Assembly (NCBI RefSeq): GCF_900102875.1
Contig: NZ_FNGH01000002.1
Coordinates: 124,001 to 188,000 of the forward strand
Direction of reading: 5' to 3'
From: Franzmannia pantelleriensis
GTDB taxonomy: Bacteria > Pseudomonadota > Gammaproteobacteria > Pseudomonadales > Halomonadaceae
DNA length: 64,000 bases
The position numbers and the translations under genes were made by a program. Below are positions 1-64,000 of the stretch, piece after piece (position 1 is the stretch's first letter; every line of letters starts with the position of its first letter). The notes under the pieces were generated by a model. It was not told where the DNA came from. It did not search any database and saw nothing but the letters and a program-made list of their open reading frames with translations.

Positions 1-68
1 GGACTGCATAAATGCACCCAAAGTATAAGCTCCGCGCCTTTGCTTTTTTTGGCTTTGCGTACGATCAT

Positions 69-97
69 TTGATCGATCAATGATCAATTTGATCAAA
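69..97. promoter_or_regulatory. Palindromic operator cluster upstream of the polyol operon
   Basis: This AT-rich stretch lies about 50 to 80 bases before the first gene of the polyol operon. It contains three adjacent GATC-centred palindromes: TTGATCGATCAA at 69-80, TGATCA at 81-86 and TTTGATCAAA at 88-97. Repeated dyads just upstream of a sugar operon are typical of an operator. The regulator gene is not in the window and may lie to the left. I could not define a convincing -35/-10 pair. The operator role is inferred from position and symmetry only. Confidence 0.4.
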
Positions 98-145
98 AAT
101 GACTTGAGCAAAACAACAATGCCAAGCGCTACCAAGGAGCACTCC

Positions 146-1456
146 ATGAAACTCTCCCACGCCTTGCCATTGGCGACGCTGGCGGTGGCGGTCTCAGCCG
201 CATCCCACGCCCAGGAAATCACCGTCGCCACGGTCAACAACAACGACATGGTGATCATGCAGAGCCTGACCGACGAGTTCGAGCAGGCGCACCCCGGCAT
301 TAGCGTCAACTGGGTGGTACTCGAGGAAAATGTGCTGCGCCAGCGTCTGACTACCGATATCGCCACCGGCGGCGGTCAGTTCGACGTGATGACCATTGGC
401 ACCTACGAGGCACCGATCTGGGCCGAGCGCGGTTGGCTGGTCCCCCTCGACGACCTGCCCGAGGCGTATCAGGTCGATGACCTGCTGCGTCCGGTGCGTG
501 ATGGCCTGAGCTACGATGGCACCCTGCACGCGCTGCCGTTCTACGGCGAGAGCTCGATGCTCTACTACCGCACCGACCTGTTCGAGCAGCACGGCATCTC
601 GATGCCCGAGCAACCGAGCTGGGACGAGGTGTACGAGTGGGCAGGGCAGATTCACGATCCTGACAACCGCCTCTATGGTATCTGCCTGCGCGGCAAGCCG
701 GGCTGGGGCGAGAACATGGCGTTCGTCTCGACCCTGGTCAACACCTTTGGCGGTCGCTGGTTCGATGAGGACTGGAACCCCGAGCTCAACTCTCCGGAGT
801 GGCAGGAGGCGATCAGCTTCTACGTCGACCTGATGAACAACTATGGTCCGCCGGGTGCCAGCTCCAACGGCTTCAACGAGAACCAGGCGCTGTTCTCCAG
901 CGGCCGCTGTGGCATGTGGATCGACGCTACCTCGGCAGCGGGCCGTATCTATGATCCGCGCGAGTCCGACGTCGCCGACGTGCTGGGCTTCTCTCAGGCG
1001 CCGGTGGCCGAAACACCGAAAGGCTCGCACTGGCTGTGGTCCTGGGCGCTAGGCATCCCAGCCTCTTCGGAGGAGCAGGACGCCGCCAAGCAGTTCATCA
1101 CCTGGGCCACGTCTCAGGAGTACATCGAACTGGTCGGCGAGACCGAGGGCTGGACCAGCGTACCGCCGGGCACCCGCGCCTCGACCTATGAGGATGAGCG
1201 CTACATCGAGGCGGCTCCATTCGCAGGCTTCGTGCTCGAGGCGATGCAGAATGCCGATCCCACCGATTCGACGCTCAAGCCGTCACCCTATACCGGGGTG
1301 CAGTTCGTCGGTATTCCCGAGTTCCAGGCCATCGGCACGCAGGTCGGCCAGTCGATCGCCGCGGCGCTGACCGGGCAAATGCCGGTCGAGCAGGCGTTGG
1401 AATCCGCGCAGCGCAGCGCCGAACGCGCCATGCGTCAGGCGGGCTACTACGACTGA
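146..1456 (+). CDS. smoE: Sorbitol/mannitol ABC transporter, periplasmic substrate-binding protein
   Basis: This is the 436-residue extracellular solute-binding protein (family 1) of a polyol importer; it would capture sorbitol, mannitol or a related polyol in the periplasm. The start at 146 follows an AAGGAG ribosome-binding site and gives a classical Sec signal peptide (MKLSHALPLATLAVAVSAAS, then HAQE). An upstream in-frame ATG at 80 would place a hydrophilic extension before the signal peptide and is rejected. There is no lipobox, so the mature protein should be soluble. The two permeases and the ATPase follow directly, and the downstream dehydrogenases support a polyol substrate. Which polyol is preferred cannot be read from the sequence. 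Confidence 0.9.
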   Translation: MKLSHALPLATLAVAVSAASHAQEITVATVNNNDMVIMQSLTDEFEQAHPGISVNWVVLEENVLRQRLTTDIATGGGQFDVMTIGTYEAPIWAERGWLVPLDDLPEAYQVDDLLRPVRDGLSYDGTLHALPFYGESSMLYYRTDLFEQHGISMPEQPSWDEVYEWAGQIHDPDNRLYGICLRGKPGWGENMAFVSTLVNTFGGRWFDEDWNPELNSPEWQEAISFYVDLMNNYGPPGASSNGFNENQALFSSGRCGMWIDATSAAGRIYDPRESDVADVLGFSQAPVAETPKGSHWLWSWALGIPASSEEQDAAKQFITWATSQEYIELVGETEGWTSVPPGTRASTYEDERYIEAAPFAGFVLEAMQNADPTDSTLKPSPYTGVQFVGIPEFQAIGTQVGQSIAAALTGQMPVEQALESAQRSAERAMRQAGYYD

Positions 1457-1469
1457 TCGTCGGTCCCGA

Positions 1470-1494
1470 GTCGGCCGGGTAACCCCCGGCCGAC
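1470..1494 (+). promoter_or_regulatory. Intercistronic stem-loop between smoE and smoF
   Basis: GTCGGCCGGG (1470-1479) pairs perfectly with CCCGGCCGAC (1485-1494) around a 5-base loop. No T-run follows, so it is not a simple intrinsic terminator. Stem-loops behind the binding-protein cistron are a known way to stabilise its mRNA and make it more abundant than the membrane components; that role is inferred here. Confidence 0.55.
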
Positions 1495-1524
1495 CTCCGT
1501 GTCTCAACCCCGAGTGGTAATACC

Positions 1525-2412
1525 ATGCGTACTCGAACTTCCGGGCGCACCGTAGGCGGCCTGCGTTCGCTATCGCTTCAGGCTCCCGCCGTCACGCTGC
1601 TGCTGATCTGGATGCTGATTCCGCTGGGCATGACCCTGTGGTTCTCCTTCCAGCGCTACAACCTGCTGATGCCGGGCATGGAGCAGTTCGCCGGCCTGGA
1701 AAACTATGAATACCTGCTCACCGACCCGGCATTGTGGCGGGCCATGGGCACGACACTGGTACTGGTTGGCTCGGTGCTGGCGATCTCGGTGATCGGTGGC
1801 ACGCTGCTGGCAGTGCTCTATCAGCAGGACTTCTTCGGCCGCGGCGTGGCGCGGGTATTGGCGATCTCGCCGTTCTTCATCATGCCTACGGTCAGCGCAT
1901 TGATCTGGCAGAACATGATGATGCACCCGGTCAATGGCGTATTGGCCTGGTTCACCGGGCTGTTTGGGCTGCCGGCGATAGACTGGTTCTCCTCCTTCCC
2001 GCTGCTGTCGATCATCATCATCGTCGCCTGGCAATGGCTGCCGTTCGCGCTGTTGATCCTGCTGACCGCCATGCAGTCGCTGGACGACGATCAGGTCGAG
2101 GCGGCACGCATGGACGGCGCCGGCCCGGTGGCGGTGTTCTTCTTCATCACCCTGCCGCACCTCAAGCGCGCCATCAGCGTGGTGATCATGATCCAGATGA
2201 TCTTCCTGCTGACCATCTTCGCCGAGATCTATGTCACCACCTCCGGTGGACCCGGGCTGGCTACCACCAATCTGGCCTTCCTGATCTATATACGCGCGCT
2301 GCTGGAGTTCGACGTCGGCGGTGCCTCCGCGGGTGGGGTGATCGCCATCATCCTGGCCAATATCGTAGCCATCTTCCTGATTCGCATGGTCGCGAAGAAT
2401 CTCGAAGACTGA
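1525..2412 (+). CDS. smoF: Polyol ABC transporter permease (MalF type)
   Basis: This 295-residue inner-membrane protein has about six hydrophobic segments and the cytoplasmic EAA loop of binding-protein-dependent permeases, seen as VEAARMDGAG followed by LP near residue 190. It forms half of the translocation channel with the next gene product. Family 1 sugar permeases of the SmoF/MtlF group are the closest match by order and length. The start used is the ATG at 1525, 68 bases after smoE. It is cotranscribed with smoE and smoG. Confidence 0.9.
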   Translation: MRTRTSGRTVGGLRSLSLQAPAVTLLLIWMLIPLGMTLWFSFQRYNLLMPGMEQFAGLENYEYLLTDPALWRAMGTTLVLVGSVLAISVIGGTLLAVLYQQDFFGRGVARVLAISPFFIMPTVSALIWQNMMMHPVNGVLAWFTGLFGLPAIDWFSSFPLLSIIIIVAWQWLPFALLILLTAMQSLDDDQVEAARMDGAGPVAVFFFITLPHLKRAISVVIMIQMIFLLTIFAEIYVTTSGGPGLATTNLAFLIYIRALLEFDVGGASAGGVIAIILANIVAIFLIRMVAKNLED

Positions 2413-2427
2413 CGCTAGGAGCCGCTA

Positions 2428-3246
2428 ATGAATACTTCTCGTACACAGCGCCTGGTGTTGGCCGTGGTGGCCTGGAGCATCACCTTCGTGATCTTCTTCC
2501 CGATCCTGTGGATGTTCCTCACCGGCTTCAAGACCGAAGCCCAGGCGATCGCCGATCCGACCCTGTTTTTCACCCCGACGCTGGAAAGCTATGCCGCCAT
2601 CCAGAGTCGTGCCAACTATTTCCACTTTGCCCTCAACAGCGTCTACGTGGCCTTCGGTTCGACCCTGCTGGCGCTGCTGATCGGCATTCCCTCGGCCTAC
2701 TCGATGGCCTTTCTGCCCACCAAGCGCACCAAGGGCACGCTGTTGTGGATGCTCTCCACCAAGATGCTGCCGCCGGTGGGCGTGCTGGTACCGATCTACC
2801 TGATCTTCCGTGATCTGGGCATGCTCGATACGCGCATTGGCCTGATCGTCGTGTATACCCTGATGAACCTGCCGATCGTGATCTGGATGCTCTACACCTT
2901 CTTCAAGGATCTGCCCAAGGACATCCTCGAGGCGGGTCGCATGGACGGTGCGAGCACCCACCAGGAGATCCTTTTCCTGCTGATCCCGCTGACCCTGCCG
3001 GGGATCGCCTCAACCGGCTTGCTATCGGTGATCCTGAGTTGGAACGAGGCCTTCTGGAGCCTCAATCTGACCAGTTCGCGGGCGGCACCGCTGACCGCTT
3101 ATATCGCCTCGTTCTCCAGTCCCGAAGGCCTGTTCTGGGCCAAGTTGTCGGCGGCCTCGACCATGGCGGTTGCGCCGATCCTGATCTTCGGTTGGTTGAC
3201 CCAGAAACAGATGGTGCGCGGCCTGACCTTCGGCGCCGTCAAGTAA
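2428..3246 (+). CDS. smoG: Polyol ABC transporter permease (MalG type)
   Basis: This 272-residue second permease of the importer has multiple membrane segments and an EAA loop (LEAGRMDGAS, then IPLTLPG) in the C-terminal half. It lies 15 bases after smoF with an AGGAG-like site before the ATG. MalG-type subunits dimerise with the MalF-type partner and dock on the ATPase through the EAA loop. Length and order match SmoG/MtlG of Rhodobacter and Pseudomonas. Confidence 0.9.
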   Translation: MNTSRTQRLVLAVVAWSITFVIFFPILWMFLTGFKTEAQAIADPTLFFTPTLESYAAIQSRANYFHFALNSVYVAFGSTLLALLIGIPSAYSMAFLPTKRTKGTLLWMLSTKMLPPVGVLVPIYLIFRDLGMLDTRIGLIVVYTLMNLPIVIWMLYTFFKDLPKDILEAGRMDGASTHQEILFLLIPLTLPGIASTGLLSVILSWNEAFWSLNLTSSRAAPLTAYIASFSSPEGLFWAKLSAASTMAVAPILIFGWLTQKQMVRGLTFGAVK

Positions 3247-3258
3247 AGGACGATTCAC

Positions 3259-4418
<1,160 letters not shown>

Positions 4419-4422
<4 letters not shown>

Positions 4423-5126
4423 GCGCCGCACAGACCCTGATCTTCGATTGCGATGGGGTCCTGGTCGACAGCGAGGCGATCGCCGAGGCGACGCTGATCG
4501 AGCTGCTCGATGAGTGGCTGCCAGACTTGGCGACCGAGGCGGTGCTGCGCCAGGCGCTGGGGATGACCACCGCCAATATCCTGCGTCACCTCGAGTCGCA
4601 GAGTCGCCACCGGCTGCCCGTTGATGCCACCCAGCGAGTCGATACCACCATCGAGGGGCGTCTGGCCGAGGAGCTGCAAGCCGTGCCCGGTGTGGCAGCG
4701 GCCATTGCCGCGATTCCGCTACCCAAGGCGGTGGTGTCCAACAGCCGTCGCCAGCGGGTGGAGGCCTCGCTGGCCACGACCGGGCTGGCAGCGTTGCTCG
4801 GTGAGGCGCCGATCTTCACTGCCGACGAGGTTGCGCGACCCAAGCCCGACCCGGCCCTCTACCGCCTGGCCGCCGCGCGGCTCGGGGTAGACGCCGGGCA
4901 GTGCCTGGTGATCGAGGATAGCGTCGCCGGGGTTACCGCGGCCCACGCCGCCGGCATGACCGTAGTGGGCTTCATCGGTGCCAGTCATATCGAGGCGGGG
5001 CAGGCCGCGCGGCTGAATGCCGCTGGTGCCTGGCGGGTAATCGACCATATGCAACAACTGGCCGCCCTGGTCAGCGATTGGTGCAGTGCCGGCACAAGCA
5101 TTCCTGCAAGGAGAAACCCATTATGA
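4419..5126 (+). CDS. HAD-superfamily phosphatase (beta-phosphoglucomutase-like)
   Basis: This 235-residue cytoplasmic haloacid dehalogenase-type enzyme has motif [11 protein letters not shown] (nucleophile Asp10, acid Asp12), a helical cap typical of subclass I, motif II in VVSNSRR, a lysine in RPKPDPALY and motif IV in VIEDSVAGV. All catalytic motifs are present. The substrate is unknown. Within a polyol operon, a sugar- or polyol-phosphate phosphatase (clearing toxic phosphorylated intermediates) is plausible but inferred. It overlaps smoK upstream and smoS downstream by 4 bases each, so it is a fixed part of the operon. Confidence 0.8.
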
Positions 5127-5911
5127 AACTCAAGGACAAGGTTGCGGTGATTACCGGTGGTGCCCGCGGGATCGGTTTGGCCATCGCACAAGGCTACCTG
5201 GCCCAGGGCGCCAAGCTGGTGATCGCCGACATCGACCAGGCCGCCATCGATGCTGCGCTGACGACTCTCGAGGGCGATGGCCAGTCCGGTTCGCGGCTGA
5301 TGGGAGTGCGACTCGACGTCTGCGACCATCAGGCCATCGAGGCCATGGTGGCAGAGGTCAGCGAGCGCTTCGGTGGCATCGACATCCTGGTCAACAACGC
5401 CGCGCTGTTCGACATGCAGCCGGTACTCGAGGTGACCGAAGCCAGCTACGACAAGCAGTTCAACGTCAACGTCAAAGGCTTGTTCTTCACCCTGCAGGCG
5501 GTGGCCAAGTCGATGGTCGCCCGCGGCAAGGGGGGAGCGATCATCAATATGTCGTCCCAGGCCGGGCGCCGCGGCGAGGCGCTGGTGAGCACCTACTGTG
5601 CCACCAAGGCGGCGGTGATCAGCCTCACCCAGTCCTGCGCGCTGGACCTGATCAAGCACGGTATTCGCGTCAACGGCATCGCCCCCGGGGTGGTCGACAC
5701 GCCGATGTGGGGCGAGGTCGATGCGCTGTTCGCACGCTATGAAGGCCGGCCGCTGGGCGAAAAGAAGCGCCTGGTGGGGGAGGCGGTGCCCTATGGGCGC
5801 ATGGGACGTCCCGAAGACTACGTGGGTCCGGCGCTGTTCCTGGCCAGCGACGACAGCGACTACGTGGTGGCGCAGACCCTGAACGTCGACGGCGGCAACT
5901 GGATGAGCTGA
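5123..5911 (+). CDS. smoS: Polyol (sorbitol/galactitol) dehydrogenase, SDR family
   Basis: This 262-residue NAD-dependent short-chain dehydrogenase has the cofactor motif TGGARGIG at residues 11-18, NNA at 91-93, catalytic Ser145, and Tyr158/Lys162 in YCATK. The sequence closely follows Rhodobacter SmoS as I remember it, including [17 protein letters not shown] and the C-terminal VDGGNWMS. SmoS oxidises sorbitol to fructose and galactitol to tagatose. The start is the ATG at 5123 behind AAGGAG, overlapping the HAD stop. The following kinase and GatZ protein make the galactitol reaction especially relevant here. Confidence 0.9.
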
Positions 5912-5914
5912 ACC

Positions 5915-6868
5915 ATGTTCGATATCACCACCAGCGGCGAACTGCTCGCCGAGTTCATGGCCGAGGCCCGCGACCAGCGTTTCGATGCGGCCGGTCGCTT
6001 CCACGGCCCGTTTCCCAGCGGCGCCCCGGCCATCTTCGCCTCCCAGGCCGCGCGCATGGGCGTGCGGGTGGCTTACGCCGGCCGCGTGGGTGACGACGGT
6101 TTCGGCGATCTGATCGTGGCTAGGCTGCGCGACGATGGCATCGACGTCGGCGCGGTGCAGCGCGACCCTGAACGACCCACCGGCACTGCCTTCGTCAGCT
6201 ACCAGGCCGATGGCAGCCGCCGTTTCATCTTCAACCTGGCACACAGCGCCGCCGGCCAGCAGACCCTCGACGACACCCAGCTGGCGCGTCTGGCGGCGTG
6301 TCGCTACTGCCATGTGATGGGCTCGTCGCTCTCGTCGCCGGCCGCCATCGCCATTGTGCGGCGTCTGGTGGCGCGGGTCAGAGAGAACGGCGGGCAGATC
6401 AGCTTCGATCCCAACGTGCGGCCCGAGCTGGTCGAGCGGCCGGGCGTGCGCGAGGCGCTGCTCGCGCTGGTGGCCGGCTGCGACATCTTCCTGCCCAGCG
6501 ATGCCGACCTCGAATGGCTGGCCGCTCCGGGGGAAGGCATGGACGCCAGCGTGGCGCGACTAATGGCCGAACACCGCATGTCGCTGCTGGTGCTCAAGCG
6601 CGCCGCGGCGGGCTGTGTGGCCTACCGCGACGGTGAGCGTCTCGAGGTGCCCGGGCTACACGTGGAAGAGGTCGACCCCACCGGTGCCGGCGACTGCTTT
6701 GGTGGCGCGCTGATCGCCGCCCTGGCCGCCGGTCGCGATCTTCGCCAGGCGCTGCGGCTGGCCAATGCCGCCGGTGCGCATGCCGTAACCGTGCTGGGGC
6801 CGATGGAGGGATGCAGCGATCTTGCCACCCTGAAGCGGCGCCTGGACGCCGCGGGAGACGACCAATGA
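5915..6868 (+). CDS. PfkB-family sugar kinase, probable tagatose kinase
   Basis: This 317-residue ribokinase-fold kinase has the N-terminal sugar-binding region GPFPSGAPAIF (residues 31-41), the lid around residues 90-110 and the C-terminal signature DPTGAGDCFGG with catalytic Asp260. The GPFPSGAPAIF segment resembles tagatose kinases of Agrobacterium galactitol/altritol pathways as I recall them. It lies 3 bases after smoS and overlaps the GatZ gene (ATGA). This order suggests phosphorylation of the ketose made by SmoS to tagatose 6-phosphate. A fructokinase role cannot be excluded, but a separate fructokinase exists at 42.0-43.0 kb. Confidence 0.72.
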   Translation: MFDITTSGELLAEFMAEARDQRFDAAGRFHGPFPSGAPAIFASQAARMGVRVAYAGRVGDDGFGDLIVARLRDDGIDVGAVQRDPERPTGTAFVSYQADGSRRFIFNLAHSAAGQQTLDDTQLARLAACRYCHVMGSSLSSPAAIAIVRRLVARVRENGGQISFDPNVRPELVERPGVREALLALVAGCDIFLPSDADLEWLAAPGEGMDASVARLMAEHRMSLLVLKRAAAGCVAYRDGERLEVPGLHVEEVDPTGAGDCFGGALIAALAAGRDLRQALRLANAAGAHAVTVLGPMEGCSDLATLKRRLDAAGDDQ

Positions 6869-8163
6869 GCGATCATCCGCTGGATACCATCGTGGCCGCC
6901 AACCGCCGCGGTGAGGCGCAGGGTATCGCCTCGGTATGCTCGGCCCACCCGCTGGTGCTCGAGGCGGCCATCGAGCGCGCCCTGGTCGATGGTACGCCGC
7001 TGCTGGTCGAAGCCACCTGCAACCAGGTCAACCAGCAGGGCGGCTATACCGGCATGACGCCGGCCGACTTTCGCGACCGGGTGCTGGCCCTGGCCGAGCG
7101 GTTGGGCTTGCCGGAGGCGCGGCTGATCCTCGGCGGCGACCATCTGGGGCCTTCGCCGTGGCAGGCCGAGCCCGCCGAGGCGGCCATGGCCAAGGCCGAG
7201 GCGATGGTCGCCGCCTACGCCGCAGCCGGTTTCACCAAGCTGCACCTCGACGCCAGCATGCCCTGCGGCGATGACCCGACGACGCTCGACGATGCCACGG
7301 TCGCAGCGCGGGCCGTGCGGCTGGCGCGGGCCGCAGAACAGGCAGCCAGCGAGCGGCGTGACCGGCTGCGCTATGTGATCGGTACCGAGGTGCCGGTGCC
7401 CGGCGGCGCCCAAGAGCACCTCGATACCCTCGCCGTGACCGGCACCGACGAGCTACAGACGACCCTGGAGACCCATCGCGCGGTGTTCGCCGCCGAGGGG
7501 GTGGCTGAGGCCTGGTCGCGGGTGCGGGCGGTGGTGGTGCAGCCCGGCGTGGAGTTCGGCCATACCGAGGTGATCGACTTCGTGCCGGCCGCCGCCGCTG
7601 AGCTGAGCACAGCCATCCACGCGTGGCCCGACCTGGTGTTCGAGGCCCACTCCACCGATTATCAGACGCCGCAGGCCTATCGTGCGCTGGTTCAAGGCCA
7701 CTTCGCGATCCTCAAGGTGGGGCCGGCGCTGACCTTTGCCCTGCGCGAGGCGCTGTTCGCCCTCGACCATATCGCCCTGGAAGCCCCAGGGGTGGCGTGG
7801 AAGACGCCGCTGCGCGAGACCCTGGAGGTCGCCATGCGGGTCGAGCCGCGCTACTGGCAGGCTTACTACGAGGGGAGTGGTGACGAGCAGCGCTTCGCGC
7901 GCCGCTACAGCCTCAGTGACCGTAGCCGCTACTACTGGGCCCAGCCTGAGGTGGCCGCCGCGGTCGAGGGGCTGTTCGAGGCGCTCGACGCGGCAGCGAT
8001 ACCGCCGACGCTGATCAGCCAGTACCTGCCGCAGCAGTACCAGGCCATCCGTCGCGGCGAGCTCGCGGCCGACGCCCGCTCGCTGGTGCGCCACCACATC
8101 AACCTGACCCTCGGCGCCTACGCCGAGGCCTGCCAGCCCGCGGGCGGCTATACGACGGTCTGA
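6865..8163 (+). CDS. GatZ/KbaZ-family protein, probable tagatose-6-phosphate 4-epimerase
   Basis: This 432-residue protein of the GatZ/KbaZ family is usually annotated as the non-catalytic subunit of tagatose-1,6-bisphosphate aldolase. Family marks include IASVCSAHPLVLEAA near the N-terminus, EATCNQVNQQGGYTGM, and LGGDHLGP. The start at 6865 overlaps the kinase stop; an in-frame start at 6811 would run into that gene. No GatY/KbaY catalytic subunit is encoded nearby. In Agrobacterium, stand-alone GatZ proteins have been reported to interconvert tagatose 6-phosphate and fructose 6-phosphate. That activity fits the neighbouring kinase better than aldolase assistance, but it is inferred. Confidence 0.75.
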   Translation: MSDHPLDTIVAANRRGEAQGIASVCSAHPLVLEAAIERALVDGTPLLVEATCNQVNQQGGYTGMTPADFRDRVLALAERLGLPEARLILGGDHLGPSPWQAEPAEAAMAKAEAMVAAYAAAGFTKLHLDASMPCGDDPTTLDDATVAARAVRLARAAEQAASERRDRLRYVIGTEVPVPGGAQEHLDTLAVTGTDELQTTLETHRAVFAAEGVAEAWSRVRAVVVQPGVEFGHTEVIDFVPAAAAELSTAIHAWPDLVFEAHSTDYQTPQAYRALVQGHFAILKVGPALTFALREALFALDHIALEAPGVAWKTPLRETLEVAMRVEPRYWQAYYEGSGDEQRFARRYSLSDRSRYYWAQPEVAAAVEGLFEALDAAAIPPTLISQYLPQQYQAIRRGELAADARSLVRHHINLTLGAYAEACQPAGGYTTV

Positions 8164-8207
8164 GCGGGATATCATGCGCCTTTATTTTCTCATTAAGGAG
8201 ACGTGTC

Positions 8208-8828
8208 GTGAGCCCTGAACCGCATGCCGTTGCCACGCATATCATCGCCGCTGCAGCGGATGCCGAGCGCTTCGTGGTCGCTCTAGCCGGACCACCCGGA
8301 GCCGGTAAATCGACGCTCTCAGAACGTCTACGCCAGGCCCTTGAAGTGGAATTGCCTGGCCAGACGGTGGTGGTCCCGATGGACGGTTACCACTTCGACA
8401 ACGCGGTGCTCGGTCCCGAACGGCTGCCGTTCAAGGGGGCGCCGCACACCTTCGACGTGGATGGCCTGCACGCCGATCTGCAGCGCATCCGCCATGCCAA
8501 GGCGCCAGTGGCGGTGCCGGTCTTCGACCGCCCCCTGGATCTGGCCCGTGCGGGGGGCCGCCTGGTGACGCTTGAGCACCGCATCATTCTGGTCGAGGGC
8601 AACTATCTACTACTCGATCAGTCGCCATGGCGCGAACTGGCGCCGCTGTTCGACCTCAGCGTGATGCTCGAGGTCGAGGATGCCGAGCTCGAGCGACGGC
8701 TGATCGAGCGTTGGCGGGGCATGGGGCAGGACCCCGCGGCCGCCCTCGACAAGGCACGCAACAAGGACATGCGCAATGCCCGGCTGGTCAAGCGGCATTC
8801 GCGAACCCCCGACCTGGTCTGGCGCTGA
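8208..8828 (+). CDS. P-loop kinase of the FrcK/uridine-kinase-like family
   Basis: This 206-residue cytoplasmic nucleoside/sugar kinase-like protein has Walker A GPPGAGKST near residue 29, a DGYHFDN motif typical of the phosphoribulokinase/uridine kinase superfamily, and VEGNYLLL as the second acidic motif. The start is a GTG at 8208, 7 bases after AAGGAG. Relatives include FrcK, encoded with the rhizobial fructose transporter FrcBCA, which is absent here. The natural substrate is unresolved. The 44-base gap to the GatZ gene is the loosest junction so far in the operon. Confidence 0.65.
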   Translation: MSPEPHAVATHIIAAAADAERFVVALAGPPGAGKSTLSERLRQALEVELPGQTVVVPMDGYHFDNAVLGPERLPFKGAPHTFDVDGLHADLQRIRHAKAPVAVPVFDRPLDLARAGGRLVTLEHRIILVEGNYLLLDQSPWRELAPLFDLSVMLEVEDAELERRLIERWRGMGQDPAAALDKARNKDMRNARLVKRHSRTPDLVWR

Positions 8829-8873
8829 GCCGGTCCCGGGTGGGCCGAACACTTTTGCCACTGGAGGCATGCC

Positions 8874-10361
8874 ATGACAGCCCTCGACACCACCACGCTA
8901 TCCAGCCTGCCCGCTGACGTTGAACGTCCACGCTACGACCGTGGGGCCGTCTCGGCGGGTATCGTCCACATCGGCGTGGGCGGCTTTCACCGTGCTCATC
9001 AGGCCATGTACCTGGATACCTTGATGAATCAAGGCGAAGCCCTCGACTGGGGCATCGTCGGGGTCGGAGTGATGCCCGGCGACAAGCGCATGCAGCAGGC
9101 ACTGGCCGCCCAGGATCACCTCTATACCCTGGTGGTCAAGCACCCCGATGGCCACTATGAGCCGCGGGTGATCGGCAGCATGATCGACTATCTGTTCGCA
9201 CCGGATGACCCCGAGGCGGTGATCCAGCGCATGGTCGATCCGGCGATCCGCATCGTCTCGCTGACCGTTACCGAGGGGGGGTATAATTTTCACTCCGTCA
9301 GCGGCGAGTTCGACCTCGACAACCCCCAGATACAAGCCGATCTCGCCACACCGTCACGGCCGAGTACCACCTTCGGCCTGGTGGTGGAGGCGCTGGTGCG
9401 GCGACGGGCCCAGGGCATCCCGCCGTTTACGCTGATGTCCTGCGATAACATCCAGGGCAATGGCGAAGTCGCCAAGCAGATGTTCAGCGCCTATGCGCGG
9501 GCCCGTGATCCTGAACTGGGCGAGTGGCTGGCCGCCGAGGTGGCGTTCCCCAACTCGATGGTCGATCGCATCACCCCGGTGACTTCCACGGCCGATATCG
9601 ACGAGCTGGCCGCGCGGTTTGGCGTCGAAGACGCCTGGCCGGTGGTCTGCGAGCCCTTTACTCAGTGGGTACTGGAGGATCACTTCGACGCAGGGCGGCC
9701 CGCCCTCGAGCAGGCCGGTGTGCAGGTGGTCGAGGACGTCGAGCCCTACGAGCTGATGAAATTGCGGCTGCTCAATGCCAGCCACCAGGCGCTATGCTAT
9801 TTCGGCTATCTGGCCGGCTATCGCTACGCCCACGAGGTGTGCCAGGACCCGTTGTTCGTCGAGTTCCTGCTGGGCTACATGCGCGAGGAGGGCAGCCCGA
9901 CCCTGGCCCCGGTGCCGGGTGTCGACCTGGAGCGCTATCGCCTGACGCTGATCGAGCGTTTTGCCAATCCCGAGGTCAAGGATACCCTGGCGCGGCTGTG
10001 TGCCGAGAGCTCGGACCGGATTCCCAAATGGCTGGTGCCGGTGATTCGCGAGCAGCTCGCTCGAGACGGCAAGATCCGGCGCAGCGCAGCCGTGGTAGCA
10101 AGCTGGGCCCGCTACGCCGAGGGTCGTGACGAACAGGGGCAGCTGATTGAGGTGGTGGATCGGCTCAAGCAGCCACTGATGGCGCTTGCTGCCGATAACC
10201 GCAGCCGGCCGACGGCGTTCATTGAAAACCGCGAGCTGTTCGGCGACCTCGCCGAGCAGCCGCGCTTTCGCGAGGCCTATCTAGACGCGTTGGGGTCGCT
10301 GCACGAACGTGGCGCACGCGCTACCCTCGAGAGGTTGGTTCAGTCGAAAGGGACGGCATGA
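8874..10361 (+). CDS. mtlD: Mannitol 2-dehydrogenase (long-chain polyol dehydrogenase)
   Basis: This 495-residue NAD-dependent enzyme oxidises mannitol to fructose and commonly D-arabitol to D-xylulose. The N-terminal Rossmann motif is IGVGGFHRAH (residues 33-42). The catalytic residues correspond one-for-one to the Pseudomonas fluorescens enzyme: Asn192 in CDN, Lys296, Asn301 and His304 in KLRLLNASH, each displaced by one from the published numbering. Length (495 against 493) agrees. An AGGCATGCC context with a GGAGG site precedes the ATG. It overlaps xylB by 4 bases, linking arabitol oxidation to xylulose phosphorylation. Confidence 0.92.
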   Translation: MTALDTTTLSSLPADVERPRYDRGAVSAGIVHIGVGGFHRAHQAMYLDTLMNQGEALDWGIVGVGVMPGDKRMQQALAAQDHLYTLVVKHPDGHYEPRVIGSMIDYLFAPDDPEAVIQRMVDPAIRIVSLTVTEGGYNFHSVSGEFDLDNPQIQADLATPSRPSTTFGLVVEALVRRRAQGIPPFTLMSCDNIQGNGEVAKQMFSAYARARDPELGEWLAAEVAFPNSMVDRITPVTSTADIDELAARFGVEDAWPVVCEPFTQWVLEDHFDAGRPALEQAGVQVVEDVEPYELMKLRLLNASHQALCYFGYLAGYRYAHEVCQDPLFVEFLLGYMREEGSPTLAPVPGVDLERYRLTLIERFANPEVKDTLARLCAESSDRIPKWLVPVIREQLARDGKIRRSAAVVASWARYAEGRDEQGQLIEVVDRLKQPLMALAADNRSRPTAFIENRELFGDLAEQPRFREAYLDALGSLHERGARATLERLVQSKGTA

Positions 10362-11851
10362 TGTATATCGGGGTGGATTGCGGAACCCAGAGTACCAAGG
10401 TGGTGGTGGTCGACGTCGAGCGCGGTGCAATACTCGCCGAGGCCAGCCGGCCACATTCGCTGATCGAAGGGGACCATGGCCGCCGTGAGCAGGATCCCGG
10501 CGAGTGGGTTGCGGCGCTGCGCGGGGCGCTGGCTGACGCCTTGCGTCGTGCCGAGGTCGACCCGCTGGCGGTGCGCGCCATCGGGGTCTCCGGTCAGCAG
10601 CATGGCATGGTCGCACTGGATGGCAACGACGAGCCGGTCTATCCGGCCAAGCTGTGGTGCGACACCGAAACCGCCGCACACAACGCGGCGTTGGTCGAGC
10701 GGCTGGGCGGCGAAGCCGGCTGCCTCGACAAGCTCGGTTTGGTGTTGCAGACCGGCTATACCGCCTCCAAGCTGGCATGGCTGCGCGACTGCGAGCCGGC
10801 GGCCTATCGGCGCATCGAGAGCCTGCTGCTGCCCCACGACTACCTCAACTTCTGGCTGACCGGCGAACGCGTCACCGAGGCTGGCGACGCCTCCGGCACC
10901 GGCTACTTCGACACCCGCGCCCGCGGCTGGCGCGAGGACGTGTTCACCGCCATCGCCCCCGAGCTCGACCCGCAGCGAGTACTGCCGCGCATCATCGAGG
11001 CCAGCGAGCCGGCTGGTACGCTGCGCCCGGCGCTGGCCCGGGAGCTGGGCCTGTCTAGCCAGGTGCTGGTGTCGAGCGGCGGCGGCGACAACATGCTCGG
11101 CGCCATCGGTACCGGCAATATCACCCCTGGCCTGGTGACCATGAGCTTGGGGACCTCAGGCACGGTGTGCGCCTACTCGCCGGCGCCGGTGATCGCCGAC
11201 AGTGCCATGGTCGCCAACTTCTGCTCCAGCACCGGCGGCTGGCTACCGCTGATCTGCACCATGAACGTGACCTCGGCCACCACCCGTGTACGTGAGCTCT
11301 TTGGTCTCGATCTGGCTACCTTCGGCGAGCACATTGCCAGCGCCCCGGTGGGCGCCGAGGGCGTCACCGTACTGCCGTTCTTCAACGGCGAACGGGTGCC
11401 GATGCTACCCGAAGCCACTGCCAGCTTTCTCGGCCTAAGCGGTGCCAACGTCACCCAGGCCAACCTATGTCGCGCGGTGATGGAGGGCGCCACCTTTGGG
11501 CTGCGCTATGGCCTCGACCTGTTTGGCTCGCTGACCGAGGGGGCCAGCCAGATTCGCCTGATCGGCGGCGGGGCCAAGAGCCCGGTATGGCGGCAAATGG
11601 TGGCTGATGTCACCGCCACGCCGGTGATCTGCCCCGAGGTCACCGACGCTGCCGCATTGGGTGCGGCGCTGCAGGCCGCCTGGTGTCATCAGCACGCCCA
11701 TGGCGTGACGCTGGAGGCACTGTGTGCGCGGCTGGTGCATCTCGATGCCGGCTCACTGGCCGACCCCGAACCGAACGCCGTGGCCGCCTATCGCGAGGTC
11801 TATGCGCGCTACCACCGGGCGCTTGCCGAGCGCCATGGCCTGGCGCCTTGA
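10358..11851 (+). CDS. xylB: Xylulokinase
   Basis: This 497-residue FGGY-family carbohydrate kinase phosphorylates D-xylulose to xylulose 5-phosphate. The N-terminal phosphate loop DCGTQSTK, the GVSGQQHGMV segment, LPHDYLNFWLTG, and the C-terminal GGGAKSPVWRQ are all typical of XylB. Two ATGs lie back to back at 10358 and 10361; the first overlaps the mtlD stop (ATGA), while the second gives the more usual MYIG N-terminus. Gene order mtlD-xylB matches the mtlD-mtlY order of Pseudomonas. Its product would enter the pentose phosphate pathway with the help of the downstream transaldolase. Confidence 0.93.
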   Translation: MMYIGVDCGTQSTKVVVVDVERGAILAEASRPHSLIEGDHGRREQDPGEWVAALRGALADALRRAEVDPLAVRAIGVSGQQHGMVALDGNDEPVYPAKLWCDTETAAHNAALVERLGGEAGCLDKLGLVLQTGYTASKLAWLRDCEPAAYRRIESLLLPHDYLNFWLTGERVTEAGDASGTGYFDTRARGWREDVFTAIAPELDPQRVLPRIIEASEPAGTLRPALARELGLSSQVLVSSGGGDNMLGAIGTGNITPGLVTMSLGTSGTVCAYSPAPVIADSAMVANFCSSTGGWLPLICTMNVTSATTRVRELFGLDLATFGEHIASAPVGAEGVTVLPFFNGERVPMLPEATASFLGLSGANVTQANLCRAVMEGATFGLRYGLDLFGSLTEGASQIRLIGGGAKSPVWRQMVADVTATPVICPEVTDAAALGAALQAAWCHQHAHGVTLEALCARLVHLDAGSLADPEPNAVAAYREVYARYHRALAERHGLAP

Positions 11852-11902
11852 GCGGCAGGCGAGCTCAGTATTTGGTTATCTACTATCAGGAGCGCTATCA
11901 CG

Positions 11903-12868
11903 ATGTCATCCACAAGCCAACTCGATCAATTGAAACACCATTCACTGGTGGTGGCCGACACCGGTGATCTCGAAGCGATTCGCCGCTATCAGCCCCAGGA
12001 CGCCACCACCAATCCCTCGCTGCTGCTCAAGGCCTTTGCGCTACCCGGCTATCAGGACCTGATCGACGCCGAGCTGGCGGCGGTCGAGTCGGAAGCGGTC
12101 GCCCGCGAGACGCGCCTGGCCCATGCCGTGGATCGCCTGGCGGTGGCCATTGGCAGCGAGGTCAGCCAGCTGGTGCCGGGGCGCGTCTCCACCGAGGTGG
12201 CGGCGCGGTTATCGTTCGATGAAGAGGCCAGCGTACGCAAGGCCCATGAGCTGATCGAGCTTTATGAACGGCGTGGTGTGGGGCGCGATCGCGTGCTGAT
12301 CAAGCTGGCCTCTACCTGGGAGGGCATTCGCGCCGCCGAGCGCCTGGAGCGCGAGGGCATCCAATGCAACCTGACCCTGTTGTTCAGCGAGGCTCAGGCC
12401 CAGGCCTGCTTCGACGCCGGGGTATTCCTTGTTTCACCCTTCGTGGGGCGGGTCACCGACTGGTACAAGAAGGAAACCGGCCGTGACTACACGCCCGAGG
12501 AGGATCCCGGCGTGCAGTTCGTGCGCGGCGTCTGCGAACGCGTAGGCCGCGGTGGCTACGACACGGTGGTGATGGGCGCCAGCTTCCGCACCACCGGCCA
12601 GGTGCTGGCGCTGGCCGGCTGCCCGCGGCTGACCATCTCGCCGGCGCTGCTCGAGGAACTGGCGGCAAGCGACGGCGAGGTGGCGCCCAAGGTGTCGATG
12701 CAGCCTGCCGCCAATGCGGCGCCCAGTCCCAAACTGGATGAAGCTGGGTTCCGCTGGGGCCACAATCAGGACGCCATGGCCAACGACAAGCTGGCCGAAG
12801 GGATTCGCCGCTTCGACGAGGATCAGCGCACGCTGGAAGAGAAACTCGCCCAGCGGTTGGGAGGGTGA
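11903..12868 (+). CDS. tal: Transaldolase
   Basis: This 321-residue TalB-type transaldolase moves a dihydroxyacetone unit between sedoheptulose 7-phosphate and glyceraldehyde 3-phosphate. The Schiff-base lysine is in [13 protein letters not shown], near residue 134, and [12 protein letters not shown] marks the N-terminal part of the barrel. A CAGGAG site precedes the ATG. Its location after xylB suggests it helps drain xylulose 5-phosphate derived from arabitol through the non-oxidative pentose phosphate pathway. Whether it is the sole transaldolase cannot be known from this window. Confidence 0.93.
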
Positions 12869-12881
12869 CCGGGGGACGCCG

Positions 12882-14384
12882 ATGGAGGTATCGCTCAGCC
12901 AGAACGCGCTCGCTTGCCTTCATCACCGGGTGACGGTGCCGGCCTATGATCGCCGTAGGCTGGCACCGGGCATACTGCATATCGGGCTGGGTAACTTTCA
13001 CCGCTCGCACATGGCGATGTACCTGGAGCGGCTGTTCGAGCGCGGGGAGGCCTACGACTGGGGAATCGTCGGCGCCGGTGTCATGCCGGCGGATGTCAGG
13101 ATGCGCCGGCGTCTGCAGAAGCAGGATTGGCTGTCCACCATCGTTGATCTCGAACCAGGGGCAATCTCAGCCCGAGTTGTCGGCTCAATGGTCGATTTTG
13201 CTCCCGTCGACGCCGGGGCCATCATCAAGGCGCTTTCCGACCAGCGCATCCGTATCGTCTCGCTGACCATCACCGAAGGCGGCTACTTTCTCGAGCCGGC
13301 GACGGGCCGCTTCGATGCCGACCATCCACGGATCCTGGCCGATGCCGCCGCCCCGACTCGACCGACGACCGTGTTCGGTATGATCGTGCGGGCGCTGGCC
13401 GATCGCCGGGCCAAGGGCCATCCTCCCTTCACCGTTCTCTGCTGCGACAATCTCCCCGGGAACGGCGATGTGACCCGCCGCTCGGTGGTGGGCATGGCGG
13501 AGCTCATCGATCCCGACCTGGCTGGATGGATCACCCGTGAGGTGGCGTTCCCCAACTCGATGGTCGACTGCATCACGCCCCGCACCACCCATCGAGAGCG
13601 GGCGCTGGTGAGGCGTCGCTTCGGCATCGAGGATGCCGCCCCGGTGGTGTGTGAGCCCGTCCGGCAGTGGATCGTCGAGGAGCGCTTCAGCGCCGGTCGC
13701 CCGCCACTGGAGCGGGTTGGGGTGCAATTCGTCGACGATGTCTCCCGCTACGAGACGATGAAGCTGAGGATTCTCAACGCCGGGCATGCCTGTATTGCCT
13801 ATGTTGCCGCGCTGTTGGGGCACCGCTATGTGCATGACGCCATGGCAGATCCGGATATCCGCCGCTGGCTCCTGGCGCTGCAGCACAGGGAGATCATCCC
13901 CGCCTTGAGTGTGATCGACGACGTGGCGTACCCCAGCTATCTGGAGAGCGTCGTGGCGCGTTTCGGCAATGCCGAGATCTGTGACACCGTTGCACGGCTC
14001 TGCGCCAATGGCTCGACGCGGCAGCCGAAGTTCATCCTGCCGGCCATTCGCGATGCCCTGACCCTGGGATTACCCATCCAGGGGCTGGCGCTGGAGCTGG
14101 CGCTGTGGTGCCACTACTGCCGGGTGGCCGGCGAGGCGTCGCAGGTTCCGGTGATCTCGGATCCCCTGGCGCTGCGGCTTAAAGCGGGGGCGCGCAAGGC
14201 CGTGCGCGACCCGCAGGTCTTTCTGACGATTCGCGAGGTGTTTCACGAGTTGGCCGACACGCCAAGGCTATCGGCCGCTTTCGCCGGCTGGCTCACGCTG
14301 ATCGAGGCGCAAGGCGTCCGCGCGGCGATCAGAGGCTATGTCGACCAAGGCGCTCAGAGTTCCTCCAATCGCCAGACGTCATAG
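12882..14384 (+). CDS. Second mannitol dehydrogenase-family polyol dehydrogenase
   Basis: This 500-residue paralogue of the upstream mannitol dehydrogenase shares IGLGNFHRSH, FPNSMVD and VVCEP. Asn190, Lys294, Asn299 and His302 are all kept, so it should be active. The start at 12882 is 13 bases after tal; an in-frame start at 12714 would overlap tal deeply. Sequence differences are widespread (KLRILNAGH against KLRLLNASH), so this is an old duplication or separate acquisition rather than a recent copy. D-arabitol, altritol or a uronate are possible substrates. The last 31 bases run antisense into the NIF3-like gene, and the tail looks unconserved in composition. Confidence 0.85.
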   Translation: MEVSLSQNALACLHHRVTVPAYDRRRLAPGILHIGLGNFHRSHMAMYLERLFERGEAYDWGIVGAGVMPADVRMRRRLQKQDWLSTIVDLEPGAISARVVGSMVDFAPVDAGAIIKALSDQRIRIVSLTITEGGYFLEPATGRFDADHPRILADAAAPTRPTTVFGMIVRALADRRAKGHPPFTVLCCDNLPGNGDVTRRSVVGMAELIDPDLAGWITREVAFPNSMVDCITPRTTHRERALVRRRFGIEDAAPVVCEPVRQWIVEERFSAGRPPLERVGVQFVDDVSRYETMKLRILNAGHACIAYVAALLGHRYVHDAMADPDIRRWLLALQHREIIPALSVIDDVAYPSYLESVVARFGNAEICDTVARLCANGSTRQPKFILPAIRDALTLGLPIQGLALELALWCHYCRVAGEASQVPVISDPLALRLKAGARKAVRDPQVFLTIREVFHELADTPRLSAAFAGWLTLIEAQGVRAAIRGYVDQGAQSSSNRQTS

Positions 14385-14665
14385 GCTGGCTCCTCATAGG
14401 GGTGCGCCAGCTTGAGGGCGGCCAAGGCGGATTGAATGATGTCGTCCTCGCAGACCAGTTCGACCTTGAGCTCCTCGACGTGCTCGAGTTCGCCGACCGC
14501 GCCGATATGCGGATCGGCGCCAGCCAGCGGCCGGAACTGGCCGTGGCCGCGGGTCTCGAAACAGCACGCCTCATAGTCGCCGATGCGCCCGGCACCGGTC
14601 TCGAATACCGCTTCCTTGACCGTCTCGGCGGCATCCAGCGGGACGTAGAAAGCCAGTTTGTACAT
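14354..14665 (-). CDS. NIF3-like / YqfO-domain small protein
   Basis: This 103-residue protein matches the small YqfO (NGG1-interacting factor 3-like) domain that also occurs inserted in NIF3/YbgI proteins. Visible marks are the start MYKLAFYVPLDAAETVKEAV, the GxGRIGDYEACCFETRG segment and the terminal AHPYEEPAYDVWRLEEL region. The start at 14665 has an AGGAG site; a longer in-frame ORF lacks support. The biochemical role is unknown, with a PII-like metal or ligand-binding fold proposed for this family. It is transcribed toward the second mannitol dehydrogenase and their 3' ends overlap by 31 bases. Confidence 0.8.
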   Translation of the reverse strand: MYKLAFYVPLDAAETVKEAVFETGAGRIGDYEACCFETRGHGQFRPLAGADPHIGAVGELEHVEELKVELVCEDDIIQSALAALKLAHPYEEPAYDVWRLEEL

Positions 14666-14792
14666 GGATCGCTCCTGTGGGGTGTGTCGCGCTACTGTAC
14701 GCCTCCTTGTGCCATAGCCGAGGGTGCTTTGCCAGCTGGGGGGGAGGTCATGGCAGGATGTGAAAGAGGCACCAATATCCAGGGAGGCCATC

Positions 14793-15638
14793 ATGGACGC
14801 AACGCTTGAGAGACTGTTGATGTCGCTGTCACTGACGCCGCGGGGCGAGCCCCAGGCCATGGCCGGGGGCGACAGCGCCACTGTCCATTGGCTGGACACC
14901 GATCAGGGGCCGGTGGTGGTCAAGCGTGATGACCCCGAGCGGCTGAGCGGTGAAGCCGACGGCCTTCGCGCCCTGCATGCGGCTAGCAGCGGATTGGTGG
15001 TGCCCGAGGTGCATGGCCAGCAGGATACGTGGTTGGTGATGGAGGCGCTGCAGTCTTCACGGCGTGAAGCCGGAGATGCCAGTGCCCTTGGCGACGGGCT
15101 GCGTGCATTACATGCGCTCACCGCGCCCGACCATGGCTGGCCGCGGGATAACGCCTGTGGGCTCACGCCACAGCCCAACGCAGCGCTTGCCGATGGCCGT
15201 GCGTTTCAACGTGAGCGTCGATTGCTGCCGCTGGCCGCGGCCTGCCAAGAGCGCGGCCTGATGGATGCCGGTCTGCGCCAGCGCATCGAAACGCTGGCCG
15301 AAAATCTCGAGCACTGGCTGCCGGATGCGCCGGCGAGCCTGCTGCACGGTGACTTGTGGAGCGGCAACGTGCTATATACCCCGCGCGGCCCGGCGCTGAT
15401 CGACCCGGCGGTCTATCGCCACTACCCGGAGGTCGACCTGGCGATGCTGACGCTGTTCGGCTCTCCGGGGGAGGCCTTCTTCGAGGCCTACTGGAACGGC
15501 TCGCGCCCCGACGACTGGCCGCGGCGCGAGGCGCTGTTCCATTTATATCCGCTACTCAACCACCTGCTGCTGTTCGGCGGTGGCTACCGCGGTGGAGTCG
15601 AGCGGGCGGTAGAGCAGGTCGAGGCCTACCAGGACTAG
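14793..15638 (+). CDS. Fructosamine kinase family protein
   Basis: This 281-residue aminoglycoside/fructosamine-3-kinase-fold protein has the Brenner motif LLHGDLWSGNVL with catalytic Asp near residue 187, followed by the metal-binding segment ALIDPAVY. Bacterial relatives phosphorylate glycated amines or ribulosamines and are viewed as protein-deglycation enzymes. The start at 14793 follows AGGGAGG; an upstream in-frame ATG at 14724 adds 23 unlikely residues. It ends 4 bases from cynS, which is convergent, and has no obvious operon partner. Confidence 0.85.
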   Translation: MDATLERLLMSLSLTPRGEPQAMAGGDSATVHWLDTDQGPVVVKRDDPERLSGEADGLRALHAASSGLVVPEVHGQQDTWLVMEALQSSRREAGDASALGDGLRALHALTAPDHGWPRDNACGLTPQPNAALADGRAFQRERRLLPLAAACQERGLMDAGLRQRIETLAENLEHWLPDAPASLLHGDLWSGNVLYTPRGPALIDPAVYRHYPEVDLAMLTLFGSPGEAFFEAYWNGSRPDDWPRREALFHLYPLLNHLLLFGGGYRGGVERAVEQVEAYQD

Positions 15639-15642
15639 CTGT

Positions 15643-16083
15643 TTACCAAGACTTATAGGGCAGGAACTTGCCGCTGAGGGTCAGCAGCACCCGGTCGCCT
15701 TTGGGATCCTCGACCTTGTCGACCTCCATGGTGAAGTCGATGGCGCTCATGATGCCGTCGCCAAACTTCTCCTGGACCACGTCCTTGAGGGTTTCGCCAT
15801 AGACGCCGACCACTTCGTAGAGACGATAGACGAAGGGATCCTGGGGGATCGCCTCGTCCCAGGCCTTGGTCGGGAACGCCTTGAGCGCGTCGGCGGCTTC
15901 ACTGTCGACGCCGAGCACGTCGCACAGCTTGTGGGCCACCTCGTGACTGGCGCTGTTCATGCCGTAGCAGGCCGAGGCGACCCATACCGGTGACATGCCG
16001 ACGGCGCTGCCGATGGCCTCCCAGCTGAGCTGTTTACGGGCCTTGGCGGCGAGTAGGGTGTGGCGCATTTCGAGCTTATCCAT
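15643..16083 (-). CDS. cynS: Cyanate hydratase (cyanase)
   Basis: This 146-residue cyanase converts cyanate and bicarbonate to carbamate and carbon dioxide, releasing ammonia. The N-terminal helical domain is followed by the catalytic C-terminal domain. The catalytic triad is present as Arg87, Glu90 (in YRLYE) and Ser113 (in GIMSAIDF), each exactly nine less than in the E. coli enzyme. The gene starts inside the end of cynD (8-base overlap) and is the last gene of cynABDS. Its presence downstream of a nitrate/cyanate-type importer fixes the substrate of that importer as probably cyanate. Confidence 0.96.
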   Translation of the reverse strand: MDKLEMRHTLLAAKARKQLSWEAIGSAVGMSPVWVASACYGMNSASHEVAHKLCDVLGVDSEAADALKAFPTKAWDEAIPQDPFVYRLYEVVGVYGETLKDVVQEKFGDGIMSAIDFTMEVDKVEDPKGDRVLLTLSGKFLPYKSW

Positions 16084-17038
16084 GATGCGTCTCCTTGGGG
16101 GTGAAGGTAACCAGAGTGTCGCTTCGGGTGCCGGCAGACGCGGGCTGGCCGTCGGTCGCCGGTGGGGTGTCGGCCGCGGTCGAGGCGCGCTCGACCGGGT
16201 TGACCGATTCGGGGTAGTGCAGTCCGCGCCGGTCGAGATCGGCGGTGCGTAGCGCTCCAGAGCGGCTTACCAGGAAATCGACCAGATAGTTGCGGATGGT
16301 ATAGAAGTGCGGGTGTTTGACGATCTCGCTGCGCTGCCGCGGTCGCGGCAAGTCGATCTCTACCGCCTCGGCGATGCGCGCTTCAGGACCGTTGGTCATC
16401 AGCAAGATACGGTCGGCGAGCAGGATCGCCTCGTCGACGTCGTGAGTGATCATGAACACTGTCTGCCTATCCTTGCTCCAGATCTTGATCAGTTCGTCCT
16501 GGATGACACCACGCGTCAGAGCGTCGAGGGCACCGAATGGCTCGTCGAGCAGCAGCAGCTCAGGCTTGGTGGCAAAGGCACGGGCGATGCTGACTCGCTG
16601 GCGCATGCCGCCGGAAAGCTGCGCAGGCTTGCGATCCACCACGTCCTTGAGGCCGACCATCTCGAGGTAGCTAAGGCTGTGCTGGGTAACCCTGGCATCA
16701 TCCCAGTCCTTCCAGCGGGCGCGAACGCCAAAGCGCACGTTCTGCAGCGCCGATAGCCACGGCAGCAGGCTGTAGTTCTGAAACACCACGCCGCGCTCGA
16801 GACTCGGGCCGTCGATCTCCTTGCCCTCCATGATCATGGCGCCGTCGCTGAACTGATCGAGGCCGGCCAGGGCATTCATGATGGTCGACTTACCGCAGCC
16901 TGAGTGGCCGATGATGCAGACGAATTCGCCTTTCTCGAGCGTGAAGCTGACATTCTCGAACACCGTCAGGTCATCACCGTCATTGGCGCCGGGAAAGCGT
17001 TTGGCGGCTTGCTGGACTTCTACGAAGGCGTGACTCAT
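16076..17038 (-). CDS. cynD: Cyanate/nitrate-type ABC transporter ATP-binding protein
   Basis: This 320-residue ATPase of the NrtD/TauB/SsuB class has Walker A GHSGCGKST near residue 43, signature LSGGMRQRV, Walker B LLLDEPFGALD and switch histidine in MITHDVDEA. A C-terminal extension of roughly 60 residues is rich in Thr, Ala and Pro, probably disordered. It sits 16 bases after cynB and overlaps cynS. The genes around it match the cynFABDS cluster described in Pseudomonas pseudoalcaligenes, where CynABD imports cyanate. Confidence 0.9.
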   Translation of the reverse strand: MSHAFVEVQQAAKRFPGANDGDDLTVFENVSFTLEKGEFVCIIGHSGCGKSTIMNALAGLDQFSDGAMIMEGKEIDGPSLERGVVFQNYSLLPWLSALQNVRFGVRARWKDWDDARVTQHSLSYLEMVGLKDVVDRKPAQLSGGMRQRVSIARAFATKPELLLLDEPFGALDALTRGVIQDELIKIWSKDRQTVFMITHDVDEAILLADRILLMTNGPEARIAEAVEIDLPRPRQRSEIVKHPHFYTIRNYLVDFLVSRSGALRTADLDRRGLHYPESVNPVERASTAADTPPATDGQPASAGTRSDTLVTFTPKETHHG

Positions 17039-17054
17039 GTCTCTCTCCTGAACG

Positions 17055-17915
17055 TTATTCCTGGTAGGCGACCAGCTTGGCGACGGCGCCGAGGCCCAGA
17101 TCGAGCAGCATGCCCACCACGCCGATCAGCAGGATCGAGAAGATCACGCTGGTCAGGTCGAGGTTGTTCCACTCGTTCCACACGTAGTAGCCGATGCCGG
17201 TTCCGCCCACGAGCATCTCGGCGGCGACGATCACCAGCCAGGCGATGCCGATAGAGATACGCATGCCGGTGAGGATGGTTGGCGCCGCGGCTGGCAATAT
17301 CACCTGAAAAGCGGTCTTGAGCGGCGATAGCTCATGGGTGCGAGCGACGTTGACCCAGTCCTGCCTGACCCCGGCCACGCCGAAGGCGGTATTGAGCAGC
17401 ATCGGCCAGATCGAGCAGATGAAGATTACGAAGATCGCCGAGGCCTGGGCGTCACGGATGATGAATAGCGCCAGCGGCATCCAGGCCAACGGCGAAATGG
17501 GCCGCAGCACCTGGATAAAGGGGTTGAGCGCCTTGTAGGCCAGTGGCGACATGCCGACCAGGAAGCCGATGGGAATTGCGATCAACGCGGCGGCAAAGTA
17601 ACCGGTCAGCACTCGAAACAGCGAATAGCCGAGCTGGATGCCGATCCCCTTGTCGTTGGGGCCAGCGTCGTAGAACGGGTCCGAAAGCTGTTCCCAGGCG
17701 CGCACCGCGATCTCCGAAGGAGGCGGTACCCGGGCGGTCTCATCGGCGCCGGCCAACAACTGCTCGTACTCGCTGAGTTCAGCGCCCCCGCCGCCGAGGA
17801 TCGGTGCCCGGTTGAGGCCCTCCCAGAGGCCGACGAACAACGCCAGTAGCACGACGGTTAGGATGCCGGCGCGGACGTTGAGACTGAAGTTCCACTCAGT
17901 GGTTGTGCGGTCCAT
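17055..17915 (-). CDS. cynB: Cyanate/nitrate-type ABC transporter permease
   Basis: This 286-residue inner-membrane permease of the NrtB/TauC class has an N-terminal membrane anchor at about residues 14-30, a periplasmic stretch, and then five or so further segments. The cytoplasmic EAA-like loop appears as WVNVARTHELSPLKTAFQVILPAAAPTI, split here as ARTHELSP and ILPAAAP. It follows cynA by 3 bases, so translation is likely coupled. It would form a homodimeric channel for cyanate with two CynD ATPases. Confidence 0.9.
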   Translation of the reverse strand: MDRTTTEWNFSLNVRAGILTVVLLALFVGLWEGLNRAPILGGGGAELSEYEQLLAGADETARVPPPSEIAVRAWEQLSDPFYDAGPNDKGIGIQLGYSLFRVLTGYFAAALIAIPIGFLVGMSPLAYKALNPFIQVLRPISPLAWMPLALFIIRDAQASAIFVIFICSIWPMLLNTAFGVAGVRQDWVNVARTHELSPLKTAFQVILPAAAPTILTGMRISIGIAWLVIVAAEMLVGGTGIGYYVWNEWNNLDLTSVIFSILLIGVVGMLLDLGLGAVAKLVAYQE

Positions 17916-17918
17916 GAG

Positions 17919-19337
17919 TTAGCTCCTGCGAATGTCGAAGCTGTCGAGATAGGCTTCGGGGGCGGTGTAGTCGAAGGTCTTGCCCATGATCTGGTAGTTG
18001 CGCGCGGTTTCTTCGGGGGCGTCGTAGCCAAGCTCGCGCATGACGTCGCCGGCTTCGCTGGCCAGGAACACATCACGGGCGACCTGCTGGTAGTCGACAT
18101 CGCCGTCGATATAGCCCCAGCGCTTCATCTGGGTAAGAATCCACACCGCCATCGAATGCCACGGGAAGGGGTCGAAATCGATGCGATCGGGCACATCACG
18201 CACCTCGCCCAGGCCGTCGGCAAAACGCCCGGTAAGGACTTGCTCGATGACGTTGACCGGTTGATTGAGGTAGTTGGTCGGTGCGATGGCCTCGGCGATC
18301 TCGGAACGATTGGACGGATCCGAGGAGTATTGGGTGGCGTCGATGATCGCGCGCAGCAGGGCACCGTAGGTGTTGGGGTTCTCGCGGGCAAAGGAGGCAC
18401 TGGTGGCAAAGGCGCAGCACGGGTGACCGTCCCAGATCTCCTGGGTCAGCAGATGAATGAAGCCGATGCGCTCATAGACCGCACGTTGATTGAACGGGTC
18501 CGGTGACAGGAAACCGTCGATGTTGCCGGCGCGCAGGTTGGCGACCATCTCGGGAGGCGGAATCACCCGGATCTGGATGTCCTGATCCGGGTCGAGGCCG
18601 TGTTCGGCAACGTAGTAGCGCAGCAGGAAGTTGTGCATCGAGTACTCGAAGGGCACGCCAAAGGTGAAGCCCTTCCACTGCTGCGGGTCACGCTTGTCCT
18701 GATGATCGTTGTGCAGCACGATCGCCTGGCCGTTGATATTTTCGATCGCCGGGGTAATGAAGGAACGGCGACTGGAGCCAGCACCCAGGCTCATGGCCAG
18801 CGGCATCGGCGACAGCATATGCGCCGCATCGAAGGTATCGTTGAGCGAGTTGTCGCGGATCAGCGCCCAGCCGGCGGTCTTGATCACGTTGACGTTGAGA
18901 CCGTAGCGCTCATAGAAGCCCATCGGGTGGGCCATGATGATCGGCGTGGCGCAGGTGATGGGGATGAAGCCGACGTCGAGTTCGGTCTTCTCCAACGGGC
19001 CAAGGTCCTCCTTGACCGCCGCCTTGATGGCATCCATCGGGAACAGGCTGGCCAGTGCGGCGGCCACGGTACCGCCGCCGACCAGCTTCATGAACTGGCG
19101 GCGATGCATGTCGCTGTGGCCAAACATACCGCGCACCAAGGCACTTTCGACCACGCGGTCCATCATCTCCTCGCTATTGGCCGGCAGGGCGTCGCGTTTG
19201 GCATTGCCACTGCCAGGCGCAAGGCTGGCAGCGGCGTCATGGCGGCAGTCGTGGCAATCGCAGTGGCGGCCGTGAATCAGCGACTGGCGGTGATCGAAGG
19301 GGTTGCCCAGGCTGTTGTGGTCGTTGTGATCGCTCAT
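17919..19337 (-). CDS. cynA: Cyanate/nitrate-type substrate-binding protein with Tat signal
   Basis: This 472-residue CmpA/NrtA-family binding protein is first in the cyn operon. The start at 19337 has a GAGGTGA site 10 bases upstream and follows the predicted sigma-54 promoter; a longer frame to 19406 overlaps that leader. The twin-arginine motif RRQFMK begins at residue 79, ahead of a hydrophobic stretch, so export is probably by Tat. The 78 residues before it include a Cys/His cluster, HCDCHDC (Cys26, Cys28, Cys31). The mature part carries the expected NrtA-like GxxPI and cyanate/nitrate-binding fold. Nitrate or taurine binding cannot be excluded, but cynS supports cyanate. Confidence 0.88.
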   Translation of the reverse strand: MSDHNDHNSLGNPFDHRQSLIHGRHCDCHDCRHDAAASLAPGSGNAKRDALPANSEEMMDRVVESALVRGMFGHSDMHRRQFMKLVGGGTVAAALASLFPMDAIKAAVKEDLGPLEKTELDVGFIPITCATPIIMAHPMGFYERYGLNVNVIKTAGWALIRDNSLNDTFDAAHMLSPMPLAMSLGAGSSRRSFITPAIENINGQAIVLHNDHQDKRDPQQWKGFTFGVPFEYSMHNFLLRYYVAEHGLDPDQDIQIRVIPPPEMVANLRAGNIDGFLSPDPFNQRAVYERIGFIHLLTQEIWDGHPCCAFATSASFARENPNTYGALLRAIIDATQYSSDPSNRSEIAEAIAPTNYLNQPVNVIEQVLTGRFADGLGEVRDVPDRIDFDPFPWHSMAVWILTQMKRWGYIDGDVDYQQVARDVFLASEAGDVMRELGYDAPEETARNYQIMGKTFDYTAPEAYLDSFDIRRS

Positions 19338-19426
19338 GTTGTTGTTCACCTCACGGAAGCAATGGGACATCGAGATGCGCCGCGGTGGTGCAGTGGTGGG
19401 AGTCACGGCGACGCTATGACAGGTGT

Positions 19427-19442
19427 TGCCAAGGGCATGCCA
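19427..19442 (-). promoter_or_regulatory. Sigma-54 (-24/-12) promoter of cynABDS
   Basis: On the minus strand the sequence TGGCATGCCCTTGGCA matches the RpoN consensus TGGCACG-N4-TTGCA at most positions and has the invariant GG and GC separated by exactly 10 bases. Transcription would begin near 19416, giving a leader of about 80 bases before cynA. A sigma-54 activator gene (cynF) lies divergently and its GAFTGA contact loop is intact, which strongly supports this site. Confidence 0.8.
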
Positions 19443-19525
19443 GTTGCTGTGTGAGGAGGGATAGTTCTTTTTATACAGTTGGTTAGCGATGCTTCTTGGA
19501 CGCTTGATGGTGGCGTCGGTTAATG

Positions 19526-19576
19526 ACGATATTTCGGCATTAACGATATTTCGTTGCTTTTAATACGAAATCTCGT
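19526..19576. promoter_or_regulatory. Putative CynF upstream activator sites
   Basis: The 11-mer ACGATATTTCG occurs at 19526-19536 and again at 19543-19553, and a third copy with one mismatch occurs inverted at 19566-19576 (CGAAATCTCGT). Copies two and three form a dyad. They lie about 85 to 150 bases upstream of the predicted sigma-54 promoter of cynA, the usual distance for enhancer sites, and 50 to 100 bases before cynF, so they may also give autoregulation. Confidence 0.65.
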
Positions 19577-19628
19577 CATTGGCGCGGGTCTTGTATGAGG
19601 TAATGCGTGCGCCACTAAGGAGCCCGCC

Positions 19629-21530
19629 ATGATCCCTGCGTCGCCTATGCACAAGCGCGTCTTCCTGCAATCGCCCCAGGCGATGGTGGTGGTCGACCCG
19701 ATCGCCGACCGCCTGCTGGATGCCAACCCCGCTGCCAGCAGCCTGCTGGGCGCTAAGCTCGAGACGCTGGCGGCGCAACCCTTCAGCCACTGCCTGGGAG
19801 CCTCGCTGCCGCTGTGGGTGAGCTTTACCGATGAGGTACTGACCCGCTCGCCGGGTTGGTCGGATGACCTGGTGGTGCTCGACCTGACGCGCCAACCGCA
19901 CAACGTCGAGGTGTTCGGCCAGCGCCTCGATGACGGCCAGACGCTGCTGTTGACCCTGACCGACCGCGACCAGGCCGAGCAGCGCCGCGCCAAGGCCGAC
20001 CTGCGTCGCCGTCATCGCCGCGGCCACGTCGGTTGGGAGCGGATCGAGCAGGTCTTCGAGCGCATCGAGCGCCAGAACCAGCTGATCCTCGGCGCTGCGG
20101 GGGAGGGCATCTACGGACTCGACGCCGAAGGCAAGACCACCTTCGTCAATCCCGCCGCCGAGCGGATCCTGGGCTGGAGCAGCGACGACATGGTCGGCCA
20201 CGATGCCCACCTGATGTTTCACCATACCCACGCCGACGGCAGTCACTTTCCGGTTCAGCAGTGTCCGATCCACGCCTCGTTCAGCGACGGTCAGGTGCAT
20301 CGCGTCGACGATGAGGTGTTCTGGCACAAGAACGGTGAGGCGATTCCGGTGGAGTACACCAGTACGCCGATCTTCGAGATGGGGCGGTTGGTAGGGGCCG
20401 TGGTGCTGTTCCGCGACATTCGCGAGCGCAAGCGGGCCGAGCAGCGACTGCGCGATGCCCTGGCCGAGGTCGAGTCGCTCAAGCAGCGCCTCGAACTCGA
20501 AAACCAGTACCTGCAGGAGGAGATCAAGGCCGAGCTCAACCACCGCGAGATCGTCGGCGAGAGCCCCGCGGTGGTGCAGCTGATCCACCAGATCGCGCTG
20601 GTCGCGCCGACCGATGCCAACGTCCTGATCAGCGGTGAATCGGGTACCGGCAAGGAACTGATCGCCCGCGCCATTCACGTTGGGAGCGAGCGCTGTGACC
20701 GGCCGCTTATTCGCGTCAACTGCGCAGCAATTCCCCACGACCTGTTCGAGAGCGAGTTCTTCGGCCATGTGAAGGGCGCCTTCACCGGCGCCGTCAGCGA
20801 CCGTCCGGGACGCTATGAGCTGGCCGATGGCGGCACCCTGTTTCTCGACGAAGTGGGCGAGATTCCACTGGCGCTGCAGAGCAAGCTGCTGCGAGTGCTG
20901 CAGGATCAGCAGTTCGAGCGGGTTGGGGACAATCACACCCGCGAGGTCGATGTGCGAGTGATTGCTGCTACCAATCGCGATCTGCGAGAGATGATCGAGA
21001 CGGGGGCGTTTCGCGAGGACCTCTACTTCCGTCTCAATGTGTTTCCGATTGAGTCGGTCCCGCTACGCAGCCGCATCGAGGATGTGCCGCTGCTGGCTCG
21101 GCACTTCCTGCAGCGCGCCTGCCAGAAGTTCAACAAGCCGGGGGTAAGGATTCCGCCGGCCCAACTGCAGATCCTGCAGCGCTACCCGTGGCCGGGCAAT
21201 ATCCGCGAGCTGGAGAACGTCATCGAGCGCCAAGTCATCGTCACCCAGGACCGCCGTCTGATGTTCGACGACCTGCTGCTGGGCGAACCCCCTAGCCCTC
21301 GGGGCGACTCCTTGGAACGGGCCGCCGTGACGGTTGATGAGGCGTCGCCGCTGCCGGAGCAGGAGCTGTGCCGCCGCCAGCGCGACAACGCCATCGCCGC
21401 CCTGCAGCGCTGTAGTGGCAAGGTCTCGGGGCGCGGCGGTGCCGCCGAGCTACTGGGGCTCAAGCCCACCACGCTGTTCTCGCGGCTGCGCAAGTGGGGC
21501 ATCGAGCCACGTGACTATCGCACGCTCTAA
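19629..21530 (+). CDS. cynF: PAS-containing sigma-54-dependent transcriptional activator (CynF-like)
   Basis: This 633-residue regulator has a degenerate PAS-like domain at residues 12-110, a second clear PAS domain at about 145-265 ([15 protein letters not shown]), a coiled coil near 265-305, and a sigma-54 AAA+ domain with Walker A GESGTGKE (336-343), GAFTGA (383-388) and Walker B FLDEVGE. A Fis-type helix-turn-helix lies near residues 590-625. There is no receiver domain, so a ligand sensed by PAS is the likely signal. It starts with AAGGAG before the ATG and is divergent from cynABDS. A homologous cynF heads the Pseudomonas pseudoalcaligenes cyn cluster. Confidence 0.88.
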
Positions 21531-22474
21531 GGTGACGAGTCGCTGTCCTTGAGGGGCGTCTCCCGCCTCGCCCAGGCTACAAGCCGCTGCCACCCACGTT
21601 GCAAATAGCGCCGGGGCTGGTGAGGCAGCCATTTGCGGTTGGTGCGGGTGAGAAATGCGGCGATGGGCGCGACCTGGCTATCGCGATCGAGCATCGGCGC
21701 GTGTCCGCAGCCGGGCACTTCCAGGGTAACCAGGGCGGGTTGAACTTCGGCCATCTTTTTCAGGCTCTCGGCATCCAGCAACGGCGACTCGGCACCGCGT
21801 ATCACCATCAGCGGGCACTGGATCGCCCGCCAATCTGCCCAGGTGTCCCGGGGGGTGTCGTGGATGAATTGCTCGGCAATGCGGGGGTCGTAGTGATAGG
21901 TCCAACTGCCGTCGGGCAGGCGCCGTGCGCTGCCCAGTGCCAACTGACGCCAGGCTTCCTCGCTCTCGATGCCGAAGCCGGCATAGTGTTCGGTCAGCTC
22001 TGCTTGCAGCTGGGCGAAGGTGGTGAAGCGATGCGGCCTGCCGAAATAGAGCGCCAGCTGTCTCAGGCCCTGGAGGTTCAATTCGGGGCCGACGTCATTG
22101 AGCACCAAGCGCTCGATACGCTGCGCGCTTTCGGCGTCGGCTGCTAGCAGCATACCCAGCAGTCCCCCCATGGAGGTGCCGACCCAAGGCACTTTCTCCA
22201 GTTCGAAGTGGTCCAGCACGGCCAGCGCCACTCTCTTGTAGTTGCTATAGAGGTAGTCCTGCGCCGGAATGAGCGACCAGCTTGAAAGCCCACGCCCCGG
22301 CGTGTCGGGGGCCAGCACCCTCCATCCGGGCCCGAGCGTGCGGGCAAAACCTTCGAAATCGCCACCGTGGCGTGCCAGGCCATGCCAGACGACCACGGTT
22401 CTTGGGGCCTCGGGGTGCCAGATGCGCACGGCTATTTCCAAGTTTCCCAGTGGAACCAGCTCCAGGGCATCCAT
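21527..22474 (-). CDS. Alpha/beta-hydrolase fold enzyme
   Basis: This 315-residue soluble hydrolase has the oxyanion-hole region WHGLARHGGDF, nucleophile elbow GTSMGG with the serine near residue 96, an acidic residue after RGAESPLLDAE and the catalytic histidine in GCGHAPML. The triad appears complete. Substrate is unknown; related proteins include carboxylesterases and haloperoxidase-like hydrolases. A strongly basic C-terminal tail follows the fold. It is downstream of the RND operon on the same strand (78-base gap), but functional linkage is not evident. Its stop overlaps that of cynF within CTAA. Confidence 0.85.
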   Translation of the reverse strand: MDALELVPLGNLEIAVRIWHPEAPRTVVVWHGLARHGGDFEGFARTLGPGWRVLAPDTPGRGLSSWSLIPAQDYLYSNYKRVALAVLDHFELEKVPWVGTSMGGLLGMLLAADAESAQRIERLVLNDVGPELNLQGLRQLALYFGRPHRFTTFAQLQAELTEHYAGFGIESEEAWRQLALGSARRLPDGSWTYHYDPRIAEQFIHDTPRDTWADWRAIQCPLMVIRGAESPLLDAESLKKMAEVQPALVTLEVPGCGHAPMLDRDSQVAPIAAFLTRTNRKWLPHQPRRYLQRGWQRLVAWARRETPLKDSDSSP

Positions 22475-22552
22475 TCAAGCCTCCTTCATGGCAGTCATGC
22501 TGCTATGCAGCATAGCCTGTTTTTCCTTCCTCCGCTCTCCTGACGGGGCGTG

Positions 22553-25500
22553 TCACTGGGTCTCATCGGCCTGGGTCTCATGGTGGCCAATCCGGAACAG
22601 CAGGGCATACAGCACCGGCACGGCGACCAGCGTCAGGATCGAGGCGAACGCCAGGCCGCCCATGATGGTCACCGCCATGCTATTGAAGAAGGCATCGGTG
22701 AGCAGTGGCAGCATGCCGAGGATGGTGGTGCCGGCGGCCAGGAATACCGGCCGCAGTCGACTCACGCTGGCATCGGTCAGCGCGCTTAGGCGCGCCTTGC
22801 CCGAGGCGATCTGATCGTCGATCTCATCGACCAGCACGATGGCGTTTTTCATCAGCATCCCCGACAGGCTAAGCATGCCGAGCAGGGCGGTGAAGGAGAA
22901 CGGCAGGCCGGTTGCCAGCAGACCGATGACCACCCCGCACACCGACATCGGGACGACCAGCCAGATGATCAGCGGCTGTCTGAGCTTGCCGAACAGCAGT
23001 ATCGACGTCAGCAGCATGACCAGCAGGCTGATGGGCAACTGGGTGGCCAGCGATGCCTGGGCTTGGCTGGAGTCCTCGTGTTCGCCGCCCCACTCCAACT
23101 GATAGCCGGGAGGAAGAGGTATGGACTCGATTTCGCCGCGAATGCTGGCCAAGGCAGCGTTGGCGGTGTAGCCCTCGGCAGGATCGGCCTGTGCAGTGAG
23201 CGTTCGCACCCGGTTGTGGCGCATGATCAGCGCCTCTTCGCTGCGGGTTTCAAAGGCGTCGACGACCTGAGTGATGGGGATAAAGCGTTGTTCAGTGCCG
23301 CTCCAGACCATGCGGTCGGCGAGCCTGGCGACGTCATGCCGCTCGTTTTGTGGTGGCCGGGCGACGATGGGGATTAGGTTGTCGCCCTCGCGGTAGGTGC
23401 CGGCCCGAATGCCCGCAGAGGCGAACTGCAGCGTCTGGGCGATATCGTCGCGATTGATGCCGGCGATGCGGGCGCGCTCTTCATTGATCCTCGGTGCCAC
23501 CACCAGCTCCTGCTCGCGCCAGCTGTGACGCACGTCGATCAGCGTCGGGTCGGCGCGCATGCGGCGCTGCGCTTCTTCGCTAAGTTCGCGCAGCACTTGC
23601 GGGTCGTGGCCCTTGAAGCGCGCCTCGATGTTGGCCCCGTCACCCGGGCCAAACTGCAGCCGCTGGGTACGAACGTCGGCATCGGGATAGGTCTCGCTCA
23701 GCTCGCGGTAGACCGTGCGGTCGAGATCGGGAATCTTGTCCAGGCTTTCGGCGCGGATGATGAACTGCGCATAGGCGGGGTTGGGCTGCTCCGGCGCGTA
23801 GGTCAGCATGAAGCGCGTGGCACCCTGGCCGATGAAGGTCGAGACCGACTCAATGCCCTGCTGCGTTTGCAGGTAGGCCTCGATCTCCATGGCATCGCGC
23901 TGGGTGGCACGGATGTCGCTGCCCTGGGGAAGTGTGTAGTTGACGTAGAACAGCGGCGTATTGGAGTCGGGAAAGAACGACTGCGGTATGCTGCCGAAGG
24001 CCCACATGCAGGTCCCGGTGACAATCACCAGCGCTGAGATGGTCAAGCTGCGGGCGCGCAGCGCTAGCCCTAGGCAGCGGCGGTAAAGACGGTAGAACAG
24101 GCCTTGGTAGGGGGCGCCCTCGCTGCTCCCGACTTTGCGCAGCAAGTAGTAGCCGAACAGCGGGGTGACGGTGATGGCGAGCAGCCAGCTGAGCAGCAGC
24201 GACACCAGGATCACCATGAACAGCGAGAACATGAACTCGCCGGTGACGTCATCCGACAGGCCAATGCCGGAGAATGCCATGATGCCGATGACGGTGGCGC
24301 CGAGCAGTGGCAACTGGGTGCGCCTGGCGGCCTGGCCGGCGGCCTCCCGGGCCGACATGCCGCGCTTGATATTGATTAGCATGCCCTCGGCGACCACGAT
24401 GGCGTTATCGACCAGCATGCCCATGGCAATGATCAGCGCCCCCAGCGAAATGCGCTCCATTTCGAGGCCGAGCAGGCCCATGAACAGCAGGGTGCCGAGT
24501 ACCGTCAGCAGCAGCGTGGAGCCGACCACCACGCCGACGCGCCAGCCCATGAACAGGCATAGCACACCGATCACGATCGCCACCGACATGGCGAGATTGA
24601 TCAGGAAATCGTTGATCGCCTGGTCGACGACGCGGTGCTGCTCGTAGATAGGTGACAGCTCCACGCCCAGCGGGATACGGCCCTCCAGGGCGTCGATATG
24701 GGCCTCGACCGCTTCGCCCACCTCGATGATGTTCTCGGTCTCGATGCCCGCCACCGCCAGCGTGAAGGCCTGCTCTCCGTTATGACGTATGAGGTGACTG
24801 GGCACCTCAGTGGGTTGGCGATAGACGTTGGCGATATCCACCAGCGAGATCTGCTCGGTGGTGCCGGGGCGACCCACCCGTAGCGCTTCGATGGCTTCCA
24901 CGCTGTCTACCTGAGAGCGCGCCACGATGCGTACGTGACGGTCGTCGACGCGCAGTGAGCCGGCGTCTTCGACGCTGTTCTCGGTCTGCACGGTGTTGAC
25001 CAGCTGATCGATCGGAAGGCCCAGCGTCGTGAGGCGCTCGTTGGGGATGTCGATATACAGGGTCTCGTCACGCAGCCCCGCGGTGGTGACCCGCGCAACG
25101 CCGGGCACGGTGAGCAGTTCGCGCTGCAACAAGCGCGCGATATCGCTGACCTCGCTTTCGTCGTAGCCGTCGGCGGTCACCGCATAGAACAGCCCATAGA
25201 CCTCGCCGAAGTCGTCGTTGACCCGTGACGGCGAGGCGCCATCGGGCAGCTGATCCTGGGTATCGTTGACCTTGCGCCGCAGCTCGTCCCAGATCTGCGG
25301 CAGTTCATGGCCGCGATAGGTGGACTTGACCTCGACTTCGATCTCGGAGCGCCCGGGCATCGAGGTCGACTCGATGACATCGATCTGCTGCATCTCCTGA
25401 ATCGCCCGCTCGAGCCGCTCGGTGACCTCCTCCTCGACCTCCTGGGCGGTGGCGCCGGGATACTGGGTGTTGATGATGGCATTGGGGATGGTGAATGAGG

Positions 25501-25612
25501 GGTCCTCGAGCTTGCCTACGCTGTTGAACCCCCACAGGCCGCCCAGCAGGCATACGATGACGATCAGCCAGGGATAGAGAGGCCGGTCGATGGCGTGTCT
25601 AGCGATTTCCAT
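22553..25612 (-). CDS. RND-family efflux permease (HAE1-like, no adjacent outer-membrane partner)
   Basis: This 1019-residue inner-membrane proton antiporter has twelve membrane segments and two large periplasmic loops. The fourth segment reads MLVDNAIVVAE, with Asp-Asn where AcrB has the pair Asp407-Asp408; Lys940 is conserved in SGMLMKNAIVLVDE. Length is typical. It lies 9 bases after the gene for its adaptor protein. No outer-membrane channel follows, so the TolC-like protein at 59.5-61.0 kb or another channel may be shared. Substrate cannot be predicted, with lipophilic drugs or metabolites being usual for this group. Confidence 0.9.
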   Translation of the reverse strand: MEIARHAIDRPLYPWLIVIVCLLGGLWGFNSVGKLEDPSFTIPNAIINTQYPGATAQEVEEEVTERLERAIQEMQQIDVIESTSMPGRSEIEVEVKSTYRGHELPQIWDELRRKVNDTQDQLPDGASPSRVNDDFGEVYGLFYAVTADGYDESEVSDIARLLQRELLTVPGVARVTTAGLRDETLYIDIPNERLTTLGLPIDQLVNTVQTENSVEDAGSLRVDDRHVRIVARSQVDSVEAIEALRVGRPGTTEQISLVDIANVYRQPTEVPSHLIRHNGEQAFTLAVAGIETENIIEVGEAVEAHIDALEGRIPLGVELSPIYEQHRVVDQAINDFLINLAMSVAIVIGVLCLFMGWRVGVVVGSTLLLTVLGTLLFMGLLGLEMERISLGALIIAMGMLVDNAIVVAEGMLINIKRGMSAREAAGQAARRTQLPLLGATVIGIMAFSGIGLSDDVTGEFMFSLFMVILVSLLLSWLLAITVTPLFGYYLLRKVGSSEGAPYQGLFYRLYRRCLGLALRARSLTISALVIVTGTCMWAFGSIPQSFFPDSNTPLFYVNYTLPQGSDIRATQRDAMEIEAYLQTQQGIESVSTFIGQGATRFMLTYAPEQPNPAYAQFIIRAESLDKIPDLDRTVYRELSETYPDADVRTQRLQFGPGDGANIEARFKGHDPQVLRELSEEAQRRMRADPTLIDVRHSWREQELVVAPRINEERARIAGINRDDIAQTLQFASAGIRAGTYREGDNLIPIVARPPQNERHDVARLADRMVWSGTEQRFIPITQVVDAFETRSEEALIMRHNRVRTLTAQADPAEGYTANAALASIRGEIESIPLPPGYQLEWGGEHEDSSQAQASLATQLPISLLVMLLTSILLFGKLRQPLIIWLVVPMSVCGVVIGLLATGLPFSFTALLGMLSLSGMLMKNAIVLVDEIDDQIASGKARLSALTDASVSRLRPVFLAAGTTILGMLPLLTDAFFNSMAVTIMGGLAFASILTLVAVPVLYALLFRIGHHETQADETQ

Positions 25613-25621
25613 GCGGCGCTC

Positions 25622-26674
25622 CTAGAGGGCTTCTTCCATGGGCCTGACCCGCATGCCATCGCGCAGCGCATGCACCCCGGCGGCGACGATGGTGTCGCCC
25701 ACGTCGAGTCCCGACAGCACGGCGATATGACGGTCCTGCATCTCGCCAACGACGACTGGCTGCGGGTGGACCGTCCCGTCGTCGGCCGTGTAGCGCCAGA
25801 CGCGGAAGTCGCCGTTGCTGTCCTTGGCGATGGCGCTGACGGGCACCACGACACCGGGTGGCTCGACGACCTCGCGCGGCGACACGCTGACGCTGGCGGT
25901 CATGCCCGGTAGGGCGATTACGGCATCCTGGTCGCGGAAGGCCAGGGCGACTTCGTAGGTCTGGGCGACCTCGTCAGGCTCGGTGACGTGCTCGCGGTAA
26001 ACCAGCGGCAGCCGCTGGCCGGGCATCGAGACCAGCTGCGCCTCCAGATCGAAGCGCTCTGGCTCATCGATATAGCGGATCAGCCCTTCCGGAATGTTGA
26101 TCCTGACGCGTAGCTCGCCAACATCCTGCACCCGCACGATGTCCGTGTTGGGCTGTACATTGGTGTGATTGTCGACCATGCGGCGGGTGATCAACGCATC
26201 AAAGGGCGCTTCGATCACGCTGTAAGAGAGTTCCTGACGGGCGTTGTCGAGCTGCACCTCGGTCAACCTATACTGGGTCTCGGCTTCTTCAAAGACCGAG
26301 CGCGACACCGCGTTCTGCTCGAGCAGGTTGCGCTGGCGTGACAGCGTGCTGGTGGCCTGCTGATGCTCGGCCTCGGCACGACGCACCGCCAGCTGATAGT
26401 CGGTGGGGTCGAGCCGGGCAATCGTTTCGCCCTGGGCAATGACGGTGCCGGGCGTGGCCGGCAGCTCGCTCAGCTGACCGCCGACGCGAAACGACAGATC
26501 CACGGTCTGGCGTGCCTCCACCCGGCCGATGAAGCGACGGCTAGGCAGCTGCTGTGCAGTGGATACGTCCACCAGCTTGACGACCCGTGCGGTGTCGGAG
26601 CGCGCGGGGTCTTCGCTGCCGCAGCCGGATACGCCCAGTGCAACGATCAGCATGAGGCTCCAGGCGGATTTCAT
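25622..26674 (-). CDS. RND periplasmic adaptor lipoprotein
   Basis: This 350-residue membrane-fusion protein has a lipoprotein signal with lipobox VSGCGSE, then lipoyl half-motifs (VDLSFRVGGQL and IEAPFDALITRRMVD) flanking an alpha-hairpin, a beta-barrel and a membrane-proximal domain. The start at 26674 has a strong AAGGAGGT site 5 bases upstream, replacing an upstream in-frame start at 26716. It would connect the RND permease to an outer-membrane channel. The operon diverges from the complete pump at 27.1 kb across a 392-base regulatory region. Confidence 0.88.
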   Translation of the reverse strand: MKSAWSLMLIVALGVSGCGSEDPARSDTARVVKLVDVSTAQQLPSRRFIGRVEARQTVDLSFRVGGQLSELPATPGTVIAQGETIARLDPTDYQLAVRRAEAEHQQATSTLSRQRNLLEQNAVSRSVFEEAETQYRLTEVQLDNARQELSYSVIEAPFDALITRRMVDNHTNVQPNTDIVRVQDVGELRVRINIPEGLIRYIDEPERFDLEAQLVSMPGQRLPLVYREHVTEPDEVAQTYEVALAFRDQDAVIALPGMTASVSVSPREVVEPPGVVVPVSAIAKDSNGDFRVWRYTADDGTVHPQPVVVGEMQDRHIAVLSGLDVGDTIVAAGVHALRDGMRVRPMEEAL

Positions 26675-26742
26675 CGCTACCTCCTTGTAGATGCCGTGGT
26701 CGATGATAGCTGCCAATATACCTGAATGATGCAGCTATAATT

Positions 26743-26752
26743 CAAACGTTTG
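26743..26752. promoter_or_regulatory. Short palindrome in the divergent RND promoter region
   Basis: CAAACGTTTG is a perfect 10-base palindrome about 70 bases before the minus-strand adaptor gene. The 392-base spacer 26675-27066 otherwise holds the SoxR-like box and AcrR-like operator described separately and no credible coding sequence. A role as operator for the left operon is only suggested by position. Confidence 0.25.
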
Positions 26753-26899
26753 TACCTGAATCGTCCGCGCCGCAGAACCGGTGAATTGCCAGGCGGCGAT
26801 CAGCCTCAGAAACATTCGCGATTGTATGTTAGGTTGTTGCCAGTTTCCAGCTATCCTGTGCTGCATTGCGTCATCACTGGTAGCGAATGGGATCGATGC

Positions 26900-26930
26900 T
26901 TGACCTCAATTATGGTTGAGGTATTAGCCT
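26900..26930 (+). promoter_or_regulatory. SoxR-like promoter (CCTCAA-N6-TTGAGG) upstream of the RND pump
   Basis: The dyad ACCTCAA (26903-26909) TTATGG TTGAGGT (26916-26922) has the CCTCAA-N6-TTGAGG architecture of E. coli and Pseudomonas SoxR boxes. It is embedded between a -35-like TTGACC (26900-26905) and a -10-like TAGCCT (26925-26930) with the over-long 19-base spacer typical of MerR-family promoters. It points toward the pump operon starting at 27067. No soxR gene lies in the window. Confidence 0.6.
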
Positions 26931-26974
26931 TGCGCGCGGTTGCGTTGTTCACGTTTCTCGAGTAAGCACAAGAC

Positions 26975-27003
26975 TTCCATACATACATGAATGTAACTAT
27001 AAT
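26975..27003 (+). promoter_or_regulatory. Pump promoter overlapped by an AcrR-like operator
   Basis: A -35-like TTCCAT (26975-26980) and a perfect -10 TATAAT (26998-27003) are 17 bases apart. The spacer carries TACATACATGAATGTAA (26980-26996), resembling the E. coli AcrR operator. A nearly identical sequence occurs upstream of the tetR-family gene at 33652-33671. A repressor bound here would block the promoter directly. Confidence 0.65.
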
Positions 27004-27066
27004 GCGCACCTTTCCCGGTGGCTCGAGGATGGAGCCACTTATACGTTTCACACCTGGAGGCACCAC

Positions 27067-28305
27067 ATGCAATCGGCATCTCGAGCGGTCGCGACCCCGA
27101 TGCGAACCCTGCTGCTGGCAGGCCTGGTCAGCCTGGGCCTGACGGCCTGTGGCCAGAACGGTGATGAAGAGGGGCCGCCGGGTGGCGGTGCCGAGGGGCA
27201 GCCGCCGACGACGGTATCGGTGATCAGTGTCGACCCGCGCGACGTTGAGGTGGTGCAGGAGTACGCCGGACGCGCCCGCGGCTCGCGTGACGTAGAAGTG
27301 CGCGCCCGCGTCGAGGGAATTCTCGAGGAGCGGCTCTACACCGAAGGGCAGGTAGTCGATGAAGGCGATGCGCTGTTTCGCATCGACCCTGAGCCCTATG
27401 AGATCGCTCTGCGCCGTGCCGAGGCCGAGCGCGCCAATGCCCAGGCCGACCTTAACCAGGCTCGCCGCGAGTGGCAGCGGATTTCGTCGCTGTTCGACCA
27501 GAACGCGGTCAGTGAGCGCGAACGCGATACCGCGCTGTCGGGGCGTGAACTGGCTGAGGCGCGCTATGCGCTGGCGGAAGCCGGCGTCGCCGATGCTCAG
27601 CTCAACCTCGACTATACCGAGGTCACCGCACCGCTGGCCGGTGTTACCGGGCTCGAGAGCCTGCCCGAAGGCAGTCTCATCGAGCGCGGTACCTTGCTGA
27701 CCAGCGTGACCCAGCAGGATCCCATTCATGTGCGTTTCTCACTGCCCGAGAACGATGCCGCCCTGCAGCGTACGGCGCGTCGGGCGATGGCCGCCAACGG
27801 CGATGAGTCGCCGCGCCAGGCAGCATTGATCCTGCCCGATGGCAGCGATTACGACCATGCCGGCCAGGTCGACTTCACCGACAGCACCATCGATCCCCGC
27901 ACCGGCAGCGTCTCGGCGCGTGCGGTGTTCCCCAATGTCGAGGGCGAGGTGGTGCCTGGGCAGTTCGTGCGCGTGCGGGTGGTGGTGCAGACCCTCGAGG
28001 GTGCTTTCCTGATTCCCCCCCAATCGGTGGGGCAGGGCAGCGAGGGCCCCCAGGTGTTCGTGGTCGACGACGAGGACAAGGCACGCTCGCGCACTGTGCA
28101 ACTGGGACCGGTACAGCAGGGCCAGCAGATCGTCATTGACGGCCTCGAGCCCGGCGATCGCGTGGTGGTCAACGGCCAGGTTGCCCTGCAGGACGGCATG
28201 GATGTCTCTGCGTCCGAGGTCGAGGACGACGAGGAGGCCGCCGAAGAGGCCGAGCAATCGGCGTTCGACGCCGAACAGCAAGTCCCCGATGACGAGGAGG
28301 CGTGA
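27067..28305 (+). CDS. MexA/AcrA-type periplasmic adaptor lipoprotein
   Basis: This 412-residue adaptor of a tripartite RND pump has a signal peptide with lipobox LTACGQN, lipoyl domain halves around the helical hairpin ([15 protein letters not shown] and [10 protein letters not shown]), beta-barrel and proximal domains. CTGGAGG lies before the ATG at 27067. The last 30 residues are an unusually acidic tail ([11 protein letters not shown] and similar), in keeping with a halophile. The stop overlaps the start of the permease. With the next two genes it forms a complete efflux system. Confidence 0.93.
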
Positions 28306-31300
28306 TGCTCAGGTTCTTCATCGACCGGCCGATCTTCGCCTCGGTCATCTCCATTGTCATTGTGCTGGCCGGCCTGGCGGCGCTGCGCGCGCTGCCGGTG
28401 GAGCAGTATCCTGACGTAGTGCCACCACAGATCGTGGTGCAGGCCAACTACCCCGGCGCCAGCGCCGAGGTGCTGTCCGAGGCGGTGGCGGCACCGCTCG
28501 AGCAGGAGATCAACGGCGTCGACGACATGATCTACATGGAGTCGAGTGCCACCGATGCGGGCAGTCTGCAGATCACCGTGTCGTTCGAGATGGGTACTGA
28601 CCCCGACCAGGCTGCGATCAACGTCAACAACCGCGTACAGGCAGGCCTGGCACGCGTGCCGCAGCAGGTTCGCGACCAGGGCGTCCGGGTCGAGGCACGC
28701 TCCACCAATATCCTGATGGTACCGGTGATGTACTCGCCGGACGGTAGCCAGGATCCGCTGTTCATCTCCAACTATGCGCTGCTCAACGTGCTTGACGAGC
28801 TGGTGCGGATTCCCGGTGTCGGCGATGCCTCGCTGTTCGGCGCCCAGGACTACTCGATGCGGGTGTGGCTGTCGCCGGACAAGCTGTCGCAGTTTGATCT
28901 GACACCCAGCGATGTGGCCGGGGCGATCCGCGAACAGAACGCCCAGTTCGCCGCCGGCCAGCTGGGCGCCGAGCCCTCGGTGGACGACCAGGCGTTCACC
29001 TTTACGGTGACTACCCGTGGGCAGCTTTCCGATCCAGCAGAGTTCGAGAACATCATCCTGCGCGCCGACGAGGATGGCGGCAGCCTGCGCCTGGGCGACG
29101 TGGCGAGAGCTGAGCTAGGCGCCCAGAACTATGCTTTCTCGGCGACCTACAACGGCCAGAATGCGGTGCCCATGGGGATCTACCTGCAGCCCGGCGCCAA
29201 CGCCCTGGAAACCGCCGATGCGGTGCGCGATGCACTGGATGATATCGCCACGCGGTTCCCTGAGGGGGTCGAATACACCATCCCCTACGACACCACCGAG
29301 TTCGTCGAGATCTCGATCCAGGAAGTCTTCATCACCCTGCTGGTCGCGGTGGCGCTGGTCGTGGTAGTGACCTTCCTGTTCTTGCAGCACCTGCGTGCCA
29401 CGCTGATTCCGGTGGCGGCGATTCCGGTGTCGCTGATCGGCACCTTCGCCGGCATGCTGGCGCTGGGTTTCTCGGTCAATCTGCTGACGCTGTTTGGATT
29501 GGTGCTGTCGATCGGCATCGTGGTCGATAACGCTATCATCGTGCTCGAGAACGTCGACCGGCTGATGCGCGAGAAGGGCATGGAAGCTCGCGAGGCCTCG
29601 ATCAAGACCATGCACCAGGTGTCTGGGGCGGTGCTCTCCTCGACCCTGGTGCTGGTGGCGGTATTTGCGCCGGTGACCTTCCTCGGCGGCCTTACCGGTG
29701 AGCTCTACCGCCAGTTCGCGGTGACCATCGCGATTTCGGTGGTGGTGTCTGGCGTGGTGGCGCTGACCCTCACCCCCGCTATGTGTGCGCTGCTGCTGGA
29801 TGGCCAGAAGCACAAGGTGGCCAAGCCCTTCGAACTCTTCAACCGTGGCTTCGAAAAGCTCACCAACGGCTTCACCTGGCTGGTGCATAAGCTGCTGCGT
29901 CATGCGCTGATCGGCTGCGTGCTGTTCATCGGCGTGCTGGCCGTGACGCTGTTCTCGATGAGCCGCATGGCCCCGGGCCTGGTGCCCCAGGAGGACCAAG
30001 GCGTGGCGCTGGTGGTCTATCAGTTGCCGGCGGTTTCGGCACTGTCGCGTACCGAGAGCGTGCGTGATCAGGTCTCGGCGATGCTCACCGACATGGACGA
30101 AGTCGACCAGTTCACCAGCTTCGCCGGCTTTGACATCATCGCCGGCTCGCTGCGCAGCAATGCCGGTGTCGGCTTCGCCAACCTCGCCGACTGGAGCGAG
30201 CGGACCGGGGAGGGGCAGGACGCCGCCTCGCTGGCGGGACGGATCATGGGCATGGGCGCCGGGATTCCTGAAGCCAACGTGCTGGCCTTCACACCGCCGC
30301 CGATTCAGGGGCTTTCACTGACCGGCGGGGTTGAGGGGTATCTCGAGGTGCGCGGTGACAGCACCCCGGATGAGATCGCCGAGATAGCTCAGCGACTGGC
30401 TGCGGCTGCCAATGAACGCCCCGAGCTGGTCAATGCGCGGACCACCCTGGACACCAGCATTCCGCGTTATCACGCCGAGGTCGATCGCGAAAAAGCGCGC
30501 GCCATGGGCGTGCCGATCAACCAGATCTTCGAGACCATGCAGAGCACCTTCGGCTCTCTCTACGTCAACGACTTCACCCTGGCCGGGCGCAACTGGCAGG
30601 TGAACCTGCAGTCGGAGGCGGAGTTCCGTGGGCAGCCGGAGGATCTGAACAAGGTCTTTGTACGTTCCGAGAGCGGTGAGATGCTGCCGCTGTCGACCCT
30701 GGTGACGCTGGAGCGTACTCCGGGACCGGATATCATCAACCGTTTCAACGTCAACAGCGCCGCCAAGTTCCTCGCCGATGCTGCGCCGGGCTACACCACC
30801 GGTCAGGCCAAGGAGGCGATGGATGCGGTGGCTGCCGAGGTGCTCACCGACGGCAATACGTCGCTTGGCTGGACCGGCGAAGCCTATCAGCTGGATGCCG
30901 CGGCGGGGGCCGGTGGCCTGGCCTTCGGCCTGGGCCTGGTGATGGTGTTCCTGATTCTGGCCGCCCAGTACGAGCGCTGGACGCTGCCGCTGGCGGTGGC
31001 CTCGGCGGTGCCGTTCGGGGTGCTCGGGGCGTCGCTGGCGGCGATGCTGCGCGGCTTCCCCAATGACATCTACTTCCAGGTTGGCCTGCTGGTGCTGATC
31101 GGCCTGGCGGCCAAGAACGCGATCCTGATCGTCGAGTTCGCCGCCCAGAACCGGCGCACGGGGATGTCCTCTTTCGACGCCGCCATGGCCGCCGCCCAGC
31201 AGCGTTTCCGCGCTATCATCATGACCGCGCTGACCTTCATCATTGGCACCCTGCCGCTGGTGTTTGCCAGCGGTGCCGGGGCCGCCAGTCGTCAGGAGAT

Positions 31301-31451
31301 AGGCACCGTGGTGGTGGGCGGCATGATCTTCGCCAGTACCCTGGCGCTGCTGTTCGTGCCACTCTTCTATAAATTGATGGATGATCTGGGCTCGCGTCGA
31401 CGTGAGCGCCGTGCCCATCGTCTCGAGCAGGGAGAGCAGAAGCATGTCTGA
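28305..31451 (+). CDS. RND multidrug efflux permease (AcrB/MexB-type)
   Basis: This 1048-residue proton-driven pump has the N-terminus [12 protein letters not shown], two repeated halves with large periplasmic loops, the [12 protein letters not shown] segment and conserved TM10 lysine in [15 protein letters not shown]. In TM4 the sequence is [14 protein letters not shown], giving Asp-Asn in place of AcrB Asp407-Asp408. The start ATG at 28305 overlaps the adaptor stop and is served by GAGGAGG; a GTG one codon earlier is an alternative. It exports amphiphilic compounds through the OprM-type channel encoded next. Confidence 0.93.
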
Positions 31452-32910
31452 TCCCAACCTCGCCTCACTGCGGCGCATTACGCGTCTGGCGGTACCGCTG
31501 GTTTTCGCCGCCGTGCTGGCCGGCTGCGCTGTCGGGCCCGACTATCGGGCCCCGGACATCGCCCTGCCCGACGAGTGGCCGGAGCACGTGCTGCTGGCCG
31601 AGGAGGAGCGCAGCGAGTGGCGGCACTGGTGGCGCCAGTTCGAGGATCCGCGCCTCGACGCGCTGGTCGAGCGTGCCACCGCCGAGAACCTGGATATTCG
31701 CCTGCAGCTGGCGCGCATTCAGGAGGCGCGGGCGCAGCTGGGCCTGGCCCAGGCTGAGCAGCTGCCCTCGGTGGGTGCACAGGCCGAGGCCGCTCGCGAC
31801 CGCACGCCGGCTACGGCCTCGCCGTTTGGCGTCGAGTCCACCGACAATACCTTTTCGGTGGCCGGCCAACTGAGCTACGAGATCGACCTTTGGGGGCGCC
31901 TGGCGCGCGAGCGCGAGGCCTCCGAGGCGCTGCTTGAGGAGAGCGTGTTCGCTCACGATGCGGTGCGCTTGAACGTGATCACCGACGTGGTGGCGACCTA
32001 CTTCGACCTCAAGAGCGCCGAGCAGCAGCGGCGCATCACCGAGAGTACCCTGGAGTCGCGGGAGGAGACCTTCCGCCTCGAGCAGATCCGCTTCGACTCC
32101 GGCGAGACCGACGAGCTGGCGCTGCGCCAGGCGCAGTCGGAGCTCGAGACCACTCGTGCCCAGCTGCCGGCTCAGGTGCAGCGCGTGCGCTCCCTGGAGG
32201 GCGCATTGGCGGCATTAGTGGGGCTATCGCCGGCGGAGCTGTTCGATGAGCTCGACTTCGGCGACACCCGCCTCGACGATATCGCGCTGCCCACTGGCGT
32301 GCCGACCATGCTGCCGTCGAGCCTGCTCGAGCGGCGCCCTGACATTCGTTCTGCCGAGGCCGGTCTGGTCGCCGCCAATGCGGGTATCGGTGTCGCCGAG
32401 GCCAGCCGGCTGCCGAGTCTCAACCTCAGCGGGCTGATCGGCACCGCGGCCGGCGACACCAGCAGCCTGTTCACCTCAGCGGCCCAGACCTGGGGATTGG
32501 GTGCCACGGTGATGGGGCCGATCTTTGATTTTGGCCGCTCGCGTTCGCGCATCGATACCGCCGAGGCGCTGGCCGAGCAGGCCGAGCAGCAGTATCGGGC
32601 AACCGTGAACATGGCCTTCAACGAGGTGCGTGATGCCCTGGTCAGCTACGAGACCAGCGGCGAACGGGTCGAGGCGACCCGACAGCAGGTCGAGGCGATC
32701 CGGCGCACCCAGGAACTGGCCGAGGTACGCTATCGCGAGGGCTTCGTTGGCTTCATCGAAGTGCTCGATGCCCAGCGTGCGCTGCTGTCTGCCGAGCTGG
32801 CGCTGGCCGAAGCGGTACGCGATCGGCTGACCGCTACCGCGACGCTGTTCAAGGCGCTGGGCGGCGGCTGGGAGAGTGATTTGCCGGGTGAGCAGCCCCG
32901 CGACGCATGA
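31444..32910 (+). CDS. OprM/NodT-family outer-membrane efflux lipoprotein
   Basis: This 488-residue outer-membrane channel has a lipobox in [11 protein letters not shown], the [12 protein letters not shown]-like N-terminal region common in OprM proteins, and two repeated outer-membrane-efflux domains of long helices. The start at 31444 overlaps the permease by 8 bases and follows GGGAGAGCAGAAGC; an in-frame start at 31381 is inside the permease and rejected. It completes the adaptor-permease-channel operon. A stem-loop at 32927-32964 follows. Confidence 0.93.
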
Positions 32911-32926
32911 CGCTGCGTCAGACCCC

Positions 32927-32964
32927 AACGTCACAGGCCGCCTCTCGGGGCGGCCTGTGGCGTT
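32927..32964. terminator. Stem-loop between convergent oprM-like and tetR genes
   Basis: CACAGGCCGCC (32932-32942) pairs with GGCGGCCTGTG (32949-32959 region) around a TCTCGG loop, with extra AACG/CGTT pairing at the base. It lies in the 69 bases between two convergent genes, so it probably ends transcription from both sides. A long T-run is lacking, which lowers certainty. Confidence 0.65.
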
Positions 32965-32979
32965 CTGAGGTGGGGGAGG

Positions 32980-33591
32980 TTAGCGTCGCATCATGCGCAG
33001 CAGCGTCCCCAGCAGTTCCTCGCCGCGTTCGCGAATCGAATAGCGCTCGGGGTCGCGTAACCAGTCGTGGAAGAGTCCTCCCAGGGTTGCCTGGAGCATT
33101 AGCGCTGCCGTTTCGGGCGTAAGGTCGGCGCGCAGCTGGCCGAGCTCATGGGCACGCTGGAGCTGTTGGCAGATCTCGATGTGACACTCTTCGGCCAAGC
33201 GGTTCTGCATCTCCAGCGGATTGATGTCGCTGAAGAATTCGCAGCGGTGCAGCAGAATCGCGTGGACCCGGTGGCTGCTGGGCTGCTCGAGCCTGATGAA
33301 GCCGTTGTCGAACGCCACGCGCAGCGCTTCCAGCGGGTCGTCGAGTAGGTGCGGGTGGTGCAGGGTATCGACCAGCTCCTCGAACGGCATGCGCACGCGT
33401 TCTATCAGCGCCATGAACAGGTCGGCCTTGTTCTTGAAGTGCCAGTAGAGGGCGCCGCGGGTCATTCCGGCGTGACGGGCGATCTGCTCCAGCGAAGTCC
33501 GCGCCACGCCGTGATCAAAGAAGACTTCCTCGGCGGCATCCAACAGGGCTTCACGGGTGGCTTCTGCTTCGGCTTTGGTTCGTCTGGCCAT
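32980..33591 (-). CDS. TetR/AcrR-family repressor of the RND pump
   Basis: This 203-residue repressor begins MARRTKAEAEATREALLDAA, closely matching E. coli AcrR at its N-terminus, then a helix-turn-helix near residues 30-50 with GMTRGALYWHFKNKADLF. The C-terminal ligand-binding domain is all-helical. The start at 33591 is chosen by alignment to AcrR; a second ATG six codons upstream at 33609 is possible, and neither has a good ribosome-binding site. Matching operators lie before this gene and before the pump, so it probably represses both. Confidence 0.9.
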   Translation of the reverse strand: MARRTKAEAEATREALLDAAEEVFFDHGVARTSLEQIARHAGMTRGALYWHFKNKADLFMALIERVRMPFEELVDTLHHPHLLDDPLEALRVAFDNGFIRLEQPSSHRVHAILLHRCEFFSDINPLEMQNRLAEECHIEICQQLQRAHELGQLRADLTPETAALMLQATLGGLFHDWLRDPERYSIRERGEELLGTLLRMMRR

Positions 33592-33651
33592 GTAGCGGCA
33601 TTCTCGCAACGGTTACGGTCGTGGGTGGATTATACCGCAATGGCAGCTTAC

Positions 33652-33671
33652 TTACATTCATGACTGTATAA
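33652..33671. promoter_or_regulatory. AcrR-like operator upstream of tetR
   Basis: TTACATTCATGACTGTATAA shares TTACATTCATG-N2-TGTAT with the reverse complement of the pump operator at 26980-26996. It is 60 bases before the repressor start and 86 before the divergent aspartoacylase-family gene. The shared motif at both ends of the pump operon supports autoregulation; the divergent gene could be affected as well. Confidence 0.65.
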
Positions 33672-33757
33672 GCGTTATCTCTCCTCAGTAAGATTCGCCA
33701 AGTACCGGCTGGCGAGGTATAACAGGCGGCATCGTTTTTCTTGCACAGGATATGCGC

Positions 33758-34789
33758 ATGGCTCGCGCGCCCTTTGAAATTGCTGGTACCCGCATCGCTG
33801 CTGGCGCTCGGTTGCAGATCGATGTGCCGGTGGCACGGCTGTATACCCATGCGCCGTTACATATTCCCGTCGAGGTGGTGCATGGCCGCCAGGACGGGCC
33901 GGTACTGCTGGTGTGCGGTGGCATCCACGGCGACGAGATCAACGGCGTCGAAATCGTGCGCCGTCTGCTACGTTCCAAGCAGCTACATCGGCTGCGTGGC
34001 ACGCTGATTGCCGCGCCGATAGTCAATGTCTTTGGTTTCGTGCAGCACAGCCGCTACCTGCCCGACCGGCGTGACCTCAACCGTTGCTTCCCAGGCAGCG
34101 AGGCGGGCTCGTTGGGCGGCCGGGTGGCGGCGTTGTTCCGCGAGCAGATCGTCGATCACGCCACTCATATCATCGATCTCCACACTGGCGCGATTCACCG
34201 CACCAACCTGCCGCAGATCCGCGCCCAACTGAAAACGCACCCCGAGACCGAGGCCATGGCCGAGGCGTTTGGCGCGCCGGTGATCCTCAACGCCGAGCTG
34301 CGCGAGGGTAGCCTGCGCCACTATGCTCAGAATCGTGGCGTACCGGTGCTGACCTACGAGGCCGGTGAGGCACTGCGCTTCGATGAGTGGGCCATTGCCC
34401 CCGGGGTGCGCGGCGTGCTGCGCGTGATGCGGCGCATCGGCATGCTGACCGGCGAGCACCGCCGGCGGCGCCCGCCTGCCGCCGAGTTGGCCAATGGCTC
34501 GAGCTGGGCGCGGGCACCCATCGACGGCATCCTGCGTCCGCGAGTGCGGCTCGGTGCGCGGGTCGCCAAGGGGCAGGTACTGGGCCTGGTGGCGGACCCA
34601 TTCGGCAACGCTGAGGGCGAAGTGGTGGCGATGGCCGACGGCATTGTGATCGGCATGAGCAATCTGCCGCTGGCCAATGAGGGCGAGGCGCTGTTCCATG
34701 TGGCGCGCTTCGATGCCATCGAGGAGGCCGAAAGCGCGGTGGAGTTGTTCCAGTCGGACTATGACCCGCAACCGGATCCTGCCAAGTAA
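33758..34789 (+). CDS. Succinylglutamate desuccinylase/aspartoacylase-family protein
   Basis: This 343-residue M14-like zinc enzyme has metal ligands in GGIHGDEINGVE and HTGAIHR, with an arginine-containing DRRDLNRCFPG segment, then a C-terminal beta domain. The start at 33758 is 7 bases after AGGA; an ATG at 33752 would be too close to it. Family members deacylate N-acyl amino acids, including N-acetyl-2,4-diaminobutyrate-related compounds in ectoine metabolism (DoeB), although DoeB usually lies with doeA. No such neighbours are present, so the substrate stays open. Confidence 0.83.
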   Translation: MARAPFEIAGTRIAAGARLQIDVPVARLYTHAPLHIPVEVVHGRQDGPVLLVCGGIHGDEINGVEIVRRLLRSKQLHRLRGTLIAAPIVNVFGFVQHSRYLPDRRDLNRCFPGSEAGSLGGRVAALFREQIVDHATHIIDLHTGAIHRTNLPQIRAQLKTHPETEAMAEAFGAPVILNAELREGSLRHYAQNRGVPVLTYEAGEALRFDEWAIAPGVRGVLRVMRRIGMLTGEHRRRRPPAAELANGSSWARAPIDGILRPRVRLGARVAKGQVLGLVADPFGNAEGEVVAMADGIVIGMSNLPLANEGEALFHVARFDAIEEAESAVELFQSDYDPQPDPAK

Positions 34790-34794
34790 TCGGC

Positions 34795-35787
34795 TCAGGC
34801 GCTGAGCGGGGTAGGCTCCGGCACCAGACTGAGCGCGTCATCGAACACCCGCAGGCAGGCGCCGTCGAGGTGGCCGTGCTCGGAGAGATGGCGACGGAAG
34901 CGACGCCCCCCCGGCTGGCCCTGAAACAGCCCCAGCAGGTGGCGGGTGATGTGATTGAGCTTGGCACCTTTTTCCAGGCGACGGGCGATATAGGGGCGAA
35001 ACGCCCGCGCAGCGGCGTGGCGACTGGTCGCCGGGCCGGCCATGCCATACAGCGTCTCGTCCACGCCGGCCAGTAGCCAGGGGTTCTGATACGCCTCGCG
35101 GCCGACCATCACGCTATCCACTCGATCCAGATGCTCCCGGCACTCATCGAGCGTCTTGATACCGCCGTTGATGCCGATATGCAGCGCGGGATGCTGCTGT
35201 TTCAGGCGCTGCACCCGCGGGTAGTTGAGCGGCGGCACGTCGCGATTCTCCTTGGGTGAAAGCCCCTGCAGCCAGGCCTTGCGCGCATGCACGATAAACA
35301 CCTCGCAGCCGGCGTCCGCTACCGTGGCAATAAAGCGCGCCAGGTCTGCGTCCTCGTCCTGATCGTCGATACCGATGCGGCACTTGACCGTAACCGGAAT
35401 CGACACCGCTGACTGCATCGCCTTGATCGCCGCCGCTACTCGCTCGGGATATGCCATCAGGCAGGCGCCAATCAGGTTGTTCTGCACCCGATCGCTGGGA
35501 CAGCCGACGTTGAGATTGACCTCATCGTACCCCCATGTCTCGGCGATCGCCGCACACTCGGCAAGCTCGCCGGGGTCGCTGCCGCCCAGTTGCAGTGCCA
35601 GCGGGTGCTCGACCTTATCGAAGCCGAGGAAGCGCTCCCGCGGGCTGCCATGGATCAGCGCGCCGGTGGTGACCATTTCGGTATACAGCAGCGCGCGACG
35701 CGTCAGCGTCCTGGCAAACGCGCGGTAGTCGCGGGTAGTCCAATCCATCATCGGCGCGACGGAGAAGGTTCGGTCTAGCTTGGGCAT
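34795..35787 (-). CDS. dusA: tRNA-dihydrouridine(20/20a) synthase
   Basis: This 330-residue FMN enzyme reduces uridine 20/20a in the D-loop of tRNAs. FMN and active-site marks are SVAPMMDWTTRD at the N-terminus, NLNVGCPSDRV with the catalytic cysteine near residue 97, and TVKCRIGIDD with the conserved lysine. DusA-specific HARKAWLQGLSPKENR is present. The start at 35787 is the only reasonable ATG. Its 5' end is a known attachment site for some integrative elements, but here it is intact and no integrase is adjacent. Confidence 0.95.
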   Translation of the reverse strand: MPKLDRTFSVAPMMDWTTRDYRAFARTLTRRALLYTEMVTTGALIHGSPRERFLGFDKVEHPLALQLGGSDPGELAECAAIAETWGYDEVNLNVGCPSDRVQNNLIGACLMAYPERVAAAIKAMQSAVSIPVTVKCRIGIDDQDEDADLARFIATVADAGCEVFIVHARKAWLQGLSPKENRDVPPLNYPRVQRLKQQHPALHIGINGGIKTLDECREHLDRVDSVMVGREAYQNPWLLAGVDETLYGMAGPATSRHAAARAFRPYIARRLEKGAKLNHITRHLLGLFQGQPGGRRFRRHLSEHGHLDGACLRVFDDALSLVPEPTPLSA

Positions 35788-35969
35788 CGGGCGTCACGGG
35801 TTGGGCAGAAAAGGGAGGGCATTCTATCAAGACGAGCCGATGGCTTACCATCTATGGCGACCGTCGTGCCCGTTGTCTTTCATCTCACGGCGTGGCGTAC
35901 TTCGATGCGAACCAATGAAAAATTAGTGTACTAGGCATTGATATGTGTATAGGAGTGGTATAGCTTTAA

Positions 35970-36108
35970 TGGCGTGACACATGGGTCACACCTTGTGACC
36001 CGAGCGGCTTACTCTCCCCGTCTGGAGTCGTTCGGGCCACGATGCAGCTCCGGCTGCATTTCTCGACAGAGAAGTCCGTTGCTAGCCCCCGTCCCGGGGG
36101 CTTTTTTT
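35970..36108 (+). ncRNA. Candidate structured small RNA with intrinsic terminator
   Basis: The 451-base interval 35788-36238 lacks a gene but holds a dense set of helices. GTGAC (35974) can pair with GTCAC (35985), or GGGTCAC (35983-35989) with GTGACCC (35995-36001). CCCGAGCGGCT (35999-36009) pairs with AGTCGTTCGGG (36026-36036), leaving a C-rich loop. ATGCAGC (36042-36048) pairs with GCTGCAT (36053-36059). A GC-rich stem at 36084-36102 followed by seven T ends it. A -35-like TTGATA is at 35938 and weak -10 sequences lie near 35960, so the 5' end is approximate. It matches no RNA family I recognise. It could instead be a leader regulating the lipoprotein gene. Confidence 0.6.
36084..36108 (+). 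terminator. Strong Rho-independent terminator
   Basis: AGCCCCC (36084-36090) pairs with GGGGGCT (36096-36102), and TTTTTTT runs through 36108. It is orientated to stop rightward transcription, 130 bases before the lipoprotein start, and no gene on the plus strand precedes it since dusA is on the minus strand. It therefore most likely ends the structured RNA candidate. Confidence 0.85.
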
Positions 36109-36238
36109 GTGAAGATCCTCTCCCATCTGAACCCGGCGTGGCCGTGGCTATCCAAGTCAGCGATATCAGAGTGAGGCGATGTGCCCCGCACCCGACAGGT
36201 GGTAGGGTTTGATCAGGATGCACAGTGGGAGGAAACGC

Positions 36239-36826
36239 ATGACGCTGCAGCGGGCTTTTCAGGTAATGGGTGTGGTGCTGGTAGGGCTCATGCTACTCGG
36301 GTGTGGCAGTGATGGCGAAACCGAGGACGACGAGCCTGCGGGTGAAGAGCAGCAAGCCATGGGAGCCAGCGTGGATGACCAGCAGAGTGAAGCTACGTCT
36401 GACGTGCCAGTGATGAGCGAGGCGGTGGTGATCGAGACCGAGGCACGTCTGGATAATCGCCGTCAGATGCAGGTCAGCGGTACGACCAATCTGCCCGAGG
36501 GGGCGCAGTTGCAGGTGATGGTGGAGCGCGAGTCGAGCCGGGTGCGCTGGCGCTCGCGTGTGAATGTGAGCGCTGAGGGTGATTTCGAGGCTGGCCCATT
36601 CGGCCCCGGCAGCGGCCTACCAGACGGCATGTACCTGATTGAGGTCAGTATGCCGCCGGCCAATGTACAGCCTGCATCGGTGCGTGAACGCATCGGCGAG
36701 CGCGGTGAGCATCTCGAGGGGGAGCTGGTGCGGGAGGCCAACCATGGCCTCGGCTATGAAGTGCGCTATCGCTCACAGATCGAATTGGGTGACCAGCGGA
36801 GTATTCGCTATATCGATGGCAGCTAG
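36239..36826 (+). CDS. Hypothetical lipoprotein
   Basis: This 195-residue predicted lipoprotein starts at 36239 with GGGAGG upstream; a frame from 36209 is rejected. The signal peptide has a lipobox LLGCGSD with the lipidated cysteine near residue 22, then an acidic low-complexity linker (GETEDDEPAGEEQ). The remaining part, about 120 residues, is predicted by eye to be beta-rich (DNRRQMQVSGTTNLPEGAQL, VRWRSRVNVSAEGDF), resembling an extracellular Ig-like fold. I do not recognise a named family. It follows the structured RNA candidate and is convergent with the XRE gene. Confidence 0.7.
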   Translation: MTLQRAFQVMGVVLVGLMLLGCGSDGETEDDEPAGEEQQAMGASVDDQQSEATSDVPVMSEAVVIETEARLDNRRQMQVSGTTNLPEGAQLQVMVERESSRVRWRSRVNVSAEGDFEAGPFGPGSGLPDGMYLIEVSMPPANVQPASVRERIGERGEHLEGELVREANHGLGYEVRYRSQIELGDQRSIRYIDGS

Positions 36827-36847
36827 TAATACTGCACTTGGTCGTGT

Positions 36848-37435
36848 TCAGGCACGCCAGCGGGCCTGAATCTTGCCATATAGGCGCAGGCTGGCATCGG
36901 CGATCGCCGCCTCGTCCGGGGATTGCCGGTCGCGCAGCAGCAGCAGTTCGCCGGTGGGGCCCTGCTGTAGCTGGCGTATCAACAGCTGTTGCTGATACTC
37001 GACCAGGTAGAGACCAGCTCGCTGAAAGGTGGACACAGGCGTGATGGCGGCCAGGTCGCCTGCCGCCAGATAGTCGATCTGCTCTCCTGGGCCGGGCGTG
37101 ACCAAGTAACATTCCGCGCCCAGGTTCGCATCGCCGAGTAGCTCAGCCGGCAGGCTGACGTGCTGGCGGGGATGCGGCTGCCAGGGGGCGGGTGGCGTGG
37201 CTGTCAGAGGAAATACCCGAGCCGTGTCAGGCGCGCTTTCGCTGAGCAATTCACCCAGCGGGCAGCCGAAGGCACCGGCCAGCGCAACCAGCCGCTCGTG
37301 GCCAATCTGGCGAATAGCGCCAGACTCCCAATACGAGATGGTGACATCGGACACGCCGACCAATCTCGCCAGCGCGGCCTTGTTGAGGCCGGCCTCGAGT
37401 CGTAGTTGTTTGATTCTGGGCCCGAGAGCTTGCAT
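36848..37435 (-). CDS. XRE-family regulator with a degenerate S24/LexA-like C-terminal domain
   Basis: This 195-residue DNA-binding protein has a helix-turn-helix at about residues 8-60 (LGPRIKQLRLEAGLNKAALA, VSDVTISYWESG). The C-terminal half has a GD motif in YLAAGDLAAITP and GLYLVEYQQQLLIRQL, which resemble the beta strands of CI/LexA peptidase domains, but the catalytic Ser and Lys are not seen. The start at 37435 begins the HTH directly; the longer in-frame ORF to 37681 runs into the neighbouring EAL gene. Targets are unknown. Confidence 0.75.
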   Translation of the reverse strand: MQALGPRIKQLRLEAGLNKAALARLVGVSDVTISYWESGAIRQIGHERLVALAGAFGCPLGELLSESAPDTARVFPLTATPPAPWQPHPRQHVSLPAELLGDANLGAECYLVTPGPGEQIDYLAAGDLAAITPVSTFQRAGLYLVEYQQQLLIRQLQQGPTGELLLLRDRQSPDEAAIADASLRLYGKIQARWRA

Positions 37436-37502
37436 ACCGTTTTCCGTCGCTGATTGGCCAATGATGCTCGGCCAAGCGCTAGCTGCGGGCAATGCAGACG
37501 AG

Positions 37503-39257
37503 TCAACGTTGCAGTAACGCTTGGTTGTCTTGTTGACCACAATACCAGTCAGCGAATTCCTCGGCGGGCAGTGGCCGAGCGAAATAATACCCTTGCGCGG
37601 CCTCGCAGCCCATCCTGGCCAGCATGGCGGCTTGTTCGGTGGTCTCGATGCCTTCAGCCACCACATTGCAGCCAAAGCCATGGGCCATGGCGATCACGGT
37701 CGCCGCCAGGTTGCGGTCCTCGGCGCTGCTTTCCAGGTCGTAGACGAAGGCGCGGTCGATCTTGAGCGTGGCTACTGGCAGCGTCTTGAGGTAGGCCAGT
37801 GACGAGTAGCCGGTACCGAAGTCGTCGATAGCTACCTTGATGCCGGCACTGGCCAGGCGGGTGAGCAAGCGCCTGGCCAGTCCCACGTCGAGCATCAGTC
37901 CTGACTCGGTGACCTCCAGGCTCAGTCGCCGAGTCGGCAGGCCCAGGTCTTCGAAGCGGTTCAGCAGGCGCTCGGCAAAGTCGCGACGGCCGAGCTGGCG
38001 GGCGGCAATATTGACGGCTATTTCGAAGTTGTCCTCAGCACCTGGCAGCTGCTGCCAGGCCACTGCCTGGCGCATGGCCTCGTCGATTACCCAATCGCCA
38101 ATGGCCAGGATATCGCCGCTGGCCTCGGCCAGTGGGATGAACTCGGCAGGGGAGATGGCGCCAAGCTCAGGGTGCTGCCAACGCAGCAGCGCTTCGGCGC
38201 CGATCGGACGGCCGCTGGCCAGGTCGACCTTGGGCTGATAGACGAGCTGCAGTTCACCACGCTGCGCTGCCCCTTTGAGCGCCTGCTGCAGCCGCAGTCG
38301 CTGCAGTTGGGAACTCTCCAGCGCAGGGCTGTGCTGGCGAATGCGTGAGCCAGGCAGATTGGGGAGTGCCAGTGCGGCCATATGCACCAGGCGCTCCGGG
38401 TCGGAGATGTGCTGGGTGGCGTAGCTAATGCCAATTCGTGCCTCTACCCTCAGCAGCAGCTCGTCAAGGGCCAGATCCTGGTCAAGCAGTGCCAGCAAGC
38501 GTTGTGCAAGGCCGTGTAGCGCCGTTTTTGAATGTGGCGCTCGGTCGACGACCAGCAGTTCGCTACCGCCCCAGAGGCCGATGCACTGGTGGGCGCTGAG
38601 TAGGGCCTCGATACGACGTCCCACCAGGCGCAGGAAGCCTTCCGAGGTGGCATAGCCGTGCAGACGAATGATGTCATCGAGCCCGTCGAGACTGATGAAC
38701 AGCAGCCCGATCGAGTGGTGGGCAATGGCACCGTCGCGCAGCACCTGCAGCAACCCCCGGCGGTTGGGTAGTTGGGTGATGGGGTCGGTGCGCGACTGCT
38801 GCTCGATGGCCTGGGTGCGCTTAGCCACCAGTCGTTCGAGTACCTCGGCCTGCTTGTCACGGACATCGAAACGGTGCTGGACGAAGAGGGTATTGCGAAT
38901 CCGCTGGAGTACTTCGTCGTGCTGGAAGGGCTTGGTCAAGAAGTCGCGCACGCCGAGGTCCAGGGCGCGGTAGCGGGTTTCATCGTCGACCTGGGCAGTG
39001 AGTACGATCACCGCTGGAGCGTGCTCTCCATAAGTCTGCTGGAGCTGCTCGATCACCGCATGGCCGTTCAGGTAGGGCATGCGGATATCGAGCAGGACCA
39101 GATCGGGTTTGCACGCTTCGCAGCGGGCAATGACCTGGCGTGAGTCGGTGATTCCCTCGAGGTTGTCGAAGCCGTGGTCGTCGAGCAGATCGAGCAGCAT
39201 TTCGACGTTGATCGGATTGTCGTCGACAACCAGCAGGCGTTTGCTTTCTACGTTCAT
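37503..39257 (-). CDS. Response regulator with REC, degenerate GGDEF and EAL domains
   Basis: This 584-residue c-di-GMP phosphodiesterase-type regulator has a receiver domain (residues 1-125; phospho-acceptor in LVLLDIRMP), then a GGDEF domain in which the signature reads WGGSELL, so cyclase activity is unlikely, and a C-terminal EAL domain with GAEALLRW, EVTESG, DDFGTGYSSL and EGIET, all consistent with an active phosphodiesterase. The start at 39257 puts the REC domain directly at the N-terminus. It follows the hybrid histidine kinase by 7 bases and is almost certainly its output partner. Confidence 0.9.
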   Translation of the reverse strand: MNVESKRLLVVDDNPINVEMLLDLLDDHGFDNLEGITDSRQVIARCEACKPDLVLLDIRMPYLNGHAVIEQLQQTYGEHAPAVIVLTAQVDDETRYRALDLGVRDFLTKPFQHDEVLQRIRNTLFVQHRFDVRDKQAEVLERLVAKRTQAIEQQSRTDPITQLPNRRGLLQVLRDGAIAHHSIGLLFISLDGLDDIIRLHGYATSEGFLRLVGRRIEALLSAHQCIGLWGGSELLVVDRAPHSKTALHGLAQRLLALLDQDLALDELLLRVEARIGISYATQHISDPERLVHMAALALPNLPGSRIRQHSPALESSQLQRLRLQQALKGAAQRGELQLVYQPKVDLASGRPIGAEALLRWQHPELGAISPAEFIPLAEASGDILAIGDWVIDEAMRQAVAWQQLPGAEDNFEIAVNIAARQLGRRDFAERLLNRFEDLGLPTRRLSLEVTESGLMLDVGLARRLLTRLASAGIKVAIDDFGTGYSSLAYLKTLPVATLKIDRAFVYDLESSAEDRNLAATVIAMAHGFGCNVVAEGIETTEQAAMLARMGCEAAQGYYFARPLPAEEFADWYCGQQDNQALLQR

Positions 39258-39264
39258 GACTCGG

Positions 39265-41859
39265 CTATTCCTGATGCTTTCCGGTGGCGAGCTGTCGTGC
39301 AATTTCGCGGCGTAGCTGCTCAACGTCGATCGGCTTGGTTAGATAGGCGGCAAATCCCGCGCGCAGGGCTCGGCGGATATCCGACGCCTGGGCGTTGGCC
39401 GAGACCGCGACCACCGGGATATCGCGGGTCGGCGTATGCCGCTGGAGTAAACGGTAGGCTTCGAGACCGCTCATTCCGGGCAGGTCGATGTCCATCAGAA
39501 TCAGCACCGGTGGCTGGTGGCGTGTCAGCTCGAGGCCGATTTCGGCGGAGGCGGCGGTGACCAGTTCGAGACCCAGATGGTCGTGGAAGACATCGTCCAT
39601 CAGCCGCTGATTGGCCGGATTGTCCTCGATATAGAGAATCCGTTGGTGCGGGTGAATGTTGACGCTGGTAGTGGCGTCGTGGCGTGGCGTGTTGCTGGCC
39701 TGGTGTCCGCTGCTGACCGGCAGCTCGAACCAGAAGCGGCTGCCCTGCTCGGGTTCGCTCTCGACTCCCAGACTGCCCGCCATGCGCTCGACAAGCTCCT
39801 TGGTCAGGGCCAGGCCGATCCCGGTGCCCTCGATGGCGGAGTCCTCGGCATCGAGGCGGTTGAACGGCTCGAACAGCTCGCGTTGGCGCTCGGGTGCAAC
39901 GCCGATCCCGGTATCGCTGACCACCACGCGCACGTACTCGCCGTACGACTCGGTATGCACATGCACCCGACCACCCGGATGATTGTATTTGATAGCGTTG
40001 GACAGCAGGTTGAGCAGTACCTGCTTGACCCGAGTGTAGTCGGCATGCACCGCCAGCATGCTGTCCGGCACGGTCTTGTCGAGATGGATACCCACCGCCG
40101 TGGCAGAGGCGTCGAGGGTCTCGGTGGCGTCCCGAATAACGTCGTCAAGCAGGATGTCCTCCAGCGACAGATGCAGATGACCGGCCTCGATCTTGGCCAG
40201 ATCGAGGACCTCATTGATCAGGCTGAGCAGATGATCGCCGCTCTTCTGGATCTGCTGCACCTGGCGTAGCTGACGTTCATTGAGCGGCGACTTGCGACCG
40301 CTGGCGAGCAGCTGGGCGAAGCCGATGATGGCATTCAGCGGCGTGCGTAGCTCATGGCTCATCGATGACAAAAAGTCGCTCTTGGCGCGGTTGGCGTGTT
40401 CGGCCTGGTCGCGGGCCTGGGAGAGTTCGCGGGTATGGCGATAGAGGTTAATCAGCAGCGAGCAGGTGGCGGTAAAGGGCTGCAGCCACTCGAGGGTATC
40501 CTGATCGTAGGCGCTATGCCCATTCGAGATGGCATACATCCCGATTACCTTGTCACCGTCAAGGATGGGCACCCCGAGATAGTTGTGCAGCGGCGGGTGG
40601 CCGGGCGGGAAGCCGCCGCGATGCGGGTGCTTGGGTAGATCATTGGTGAGCACGGTCTCGCCGTAGGCGAAGACCCGACCGAGCAGGCTGTCGGGGTTGG
40701 TCAGCAGCATGTCCCCGGAGCGCAGCTTTTCCATCAGCCGTCGCGACTCGTCGCTCCACGACAGGTCGGTGATGGCATGAATCTTGAGCGCCGGTGCCTG
40801 GCGTTTAGGGAGCACCTCGCCGATCAGCGCATAGTCGCTGTCGGTGAGTTCGCGCAGCGCCTCCATCAGGAAGGTCCACAGCCGGTCGCCGGAGATCAGT
40901 GCCTGGTAGTCGGTAATGCCCTGGTGCAGGATCTTGAGCAGCGACGCCTGGCGGTGCGATTCGGTGATGTCATGGGCGACGCTGACCACCCCGCTGGGCT
41001 GCTCCTGGTCATTCTGCAACGGCGACTTGGTGACGCTGAATCGCCGGCCCGCGATTGGTGGCAGGGCAACGCGCTGGGTACGGTTCTCGGCGATGACCTG
41101 GGCATCGGCATCGCGGAGTATGTTTACTACCTCCATCGGCAGATAGTCGGCAATGTCGAAATCGCCGCGCTGTTCGGGTGTCATCGATGCCACCAGCGCA
41201 CGGTAGTCGTCGGCCGTGATGCCCAACAACTGATAGCAGGCCTGGTTGGCGATCAGGTAGCGGCCGCGACGGTCACGGGCATAGATGGGGTCACGGCTGC
41301 CTTGCAGGATCGAGCTCAGTAGCCCTGACAGCTGCTGGCTGCGGCACTGCTCTTCCTGCTCCTGCTGGCGCAGAGCGTGCAGTCGCAGCAGTTCCTCGGC
41401 CTGGGTGGCGAGGCGCGTGAGACGGCGCTGCTGAGCCATGTCGAGGCCGCGTGGCCGGGTATCGATCAGGCACAGGGTGCCAATCGCATGGCCGTCGAGG
41501 GGCCGCAGCGGGAAGCCGGCATAGAAGCGAATGAACGGCTCGCCGGTAACCAGCGGGTTATCGGCAAAGTCGGGATGTTCGAGGGTATCTTCGATGATCA
41601 GCGGCGCATTGGCCACTATCGCATGCCCGCAGAAGGAGATGTCGCGGTGTGTTTCGCGCGTGCCAAGTCCGTTGCATGACTTGAACCACTGGCGTTGCTC
41701 GTCGACTAGCGAGACCAGAGCGATGGGCACGTTGAACAGATCGCGGGCGAGGTCGGTGAGGGTGTCGAAGCCCTCGTCTGCTGGGGTGTCTAGCAGCTTG
41801 AGCGAGTGAAGGGCAGCGAGCCGCAGCGCTTCGTCTTCGGGGGATTCTGGCGGGCGCAT
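39265..41859 (-). CDS. Hybrid sensor histidine kinase (GAF-PAS-GAF-HisKA-HATPase-REC)
   Basis: This 864-residue predicted cytoplasmic kinase has no membrane segment. Order by eye is GAF (20-165), PAS (185-300), a second GAF (320-480), HisKA with the H-box [12 protein letters not shown] near residue 500, HATPase with DTGIGVAPE and [13 protein letters not shown], and a C-terminal receiver with [13 protein letters not shown]. The start has AGGAGAG upstream. It precedes the REC-GGDEF-EAL gene in the same operon, so a phosphorelay lowering c-di-GMP is the natural reading. The ligand is unknown. Confidence 0.9.
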
Positions 41860-41880
41860 GGGCTCTCCTGTCGACTCTTC

Positions 41881-41909
41881 CGGTTGGCCGATCAGGGATC
41901 GGCCAACCG
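41881..41909. terminator. Perfect stem-loop between fructokinase and histidine kinase genes
   Basis: CGGTTGGCCGATC (41881-41893) pairs perfectly with GATCGGCCAACCG (41897-41909) around AGG. It lies just upstream of the histidine kinase start and downstream of fructokinase on the same strand. There is no T-run in either direction. It may terminate or attenuate readthrough from pgi-frk, or be a dispersed repeat; a smaller hairpin follows at 41912-41930. Confidence 0.45.
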
Positions 41910-42033
41910 CAACGCCGAAACTTGCGGCGTGTAGAGTGATATCGACAGTTTACCGTAATTCTTTATCCCTCAGATGCCTCTTACCCAGCCTTTGGTAGTC
42001 ACTCTTCCCAGGCCAGGGGCAACAGGCTATAGG

Positions 42034-42993
42034 TCAGCCGCGCAGCGCCTTGAGGTCTTGCCGCGTCGGCAGGGCGGCGTAGGCGCCCGGGCGGGTCACC
42101 GCATGGGCGCCGCAGCGGCATGCGACCTCGAGGTAGTTGGTCAGACGCGCGCCATCCTGCCACCAGTGCTCATCCGGGGCCTCGGCGAGCATCGCCAGCA
42201 GACCGCCGATGAAGGCGTCACCGCCGGCGGTGGTATCCACCGCCTGGACCTGTGGTGGCGCAACCGCCAGGTGCAGCTCCGCACCGAAGGCCTCGACGCT
42301 GCCAGGGCCGTCGGTGATCACGGCAAGTTTGACCCCGGCGGCCAGGCGCTCGTTGATCCAGGCGTCAGCGGGATGGTCGGCGCGCAGGTAGTCGAGCTCA
42401 TCGCGGGACAGCTTGATCAACTGGGCGCGGTCGAGCAGTTGGGTCACCAGGCTGATATCTGCGCTGCCCGTCGCCCATAGGTTATGACGCAGGTTGGCAT
42501 CGACGCTGACCAGCGACCCGGCCTTGGCCGCCATATCGGCCAAGGCCAAGGTGGTATCGGCGATCTCGGGCTCGGTGAGGCTGTTGGTGCAGACGTGCAC
42601 GATGGCTGGCTCGGCGAAGACGCCTGCCGGTAGGTGCTCTAGGCGATAAAGCAGGTCGGCGGCGGGGGGGCGGTAGAAGTCGAAGGTTCGCTCCCCGGCG
42701 GCATCGCGAGAGACGAAGGCCAGCGCCGTGCGCGCCGCGCGGGTGCGCACTACACCGCGAGTATCGACGCCGTGGGCGGCGAGCTCGCCAGCCAGGAAAT
42801 CGCCGAAGTAGTCATCCCCCAGCATGCCCAGGAAACGGCTCGGCACGCCGAGTCGCGCGCAGGCTACCGCCACGTTGGCTGGGGCACCGCCGGCGTAGGG
42901 GGTAAAGGTCTCGTGGGTGCCAGCCTCGGCGTCACCGAGGCGACTGGAGAGCATGTCGACGAGTGCCTCGCCGAAGGCGATGACCGGCATCAT
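42034..42993 (-). CDS. Fructokinase (PfkB family)
   Basis: This 319-residue ribokinase-fold kinase has GGAPANVAVACARLG near residue 33, the FLGMLGDDYFG segment and the C-terminal signature DTTAGGDAFIGG with catalytic Asp. It is most like ScrK-type fructokinases. Two ATGs are adjacent at 42993 and 42990; the first overlaps the pgi stop (ATGA). Cotranscription with pgi suggests a direct fructose to fructose 6-phosphate to glucose 6-phosphate route, which would serve the fructose released by the mannitol/sorbitol dehydrogenases at the left end of the window. Confidence 0.88.
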   Translation of the reverse strand: MMPVIAFGEALVDMLSSRLGDAEAGTHETFTPYAGGAPANVAVACARLGVPSRFLGMLGDDYFGDFLAGELAAHGVDTRGVVRTRAARTALAFVSRDAAGERTFDFYRPPAADLLYRLEHLPAGVFAEPAIVHVCTNSLTEPEIADTTLALADMAAKAGSLVSVDANLRHNLWATGSADISLVTQLLDRAQLIKLSRDELDYLRADHPADAWINERLAAGVKLAVITDGPGSVEAFGAELHLAVAPPQVQAVDTTAGGDAFIGGLLAMLAEAPDEHWWQDGARLTNYLEVACRCGAHAVTRPGAYAALPTRQDLKALRG

Positions 42994-44651
42994 GGGGAGG
43001 TCTCCTGTTTGCCGCGCTTGCCTTTGGTTTTGCCCTTGGCAGGCGTGGCGTGATCGGGGAAGTGGCGGCGTACCAACTGCAGCAGCCCCTGGGTCGAGGC
43101 ATCGAAGTCGCTGGCGTTGGTGTCGATGCGCTCGCTGATCTCGCCGGCAATGCGCTTGCCGAGCTGCACGCCCCATTGGTCGAAGGAGTTGATGTTCCAG
43201 ATCACTCCCTGGACGAATACCTTGTGCTCGTAGAGGGCGATCAGCGCGCCGAGGTTCTTGGGCGTCAGCTCATCCAGCAGCAGCGTGCTCGACGGACGGT
43301 TGCCGGGGCAGCTGTAGGGGTCGAGCTGGCTATGCCCGCGGGTGTCGCCCTGGCTGCCCTCCATGAAGGCGTTGGCCTGGGCCAGCATGTTGGTCAGCAG
43401 TGCGAAATGGTGGTCCTCGAAGTCGGGCTCGGGCTTGAGCGAGGCAATGAAGTCGATGGGCACGTAGCGGGTGCCCTGATGCAGCAGCTGAAAGAAGGCG
43501 TGCTGGCCGTTGGAGCCGGTCTGGCCCCAGACGATTGGCCCGGTCTTGTAGTTGACCGGATGGCCGAAAATATCCACCGACTTGCCGTTGGACTCCATGT
43601 CGAGCTGCTGGAGGAACGACGGTAGCTGATGCAGAGCCTGGTCGTAGGGCACCACGGCCTGGGTCTCGGCGCCGACGAAGTTGATGTACCAGATACCGAT
43701 CAGCGCCATTAGCACTGGCATGTTCTCGGCGAAGGGCGCCTCGATGAAGTGACGGTCCATTTCATGGGCGCCCTCGAGCAGCTCCATGAAGCCCTCGAAG
43801 CCGATCGATAGCGCAATGGGGAGGCCGATGGAGGACCACATCGAGTAGCGACCGCCAACCCAGGCCCAGAACTCGAAGACATTCTCCTCGCGGATGCCGA
43901 AGTCCATGGCCGCGCGACGGTTGGTGGAGGCGGCAATGAAGTGGGCGCCGACATCGGCGTCTTCACCGGCGTTGTCGAGGAACCAGCGCCGCGCGCTCTT
44001 GGCGTTGAGCAGCGTCTCCTGGGTGGAGAAGGTCTTGGTCGAGACGATGAACAGGGTGGTGGCTGGATCGAGCCGGCTGAGTACCTTCTGGATATGGGTG
44101 CCGTCGACGTTGGAGACGAAGTGGAAGCTGAGCTCCGGATGGCGGTACTTGAGCAGCGCTCGGCAGGCCATGTTGGGGCCGAGATCCGAGCCGCCGATGC
44201 CGATGTTGACCACGTCCTTGATGCGCTTGCCGCTGTAGCCCTTCCATTCGCCGCTGCGCACCTCCTCGGAGAAGCGCTTGATCTGCTCGCGGGTGCGCTG
44301 AATCTCGGGCATCACATCCTCGCCGTCGACATAGACCGGCTCGTCGCTGAGGTTGCGCAATGCGGTGTGAAGGACCGGGCGGTCTTCGGTGACGTTGATG
44401 ATATCGCCGGAGAACATCTGGGCGCGGCGCTGCACCAGCGCCGAGTGGTCGGCCAGTTCGAGCAGCTTGGCAAGCACCTGGTCGGAGACCTGGTGCTTGG
44501 AGTAGTCGAGAAACAGGCCACCGACGCGCAGGCTCATCTTCTCGAAGCGCTGCGGATCGGCGCTGAAGTAGTCACGGATGCGATCGTCGCGGGTCTTCTG
44601 GTGCAGCCGCTCGAGGGCTTGCCAGGTCACACTTCGGGTCAGTTGGAACAT
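42990..44651 (-). CDS. pgi: Glucose-6-phosphate isomerase
   Basis: This 553-residue isomerase interconverts fructose 6-phosphate and glucose 6-phosphate, needed to feed ketohexoses into the Entner-Doudoroff path. Sugar-phosphate sites include NIGIGGSDLGP, FIVSTKTFSTQET and WVGGRYSMWSSIGL; the catalytic Glu is in GQTGSNGQHAFFQLLHQG and the conserved Lys is in YEHKVFVQGVIWNINSFDQWGV, here split by position near residues 495-515. Length is usual. It overlaps fructokinase. The 119-base spacer toward the aldo/keto reductase may hold its own promoter. Confidence 0.95.
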   Translation of the reverse strand: MFQLTRSVTWQALERLHQKTRDDRIRDYFSADPQRFEKMSLRVGGLFLDYSKHQVSDQVLAKLLELADHSALVQRRAQMFSGDIINVTEDRPVLHTALRNLSDEPVYVDGEDVMPEIQRTREQIKRFSEEVRSGEWKGYSGKRIKDVVNIGIGGSDLGPNMACRALLKYRHPELSFHFVSNVDGTHIQKVLSRLDPATTLFIVSTKTFSTQETLLNAKSARRWFLDNAGEDADVGAHFIAASTNRRAAMDFGIREENVFEFWAWVGGRYSMWSSIGLPIALSIGFEGFMELLEGAHEMDRHFIEAPFAENMPVLMALIGIWYINFVGAETQAVVPYDQALHQLPSFLQQLDMESNGKSVDIFGHPVNYKTGPIVWGQTGSNGQHAFFQLLHQGTRYVPIDFIASLKPEPDFEDHHFALLTNMLAQANAFMEGSQGDTRGHSQLDPYSCPGNRPSSTLLLDELTPKNLGALIALYEHKVFVQGVIWNINSFDQWGVQLGKRIAGEISERIDTNASDFDASTQGLLQLVRRHFPDHATPAKGKTKGKRGKQETSP

Positions 44652-44761
44652 GCGTGTCTCCTGTTGTTGTAGGTGTCGTCGATAGGCGAGATCGGCGGCA
44701 ATGTCAGAACGCTATTAGAGTGAATCGTGTCAGCTTCGCGCCCGGGATCCAGCTTAGGGCG

Positions 44762-44783
44762 GCGAGTCGCTCAGGCGACTCGC
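44762..44783. terminator. Stem-loop spanning the aldo/keto reductase stop codon
   Basis: GCGAGTCGC (44762-44770) pairs with GCGACTCGC (44775-44783); the reductase stop codon lies in the loop (44771-44773). It may end or weaken transcription of the edd operon before pgi, but no T-run follows. A hairpin over a stop codon can also protect the mRNA 3' end. Confidence 0.45.
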
Positions 44784-45652
44784 TCGCTACGCGCCTCCTC
44801 GAGCAGTGCGTACCAGGTGCTGCGTTCAAGCTTGAGCTTGGCGCCGGCCTTGAGCTCCTCGATGCGTTCGCCGCGCAGGGTGCCGATCACCGGCACCGGT
44901 GAGCCGGGCAGGGCGCGTAGCCAGGCCAGCGCGAGGCCGGCGGCGCTGGTCTCGAACTGCGGTGAGAGCCGTGACAGGCACTCGCCGAGGACGTCCTCGA
45001 ATACCACCCCGCCACCCAGCGGTGACCACGCCAGGGGGCGCAGGCCGTCGCGGATCAGCGCATCGAACAGACCGTCGAACAGCGGCTCGGGGTGGGCCAG
45101 CGACAGCTGCAGCTGATGGCAGGTCAGGCGATGGCGCATGGTGCCCTGCAGGCGGCGCCACTGCTCGGGCAGGAAGTTGGAGACGCCGACGGCGCCGAGT
45201 TTGCCGGCATCGATAGCGGCATCCAGGGCGCCGGCGGTGGCCTCGACGTCCATCAGCGGGTCGGGGCGGTGCAGCAGAAAGTGCTCGAGGCGCGCTACGC
45301 CGAGCCGGCTCAGCGAGGCATCGATGGCGGCATTCAGGTAGGCCGGCGAGCTGTCGTAGTGCTTGACGCCGTAACTGGACGTATCGCGGCCGGGGGTGAC
45401 GATCCCGGCCTTGGTGACCACCTTGACCCGAGCGGCGAGACTCGGGCGGGCGCGAAGTGCCTCGCCAAACAGCGTCTCGGCACGGCGGTCGCCGTAGATG
45501 TCGGCGTGATCGAACCAGTCGAGGCCCTGGTCGAGGCGTGCCTCGATCCAGTCGGCCAGGCGCTCGGGGGCGTGCAGCTCTTCATGCTCGTGCAGACGCA
45601 TCATGCCGAGCAGGAAGGGGGTGTCAATCTGCGGGGCCTCGGGGCTGTTCAT
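44771..45652 (-). CDS. Aldo/keto reductase
   Basis: This 293-residue AKR-superfamily oxidoreductase is predicted to be NADPH-dependent. The barrel begins with LLGMMRLHEH; catalytic Asp/Tyr occur in WFDHADIYGD, Lys in VVTKAGI and His in EHFLLHRPDPL. C-terminal cofactor-binding VPVIGTLRGERI is present. It resembles E. coli YdhF. The start at 45652 overlaps the mutarotase stop (ATGA), so an apparent 480-codon frame extending to 46213 is antisense shadow joined to this gene. The sugar or aldehyde substrate is unknown. Confidence 0.88.
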   Translation of the reverse strand: MNSPEAPQIDTPFLLGMMRLHEHEELHAPERLADWIEARLDQGLDWFDHADIYGDRRAETLFGEALRARPSLAARVKVVTKAGIVTPGRDTSSYGVKHYDSSPAYLNAAIDASLSRLGVARLEHFLLHRPDPLMDVEATAGALDAAIDAGKLGAVGVSNFLPEQWRRLQGTMRHRLTCHQLQLSLAHPEPLFDGLFDALIRDGLRPLAWSPLGGGVVFEDVLGECLSRLSPQFETSAAGLALAWLRALPGSPVPVIGTLRGERIEELKAGAKLKLERSTWYALLEEARSERVA

Positions 45653-46599
45653 GGCTGCTCCTCCAGGCTCAGGGTGGTGCCCAGCAGGTGCTGAGCGCCG
45701 GGTACCAGCCACACCGGATCGAGGCGGGTGCAGGCGGCCTCGATGCACAGGAAGTGGCGGCCGGCATCGGCGGGGGTATCGTCGGGCAGCTCGGTATCGG
45801 GATGCCAGATCACCGTGGAGTCGCTGCCCTGCTTGGCCACGCGCAGGCGACGGTTGCCGTCGTCGAGTACCACCTCGCGGTTGGAGTGATAGATGCGGTC
45901 CAGCGACCCGCGGACGCCTAGCTCGCCCTGCTGGTCGCACTCGGCGAAGCCGGCCAGCTTGTCCAGGTAGCGGGCGCCGGCCAGCCCTTCGACGCGGCAG
46001 CCGTGCACGTCGCCGACGGCGAAGTAGCTGTGCAGTGCGGCGCTGAACTTGACCGGTGTCTCGCCGCGATGCTCGGTGACCAGCTCGACGTGCAGTCGCT
46101 GAGCGTTGGCCTGGATCACTGCCCGCGGGGCCAGCTGGCTGTGCAGGCGTTCGGCCGGTGAAAGGTGCAGCTCGACGCCGCCGTCGTGCTCGTCGACGGC
46201 TTCCAGGATCCAACTGGCCTTGCGTGCCGGGCCGTGCATCGGCCCCGAACGGTCCGGCGACTCATCGGCGGTGTGTTCGTCGGCAAACCACGGCCAGCAC
46301 AGCGGAATCCCACCGCGAATCGCCCCAGGCAGATCCTGCGGGGTGGGCGTTACCCATAGCCAGCCGCCTGCGTCGGCGCAGCGAGAGCCTTCAGCTGTCG
46401 CGGTTTCGGGCGACGGTAGAGAGCCTTCAGCTGTCGCGGTTTCGGGCGACGGGAGAAAGTGTAATACCTGAGCACCCTGCAGCGAGACCGCCAGCTCGCC
46501 CCAGGGCTCGTTGGCCAGCCATACCTCACGGCCGGCCCATTCGGTATGGCGCTGGCCTTGGGTGTCGTCGAGCAGTGCGCGCAGCGACTCGGGGATCAT
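45649..46599 (-). CDS. D-hexose-6-phosphate mutarotase (YeaD/aldose 1-epimerase-like)
   Basis: This 316-residue epimerase accelerates anomer exchange of glucose 6-phosphate and relatives. Family marks include AIRGGIPLCWPWF near residue 95, MHGPARKASW, and a later HSYFAVGD with the catalytic-type histidine. The start at 46599 has a strong GGAGGTGG site; a TTG at 46617 is less likely. An in-frame tandem duplication of 12 residues (PSPETATAEGSL-type unit) lies in a loop after residue 50. The gene follows glk by 14 bases and precedes the aldo/keto reductase by overlap. Confidence 0.88.
   Translation of the reverse strand: MIPESLRALLDDTQGQRHTEWAGREVWLANEPWGELAVSLQGAQVLHFLPSPETATAEGSLPSPETATAEGSRCADAGGWLWVTPTPQDLPGAIRGGIPLCWPWFADEHTADESPDRSGPMHGPARKASWILEAVDEHDGGVELHLSPAERLHSQLAPRAVIQANAQRLHVELVTEHRGETPVKFSAALHSYFAVGDVHGCRVEGLAGARYLDKLAGFAECDQQGELGVRGSLDRIYHSNREVVLDDGNRRLRVAKQGSDSTVIWHPDTELPDDTPADAGRHFLCIEAACTRLDPVWLVPGAQHLLGTTLSLEEQP
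46383..46454. repeat. Two tandem 36-bp repeats inside the mutarotase gene
   Basis: Units at 46383-46418 and 46419-46454 differ by one base. Each contains the dyad GTCGC-GGTTTCG-GGCGAC and encodes 12 residues in frame. The position corresponds to a variable surface loop before GGWLWVTP, so the reading frame and fold should survive. Such tandem units may vary in copy number between strains. Confidence 0.9.
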
Positions 46600-46613
46600 G
46601 CCACCTCCAACAG

Positions 46614-47582
46614 TCAATCAACCTCGGGATTGTGCAGGGCCTCGGCTGCGCCCAGCAAGCCGGTCCAGGGCGCGGTGACGACCCGCACCGGAATTTCGGC
46701 ATTGTAGGCGTTCATGCGCCCCTTGTCGGCAAAGGCCTCGCCGAAGCGGCTACGCGGCACCCAGTCGATCAGGCGCGGCATGATGCCCCCGCACAGGTAG
46801 ACGCCGCCTCGGGCGCCCAGGGTCAGGGCGGCATCGCCGCAGACGTCGCCGAGTACCTTGAGGAAGCGCTTGACGGTGTCCGTGGCCACGGCATCGCCCT
46901 GGTTGGCCGCTGCGGTGACCTCGGCAGGGGAGCTGTAGCGCGGCGTAGCGCCCTTCAGCGAGCAGTGAGCCGCATACAGGTCTGCCAGCCCCTGACCACA
47001 TAAGATGCGTTCCACCGACACGCGCCCATAGCGATTGCGGAAATAGCGCAGCAGGTTCTGCTCGCGCTCATCGGTGGGGGCGAAGGTGACATGCCCGCCC
47101 TCAGCGGGCAGCGGGATCCAGGCCTGGCGACCGGGCACCAGGCCGGCCACCCCCAGGCCGGTGCCGGGACCGATCACCAGTCGAGCGGCGTGACTATCGG
47201 CGTGGCCGGGTTTGATGCTGACCAGTTCTCGATCATCGACGTGTGGTACGCCGAGGGCCTGGGCGGTGAAGTCGTTGAGGGTCTTGAACAGCGTCAGGTC
47301 GAGCGCTGCCTGCACCTCGGACTTGGCGACGTCCCAGTGGTTGTTGGTCATCTGGATGCGATCGCTGTGTACCGGACAGGCAAACGCCAGACACGCCTCG
47401 CGGGGCGCCTGCTCGCCGGCGTGCTCGACCCGCGCCAGGTAGTCGCGTACTGCCTCCACCAGCCCTGGGTAGTCGGCGCAGGGTAGGCTGAGGATATGCT
47501 GGGGCTCGAAAGCTCCCGGGGTGACCAGCGCGAAGCGGGCGTTGGTACCCCCAATATCACCGATCAGGGCCGGTCGCGACAT
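46614..47582 (-). CDS. glk: Glucokinase
   Basis: This 322-residue hexokinase of the bacterial Glk family has phosphate-binding GDIGGTNARFAL at the N-terminus, the sugar site in NNHWDV and LNDFTAQALGV, then GPGTGLGVAGL and the C-terminal ARGGVYLCGGI. Start at 47582; longer ORF extensions are antisense to edd. It lies 2 bases after edd, so the pair is coupled. It commits glucose to glucose 6-phosphate for the Entner-Doudoroff pathway. Confidence 0.95.
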   Translation of the reverse strand: MSRPALIGDIGGTNARFALVTPGAFEPQHILSLPCADYPGLVEAVRDYLARVEHAGEQAPREACLAFACPVHSDRIQMTNNHWDVAKSEVQAALDLTLFKTLNDFTAQALGVPHVDDRELVSIKPGHADSHAARLVIGPGTGLGVAGLVPGRQAWIPLPAEGGHVTFAPTDEREQNLLRYFRNRYGRVSVERILCGQGLADLYAAHCSLKGATPRYSSPAEVTAAANQGDAVATDTVKRFLKVLGDVCGDAALTLGARGGVYLCGGIMPRLIDWVPRSRFGEAFADKGRMNAYNAEIPVRVVTAPWTGLLGAAEALHNPEVD

Positions 47583-47584
47583 GG

Positions 47585-49471
47585 TCAGGCATCCTCTTCG
47601 TGAATCTGCTCGACCTGACGCGCCAGGTCGTCGGCCTCGAAACCGCCGAATACCCCGGCCCCCTCCTCGGCGCGCATTGCCAAGTGGCGGAAGCCACCAA
47701 ACAGCTCGCGGCCGAGGCCTACATGGTAGTGATCGAGATCGCCGATGCGACGTTCGCGGTTGGCCCATTCGCCGGCGGCGAGCTTGACCTCGAGGGTGCC
47801 GGCATCGGCATCGAGTCGCACGATGTCGCCGTCACGCAGTTTGGCCAGCGGGCCGCCATCGAGTGCTTCGGGGCTCATGTGGATGGCCGCGGGCACCTTG
47901 CCCGAGGCGCCGGACATGCGCCCGTCGGTGACCAGTGCCACCTTATAGCCGCGGTCCTGCAGCACGCCCAGGTAGGGGGTCAGCTTGTGCAGCTCCGGCA
48001 TGCCGTTGGCCTTGGGGCCCTGGAAGCGCACCACGGCGATCACATCGCGGTCGAGCTCACCGGCCTCGAAGGCGCCCTTGAGATCGTTCTGGTCCTCGAA
48101 GATCTTGATCGGCGCTTCGACCACGCGATGCTCGGGCTTGACCGCGGAGATCTTGATCACGCCGCGACCCAGGTTACCGTCCAGCACGGTGAGCCCGCCG
48201 GTGGCGGCGAACGGCTTGGCCACCGAGGTCAGCACCTCGCTGTCGAGGCTCTGCTCGGGCCCTTCACGCCACACCAGCTTGCCATTCTCGAGGAACGGCT
48301 CCTGGGTGTAGGCGGTGAGGTCGGTACCGAACACCGTGGGGATATCGCTATGAATCAGGCCGGCATTGATCAGCTCGCGGAACAACAGGCTCATGCCGCC
48401 GGCGGCCTGGAAGTGATTGATATCGGCCTGGCCGTTGGGATAGACCTGCATCAGGCTTGGCGTGACGGCAGAGAGCTCGGTGAAGTCGTTCCAGTCGATG
48501 GTGATGCCTGCCGCGGCGGCCATCGCCACCAGGTGCAGGGTATGGTTGGTAGAGCCGCCGGAGGCCAGCAGGCCGACGATGGCATTGACGATGGCGCGCT
48601 CGTCGATCTGTTGATAGAAGGGACGATATTCGCCGCCGGGCTCGCTGTTGCGGATCGCCTGTTCGGTGGCGAAGCGGGTCAGCGCCTCGCGCATCTCGGT
48701 GCCGGGGTTGACGAAGGAGGTGCCCGGCAGGTGCAGCCCCATCATCTCCATCATCAACTGGTTGGAGTTGGCGGTACCGTAGAAGGTGCAGGTGCCGGGG
48801 CTATGGTAGGACTCGGACTCGGCCTCGAGCAGCGCGTCGCGGCCGACCTTGCCCTCGGCAAACAGCTGACGCACCCGCGCCTTCTCCTTGTTGGGCAGGC
48901 CGCTGGGCATGGGGCCGGCGGGCACGAACATCGCCGGCAGATGGCCGAAGCGCGCCGCGCCGATGAACAGCCCCGGCACGATCTTGTCACATACTCCGAG
49001 GTAGAGTGCCGCATCGAACATGTTGTGGGATAGCCCCACGGCGGTGGCCATGGCAATCACGTCGCGTGAGAACAGCGACAGCTCCATGCCTGGCTGGCCC
49101 TGGGTCACGCCGTCGCACATCGCCGGGACGCCGCCGGCGAACTGGGCGGTGGAGCCCATGGCGCGTGCTGCGGCTTTGATGGTCTCGGGAAAGGTTTCGA
49201 GTGGCTGGTGAGCCGAGAGCATGTCGTTATAGGCTGAGACGATGCCCAGGTTGGCGCTATTCATCAGCTTTAGCTGATCCTTGTCCTGGGCGCCGCAGGC
49301 GGCGAAGCCGTGGGCCAGGTTGCCGCAGGAGAGCTCGCCGCGGTGAACGCCTCGCCGGTGCTGATCGGCCATGCGCTGCTCGTAGAGGGCGCGGCGCTCG
49401 GCTGAGCGCTCACGAATTCGGGCGGTGACACGGCTGACCGTGGCATTGAGAGACGGCGCTGAAGGGGCCAT
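47585..49471 (-). CDS. edd: Phosphogluconate dehydratase (Entner-Doudoroff)
   Basis: This 628-residue iron-sulfur enzyme converts 6-phosphogluconate to 2-keto-3-deoxy-6-phosphogluconate. It belongs to the IlvD/Edd family, with [15 protein letters not shown], conserved cysteines at AACGAQ, AMCDG and YLGVCDK, and [12 protein letters not shown] in the C-terminal part. The ATG at 49471 is preferred to the TTG two codons earlier. The start region faces gap across a spacer with a perfect palindrome. No eda or zwf is in the window. Confidence 0.96.
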
Positions 49472-49505
49472 GAGCAACCTCGCTAGACGGTGGGTGGTGG
49501 CAATG

Positions 49506-49521
49506 TTGGTAAATTTACCAA
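49506..49521. promoter_or_regulatory. Perfect palindrome between edd and gap, possible HexR operator
   Basis: TTGGTAAATTTACCAA is a perfect 16-base dyad, 34 bases before the edd start and 134 before gap. In Pseudomonas the divergent edd and gap-1 genes are controlled by HexR, whose sites are AT-centred dyads in the same location. The match to published HexR motifs is partial, so another regulator is possible. Confidence 0.6.
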
Positions 49522-49655
49522 AAAAATGCCTTGAATGTCGTCATCCTTTGGGCCAAATTAGGTTTTAGACGTAGTATAGTTTCAAGAAGACGCTTTTACA
49601 CTCGAACAGACAGCGGATAACAGCTGCTATCGACAGAACGCACGAGGATGCCGCC

Positions 49656-50657
49656 ATGACGTTACGTATCGCCATCAACGGGTTCGGCCGGATCGGCCGC
49701 AACGTGGTCCGCGCGCTTTACGAGAACGGCTTCCGCCAGCAGGTCCAGGTGGTCGCCATCAATGACCTGGGCGACCCGTCGCTCAACGCGCATTTGCTCA
49801 AGCATGACACCGTTCACGGCCATTTTCCTTTCCCGGTCGACCATGACGAAGAGAGCTTGAGCATCGACGGCGACCGCATCCACATCCTTTCCGAGCGTGA
49901 CCCGGCGCAGCTGCCGTGGCAGCGCCTCGGGGTCGATCTGGTGATGGAGTGCACCGGGCTGTTCACTAAACGTGATGCCGCCGCCAAGCACCTTGCTGCC
50001 GGCGCCGGCCAGGTGTTGATCTCGGCGCCGAGTCCCGATGCCGACGCCACCGTGGTGTTCGGTGTCAATGAGGACGTGCTGACCGCCGAGCACAAGGTTG
50101 TCTCCAACGCCTCCTGCACCACCAACTGCCTGGCGCCGGTGGCCAAGGCGCTCAACGATGCGGTGGGTATCGAGAACGGCCTGATGACCACGGTGCATGC
50201 CTACACCAACGATCAGAATCTTTCGGATGTTTACCACAGCGACCCCTACCGCGCGCGCAGTGCTACGCATTCGATGATCCCCACCAAGACCGGCGCCGCC
50301 GCCGCGGTGGGCCTGGTGCTGCCGGAACTGGCTGGCAAGTTCGACGGCCTGGCGGTGCGTGTGCCGGTGATCAACGTGTCGCTGGTCGATCTGGTGTTCA
50401 ACGCCGGGCGCGACACCACCAAGGAAGAGATCAACCAGATCGTGGCCAAGGCCGCGGAGGGCTCCAAGGTGCTGGCGGTCAACGCTCAGCCGCTGGTCTC
50501 CATCGATTTCAACCACGACCCCAACTCCTCGACCTTCGACGCCAATCACACTCGCGTCAATGGTCGGCTGGTCAAGGTGATGGCCTGGTACGACAACGAA
50601 TGGGGCTTCTCGAACCGTATGCTGGATACCGCGCTGGCCATGGCCGCAGCGCGCTGA
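49656..50657 (+). CDS. gap: Type I glyceraldehyde-3-phosphate dehydrogenase
   Basis: This 333-residue enzyme has [12 protein letters not shown] for NAD binding, AINDLGD after the second strand, catalytic cysteine in [12 protein letters not shown] near residue 153 and [12 protein letters not shown] at the C-terminus. It resembles Pseudomonas Gap-1, which lies divergent from edd-glk in the same way. It serves glycolysis below the Entner-Doudoroff cleavage. A hairpin terminator follows at 50755-50784 after a separate inverted repeat. Confidence 0.95.
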
Positions 50658-50675
50658 TCCACCCTGCGTAGCGAT

Positions 50676-50738
50676 ATCATGCCGGCGCGGCCGCATCGCG
50701 CACTCACGGCTCCGCTCGCACGGTTGCGCCGGCATGAT
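50676..50738. repeat. 13-bp inverted repeat downstream of gap
   Basis: ATCATGCCGGCGC (50676-50688) and GCGCCGGCATGAT (50726-50738) are exact reverse complements separated by 37 bases. It lies just after gap and before its terminator. It could be an RNA hairpin, a protein-binding site or a small mobile repeat; nothing in the window distinguishes these. Confidence 0.55.
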
Positions 50739-50754
50739 GTCCTACTTCTGCTCG

Positions 50755-50784
50755 CCACAGGGGCGCCTTTGGGCGCCCCTGTGG
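50755..50784 (+). terminator. Terminator-like hairpin after gap
   Basis: CCACAGGGGCGCC (50755-50767) pairs perfectly with GGCGCCCCTGTGG (50772-50784) around TTTG, followed by CGTTTGT. It separates gap from the downstream acyltransferase-like gene. Confidence 0.8.
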
Positions 50785-50839
50785 CGTTTGTACAACGGCA
50801 GAGTATGCTGGGCGACAACGTCGCCACCGTGAGGAGCGC

Positions 50840-52003
50840 ATGAGCCGTCTCGAATCTCCCCCTACTGCCTCGATGCTGCAGGTGCGCGAAGTGGCCTCGA
50901 TGACCGCCGTGCCGCGGGCCGACTGGAACGCGCTGGTCGGTGACGACCACCCCTTTCTGCGCCATGAGTTTCTCGATGCGCTCGAGACCACGGGGGCGGT
51001 GGGCGAGTCCAGCGGCTGGGTGCCACGGCATTTGACCCTGTGGCAGGGCCCACGACTGGTGGGTGTTCTTCCGCACTACGACAAGTACCACTCGCGCGGC
51101 GAATACGTCTTCGACTGGGCCTGGGCCGATGCCTGGGAGCGGGCCGGCGGCGCCTACTACCCCAAGGGACTATCGGCGATTCCTTTCACGCCGGTGCCGG
51201 GGCCACGCATGGCGCTGTCCGCCGAGGTCGATGCGTTAGCAGCAGCGCGCGCCTTCGCGGCGGTGCTCGAGGCTCAGCCGCGCTCCAGCTGGCACCTGCT
51301 GTTCGCCGCGGCCAATCAGGTCGATGCCTGGCAGGCCGCCTGGCCGGCGCTGCTGACGCGCCACGGCGTGCAGTTTCAGTGGCAGGATCGTGGTTTCGGC
51401 GACTTCGACGGCTTTCTCGCCGCCATGACCACCAAGCGGCGCAAGGCGATCCGCCGTGAGCGCCGGCTGGTCGCCGAGCAGGGCGTGACGCTTCGACGCC
51501 TGGTGGGTCGAGAGATCGACGCCGCGGCGCTGGCGCACTTCTATCGCTGCTACTGCATCACCTACCTCGAGCGCGGCCAGCAGCCCTATCTGTCCCATGA
51601 GTTCTTCCAGCGCCTGCACGAGACATTGCCGGACACACTGGTGCTGATTCAGGCCAGGGTCGAGGGCAAGCCGGTGGCGGCAGCGCTTTGCCTGCAAGGC
51701 GCGAACACCCTGTATGGTCGCTACTGGGGTAGTGAGGTGGTCGCCGACTGTCTGCACTTCGAAGCCTGCTACTACCAGGGTATCGAGCATTGCCTCGAGC
51801 GCGGCCTGAGGCGCTTCGACCCCGGCACCCAGGGCGAACACAAGCTTAGCCGCGGCTTCGCGCCGGTGGCGCTGCGCTCGCTGCACCATATCGCCGACCC
51901 GCGGCTGCGCGATGCCGTGGCGCGCTTTTGCGACGATGAGCGACGCCACGTCGAGGCCTACCGACTGCATGCGGCTGCGTCGCTGCCGTTCAAGGCGCAG
52001 TAA
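50840..52003 (+). CDS. Peptidogalycan biosynthesis/DUF482 protein of the GNAT superfamily
   Basis: This 387-residue protein of the DUF482 (FemAB-like GNAT) family is commonly called peptidogalycan biosynthesis protein. Typical segments include HPFLRHEFLDALE near residue 35, VLPHYDKYHSRGEYVFDW, and a C-terminal acceptor region with YYQGIEHCLERGLRRFDPG and GEHKLSRGF. GAGGAGC precedes the ATG. Function is unproven; FemAB folds transfer aminoacyl or acyl groups. It is separated by 125 bases from ftsB and so may be independently transcribed. Confidence 0.8.
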   Translation: MSRLESPPTASMLQVREVASMTAVPRADWNALVGDDHPFLRHEFLDALETTGAVGESSGWVPRHLTLWQGPRLVGVLPHYDKYHSRGEYVFDWAWADAWERAGGAYYPKGLSAIPFTPVPGPRMALSAEVDALAAARAFAAVLEAQPRSSWHLLFAAANQVDAWQAAWPALLTRHGVQFQWQDRGFGDFDGFLAAMTTKRRKAIRRERRLVAEQGVTLRRLVGREIDAAALAHFYRCYCITYLERGQQPYLSHEFFQRLHETLPDTLVLIQARVEGKPVAAALCLQGANTLYGRYWGSEVVADCLHFEACYYQGIEHCLERGLRRFDPGTQGEHKLSRGFAPVALRSLHHIADPRLRDAVARFCDDERRHVEAYRLHAAASLPFKAQ

Positions 52004-52128
52004 AGACCTCCTCTTCGACCTGCCGTCAGCGTCCCTCGCTCAAATCATCTGAGCAATGCTAGCGGGTCGCGGTAGCGGCAGCGTTGGTGGCATAATGCCG
52101 GCCATCATTTACGCGACAGGATGTCTCC

Positions 52129-52476
52129 ATGCTCAAGTGGCTCGCCATTGTGCTGATCGGCCTGATTGCGCTGCTGCAGTATCAGCTGTGGTTCGGCGAC
52201 GGTGGCGTGGCGGAGCTGGCTGACATTCGCGCCCGCGCCGATGCGCTGGAGGAGCAGAACGTGCCGTTGCGCGCGCGTAACGCACGCCTCGCCGCCGAGG
52301 TCATCGACCTGCAGACCGGCCTCGACGCCATCGAGGAGCGCGGTCGCAGCGACATCGGTATGGTGCGTGCCGACGAGCAGTTCTACTGGGTGCCCGGCGT
52401 GGTGGCAGAGAGCGCTATCGTCGAACAGCGCGCCCTGCAGTCGGCCACTCAGGCAGGCGAGGAAGGCGCGCCATGA
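52129..52476 (+). CDS. ftsB: Cell division protein FtsB
   Basis: This 115-residue bitopic divisome protein has an N-terminal membrane segment (LAIVLIGLIALLQYQLWFG), then a coiled coil at about residues 28-70 (DIRARADALEEQN) and the C-terminal GMVRADEQFYWVP that binds FtsL/FtsQ. It starts the ftsB-ispD-ispF-truD-surE-pcm group and overlaps ispD by 4 bases. Usually eno lies just upstream of ftsB; here it does not. Confidence 0.93.
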   Translation: MLKWLAIVLIGLIALLQYQLWFGDGGVAELADIRARADALEEQNVPLRARNARLAAEVIDLQTGLDAIEERGRSDIGMVRADEQFYWVPGVVAESAIVEQRALQSATQAGEEGAP

Positions 52477-53204
52477 GCCGACTATGGCTGATCGTACCGG
52501 CCGCCGGAGTAGGGCGGCGCATGCAGTCCGAGTGCCCCAAACAGTATCTGCCGCTGGCCGGGCGCACGGTGCTGGCCCAGACCCTGGCGCGGCTGCATGC
52601 GGCCTTTCCAGCGGCCACGCTGTGCCTGTGCCTGGCCCGCGACGATGCTCGCTTCGACGCCTCGATGGTGCCCTTCGCCGACTGGCGGCGCATCGACGGT
52701 GGTGCCGAACGGGCCGATTCAGTGGTCGCGGCGCTGGCGGCAGTCGCCTCCGAGGCGGCCGATGACGACGCGGTGCTGGTGCACGATGCCGCCCGGCCCT
52801 GCGTGGCGACGGACGATCTCATTCGACTGCTGGCGGCAGTGAGGGAGGTGCCCGACGGGGCGCTGCTGGCCGCCCCGGTGGCCGATACCATGAAACGCGC
52901 CGCCGCCGACGGTCGGGTAGCCGGCACCGAGCTTCGCGACGGGCTATGGCATGCGCTGACGCCACAGGGCGCATGCTTTGGCCTGCTGCGGGAGGCCTAT
53001 CGCACCGCCTTGGCTCAGGGCGTGGCGTTGACTGACGAGTCTTCAGCGCTGGAGACCATGGGCCGCGCACCGCGGCTGGTGGCGGGACGCCGCAACAACC
53101 TCAAGATCACCCAGCCCGACGACCTGGCGCTGGCCGAGCAGATCCTCGCCGCCCAGGTCTCGCGCAATCCGCCGTTGGCGGCGCAACACAAGGCAAGCAC
53201 ATGA
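52473..53204 (+). CDS. ispD: 2-C-methyl-D-erythritol 4-phosphate cytidylyltransferase
   Basis: This 243-residue enzyme of the MEP isoprenoid route transfers CMP to methylerythritol phosphate. Nucleotide-binding [18 protein letters not shown] is at the N-terminus, followed by [18 protein letters not shown] and TPQGACFG. It overlaps ftsB and ispF by 4 bases each. Product goes on to IspE (elsewhere) and IspF, encoded next. Confidence 0.95.
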
Positions 53205-53692
53205 CCCTGCGTATCGGCCACGGCTTCGATGTTCACCGCTTCGGCGACGGCGACCACCTGATCATCGGCGGGGTGCGGATGCCTTTCGACCATGGCTTCG
53301 TCGCCCACTCCGATGGCGACGTATTGCTGCACGCAATCAGCGACGCGCTGCTCGGTGCCTGTGCGCTGGGCGATATCGGCCGCCATTTCCCGGATACCGA
53401 TCCTGCCTTTGCCGGCGCCGACAGTCGCGATCTGCTGCGCCATGTCATGGGCCTGGTGCGCGAGGCCGGCTATCGGGTCGCTAACCTCGACGCCACGCTG
53501 ATGGCCCAGGCACCAAAGATGGCCCCGCATGTGGCCAACATGGCCGCCAACATCGCCGCGGATCTCGGCATCGAGTCAGGGGCAGTCAACGTCAAGGCCA
53601 CCACCACCGAGCGACTTGGCTTTACCGGTCGTGGTGAGGGCATTGCCGCCGAAGCAGTGGTGCTGTTGATGGCCGGCGCCGACCATGAGTGA
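53201..53692 (+). CDS. ispF: 2-C-methyl-D-erythritol 2,4-cyclodiphosphate synthase
   Basis: This 163-residue trimeric zinc enzyme has metal ligands in GHGFDVHRF and [17 protein letters not shown], and substrate contacts in FPDTDPAF and [17 protein letters not shown]. It acts in the same MEP pathway as IspD. Overlaps with ispD (4 bases) and truD (8 bases) indicate one tightly coupled transcript. Confidence 0.96.
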
Positions 53693-54731
53693 GCCCTGGC
53701 CGCCGGTCTGGCCGCGGGTGCTGGAGGCCGAGTTCGGCTCCCCACCGCAGGGTGAGTACCGCGCCGTGCCGGAGGACTTTCGGGTCGAGGAGTGCCTCGA
53801 CTTCGCCCCCGAAGGCGAAGGCGAGCACCTATGGCTGTGGGTCGAGAAACGCGATCTCAGCACCCTCGAGCTGGCGCGGCGGTTGGCGCGGGCCTGCGAG
53901 GTCACGCCGCGTGACATCGGCTATGCCGGCATGAAGGATCGCGTGGCGGTGACCCGCCAATGGCTGTCGGTGCACCTTCCTGGGCGCCAGGCCCCCGCCG
54001 ACCTCGACGAGCGGCTGGCCGACACGCCGGTGACGCTGCTCGAGCAAGTGCGACATCCGCGCAAACTCAAGCGCGGCGTGCATCGTGCCAACCGCTTTAC
54101 GCTGCGTCTCAGCGGTGCCGTGGTGGATGACCCACGGCTCGAGGCGCGCTGGCAGCGGCTGATCGACGCCGGCGTGCCCAACTACTTCGGCCCTCAGCGG
54201 TTCGGCCCTGAGGGGCGCAACCTGGCCAAGGCGCGGGCGATCCTCGCCAAGGGCTGGCGCAAGCGCGAGGACCGCGAGGGCATGCTGCTTTCCACCGCGC
54301 GTAGTTACCTGTTCAACCAGCTGCTGGCCCGGCGCATTGTTGCCGGTGACTGGGCCACGCCGCTGGACGGCGAGCTGCTGGTGCTCGACGGCACCGCCAG
54401 TCAGTTTGCCAGCGCGAGCGTAGACGCCGCGCTGCTCGAGCGCGCCGCGCGCCTCGACGTGCATCCCAGTGGGGTGTTATGGGGCAGCGGAGACGCGGCG
54501 ACCAGCGCGGCGGCACTGGCCCACGAGCAGGCGGTGATCGCTGCCGAGCCTGCACTCGCCGAGGGTCTGGTGCGCGCCGGGGTGCGCATGGGGCGCCGTC
54601 CGCTGCGGGTGCGACTCGGCGAGCCTAGCCTGTCGCGGGAGGCGCAATCGCTGACGCTGGACTTTGCGTTGCCGCGGGGCGCTTTCGCCACCGCGGTGCT
54701 GCGTGAGCTGATCGACCATGCGAGCCTATGA
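53685..54731 (+). CDS. truD: tRNA pseudouridine(13) synthase
   Basis: This 348-residue pseudouridine synthase modifies U13 of tRNA-Glu. The catalytic aspartate is in [15 protein letters not shown] near residue 84, with RNRFTLRL-type and [11 protein letters not shown] segments and the TruD insertion domain between about residues 155 and 300. It begins 8 bases before the ispF stop and ends 32 bases before surE. Confidence 0.95.
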
Positions 54732-54763
54732 CCTTCGACCATCACCGCTAGCGGGAGAGCGCC

Positions 54764-55510
54764 ATGCGCAAACTGTTACTGTCCAATGATGATGGCGTCC
54801 ATGCGCCAGGCCTGCACGCCCTGTATCAGGCGCTGAGTCAGCATGCCCGGCTGCGGGTGGTAGCGCCGGATCGTGACAAGAGCGGGGCCAGCAATTCGCT
54901 GACCCTGACCCGGCCGCTGGCACTCACCGCCATGGATAATGGCTTCTACAGTGTCGACGGAACGCCTGCCGACTGTGTCTATCTCGGCGTCAACGGCGTC
55001 TGGGATGACAAGCCTGACCTGGTGGTGTCGGGGATCAATCACGGCGGCAATCTGGGCGACGATGTGCTCTACTCGGGCACCGTGGCGGCGGCCATGGAAG
55101 GGCGTAACCTGGGCATGACGGCGATCGCCATGTCGCTGGTTGGCACCCGCTTCTTCGAGACCGCCGGACGGGTCGCGGCTAGCCTGATCGGCGCTGCCGA
55201 ACAGCTGTCGTTGCCGCCGCGCAGCCTGCTCAACGTCAATGTGCCGGATCTGCCGTGGGAAGAGATCCGCGGCTTCAAGGTCACCCGGCTGGGCTTTCGC
55301 GGGCCCGCGGCGCGGCCAATGAAGGTCGAGGATCCGCGCGGTCGTGAGCGCTACTGGATTGCGGCGGTGGGCGAGAATGCCGATGATGGACCGGATACCG
55401 ATTTTGCCGCCGTCGAGGCGGGCTATGTGTCGATTACGCCGCTGCAGATCGATCTGACCCGGCATGCGGCACGTGAAGACGTTCAGGGTTGGTTGGATGC
55501 ACTCACCTGA
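54764..55510 (+). CDS. surE: 5'/3'-nucleotidase SurE
   Basis: This 248-residue metal-dependent nucleotidase, linked to stationary-phase survival, has the metal site [12 protein letters not shown] at the N-terminus, NSLT with the conserved Ser/Asn pair, and [28 protein letters not shown] site precedes the ATG. It overlaps pcm by 14 bases, as in many gammaproteobacteria. Confidence 0.95.
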
Positions 55511-56177
55511 TTTGGGACGAGACAGGCTGCTCGGGGTCGGCATGACCTCGCAGCGTACCCGCGACCGGCTGGTGGCGCGGCTGGCGGCGTCCGGCATCGA
55601 CGATCTCGAGGTGCTCGAGGTGATCGGCCGTGAGCCGCGGCACCTTTTTCTCGATGAGGCGCTTGCCCACCGCGCCTATGAAGATACCGCGCTGCCCATC
55701 GGCAATGGCCAGACGCTGTCGCAGCCGTGGATCGTGGCACGCATGACCGAGCTAGTGGTGGCCGAGGCGCCGCAGCGGGTGCTGGAGATCGGCACCGGCT
55801 CCGGCTACCAGACGCTGATCCTGTCGCGGCTGGTGCCCCTGCTGTGGTCGGTGGAGCGTATTCATGCCCTGCACCGGCGTGCCGCCCAGCGGCTACGCTG
55901 GCTACACGCCGACAATGTGCGCCTGCGTCTCGCCGACGGCGGCCACGGCTGGCCCGAGGCGGCGCCCTACGACGCTATCCTATTGACTGCCTGCGCCAGC
56001 GAGCTGCCCGAGGCGCTGCTGGCCCAGTTGGCCGATGGCGGCACCCTTATCGCCCCCCTGGAAGCACCCGACGGTCGCCAATGGCTGACCCGGGTGCGCC
56101 GACGTGGGGCACGTTTTGAATATCAGCGGCTCGAAGGTGTGCGTTTCGTGCCGCTGCTGGAAGGAGTCATTCGTTGA
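55497..56177 (+). CDS. pcm: Protein-L-isoaspartate O-methyltransferase
   Basis: This 226-residue repair enzyme methylates isoaspartyl residues in aged proteins. S-adenosylmethionine binding is seen in [15 protein letters not shown], and substrate-side [16 protein letters not shown] is typical. The start at 55497 overlaps surE; an ATG at 55542 gives a product aligning better with the E. coli N-terminus, so the true start is uncertain. It shares a 4-base TTGA overlap with the next gene. Confidence 0.92.
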
Positions 56178-57130
56178 AGCGTTATACCTCCGTGTTTCTC
56201 AAGGGCGCCGGCATGGGCGCGGCCGATGCGGTGCCCGGCGTGTCTGGCGGTACCATCGCCTTCGTCACCGGTATCTACGAGGAGCTGATTCACTCGATCA
56301 AGCAGTTTGGTCCCAGCGCCTTCGTTGCCTGGCGACGCGGCGGCCTGGCCATGCTCGCCACTCACCTCAACCTCGCCTTCGTGATCCCGCTGGTGCTGGG
56401 TATCGCCGCCAGCCTGATCAGCGTGGCGCATCTGGTGGTGTGGCTGATGGAGGAGCAGCCGGTGCTGCTGGATGCCTTCTTCTTCGGCCTAGTGGCGGCC
56501 TCGGCGTGGGTGGTGAGCCGTAGCCTGCCGGACTGGCGGCTGTGGCATGTCCTGCCGCTGGCGGTGGGGTTGCTGCTGGCCAAGGGGCTACCGGCACTGA
56601 TGCCGCTGATCAATCTGCTCGGCGCCGACTACCTGATGCTGGTGGTCGGCGGCGCGATCGCCATCAGTGCCATGCTGCTGCCCGGTGTGTCGGGCAGCTT
56701 CCTGCTGCTGACCATGGGGCTCTATGGTCCGGTGATGGCCGGTATCCGGGGGTTCGATATGACCCTGATCCTGCAGTTCGGCGCCGGCTGCGCGCTAGGG
56801 CTGTTCTTCTTTTCGCGCCTGCTGTCGTGGTTGCTGAACGCCTATCACACCGCGACCCTGCAGCTGCTGATCGGCTTCATTCTGGGCTCGCTGCCGCTGC
56901 TGTGGCCCTGGCGCGAGCTGATCAGCTACCGGCTGGGGCCGGACGACCAGATGATTCCGCTGGACTACCGCTACCTGCTGCCCGGCGACTATGCCGTGCT
57001 CACCGGTGGTTCGGCACAATTGATTCCCGCGCTGGCCTTGATGCTGGCGGGTCTGTTATTGGTGTTGGCGATAAGCCGTGGGAACCAGGCCCCGGCGCGC
57101 CGGCATGAGGAGGAAGGTTCCGATGCGTAA
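56174..57130 (+). CDS. popT: DUF368 membrane protein, probable undecaprenyl-phosphate translocase
   Basis: This 318-residue polytopic membrane protein of the DUF368 family has about eight to ten membrane segments; the family signatures GAADAVPGVSGGT near the N-terminus and LLPGVSGSF in the middle are present. DUF368 proteins (PopT) were recently shown in Vibrio and Staphylococcus to recycle undecaprenyl phosphate across the membrane, mainly in alkaline or sodium-rich conditions. The start is TTG at 56174 with AAGGAG; it overlaps pcm by 4 and nlpD by 8 bases. Its presence between pcm and nlpD is not universal. Confidence 0.85.
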   Translation: MKRYTSVFLKGAGMGAADAVPGVSGGTIAFVTGIYEELIHSIKQFGPSAFVAWRRGGLAMLATHLNLAFVIPLVLGIAASLISVAHLVVWLMEEQPVLLDAFFFGLVAASAWVVSRSLPDWRLWHVLPLAVGLLLAKGLPALMPLINLLGADYLMLVVGGAIAISAMLLPGVSGSFLLLTMGLYGPVMAGIRGFDMTLILQFGAGCALGLFFFSRLLSWLLNAYHTATLQLLIGFILGSLPLLWPWRELISYRLGPDDQMIPLDYRYLLPGDYAVLTGGSAQLIPALALMLAGLLLVLAISRGNQAPARRHEEEGSDA

Positions 57131-58325
57131 GACTCTTGTGGTATCCGCCTTGGCCCTGGCGATCTCTGGTTGTGCGGCACAGCAGGGGGGAGACACTCAG
57201 CGCGTGCCGGTGCGCGATTTGACCATGAGTCGCGAGCAGTCACCGGTGAGTCAGTACACCGTGGAAGCCGGCGACACCCTCTACGGTATTGCCTGGCGTC
57301 ATGATATGGACTTTCGCGAGCTGGCCCAGCTCAATGATATCGGCCCTCCCTATCGGCTGCAGCCGGGCCAGGAGCTACGCCTGTCCGAAGGCGCGCAACG
57401 GGCCTCCAGTGGCGATGGTGAGCGTCAGCGCGGCGTTCAGGTCAGCGGCGCTGTGGACGTCGACCAGCAGGATGGCGACCTGAGCTGGCTGGCGCCGGAC
57501 GAGGAGACCATCGAGCGTAACCGGCGCCTCACCGCTCAGCCGCTGGAAGACTCCGGCACCAGCGCCGAGGCCCTCGAAGGCGCGACCCAGGCTGGTGCAG
57601 GCGAGGCGCCCAGCGACGCCCCCGGGCCGCTGTTCGACTACTCGAGCCCCGGCGCCGACGGCCGCCTGAGCGAGCGCGATCAGGCCGAGCGCGAGACGCT
57701 GGCACGTGAACGGGCCGAACGCGAGCAAGCTCAGGCCGAGCAGGAGCAGGCCGAACGCGATACCGCTGCCAGTGAAGCGGCCGTGGCGGCCAGCGAGGCT
57801 CAGCCCGAGCCCGACGCGGCGCCGCAGGTCAGTGACACACAGCCGTCATCGACCGTCGACGATACTGGGGATGGCGAGACCGGTACTGCGGTGGCGGGGC
57901 AGGCCGAGAGCGGGCCCAGCGAGCGCAGTCAGCGTAGCTACTCGCCGGTGGCTGAGGTGGACTGGCAGTGGCCGGCGGACGGCGAACTGACCGGCCGCTT
58001 CGGCGAAGGTGGCAGCATCACCGCCGGCATTGATATCAGCGGACAAAAGGGGCAACCTGTCAAGGCAGCCGGTCCCGGCATCGTGGTGTATGCGGGCAGC
58101 GGGGTACGCGGTTACGGCAACCTGATCCTCCTCAAGCACAACGACGAGTATCTAAGCGCCTATGCCCACAACGATTCGCTCAACGTGGCCGAGAACGACG
58201 TGGTCAACGCCGGTGAGGTGATTGCCAGCATGGGCGATACCGATGCAGACAGCGTCAAGCTGCACTTTGAGGTGCGCCGCAACGGCCAGCCTCAGGACCC
58301 CTTGGATTACTTGCCATCGCGCTAA
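57123..58325 (+). CDS. nlpD: NlpD-type lipoprotein (LysM-M23), amidase activator
   Basis: This 400-residue outer-membrane lipoprotein has a signal peptide with lipobox ISGCAAQ, a LysM domain at about residues 40-88 (YTVEAGDTLYGIAWRH), a long low-complexity acidic Glu/Gln/Ala-rich coil near 180-250, and a C-terminal M23 domain. In the last, the zinc-ligand residues are largely replaced (DISGQKGQPV, HNDEYLSAYAHND, KLHFEVRRNG), as in NlpD/EnvC activators of AmiC. The ATG at 57123 overlaps DUF368. It precedes rpoS; the rpoS main promoter often lies within nlpD. Confidence 0.92.
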   Translation: MRKTLVVSALALAISGCAAQQGGDTQRVPVRDLTMSREQSPVSQYTVEAGDTLYGIAWRHDMDFRELAQLNDIGPPYRLQPGQELRLSEGAQRASSGDGERQRGVQVSGAVDVDQQDGDLSWLAPDEETIERNRRLTAQPLEDSGTSAEALEGATQAGAGEAPSDAPGPLFDYSSPGADGRLSERDQAERETLARERAEREQAQAEQEQAERDTAASEAAVAASEAQPEPDAAPQVSDTQPSSTVDDTGDGETGTAVAGQAESGPSERSQRSYSPVAEVDWQWPADGELTGRFGEGGSITAGIDISGQKGQPVKAAGPGIVVYAGSGVRGYGNLILLKHNDEYLSAYAHNDSLNVAENDVVNAGEVIASMGDTDADSVKLHFEVRRNGQPQDPLDYLPSR

Positions 58326-58360
58326 CGCTTGATGGCCCGCGGTACAACAACAACAGACAG

Positions 58361-58396
58361 CGGCGGCTCACGTTCGTGATGCCCGATGAGTCGCCG
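58361..58396 (+). promoter_or_regulatory. Stem-loop in the rpoS leader
   Basis: CGGCGGCTCA (58361-58370) pairs with TGAGTCGCCG (58387-58396), including one G-U pair, 34 bases before the rpoS start. An ACAACAACAACA-like unstructured stretch precedes it. rpoS leaders in other bacteria control translation through structure and small RNAs; this may act the same way, but an inhibitory pairing with the start region was not seen. Confidence 0.4.
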
Positions 58397-58429
58397 GCAT
58401 GACCGGGCAGTGCACAACGGGGTAGTGAT

Positions 58430-59410
58430 ATGAGCATGATCGAACAGGATCTTCAGGACGTCGACAACGCCGAGATCGAGATCGTCGAAGACGTCATTGA
58501 CGACGAGGACGTAAGCAGTGCCAAGGATGAGCAGGAGTTCGAAAAGGCCCTCAACCGCGAGGAAAACACCTATCACCACAGCCTCGATGCGACCCAGATC
58601 TATCTCAACGAGATCGGTTTCTCGCCGCTGCTGACCCCCGAAGAAGAGGTACATTACGGCCGCCTGGCCCAGGCCGGCGACCCCGCCGGACGCGCGCGGA
58701 TGATCGAGTCCAACCTGCGTCTGGTGGTCAAGATTGCCCGCCGCTACCTCAACCGCGGCCTGTCGCTGCTCGATCTGATCGAGGAGGGCAACCTCGGCTT
58801 GATTCGCGCGGTAGAGAAGTTCGATCCCGAGCGCGGCTTCCGCTTCTCGACCTATGCCACCTGGTGGATTCGTCAGACCATCGAGCGGGCGCTGATGAAT
58901 CAGACGCGCACCATTCGCCTGCCGATCCACGTGGTCAAGGAACTCAACATCTACCTGCGCGCCGCTCGCGAGCTGACCCAGAAGCTCGATCACGAGGCCA
59001 CTGCCGAGGAGATCGCCGATTTTCTCGACAAGCCGGTGGCCACGGTCAAGAAAATGCTGGGGCTCAACGAGCGGGTCTCCTCGGTGGACTACCCGATGGG
59101 CGGCGAGAGCGACAAGCCGCTGATCGAGACCTTGACCGACGACAACGATCTGGGCCCCGAGTCGTCACTGGTCGATGTCGACGTCAAGCAGCACGTCGAT
59201 GAGTGGCTGGCCGAGCTCACCGAGAAGCAGATGGAGGTGGTGGTGCGGCGCTTTGGGCTGCGCGGCCACGAGGCGGCGACGCTCGAGGAGGTCGGTGAGG
59301 AGATCGGCTTGACTCGCGAGCGGGTGCGCCAGATCCAGGTCGAGGCGCTCAAGAAGCTGCGTCGCATGCTCGAAAAGCAGGGCTTGTCGCTGGATGCCAT
59401 CTTCGAGTGA
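58430..59410 (+). CDS. rpoS: RNA polymerase sigma factor RpoS
   Basis: This 326-residue stationary-phase sigma factor has an acidic N-terminal region 1.1, region 1.2-2.4 with [50 protein letters not shown] and [16 protein letters not shown], then region 3 and region 4.2 helix-turn-helix [20 protein letters not shown]. Length is typical. GGGG 8 bases upstream serves as a weak ribosome-binding site. It lies 104 bases after nlpD. Confidence 0.97.
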
Positions 59411-59439
59411 GCTGGCGGCAGCACCGGCCATGGATATTG

Positions 59440-59463
59440 CGCGGGCGGCCCATGCCGCCCGCG
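59440..59463 (+). terminator. GC-rich hairpin after rpoS
   Basis: CGCGGGCGGC (59440-59449) pairs perfectly with GCCGCCCGCG (59454-59463) around CCAT and is followed by TTGC. It lies between rpoS and the TolC-like gene and is probably an intrinsic terminator despite the short T-tract. Confidence 0.65.
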
Positions 59464-59490
59464 TTGCTGAATGACCCTACGAGTACCGCC

Positions 59491-60954
59491 ATGTCATCCA
59501 ATCGTTCTTCGCTGTTTCCTCGCCGTCGCTGGCTGGTCCTGCTGATCGGCCTTGCCGCGGCCCCGGCGCATGCCACCGATCTGCTCAGCGTGGCCCGCGA
59601 TGCGCTGGCCAACGACGCCGGGCTCGCCTCGGCGCGGGCCGAATTGCAACGCGTCGGCGCGGGCCGCGATGTGGAGCGCGGTGGCCTGCTGCCGCAGCTC
59701 ACTGCCGGCTCCAGCTTGACCCACAACCGCACCTACTCAACTCAGGGCCGCGGCGCCCAGGTGGGAGATCCTGGCGGTGTCGGCGATGGCGTGGTGGTCG
59801 ATGACGAACAGGATTTCAACTCCCTGAGCCTGAGTCTGGATGCCAGCCAGGCCCTCTACGATGCCAGCCGTTTCGCCCAGTTGGAGCGCGCCGAGCGACT
59901 CACCGACCAGCAGGCGCTGTCTCTCGAGGCCGCCGAGCAGCAGCTGCTGTTTGACGTTGCCAGTGCCTATTTCGAGATCCTGCGCGCCGCCGATATCCTC
60001 GAGGCGCGGCGCGCCCAGGAGACTGCCATCAGCCGCCAGCTCGAGCAGGCCGAGGAGCGCTTCGAAGTCGGCCTGACGGCAATCACCGATGTATTCGAGG
60101 CGCAGGCCTCGTTTGACCTGGCGCGTGCCCAGCGTATCGCCGCCGAGAATGCCCTGCAGATCAGCTTCGAGGCCCTCGAGCGACTCACCGACCAGCGCTA
60201 TGCCAGCATTGACGGGCTCTCCGACGAGCTGCCGGTGGAACCGCCGGCGCCGGCCGAGCGCAATGCCTGGGTCGAGATGGCCATGCTCAACAGCCCGATG
60301 CTGATGATGGCTGAAGCCGGTATCGAGGTGGCCCGCAGCGACCTCGATATCGCCCGCGCCGGTCGCCTGCCGAGCCTCGAAGCGTTCGCCAGCTATCAGT
60401 ATTCGGACACCGACCGTAGCGGTGTCTCAGGTTACAACTCCGACAGCCAGCTGGGCCTACGCGCCAGCGTGCCGCTCTATACCGGCGGCACCACCAGTGC
60501 CCAGATTCGCCAGAATACCTTCGGCCTGGAAGTTAGTCAGTACGACTTCGAGGCCCAGCGCCGCGACACCGTGCAGCAGGTACGTTCGCTGTACACTCAG
60601 GTCAGCAACGAGGTGGAGACCGTCGAGGCGCGGCGCCAGGCGATCGCCTCCAATCAGAGTGCACTGGATGCGACCCGTTCCGGCTATGAGGTGGGCACGC
60701 GCAATATCGTCGATGTGCTCAACGCCGAGCAGAACCTGTTCAATGCCATCGCCGATTACGCCGAGGCGCGCTATGACTACGTGCTGGGCCTGCTCGAGTT
60801 GCGCCAGCAGTCCGGAACCCTCGATGGCGAGGCGATCCAGGGCGTGAATCAGTGGCTGGACGCTAGCCAGGGGGTATCCCTCGATCTTCCCGACGAGGCG
60901 GGCGGCAATGACCCGGCAATGAACATTGGTACGCGGCCAACGCCACCCTCTTGA
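59491..60954 (+). CDS. tolC: TolC-family outer-membrane channel
   Basis: This 487-residue outer-membrane efflux protein has a basic N-terminal region and a Sec signal peptide cleaved after APAHA, so it is not a lipoprotein, unlike the OprM-type protein at 31.4 kb. Two structural repeats of long helices are visible (ARAELQRVGAGRDVERGG, YFEILRAADILEARR, and ARSDLDIARAGRLPSLEAF, YEVGTRNIVDVLNAEQNLF). It may supply the channel for the two-gene RND system or for type I secretion. The ATG at 59491 has only a weak GAG site. A terminator follows. Confidence 0.9.
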   Translation: MSSNRSSLFPRRRWLVLLIGLAAAPAHATDLLSVARDALANDAGLASARAELQRVGAGRDVERGGLLPQLTAGSSLTHNRTYSTQGRGAQVGDPGGVGDGVVVDDEQDFNSLSLSLDASQALYDASRFAQLERAERLTDQQALSLEAAEQQLLFDVASAYFEILRAADILEARRAQETAISRQLEQAEERFEVGLTAITDVFEAQASFDLARAQRIAAENALQISFEALERLTDQRYASIDGLSDELPVEPPAPAERNAWVEMAMLNSPMLMMAEAGIEVARSDLDIARAGRLPSLEAFASYQYSDTDRSGVSGYNSDSQLGLRASVPLYTGGTTSAQIRQNTFGLEVSQYDFEAQRRDTVQQVRSLYTQVSNEVETVEARRQAIASNQSALDATRSGYEVGTRNIVDVLNAEQNLFNAIADYAEARYDYVLGLLELRQQSGTLDGEAIQGVNQWLDASQGVSLDLPDEAGGNDPAMNIGTRPTPPS

Positions 60955-60992
60955 CGTGATATTTGTTGCAATATTTCGAAGATCGAGATGAT

Positions 60993-61024
60993 AACGCCAT
61001 ATTTTCATTAAATATGGCGTTTTT
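60993..61024 (+). terminator. Rho-independent terminator after tolC
   Basis: AACGCCATATTT (60993-61004) pairs perfectly with AAATATGGCGTT (61010-61021) and continues into a T-run at 61020-61024. It clearly ends the tolC transcript. Confidence 0.9.
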
Positions 61025-61090
61025 GTCCGTGTAATTGTCGAGAGAATGCCAAATAATCATGGCGTTAATTTGCATGCATGGGAGCCCCCG

Positions 61091-62212
61091 ATGGCCCGTC
61101 CGCTGATCGCTGACATCGACCTCGACGCGCTGCGTCACAACTACTGCCTAGCGCGGGATCTGGCGCCGCATAGCAGGGCCATTGCAGTGCTCAAGGCCGA
61201 TGCCTACGGCCACGGCCTGGTGCCCTGTGCCAGGGCGCTGGCGGGCGTGGCGCCGGCGCTGGCGGGCGTGGCGCCGGCGCTGGCGGTGGCCTGCATCGAG
61301 GAAGCCGAGACGCTGCGCGCGGCGGGCATCGAGACCCCGATCATGCTGCTCGAAGGGTTCTTCGAGCCAGCCGAGCTCGAGCGTATCGAGGCCCTCGAGC
61401 TGTGGACGGCGGTCCACACTGCCTGGCAGGTGGACGCGCTGCTCGCCTATCGCCCGGCACGCCCCCTGACGGTGTGGGTCAAGGTCGATTCGGGCATGCA
61501 TCGGCTAGGGTTTCCCCCCGCGCAGCTGGCCGCCCAGTGGGCGCGTTTGGCGGCAGCCGGGGATCGGGTGCGCGACCTGCACCTGATGAGCCACTTCGCC
61601 ACCGCCGACAGTCTGGATCCCGGCTACTTCCAGTGCCAGTTGGGGATGCTGAATGCGCTGGCCAGTGAGCTTGGGGCGCCGACCTGCCTGGCCAACTCGC
61701 CGGCCACGCTGGCCTGGCCCGAGGCCCACGGTGCCTGGAATCGCCCCGGGGTGATGCTCTACGGCAGCGATCCACTGGAGTCGGCCAACGAGGCCAGTCG
61801 CGGCCTGGCACCGGTGATGACGCTGCGCTCCGAGATCATTGCCCTACGCGATCTGGAGGCGGGCGAGCCAGTGGGTTATGGCGGCCGCTGGCGAGCCTCG
61901 CGTCCGTCGCGGATCGCGGTGGTCGCCTGTGGCTACGGGGATGGCTATGACCGGCATGCCGAAGATGGCACGCCGGTACTGGTCGACGGCCAGCGCTGCC
62001 GCATCGCCGGCAAGGTGTCGATGGATATGCTCACCGTGGATGTCACGGATATCCCCGAGGCGCGTATCGGCAGCGAGGTGGTGCTATGGGGGCAGGCAAG
62101 CAACGGCGCGCTGCTGTCGGTGGACGAGGTGGCGCGCCACTGCACCACGATCAGTTATACCCTGCTTACCGGGGTGCTGCCGAGGGTCCCGAGACGGTAT
62201 CATGGCGGCTGA
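61091..62212 (+). CDS. alr: Alanine racemase
   Basis: This 373-residue PLP enzyme makes D-alanine for peptidoglycan. The PLP lysine is in VLKADAYGHGL near residue 36, and the catalytic tyrosine is in GYGDGYDR. The start at 61091 has GGGAG upstream; an in-frame ATG at 61046 adds residues not seen in the family. An exact 21-base tandem duplication adds seven residues (AGVAPAL) after CARAL, in a region that is normally shorter. The reading frame is intact. Confidence 0.94.
   Translation: MARPLIADIDLDALRHNYCLARDLAPHSRAIAVLKADAYGHGLVPCARALAGVAPALAGVAPALAVACIEEAETLRAAGIETPIMLLEGFFEPAELERIEALELWTAVHTAWQVDALLAYRPARPLTVWVKVDSGMHRLGFPPAQLAAQWARLAAAGDRVRDLHLMSHFATADSLDPGYFQCQLGMLNALASELGAPTCLANSPATLAWPEAHGAWNRPGVMLYGSDPLESANEASRGLAPVMTLRSEIIALRDLEAGEPVGYGGRWRASRPSRIAVVACGYGDGYDRHAEDGTPVLVDGQRCRIAGKVSMDMLTVDVTDIPEARIGSEVVLWGQASNGALLSVDEVARHCTTISYTLLTGVLPRVPRRYHGG
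61241..61282. repeat. Two tandem 21-bp repeats inside alr
   Basis: The unit GCGGGCGTGGCGCCGGCGCT plus G occurs at 61241-61261 and identically at 61262-61282. It encodes AGVAPAL twice, keeps the frame and lies between the PLP lysine segment and the CIEEAE helix. Exact identity suggests a recent slippage event. Confidence 0.9.
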
Positions 62213-62231
62213 TTTCAGCTGCGAGACCACC

Positions 62232-63146
62232 ATGTCCAAGGATGCTTCCTCGTCGTTTCTCCATCCGCGCTATTGGGGGGCGGGCCTTGCCATCGGCCTG
62301 ATGCGGGTCGGTGCCTGGCTGCCGTGGCGCGTCAAGCTGGTGGTGGGGCGAACCATCGGCTGGCTGGCCTGGCGTCTGGCCAAGCGCCGTCGGCGCATCA
62401 CCGAAACTAATATCGCGCTGTGCTTTCCCGAGCTCGATGCAACGGCGCAGCGTAGGCTGGTGCGCGAGACCTTTCTGGCCAATGGAATCGGCATTCTCGA
62501 AACCGCCACCGGCTGGTGCCGCGACCCGGAGCATCTGCGCCATCGCGTTACCTTCAAGGGGCAGGAGCATATGGCCAGGGTGCAGGCCGAGGGCAAAGGG
62601 GCACTGATCATCGGCGTGCACTTCTCGACCCTCGATCTCGGCGGCGCGCTGCACTCGCTGTTCTTTCCCGCCGACGTGGTCTATCGACCGCACAATAACG
62701 CGCTGTTCGAGCGCTTCATGACCCGAGCCCGCAAGCGGATCTTTGGCACCGCCATCGATCGCCATGACTTGCGTGGTGTGGTGCGACGGATCAAGGCCGG
62801 GCATCACGTCTGGTACTCGCCGGATCAGGACTTCGGTCGTGATGTCAGCGTCTTTGCGCCGTTCTTCGGCGTCGACGCCGCCTCGATCAAGCTGACCGCC
62901 AAGATCGCTCGCATGACCGGCGCGCCGGTCATGCCGCTGATGTTCCATCGCAACCCGGACAATCGCACCTACACCCTCGAGTACCTGCCGCCGCTGGAGA
63001 ACTTCCCCAGCGGTGACGAAGTCGCCGATGCGGCGCGCATCAACGCCTTCATCGAAGCTGCGATTCGCAAGCATCCCGAGCAGTACCTATGGCTGCATCG
63101 GCGCTTCAAGACCCGCCCGGAAGGCGAGCCGTCGTTGTATTCGTAG
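62232..63146 (+). CDS. lpxL: Lipid A lauroyl acyltransferase (LpxL/HtrB family)
   Basis: This 304-residue inner-membrane acyltransferase adds a secondary acyl chain to Kdo2-lipid IVA. An N-terminal membrane segment covers about residues 12-35; the catalytic HX4D motif appears as HFSTLD near residue 127, with YRPHNNALFE and SPDQDFG further on. The ATG at 62232 is chosen by the family start (FLHPRYWG); an ATG at 62202 overlaps alr. Neither has a strong ribosome-binding site. It lies 19 bases after alr. Confidence 0.92.
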   Translation: MSKDASSSFLHPRYWGAGLAIGLMRVGAWLPWRVKLVVGRTIGWLAWRLAKRRRRITETNIALCFPELDATAQRRLVRETFLANGIGILETATGWCRDPEHLRHRVTFKGQEHMARVQAEGKGALIIGVHFSTLDLGGALHSLFFPADVVYRPHNNALFERFMTRARKRIFGTAIDRHDLRGVVRRIKAGHHVWYSPDQDFGRDVSVFAPFFGVDAASIKLTAKIARMTGAPVMPLMFHRNPDNRTYTLEYLPPLENFPSGDEVADAARINAFIEAAIRKHPEQYLWLHRRFKTRPEGEPSLYS

Positions 63147-63285
63147 CCTATCGGCCAATGACACGGACTTGACGTGTCGGTCAATCCGAACAAGGCTGTA
63201 GCGGATGGCTGACATCGCGTCGGCCAATGGAGCGCCGGATCGTGGTATGGATCCGGAGGATCGATAACAGAGGAAAGGAGTTCCC

Positions 63286-63441
63286 ATGCTTGGCAACGCC
63301 ATGCTGTTTCTTATCATTGCCGTGATTGCCGCCGTACTGGGCTTTAGCGGCATTGCCGGGGTCGCATCGACCATTGCACAGATCCTGTTCGTGCTATTTC
63401 TGATCTTGTTCGTGGTCTCGCTGATTCGCGGACGACGCTGA
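63286..63441 (+). CDS. Small DUF1328 membrane protein
   Basis: This 51-residue protein belongs to the DUF1328/YtjA family of tiny two-segment membrane proteins. It starts [19 protein letters not shown], then [10 protein letters not shown], a second hydrophobic segment and a basic IRGRR tail. AAAGGAG lies 8 bases before the ATG. The family is widespread in proteobacteria and often stress-induced, without a defined role. The 140 bases before it hold only a weak dyad and its likely promoter. Confidence 0.88.
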
Positions 63442-63482
63442 CCCCCGAGCCGAGTCGTGCTCTTAGACGACCACAAAACACG

Positions 63483-63516
63483 CAAGGCCCCGCCATTGGC
63501 GGGGCCTTGTGCGTTT
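63483..63516. terminator. Bidirectional terminator between DUF1328 and ettA
   Basis: CAAGGCCCCGCC (63483-63494) pairs with GGCGGGGCCTTG (63498-63509) around ATT. GTGCGTTT follows on the right, and AAAACACG precedes on the left, giving T-rich tails in both directions between convergent genes. Confidence 0.85.
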
Positions 63517-63529
63517 CAGTGCAGGGCGA

Positions 63530-64000
63530 TCAGGCGTCGATGCGCTTGTACTTCATGCGCTTGGGCGTGTCGTTACCGACCCGCTGACGGTGATCCTCTT
63601 CGTACTCCTGGTAGTTGCCCTCGAAGAACACCACCTCCGAGTCGCCCTCGAAGGCCAGAATATGCGTGGCCACCCGGTCGAGAAACCAACGGTCGTGGGA
63701 GATGATCATGGCGCAGCCGGGGAAAGCCAGCAGCGCCTCTTCCAATGCCCGCAGGGTCTCGATATCGAGGTCGTTGGAGGGTTCATCAAGCAGCAGCACG
63801 TTGGCGCCCTGCTTGAGAGTCTGCGCCAGCTGCAGGCGTCCGCGCTCACCGCCGGAGAGCTCGCTGAGTCGCTTCTGCTGGTCGTTGCCCTTGAAGTTGA
63901 AGCGGCCCACGTAGGCGCGTGACGAGACCTCATAGCCGTTGATATTGAGGATATCCTGACCACCAGAGACCGCTTCCCACACTGTCTGCTTGTCATCGAG
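63530..64000 (-). CDS. ettA: Energy-dependent translational throttle protein EttA (C-terminal part)
   Basis: Only the last 156 residues are inside the window; the frame stays open to base 64000, so the gene continues to the right. It is an ABC-F protein binding the ribosomal E site. Visible are TVWEAVSGG, SRAYVGRFNFKG, signature LSGGERGRLQLA, Walker B LLLDEPSNDLDIETLRALE and SHDRWFLDRVATHIL, then the C-terminal KRMKYKRI. EPSNDLD replaces the usual EPTNDLD. All are diagnostic of EttA. Confidence 0.94.
   Translation of the reverse strand, partial: LDDKQTVWEAVSGGQDILNINGYEVSSRAYVGRFNFKGNDQQKRLSELSGGERGRLQLAQTLKQGANVLLLDEPSNDLDIETLRALEEALLAFPGCAMIISHDRWFLDRVATHILAFEGDSEVVFFEGNYQEYEEDHRQRVGNDTPKRMKYKRIDA

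Follow-up and report, generated by a model that had tools for sequence, protein, structure and literature searches.

A structured RNA in the gap between dusA and a lipoprotein gene

We analyzed a 64,000-nucleotide stretch of the Franzmannia pantelleriensis genome (hereafter, the window; coordinates are those of the window and refer to its (+) strand), in which dusA (34795-35787, minus strand; DusA by NCBIfam) is followed by a gap and then by a (+)-strand gene for a 195-amino acid lipoprotein (36239-36826), for which a Pfam search gave no family. Within this gap lies a putative small RNA (sRNA) of about 137 nt at 35972-36108 (+), as judged from a promoter-like sequence and the onset of conservation, which set its start, and from the z score of its fold and the score of a covariance model (R2, described below). 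Its placement agrees with the first-pass annotation of this DNA, which had put a structured RNA between dusA on the other strand and a lipoprotein gene about 130 bases on: the measured distance from the U tract to the lipoprotein start at 36239 is 131 bases. The lipoprotein gene is a neighbor of the sRNA and probably not part of its transcription unit. A scan with 4227 Rfam families returned none at the gathering score in the whole window or in six related loci, and the lax-threshold matches in 35850-36260 were all below the cut-off. Together with the strong fold described next, this shows that the earlier description of an unrecognized structured RNA of no known family was right.

The segment 35970-36108 folds at -66.7 kcal/mol, compared to -47.3 ± 3.9 kcal/mol for 200 dinucleotide shuffles (z = -5.0; 0 of 200 as good). 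Three relatives fold into a similar shape, with z scores of -3.8, -5.7, and -3.2; of 200 shuffles each, 0, 0, and 1, respectively, folded equally well. The fold begins with a 5' hairpin, GUGAC(ACAUGG)GUCAC, at 35974-35989, which is followed by a main hairpin at 35993-36042 (94.6% of the alignment cells paired; 3 of 14 pairs changed on both sides) and a third hairpin at 36044-36057 (all lettered cells paired; one-sided changes in 3 of its 8 pairs, two-sided changes in none). It closes with an intrinsic terminator and U7 tail at 36084-36108. The terminator, already called strong in the first pass, was borne out: its stem (36084-36102) and U tract form the sole terminator-like site in 35400-36800 and are kept in all five species of the genus that we compared, namely, the window's own genome (G000) and its four congeners (G001 to G004). 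Likewise, the C-rich loop that had been pointed out at 36010-36025 is indeed exposed: the loop ACUCUCCCCGUCUG of the main hairpin (36011-36024) is unpaired in the window fold and holds at most one inner pair in the relatives. It is a possible second pairing site.

Two overlapping helices near the 5' end had been described as mutually exclusive. Both are present in the sequence, where GUGAC (35974-35978) can pair with GUCAC (35985-35989) or, alternatively, GUCACA (35985-35990) with UGUGAC (35994-35999), but they are not balanced in energy. Imposing the second helix, which has five pairs, raises the energy by 2.1, 5.8, 9.0, and 3.3 kcal/mol in G000, G001, G003, and G002, respectively, and the terminator stem stays closed in these forced folds. 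Because of this cost, the data do not support two alternative folds in balance, and we rejected a switch built on them.

Promoter-like sequence, conservation, and covariation

Upstream of the RNA, we assigned by inspection a -35 element, TTGATA (35938-35943), and a -10 region, TATAGCTT (35959-35966), which can be read as TATAGC with a spacer of 15 or as TAGCTT with a spacer of 17. Among the four RNA-bearing species, the -10 region reads TATAGCTTTA, TATAGATTTA (twice), and TATAAATTTA. A simple consensus scan listed no sigma-70 promoter. The mean pairwise identity among the four species rises steeply at these elements: it is 0.39 far upstream and 0.47 just before the promoter, and it reaches 0.86 in the -35 element, 0.66 in the spacer, and 0.83 in the -10 region. 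Within the RNA, the segment 35972-35997 is identical in all four species (1.00), followed by 0.815 for the main hairpin, 0.96 for its loop, and 0.84 for the terminator. Beyond the RNA, identity falls to 0.60 and then amounts to 0.88 in the promoter and leader of the lipoprotein gene. Because the full conservation begins where a promoter at 35938-35966 would initiate, we set the start at about 35972, which would make the invariant segment 35972-35997, our proposed seed, the very 5' end of the transcript.

In the alignment of the four sequences, 97.0% of the cells are paired, a level that 0 of 500 shuffles reach and that compares to 37 to 45% for slid controls. The covariation score was equaled by 6 of 500 shuffles. 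Compensatory changes in homologs, which had been named as a check on the RNA, were found at three pairs, all located in the main hairpin (G-U / C-G / U-A; C-G / G-C; G-C / A-U), with the count of such double-changed pairs being equaled by 74 of 500 shuffles in an alignment of only four related sequences. The 5' stem is invariant across the four and is therefore neutral on its own pairing. An encoded peptide was rejected: gaps of one and two bases from alignment column 47 onward shift the frames between species, so that the RNA does not code for protein.

Distribution of the RNA within the Halomonadaceae

Among 97 relatives, a DNA search detected the RNA in four, which belong to a single genus. 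The whole RNA is present in four of the five genus genomes, and the fifth (G004) keeps only its terminator end. We then have the covariance model R2, which was built from the same four sequences that it scores highest and was run over 275 family genomes: it gave 165 bits at the window, 155 to 168 bits over the four, and 33.5 bits in G004. Weak matches (E = 1e-4 to 0.09) occurred in 18 of the 270 other family genomes. We rejected these extra-genus matches as homologs, since the 11 that were examined by eye resemble other terminators or a different sRNA. The covariance search across the Halomonadaceae that the first-pass annotation had proposed hence yielded homologs within the genus and, with loci of 11 of the 18 weak-match genomes examined, no convincing one in the 270 other genomes. 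The exact 24-base 5' core is present in the records of Halomonas salipaludis WRN001 and Halomonas sp. ML-15, the former of which has been reclassified into Franzmannia (PMC10690426). The genus of the five genomes is accordingly taken to be Franzmannia, to which the RNA appears to be restricted. A mobile or repeated element was considered and rejected: there is one full copy per genome, plasmids gave no match to the RNA, and viral contigs gave no exact match to the 24-base 5' core.

One species of the genus lives without the RNA. Its genome, G004, displays an altered -35 element and a partial -10 element followed directly by the terminator region, with the body of the RNA absent. By inspection, its flanks are nearest to those of G003, for which reason we read G004 as a recent deletion of the RNA body. 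In two loci of another genus where dusA adjoins the lipoprotein gene (L024 and L033), the two are separated by a short gap that, by inspection, holds no such RNA; the sRNA gene therefore seems to have been born in the Franzmannia line. It looks like a young gene, held by four species and already deleted in a fifth.

Preference of the 5' segment for translation initiation regions

For 250 sampled genes each in G000 and G001, we compared the duplex energies of parts of the sRNA at initiation regions to those inside the same genes. For the first 28 nt, the difference (initiation minus coding) was -0.88 kcal/mol in G000 and -0.48 kcal/mol in G001, while composition shuffles gave +1.50 ± 0.82 and +2.26 ± 0.73 kcal/mol, respectively, with 0 of 150 shuffles as low in either genome. 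When 160 28-mers with comparable GC content were drawn at random from the genome, 3 were as good in G000, 0 in G001, and 0 in both. The 3' linker displayed no preference for initiation regions (87 and 83 of 150 shuffles as good). The preference of the 5' segment arises because of its layout, in which CCUU complements the core AAGG of the Shine-Dalgarno (SD) sequence and CAU, eight bases earlier, complements AUG, i.e., the two are set at normal SD spacing.

The first-pass annotation had not singled out this invariant 5' end and had instead proposed that the C-rich loop could pair with ribosome-binding sites. It is the 5' end that clearly prefers initiation regions, with 0 of 150 shuffles as low in both genomes. 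For the loop, the conservation stood, and a candidate, flgF, was found (see below), but overall it favored initiation regions only marginally: of 150 shuffles, 16 in G000 and 15 in G001 were as good, or 17 and 4 when judged by the top ten pairings.

yggX as a candidate target of the 5' segment

The 5' hairpin contains a palindrome, GTGACNCATGNGTCAC, which, allowing up to one mismatch, recurs outside the sRNA once in G000, twice in G002, once in G003, and not in G001; G004 has none at all. The recurrence in G000 and one of those in G002 coincide with the start of a 90-amino acid gene that follows a mutY-like gene and that is identified as yggX, encoding an oxidative damage protection / Fe(2+) trafficking protein, by PF04362 and NF003817. 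None of the one-mismatch palindrome matches lies at the yggX start in G001, G003, or G004. In G000 and G002, 22 pairs join the yggX start UCGCAAGGAGUGACCCAUGAGUCA to the 5' end of the sRNA; they fall into runs of 8, 10, and 4 (with one G-U) that are separated by two A.A mismatches, and the pairing spans both the SD and the AUG. Out of 27 aligned positions, 23 are paired in G000 and G002, 22 with the mRNAs of G003 and G004, and 21 in G001.

The duplex energies with the G000 5' end follow the same order: -37.8 kcal/mol in G000 and G002, -32.7 in G003 and G004, and -28.6 in G001. In the comparisons to shuffles and sampled regions given below, yggX stands at -31.8 kcal/mol in G003 and at -27.7 kcal/mol in G001. 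Across 24 genomes of other genera, the yggX starts (of which three, in G010, G011, and G065, were extrapolated positions and not start codons) gave -10.0 to -25.0 kcal/mol with the G000 5' end. Shuffled 5' ends were as good on yggX in 0 (G000), 0 (G002), 3 (G003), and 21 (G001) of 2000 cases. For comparison to other genes of G000, we used 1092 initiation regions from 1.27 Mb, about 29% of the genome, with crude gene calls; as the gene caller had missed yggX in this sample, it was compared separately. None of the 1092 regions was as strong as yggX in duplex energy, and with folding costs included, yggX came second of 1093, one region being slightly stronger. In G001, 24 of 691 sampled regions were as strong as yggX by duplex energy and 74 of 691 with folding costs, and in G003, the net gain after folding costs was only -6.8 kcal/mol.

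Two further observations temper the case for yggX. Over 45,974 windows covering 464 kb of G000, the best energy besides that of the sRNA's own antisense was -36.7 kcal/mol, so that energies near that of yggX arise by chance. Furthermore, G004, which is without the RNA, has the same yggX start as G003, and hence there was no co-loss of the site with the RNA. A cross-species ranking of targets comprised only three same-start ortholog pairs in the sampled stretches, and from scans for the complements of two parts of the 5' segment, yggX and one further locus were examined. We conclude that yggX is a possible target of the sRNA 5' end, a candidate to be held tentatively and more doubtful than probable.

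In the literature on YggX and small RNA, none of the titles among the matches listed concerned an sRNA acting on yggX. In a report on NfiS of Pseudomonas stutzeri expressed in Escherichia coli, the part that mentions yggX names it only among the up-going SoxR-dependent genes (PMC6761216). Among the sampled regions of G000, the strongest duplex after yggX (-36.5 kcal/mol) was formed at the start GAGGTGGGCCCATGAGTCAC of a 573-amino acid gene (L233; contig C18, at about 255199), which is possibly a further target of the 5' segment.

The C-rich loop and flgF

Searching five genomes for the 12-base complement of the loop with one mismatch allowed, we found 69 matches, compared to 75 for the reversed pattern. 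Out of 30 loci that were fetched, 2 were the sRNA itself; the other 28, as well as further matches in G000, lay mostly inside genes. One match in G000 coincides with the start codon region of a gene resembling a regulator (L123), and a site within coding sequence recurs in G001 and G004 (L121 and L120). The start match that recurs is the SD of flgF, in G001 (L131) and G002 (L321), with FlgF identified by NCBIfam on the G000 protein. This SD reads CGGGGAGAGTG in G001 and G002 and CGGGGAGACTG in G000 (L297; contig C16, at about 191082), and flgF of G003 gave no match in the loop-complement scan. With the sRNA loop of the respective species, flgF forms a duplex of -25.6 kcal/mol in G001, where 1 of 691 regions was as strong, of -21.1 kcal/mol in G002, which 10 of the 1092 G000 regions matched in strength, and of -17.2 kcal/mol in G000, where 64 of 1092 regions were as strong. 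The flgF pairing is thus strongest in G001, the species in which the yggX pairing is weakest, and the window's species does not favor flgF.

We also considered the mRNA of the neighboring lipoprotein as a target and rejected it for both parts of the sRNA. Its duplex with the 5' segment (-17.9 kcal/mol) equals the mean of the sampled initiation regions, 85 of 1092 of which are as low or lower with folding costs, and its duplex with the loop (-12.5 kcal/mol) is matched or surpassed by 339 of 1092.

Alternative explanations of the locus

The first-pass annotation had left open whether the RNA is a free sRNA or a leader acting on the lipoprotein gene. As a 5' leader or attenuator, it would start at 35972 and let alternative folds choose between termination at 36102 and read-through. 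The geometry fits such an arrangement, as the two share a strand, the terminator lies 131 bases ahead of the gene, the neighborhood is kept in all five genus genomes, and overlapping helices exist. The lipoprotein gene, which we found in 120 of 201 family genomes searched, however, has a promoter element of its own past the sRNA terminator: an extended -10 like sequence, TGGTAGGGT (36200-36208), of the form TGNTARNNT. Of 30 fetched loci, 25 (all but L018, L020, L021, L030, and L036) have such an element 34 to 41 bases ahead of the presumed start codon, compared to 2% in shuffled regions, and it is present in all five genus genomes, as well as in species without the RNA. A leader is unlikely for this reason, and while a cis leader implies a downstream gene that needs read-through, the sequences at these 25 loci point to a gene that does not. 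In addition, the costly alternative helix sits at the 5' end, far from a terminator stem that stays closed, and one species has lost the body of the RNA, yet retained both terminator and lipoprotein gene. We therefore regard a leader as quite improbable, and the sRNA half of the earlier proposal as the better backed one, by promoter-like sequence, terminator, some covariation, and the natural deletion of the body. The invariance of the 5' end could alternatively reflect DNA rather than RNA, with the palindrome GTGACACATGGGTCAC being an operator just past the start of a transcript that is merely regulated. This near-perfect inverted repeat (35974-35989) is invariant in four species, and its stem shows no covariation, both in line with an operator. 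Against it, each RNA-holding genome has one exact site and G004 none, with zero to two one-mismatch sites per genome and no sign of a regulon; the invariance runs beyond the repeat, up to 35997; and the preference for initiation regions is a property at the RNA level. An operator thus appears very improbable.

Two further explanations keep the RNA but move its function away from the 5' end. Several stem-loops in a compact, stable molecule might suggest a protein-binding sponge, for example for CsrA/RsmA, yet the multiple GGA motifs in loops that mark sponges of the RsmY/RsmZ type are missing, with counts of 1, 0, 0, and 0 across the four species. On this count, we rejected a CsrA sponge, and a protein-binding role in general would be a most improbable one. 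Alternatively, the sRNA could act mainly via its C-rich loop as an anti-Shine-Dalgarno element, in the manner of sX13 or GsrN, with the 5' hairpin serving only as a stabilizer. The loop is exposed and 0.96 identical, its complement lies at the flgF SD in G001 and G002, the top-ten pairings in G001 show an excess at initiation regions (4 of 150 shuffles as good), and precedents have been described. On the other hand, flgF pairs more weakly in the window's genome and has no match in G003, the mean preference for initiation regions is marginal, complement matches are no commoner than those of the reversed control, and it is the 5' segment that is conserved more than the loop. We consider a mainly loop-based action unlikely. 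The data are best accounted for by what is probably a free-standing sRNA gene of about 137 nt, confined to one Halomonadaceae genus, most likely acting in trans by base pairing and with its 5' end as the main seed.

Proposed mode of action and relation to known sRNAs

Such an sRNA would be transcribed from its own promoter (35938-35966) and end at the intrinsic terminator (36084-36108), lying beside, and not in, the lipoprotein transcript. Its U7 end could bind Hfq, the gene of which is present in the genome. The 5' hairpin would open on an mRNA whose SD-spacer-AUG is complementary to the seed GCGUGACACAUGGGUCACACCUUGUG, and the resulting pairing would cover the SD and the start codon and so block ribosome entry and translation, with yggX the best candidate found for the 5' end. 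The C-rich loop may add contacts or serve a second set of targets, of which flgF is one candidate. We infer the transcription of the sRNA, its use of Hfq, repression, and the identity of its targets.

At the sequence level, the locus displays what is expected of a trans-encoded sRNA: promoter-like and terminator sequences of its own, a non-coding body, and a conserved seed that prefers initiation regions. Enterobacterial Hfq-dependent sRNAs that use a 5' seed, such as RybB and MicC, likewise have their most conserved part at the 5' end, their own promoter, and a U-rich terminator tail. In contrast to this type, the seed here is held in a hairpin and spans SD and AUG, and the link to Hfq is putative.

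With its exposed and conserved loop, the RNA also resembles sRNAs with C-rich loops such as sX13 and GsrN, a kind rather than a homologous family. sX13 of Xanthomonas is described as a highly structured RNA of 115 nt with exposed C-rich loops and no long single-stranded targeting region, in which it is like the present RNA, with homology between the two judged by Rfam only; the mRNAs that it represses have G-rich motifs near their translation starts (PMC3771888). It differs in having three C-rich loops and a 5' region that is dispensable for virulence (PMC3771888), whereas here there is one loop and an invariant 5' end that appears to be the chief functional part. GsrN of Caulobacter shares a cytosine-rich loop, the most conserved part in its family, and has BLASTn homologs in a single bacterial family only (PMC5869019). 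GsrN is, however, typically found near general stress response genes and carries its C-rich loop at the 5' end (PMC5869019), while the present RNA lies between dusA and a lipoprotein gene, has an invariant 5' hairpin, and, by inspection, a sigma-70-like promoter.

In the literature on Halomonas and small, non-coding, or regulatory RNA and Hfq, no title or opening of an abstract among the matches listed describes this RNA. We class it as a new sRNA family that belongs to a known kind, the trans-acting base-pairing sRNAs, with candidate targets. The Halomonadaceae are a family with industrial hosts in which small RNAs seem little described, and the locus provides a compact system, with testable targets, in which to study the origin of sRNA genes, the fixation of their seeds, and their loss. 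Going further, one may speculate that this genus-specific sRNA, its 5' end being the antisense of a complete ribosome-binding site, originated between dusA and the lipoprotein gene in the ancestor of Franzmannia and represses yggX and a few further genes with an AAGG-N8-AUG start, its loop taking on a second set (flgF). This fuller scenario is rather improbable as a whole; if true, it would tie one new RNA to both oxidative-damage protection and motility in a halophile.

Other elements in related genomes

A second conserved sRNA candidate was observed in another Halomonadaceae genus (g11; L048 and L080-L099), with promoter-like TTGGCA and TATACT, a hairpin whose loop has the form CACCCC(C)UC, the sequence CUGCAGUGAGCCAAGCCCUUU, and a terminator. 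In the two loci examined by eye (L048 and L050), it lies beside a motB/OmpA-like gene. Matches that extend beyond the terminator were found in 67 g11 genomes; 17 of 20 fetched loci could be aligned, with 4 of 25 pairs double-changed. Rfam gave no match on the g11 loci L048 and L049. Like the window sRNA, this candidate looks autonomous, with promoter-like sequence, a C-rich loop, and a similar terminator, and it receives a weak R2 score. It differs in its surroundings and sequence, and none of the five Franzmannia genomes has a match to it.

In four sister genomes of the window's genus (L070, L071, L069, and L074), a conserved, structured stretch that includes a C-rich hairpin and a strong terminator lies shortly before a start reading ATGATCACACTC or ATGATTACACTC; it is perhaps an attenuator or an sRNA. 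Three further loci (L068, L052, and L057) have CTCTCTCGACAGCC and GCTGTTGTT in common ahead of a terminator, and the L068 copy, judged by eye, follows an eda-like gene.

In G002 and G003, the open frames that precede the sRNA in the loci examined did not include dusA. The upstream regions of L014 and L031 contain a copy of the dusA 5' end adjoining foreign sequence, which suggests that mobile elements have inserted in dusA at these two loci; integrases specific to dusA have been described (PMC4482086).
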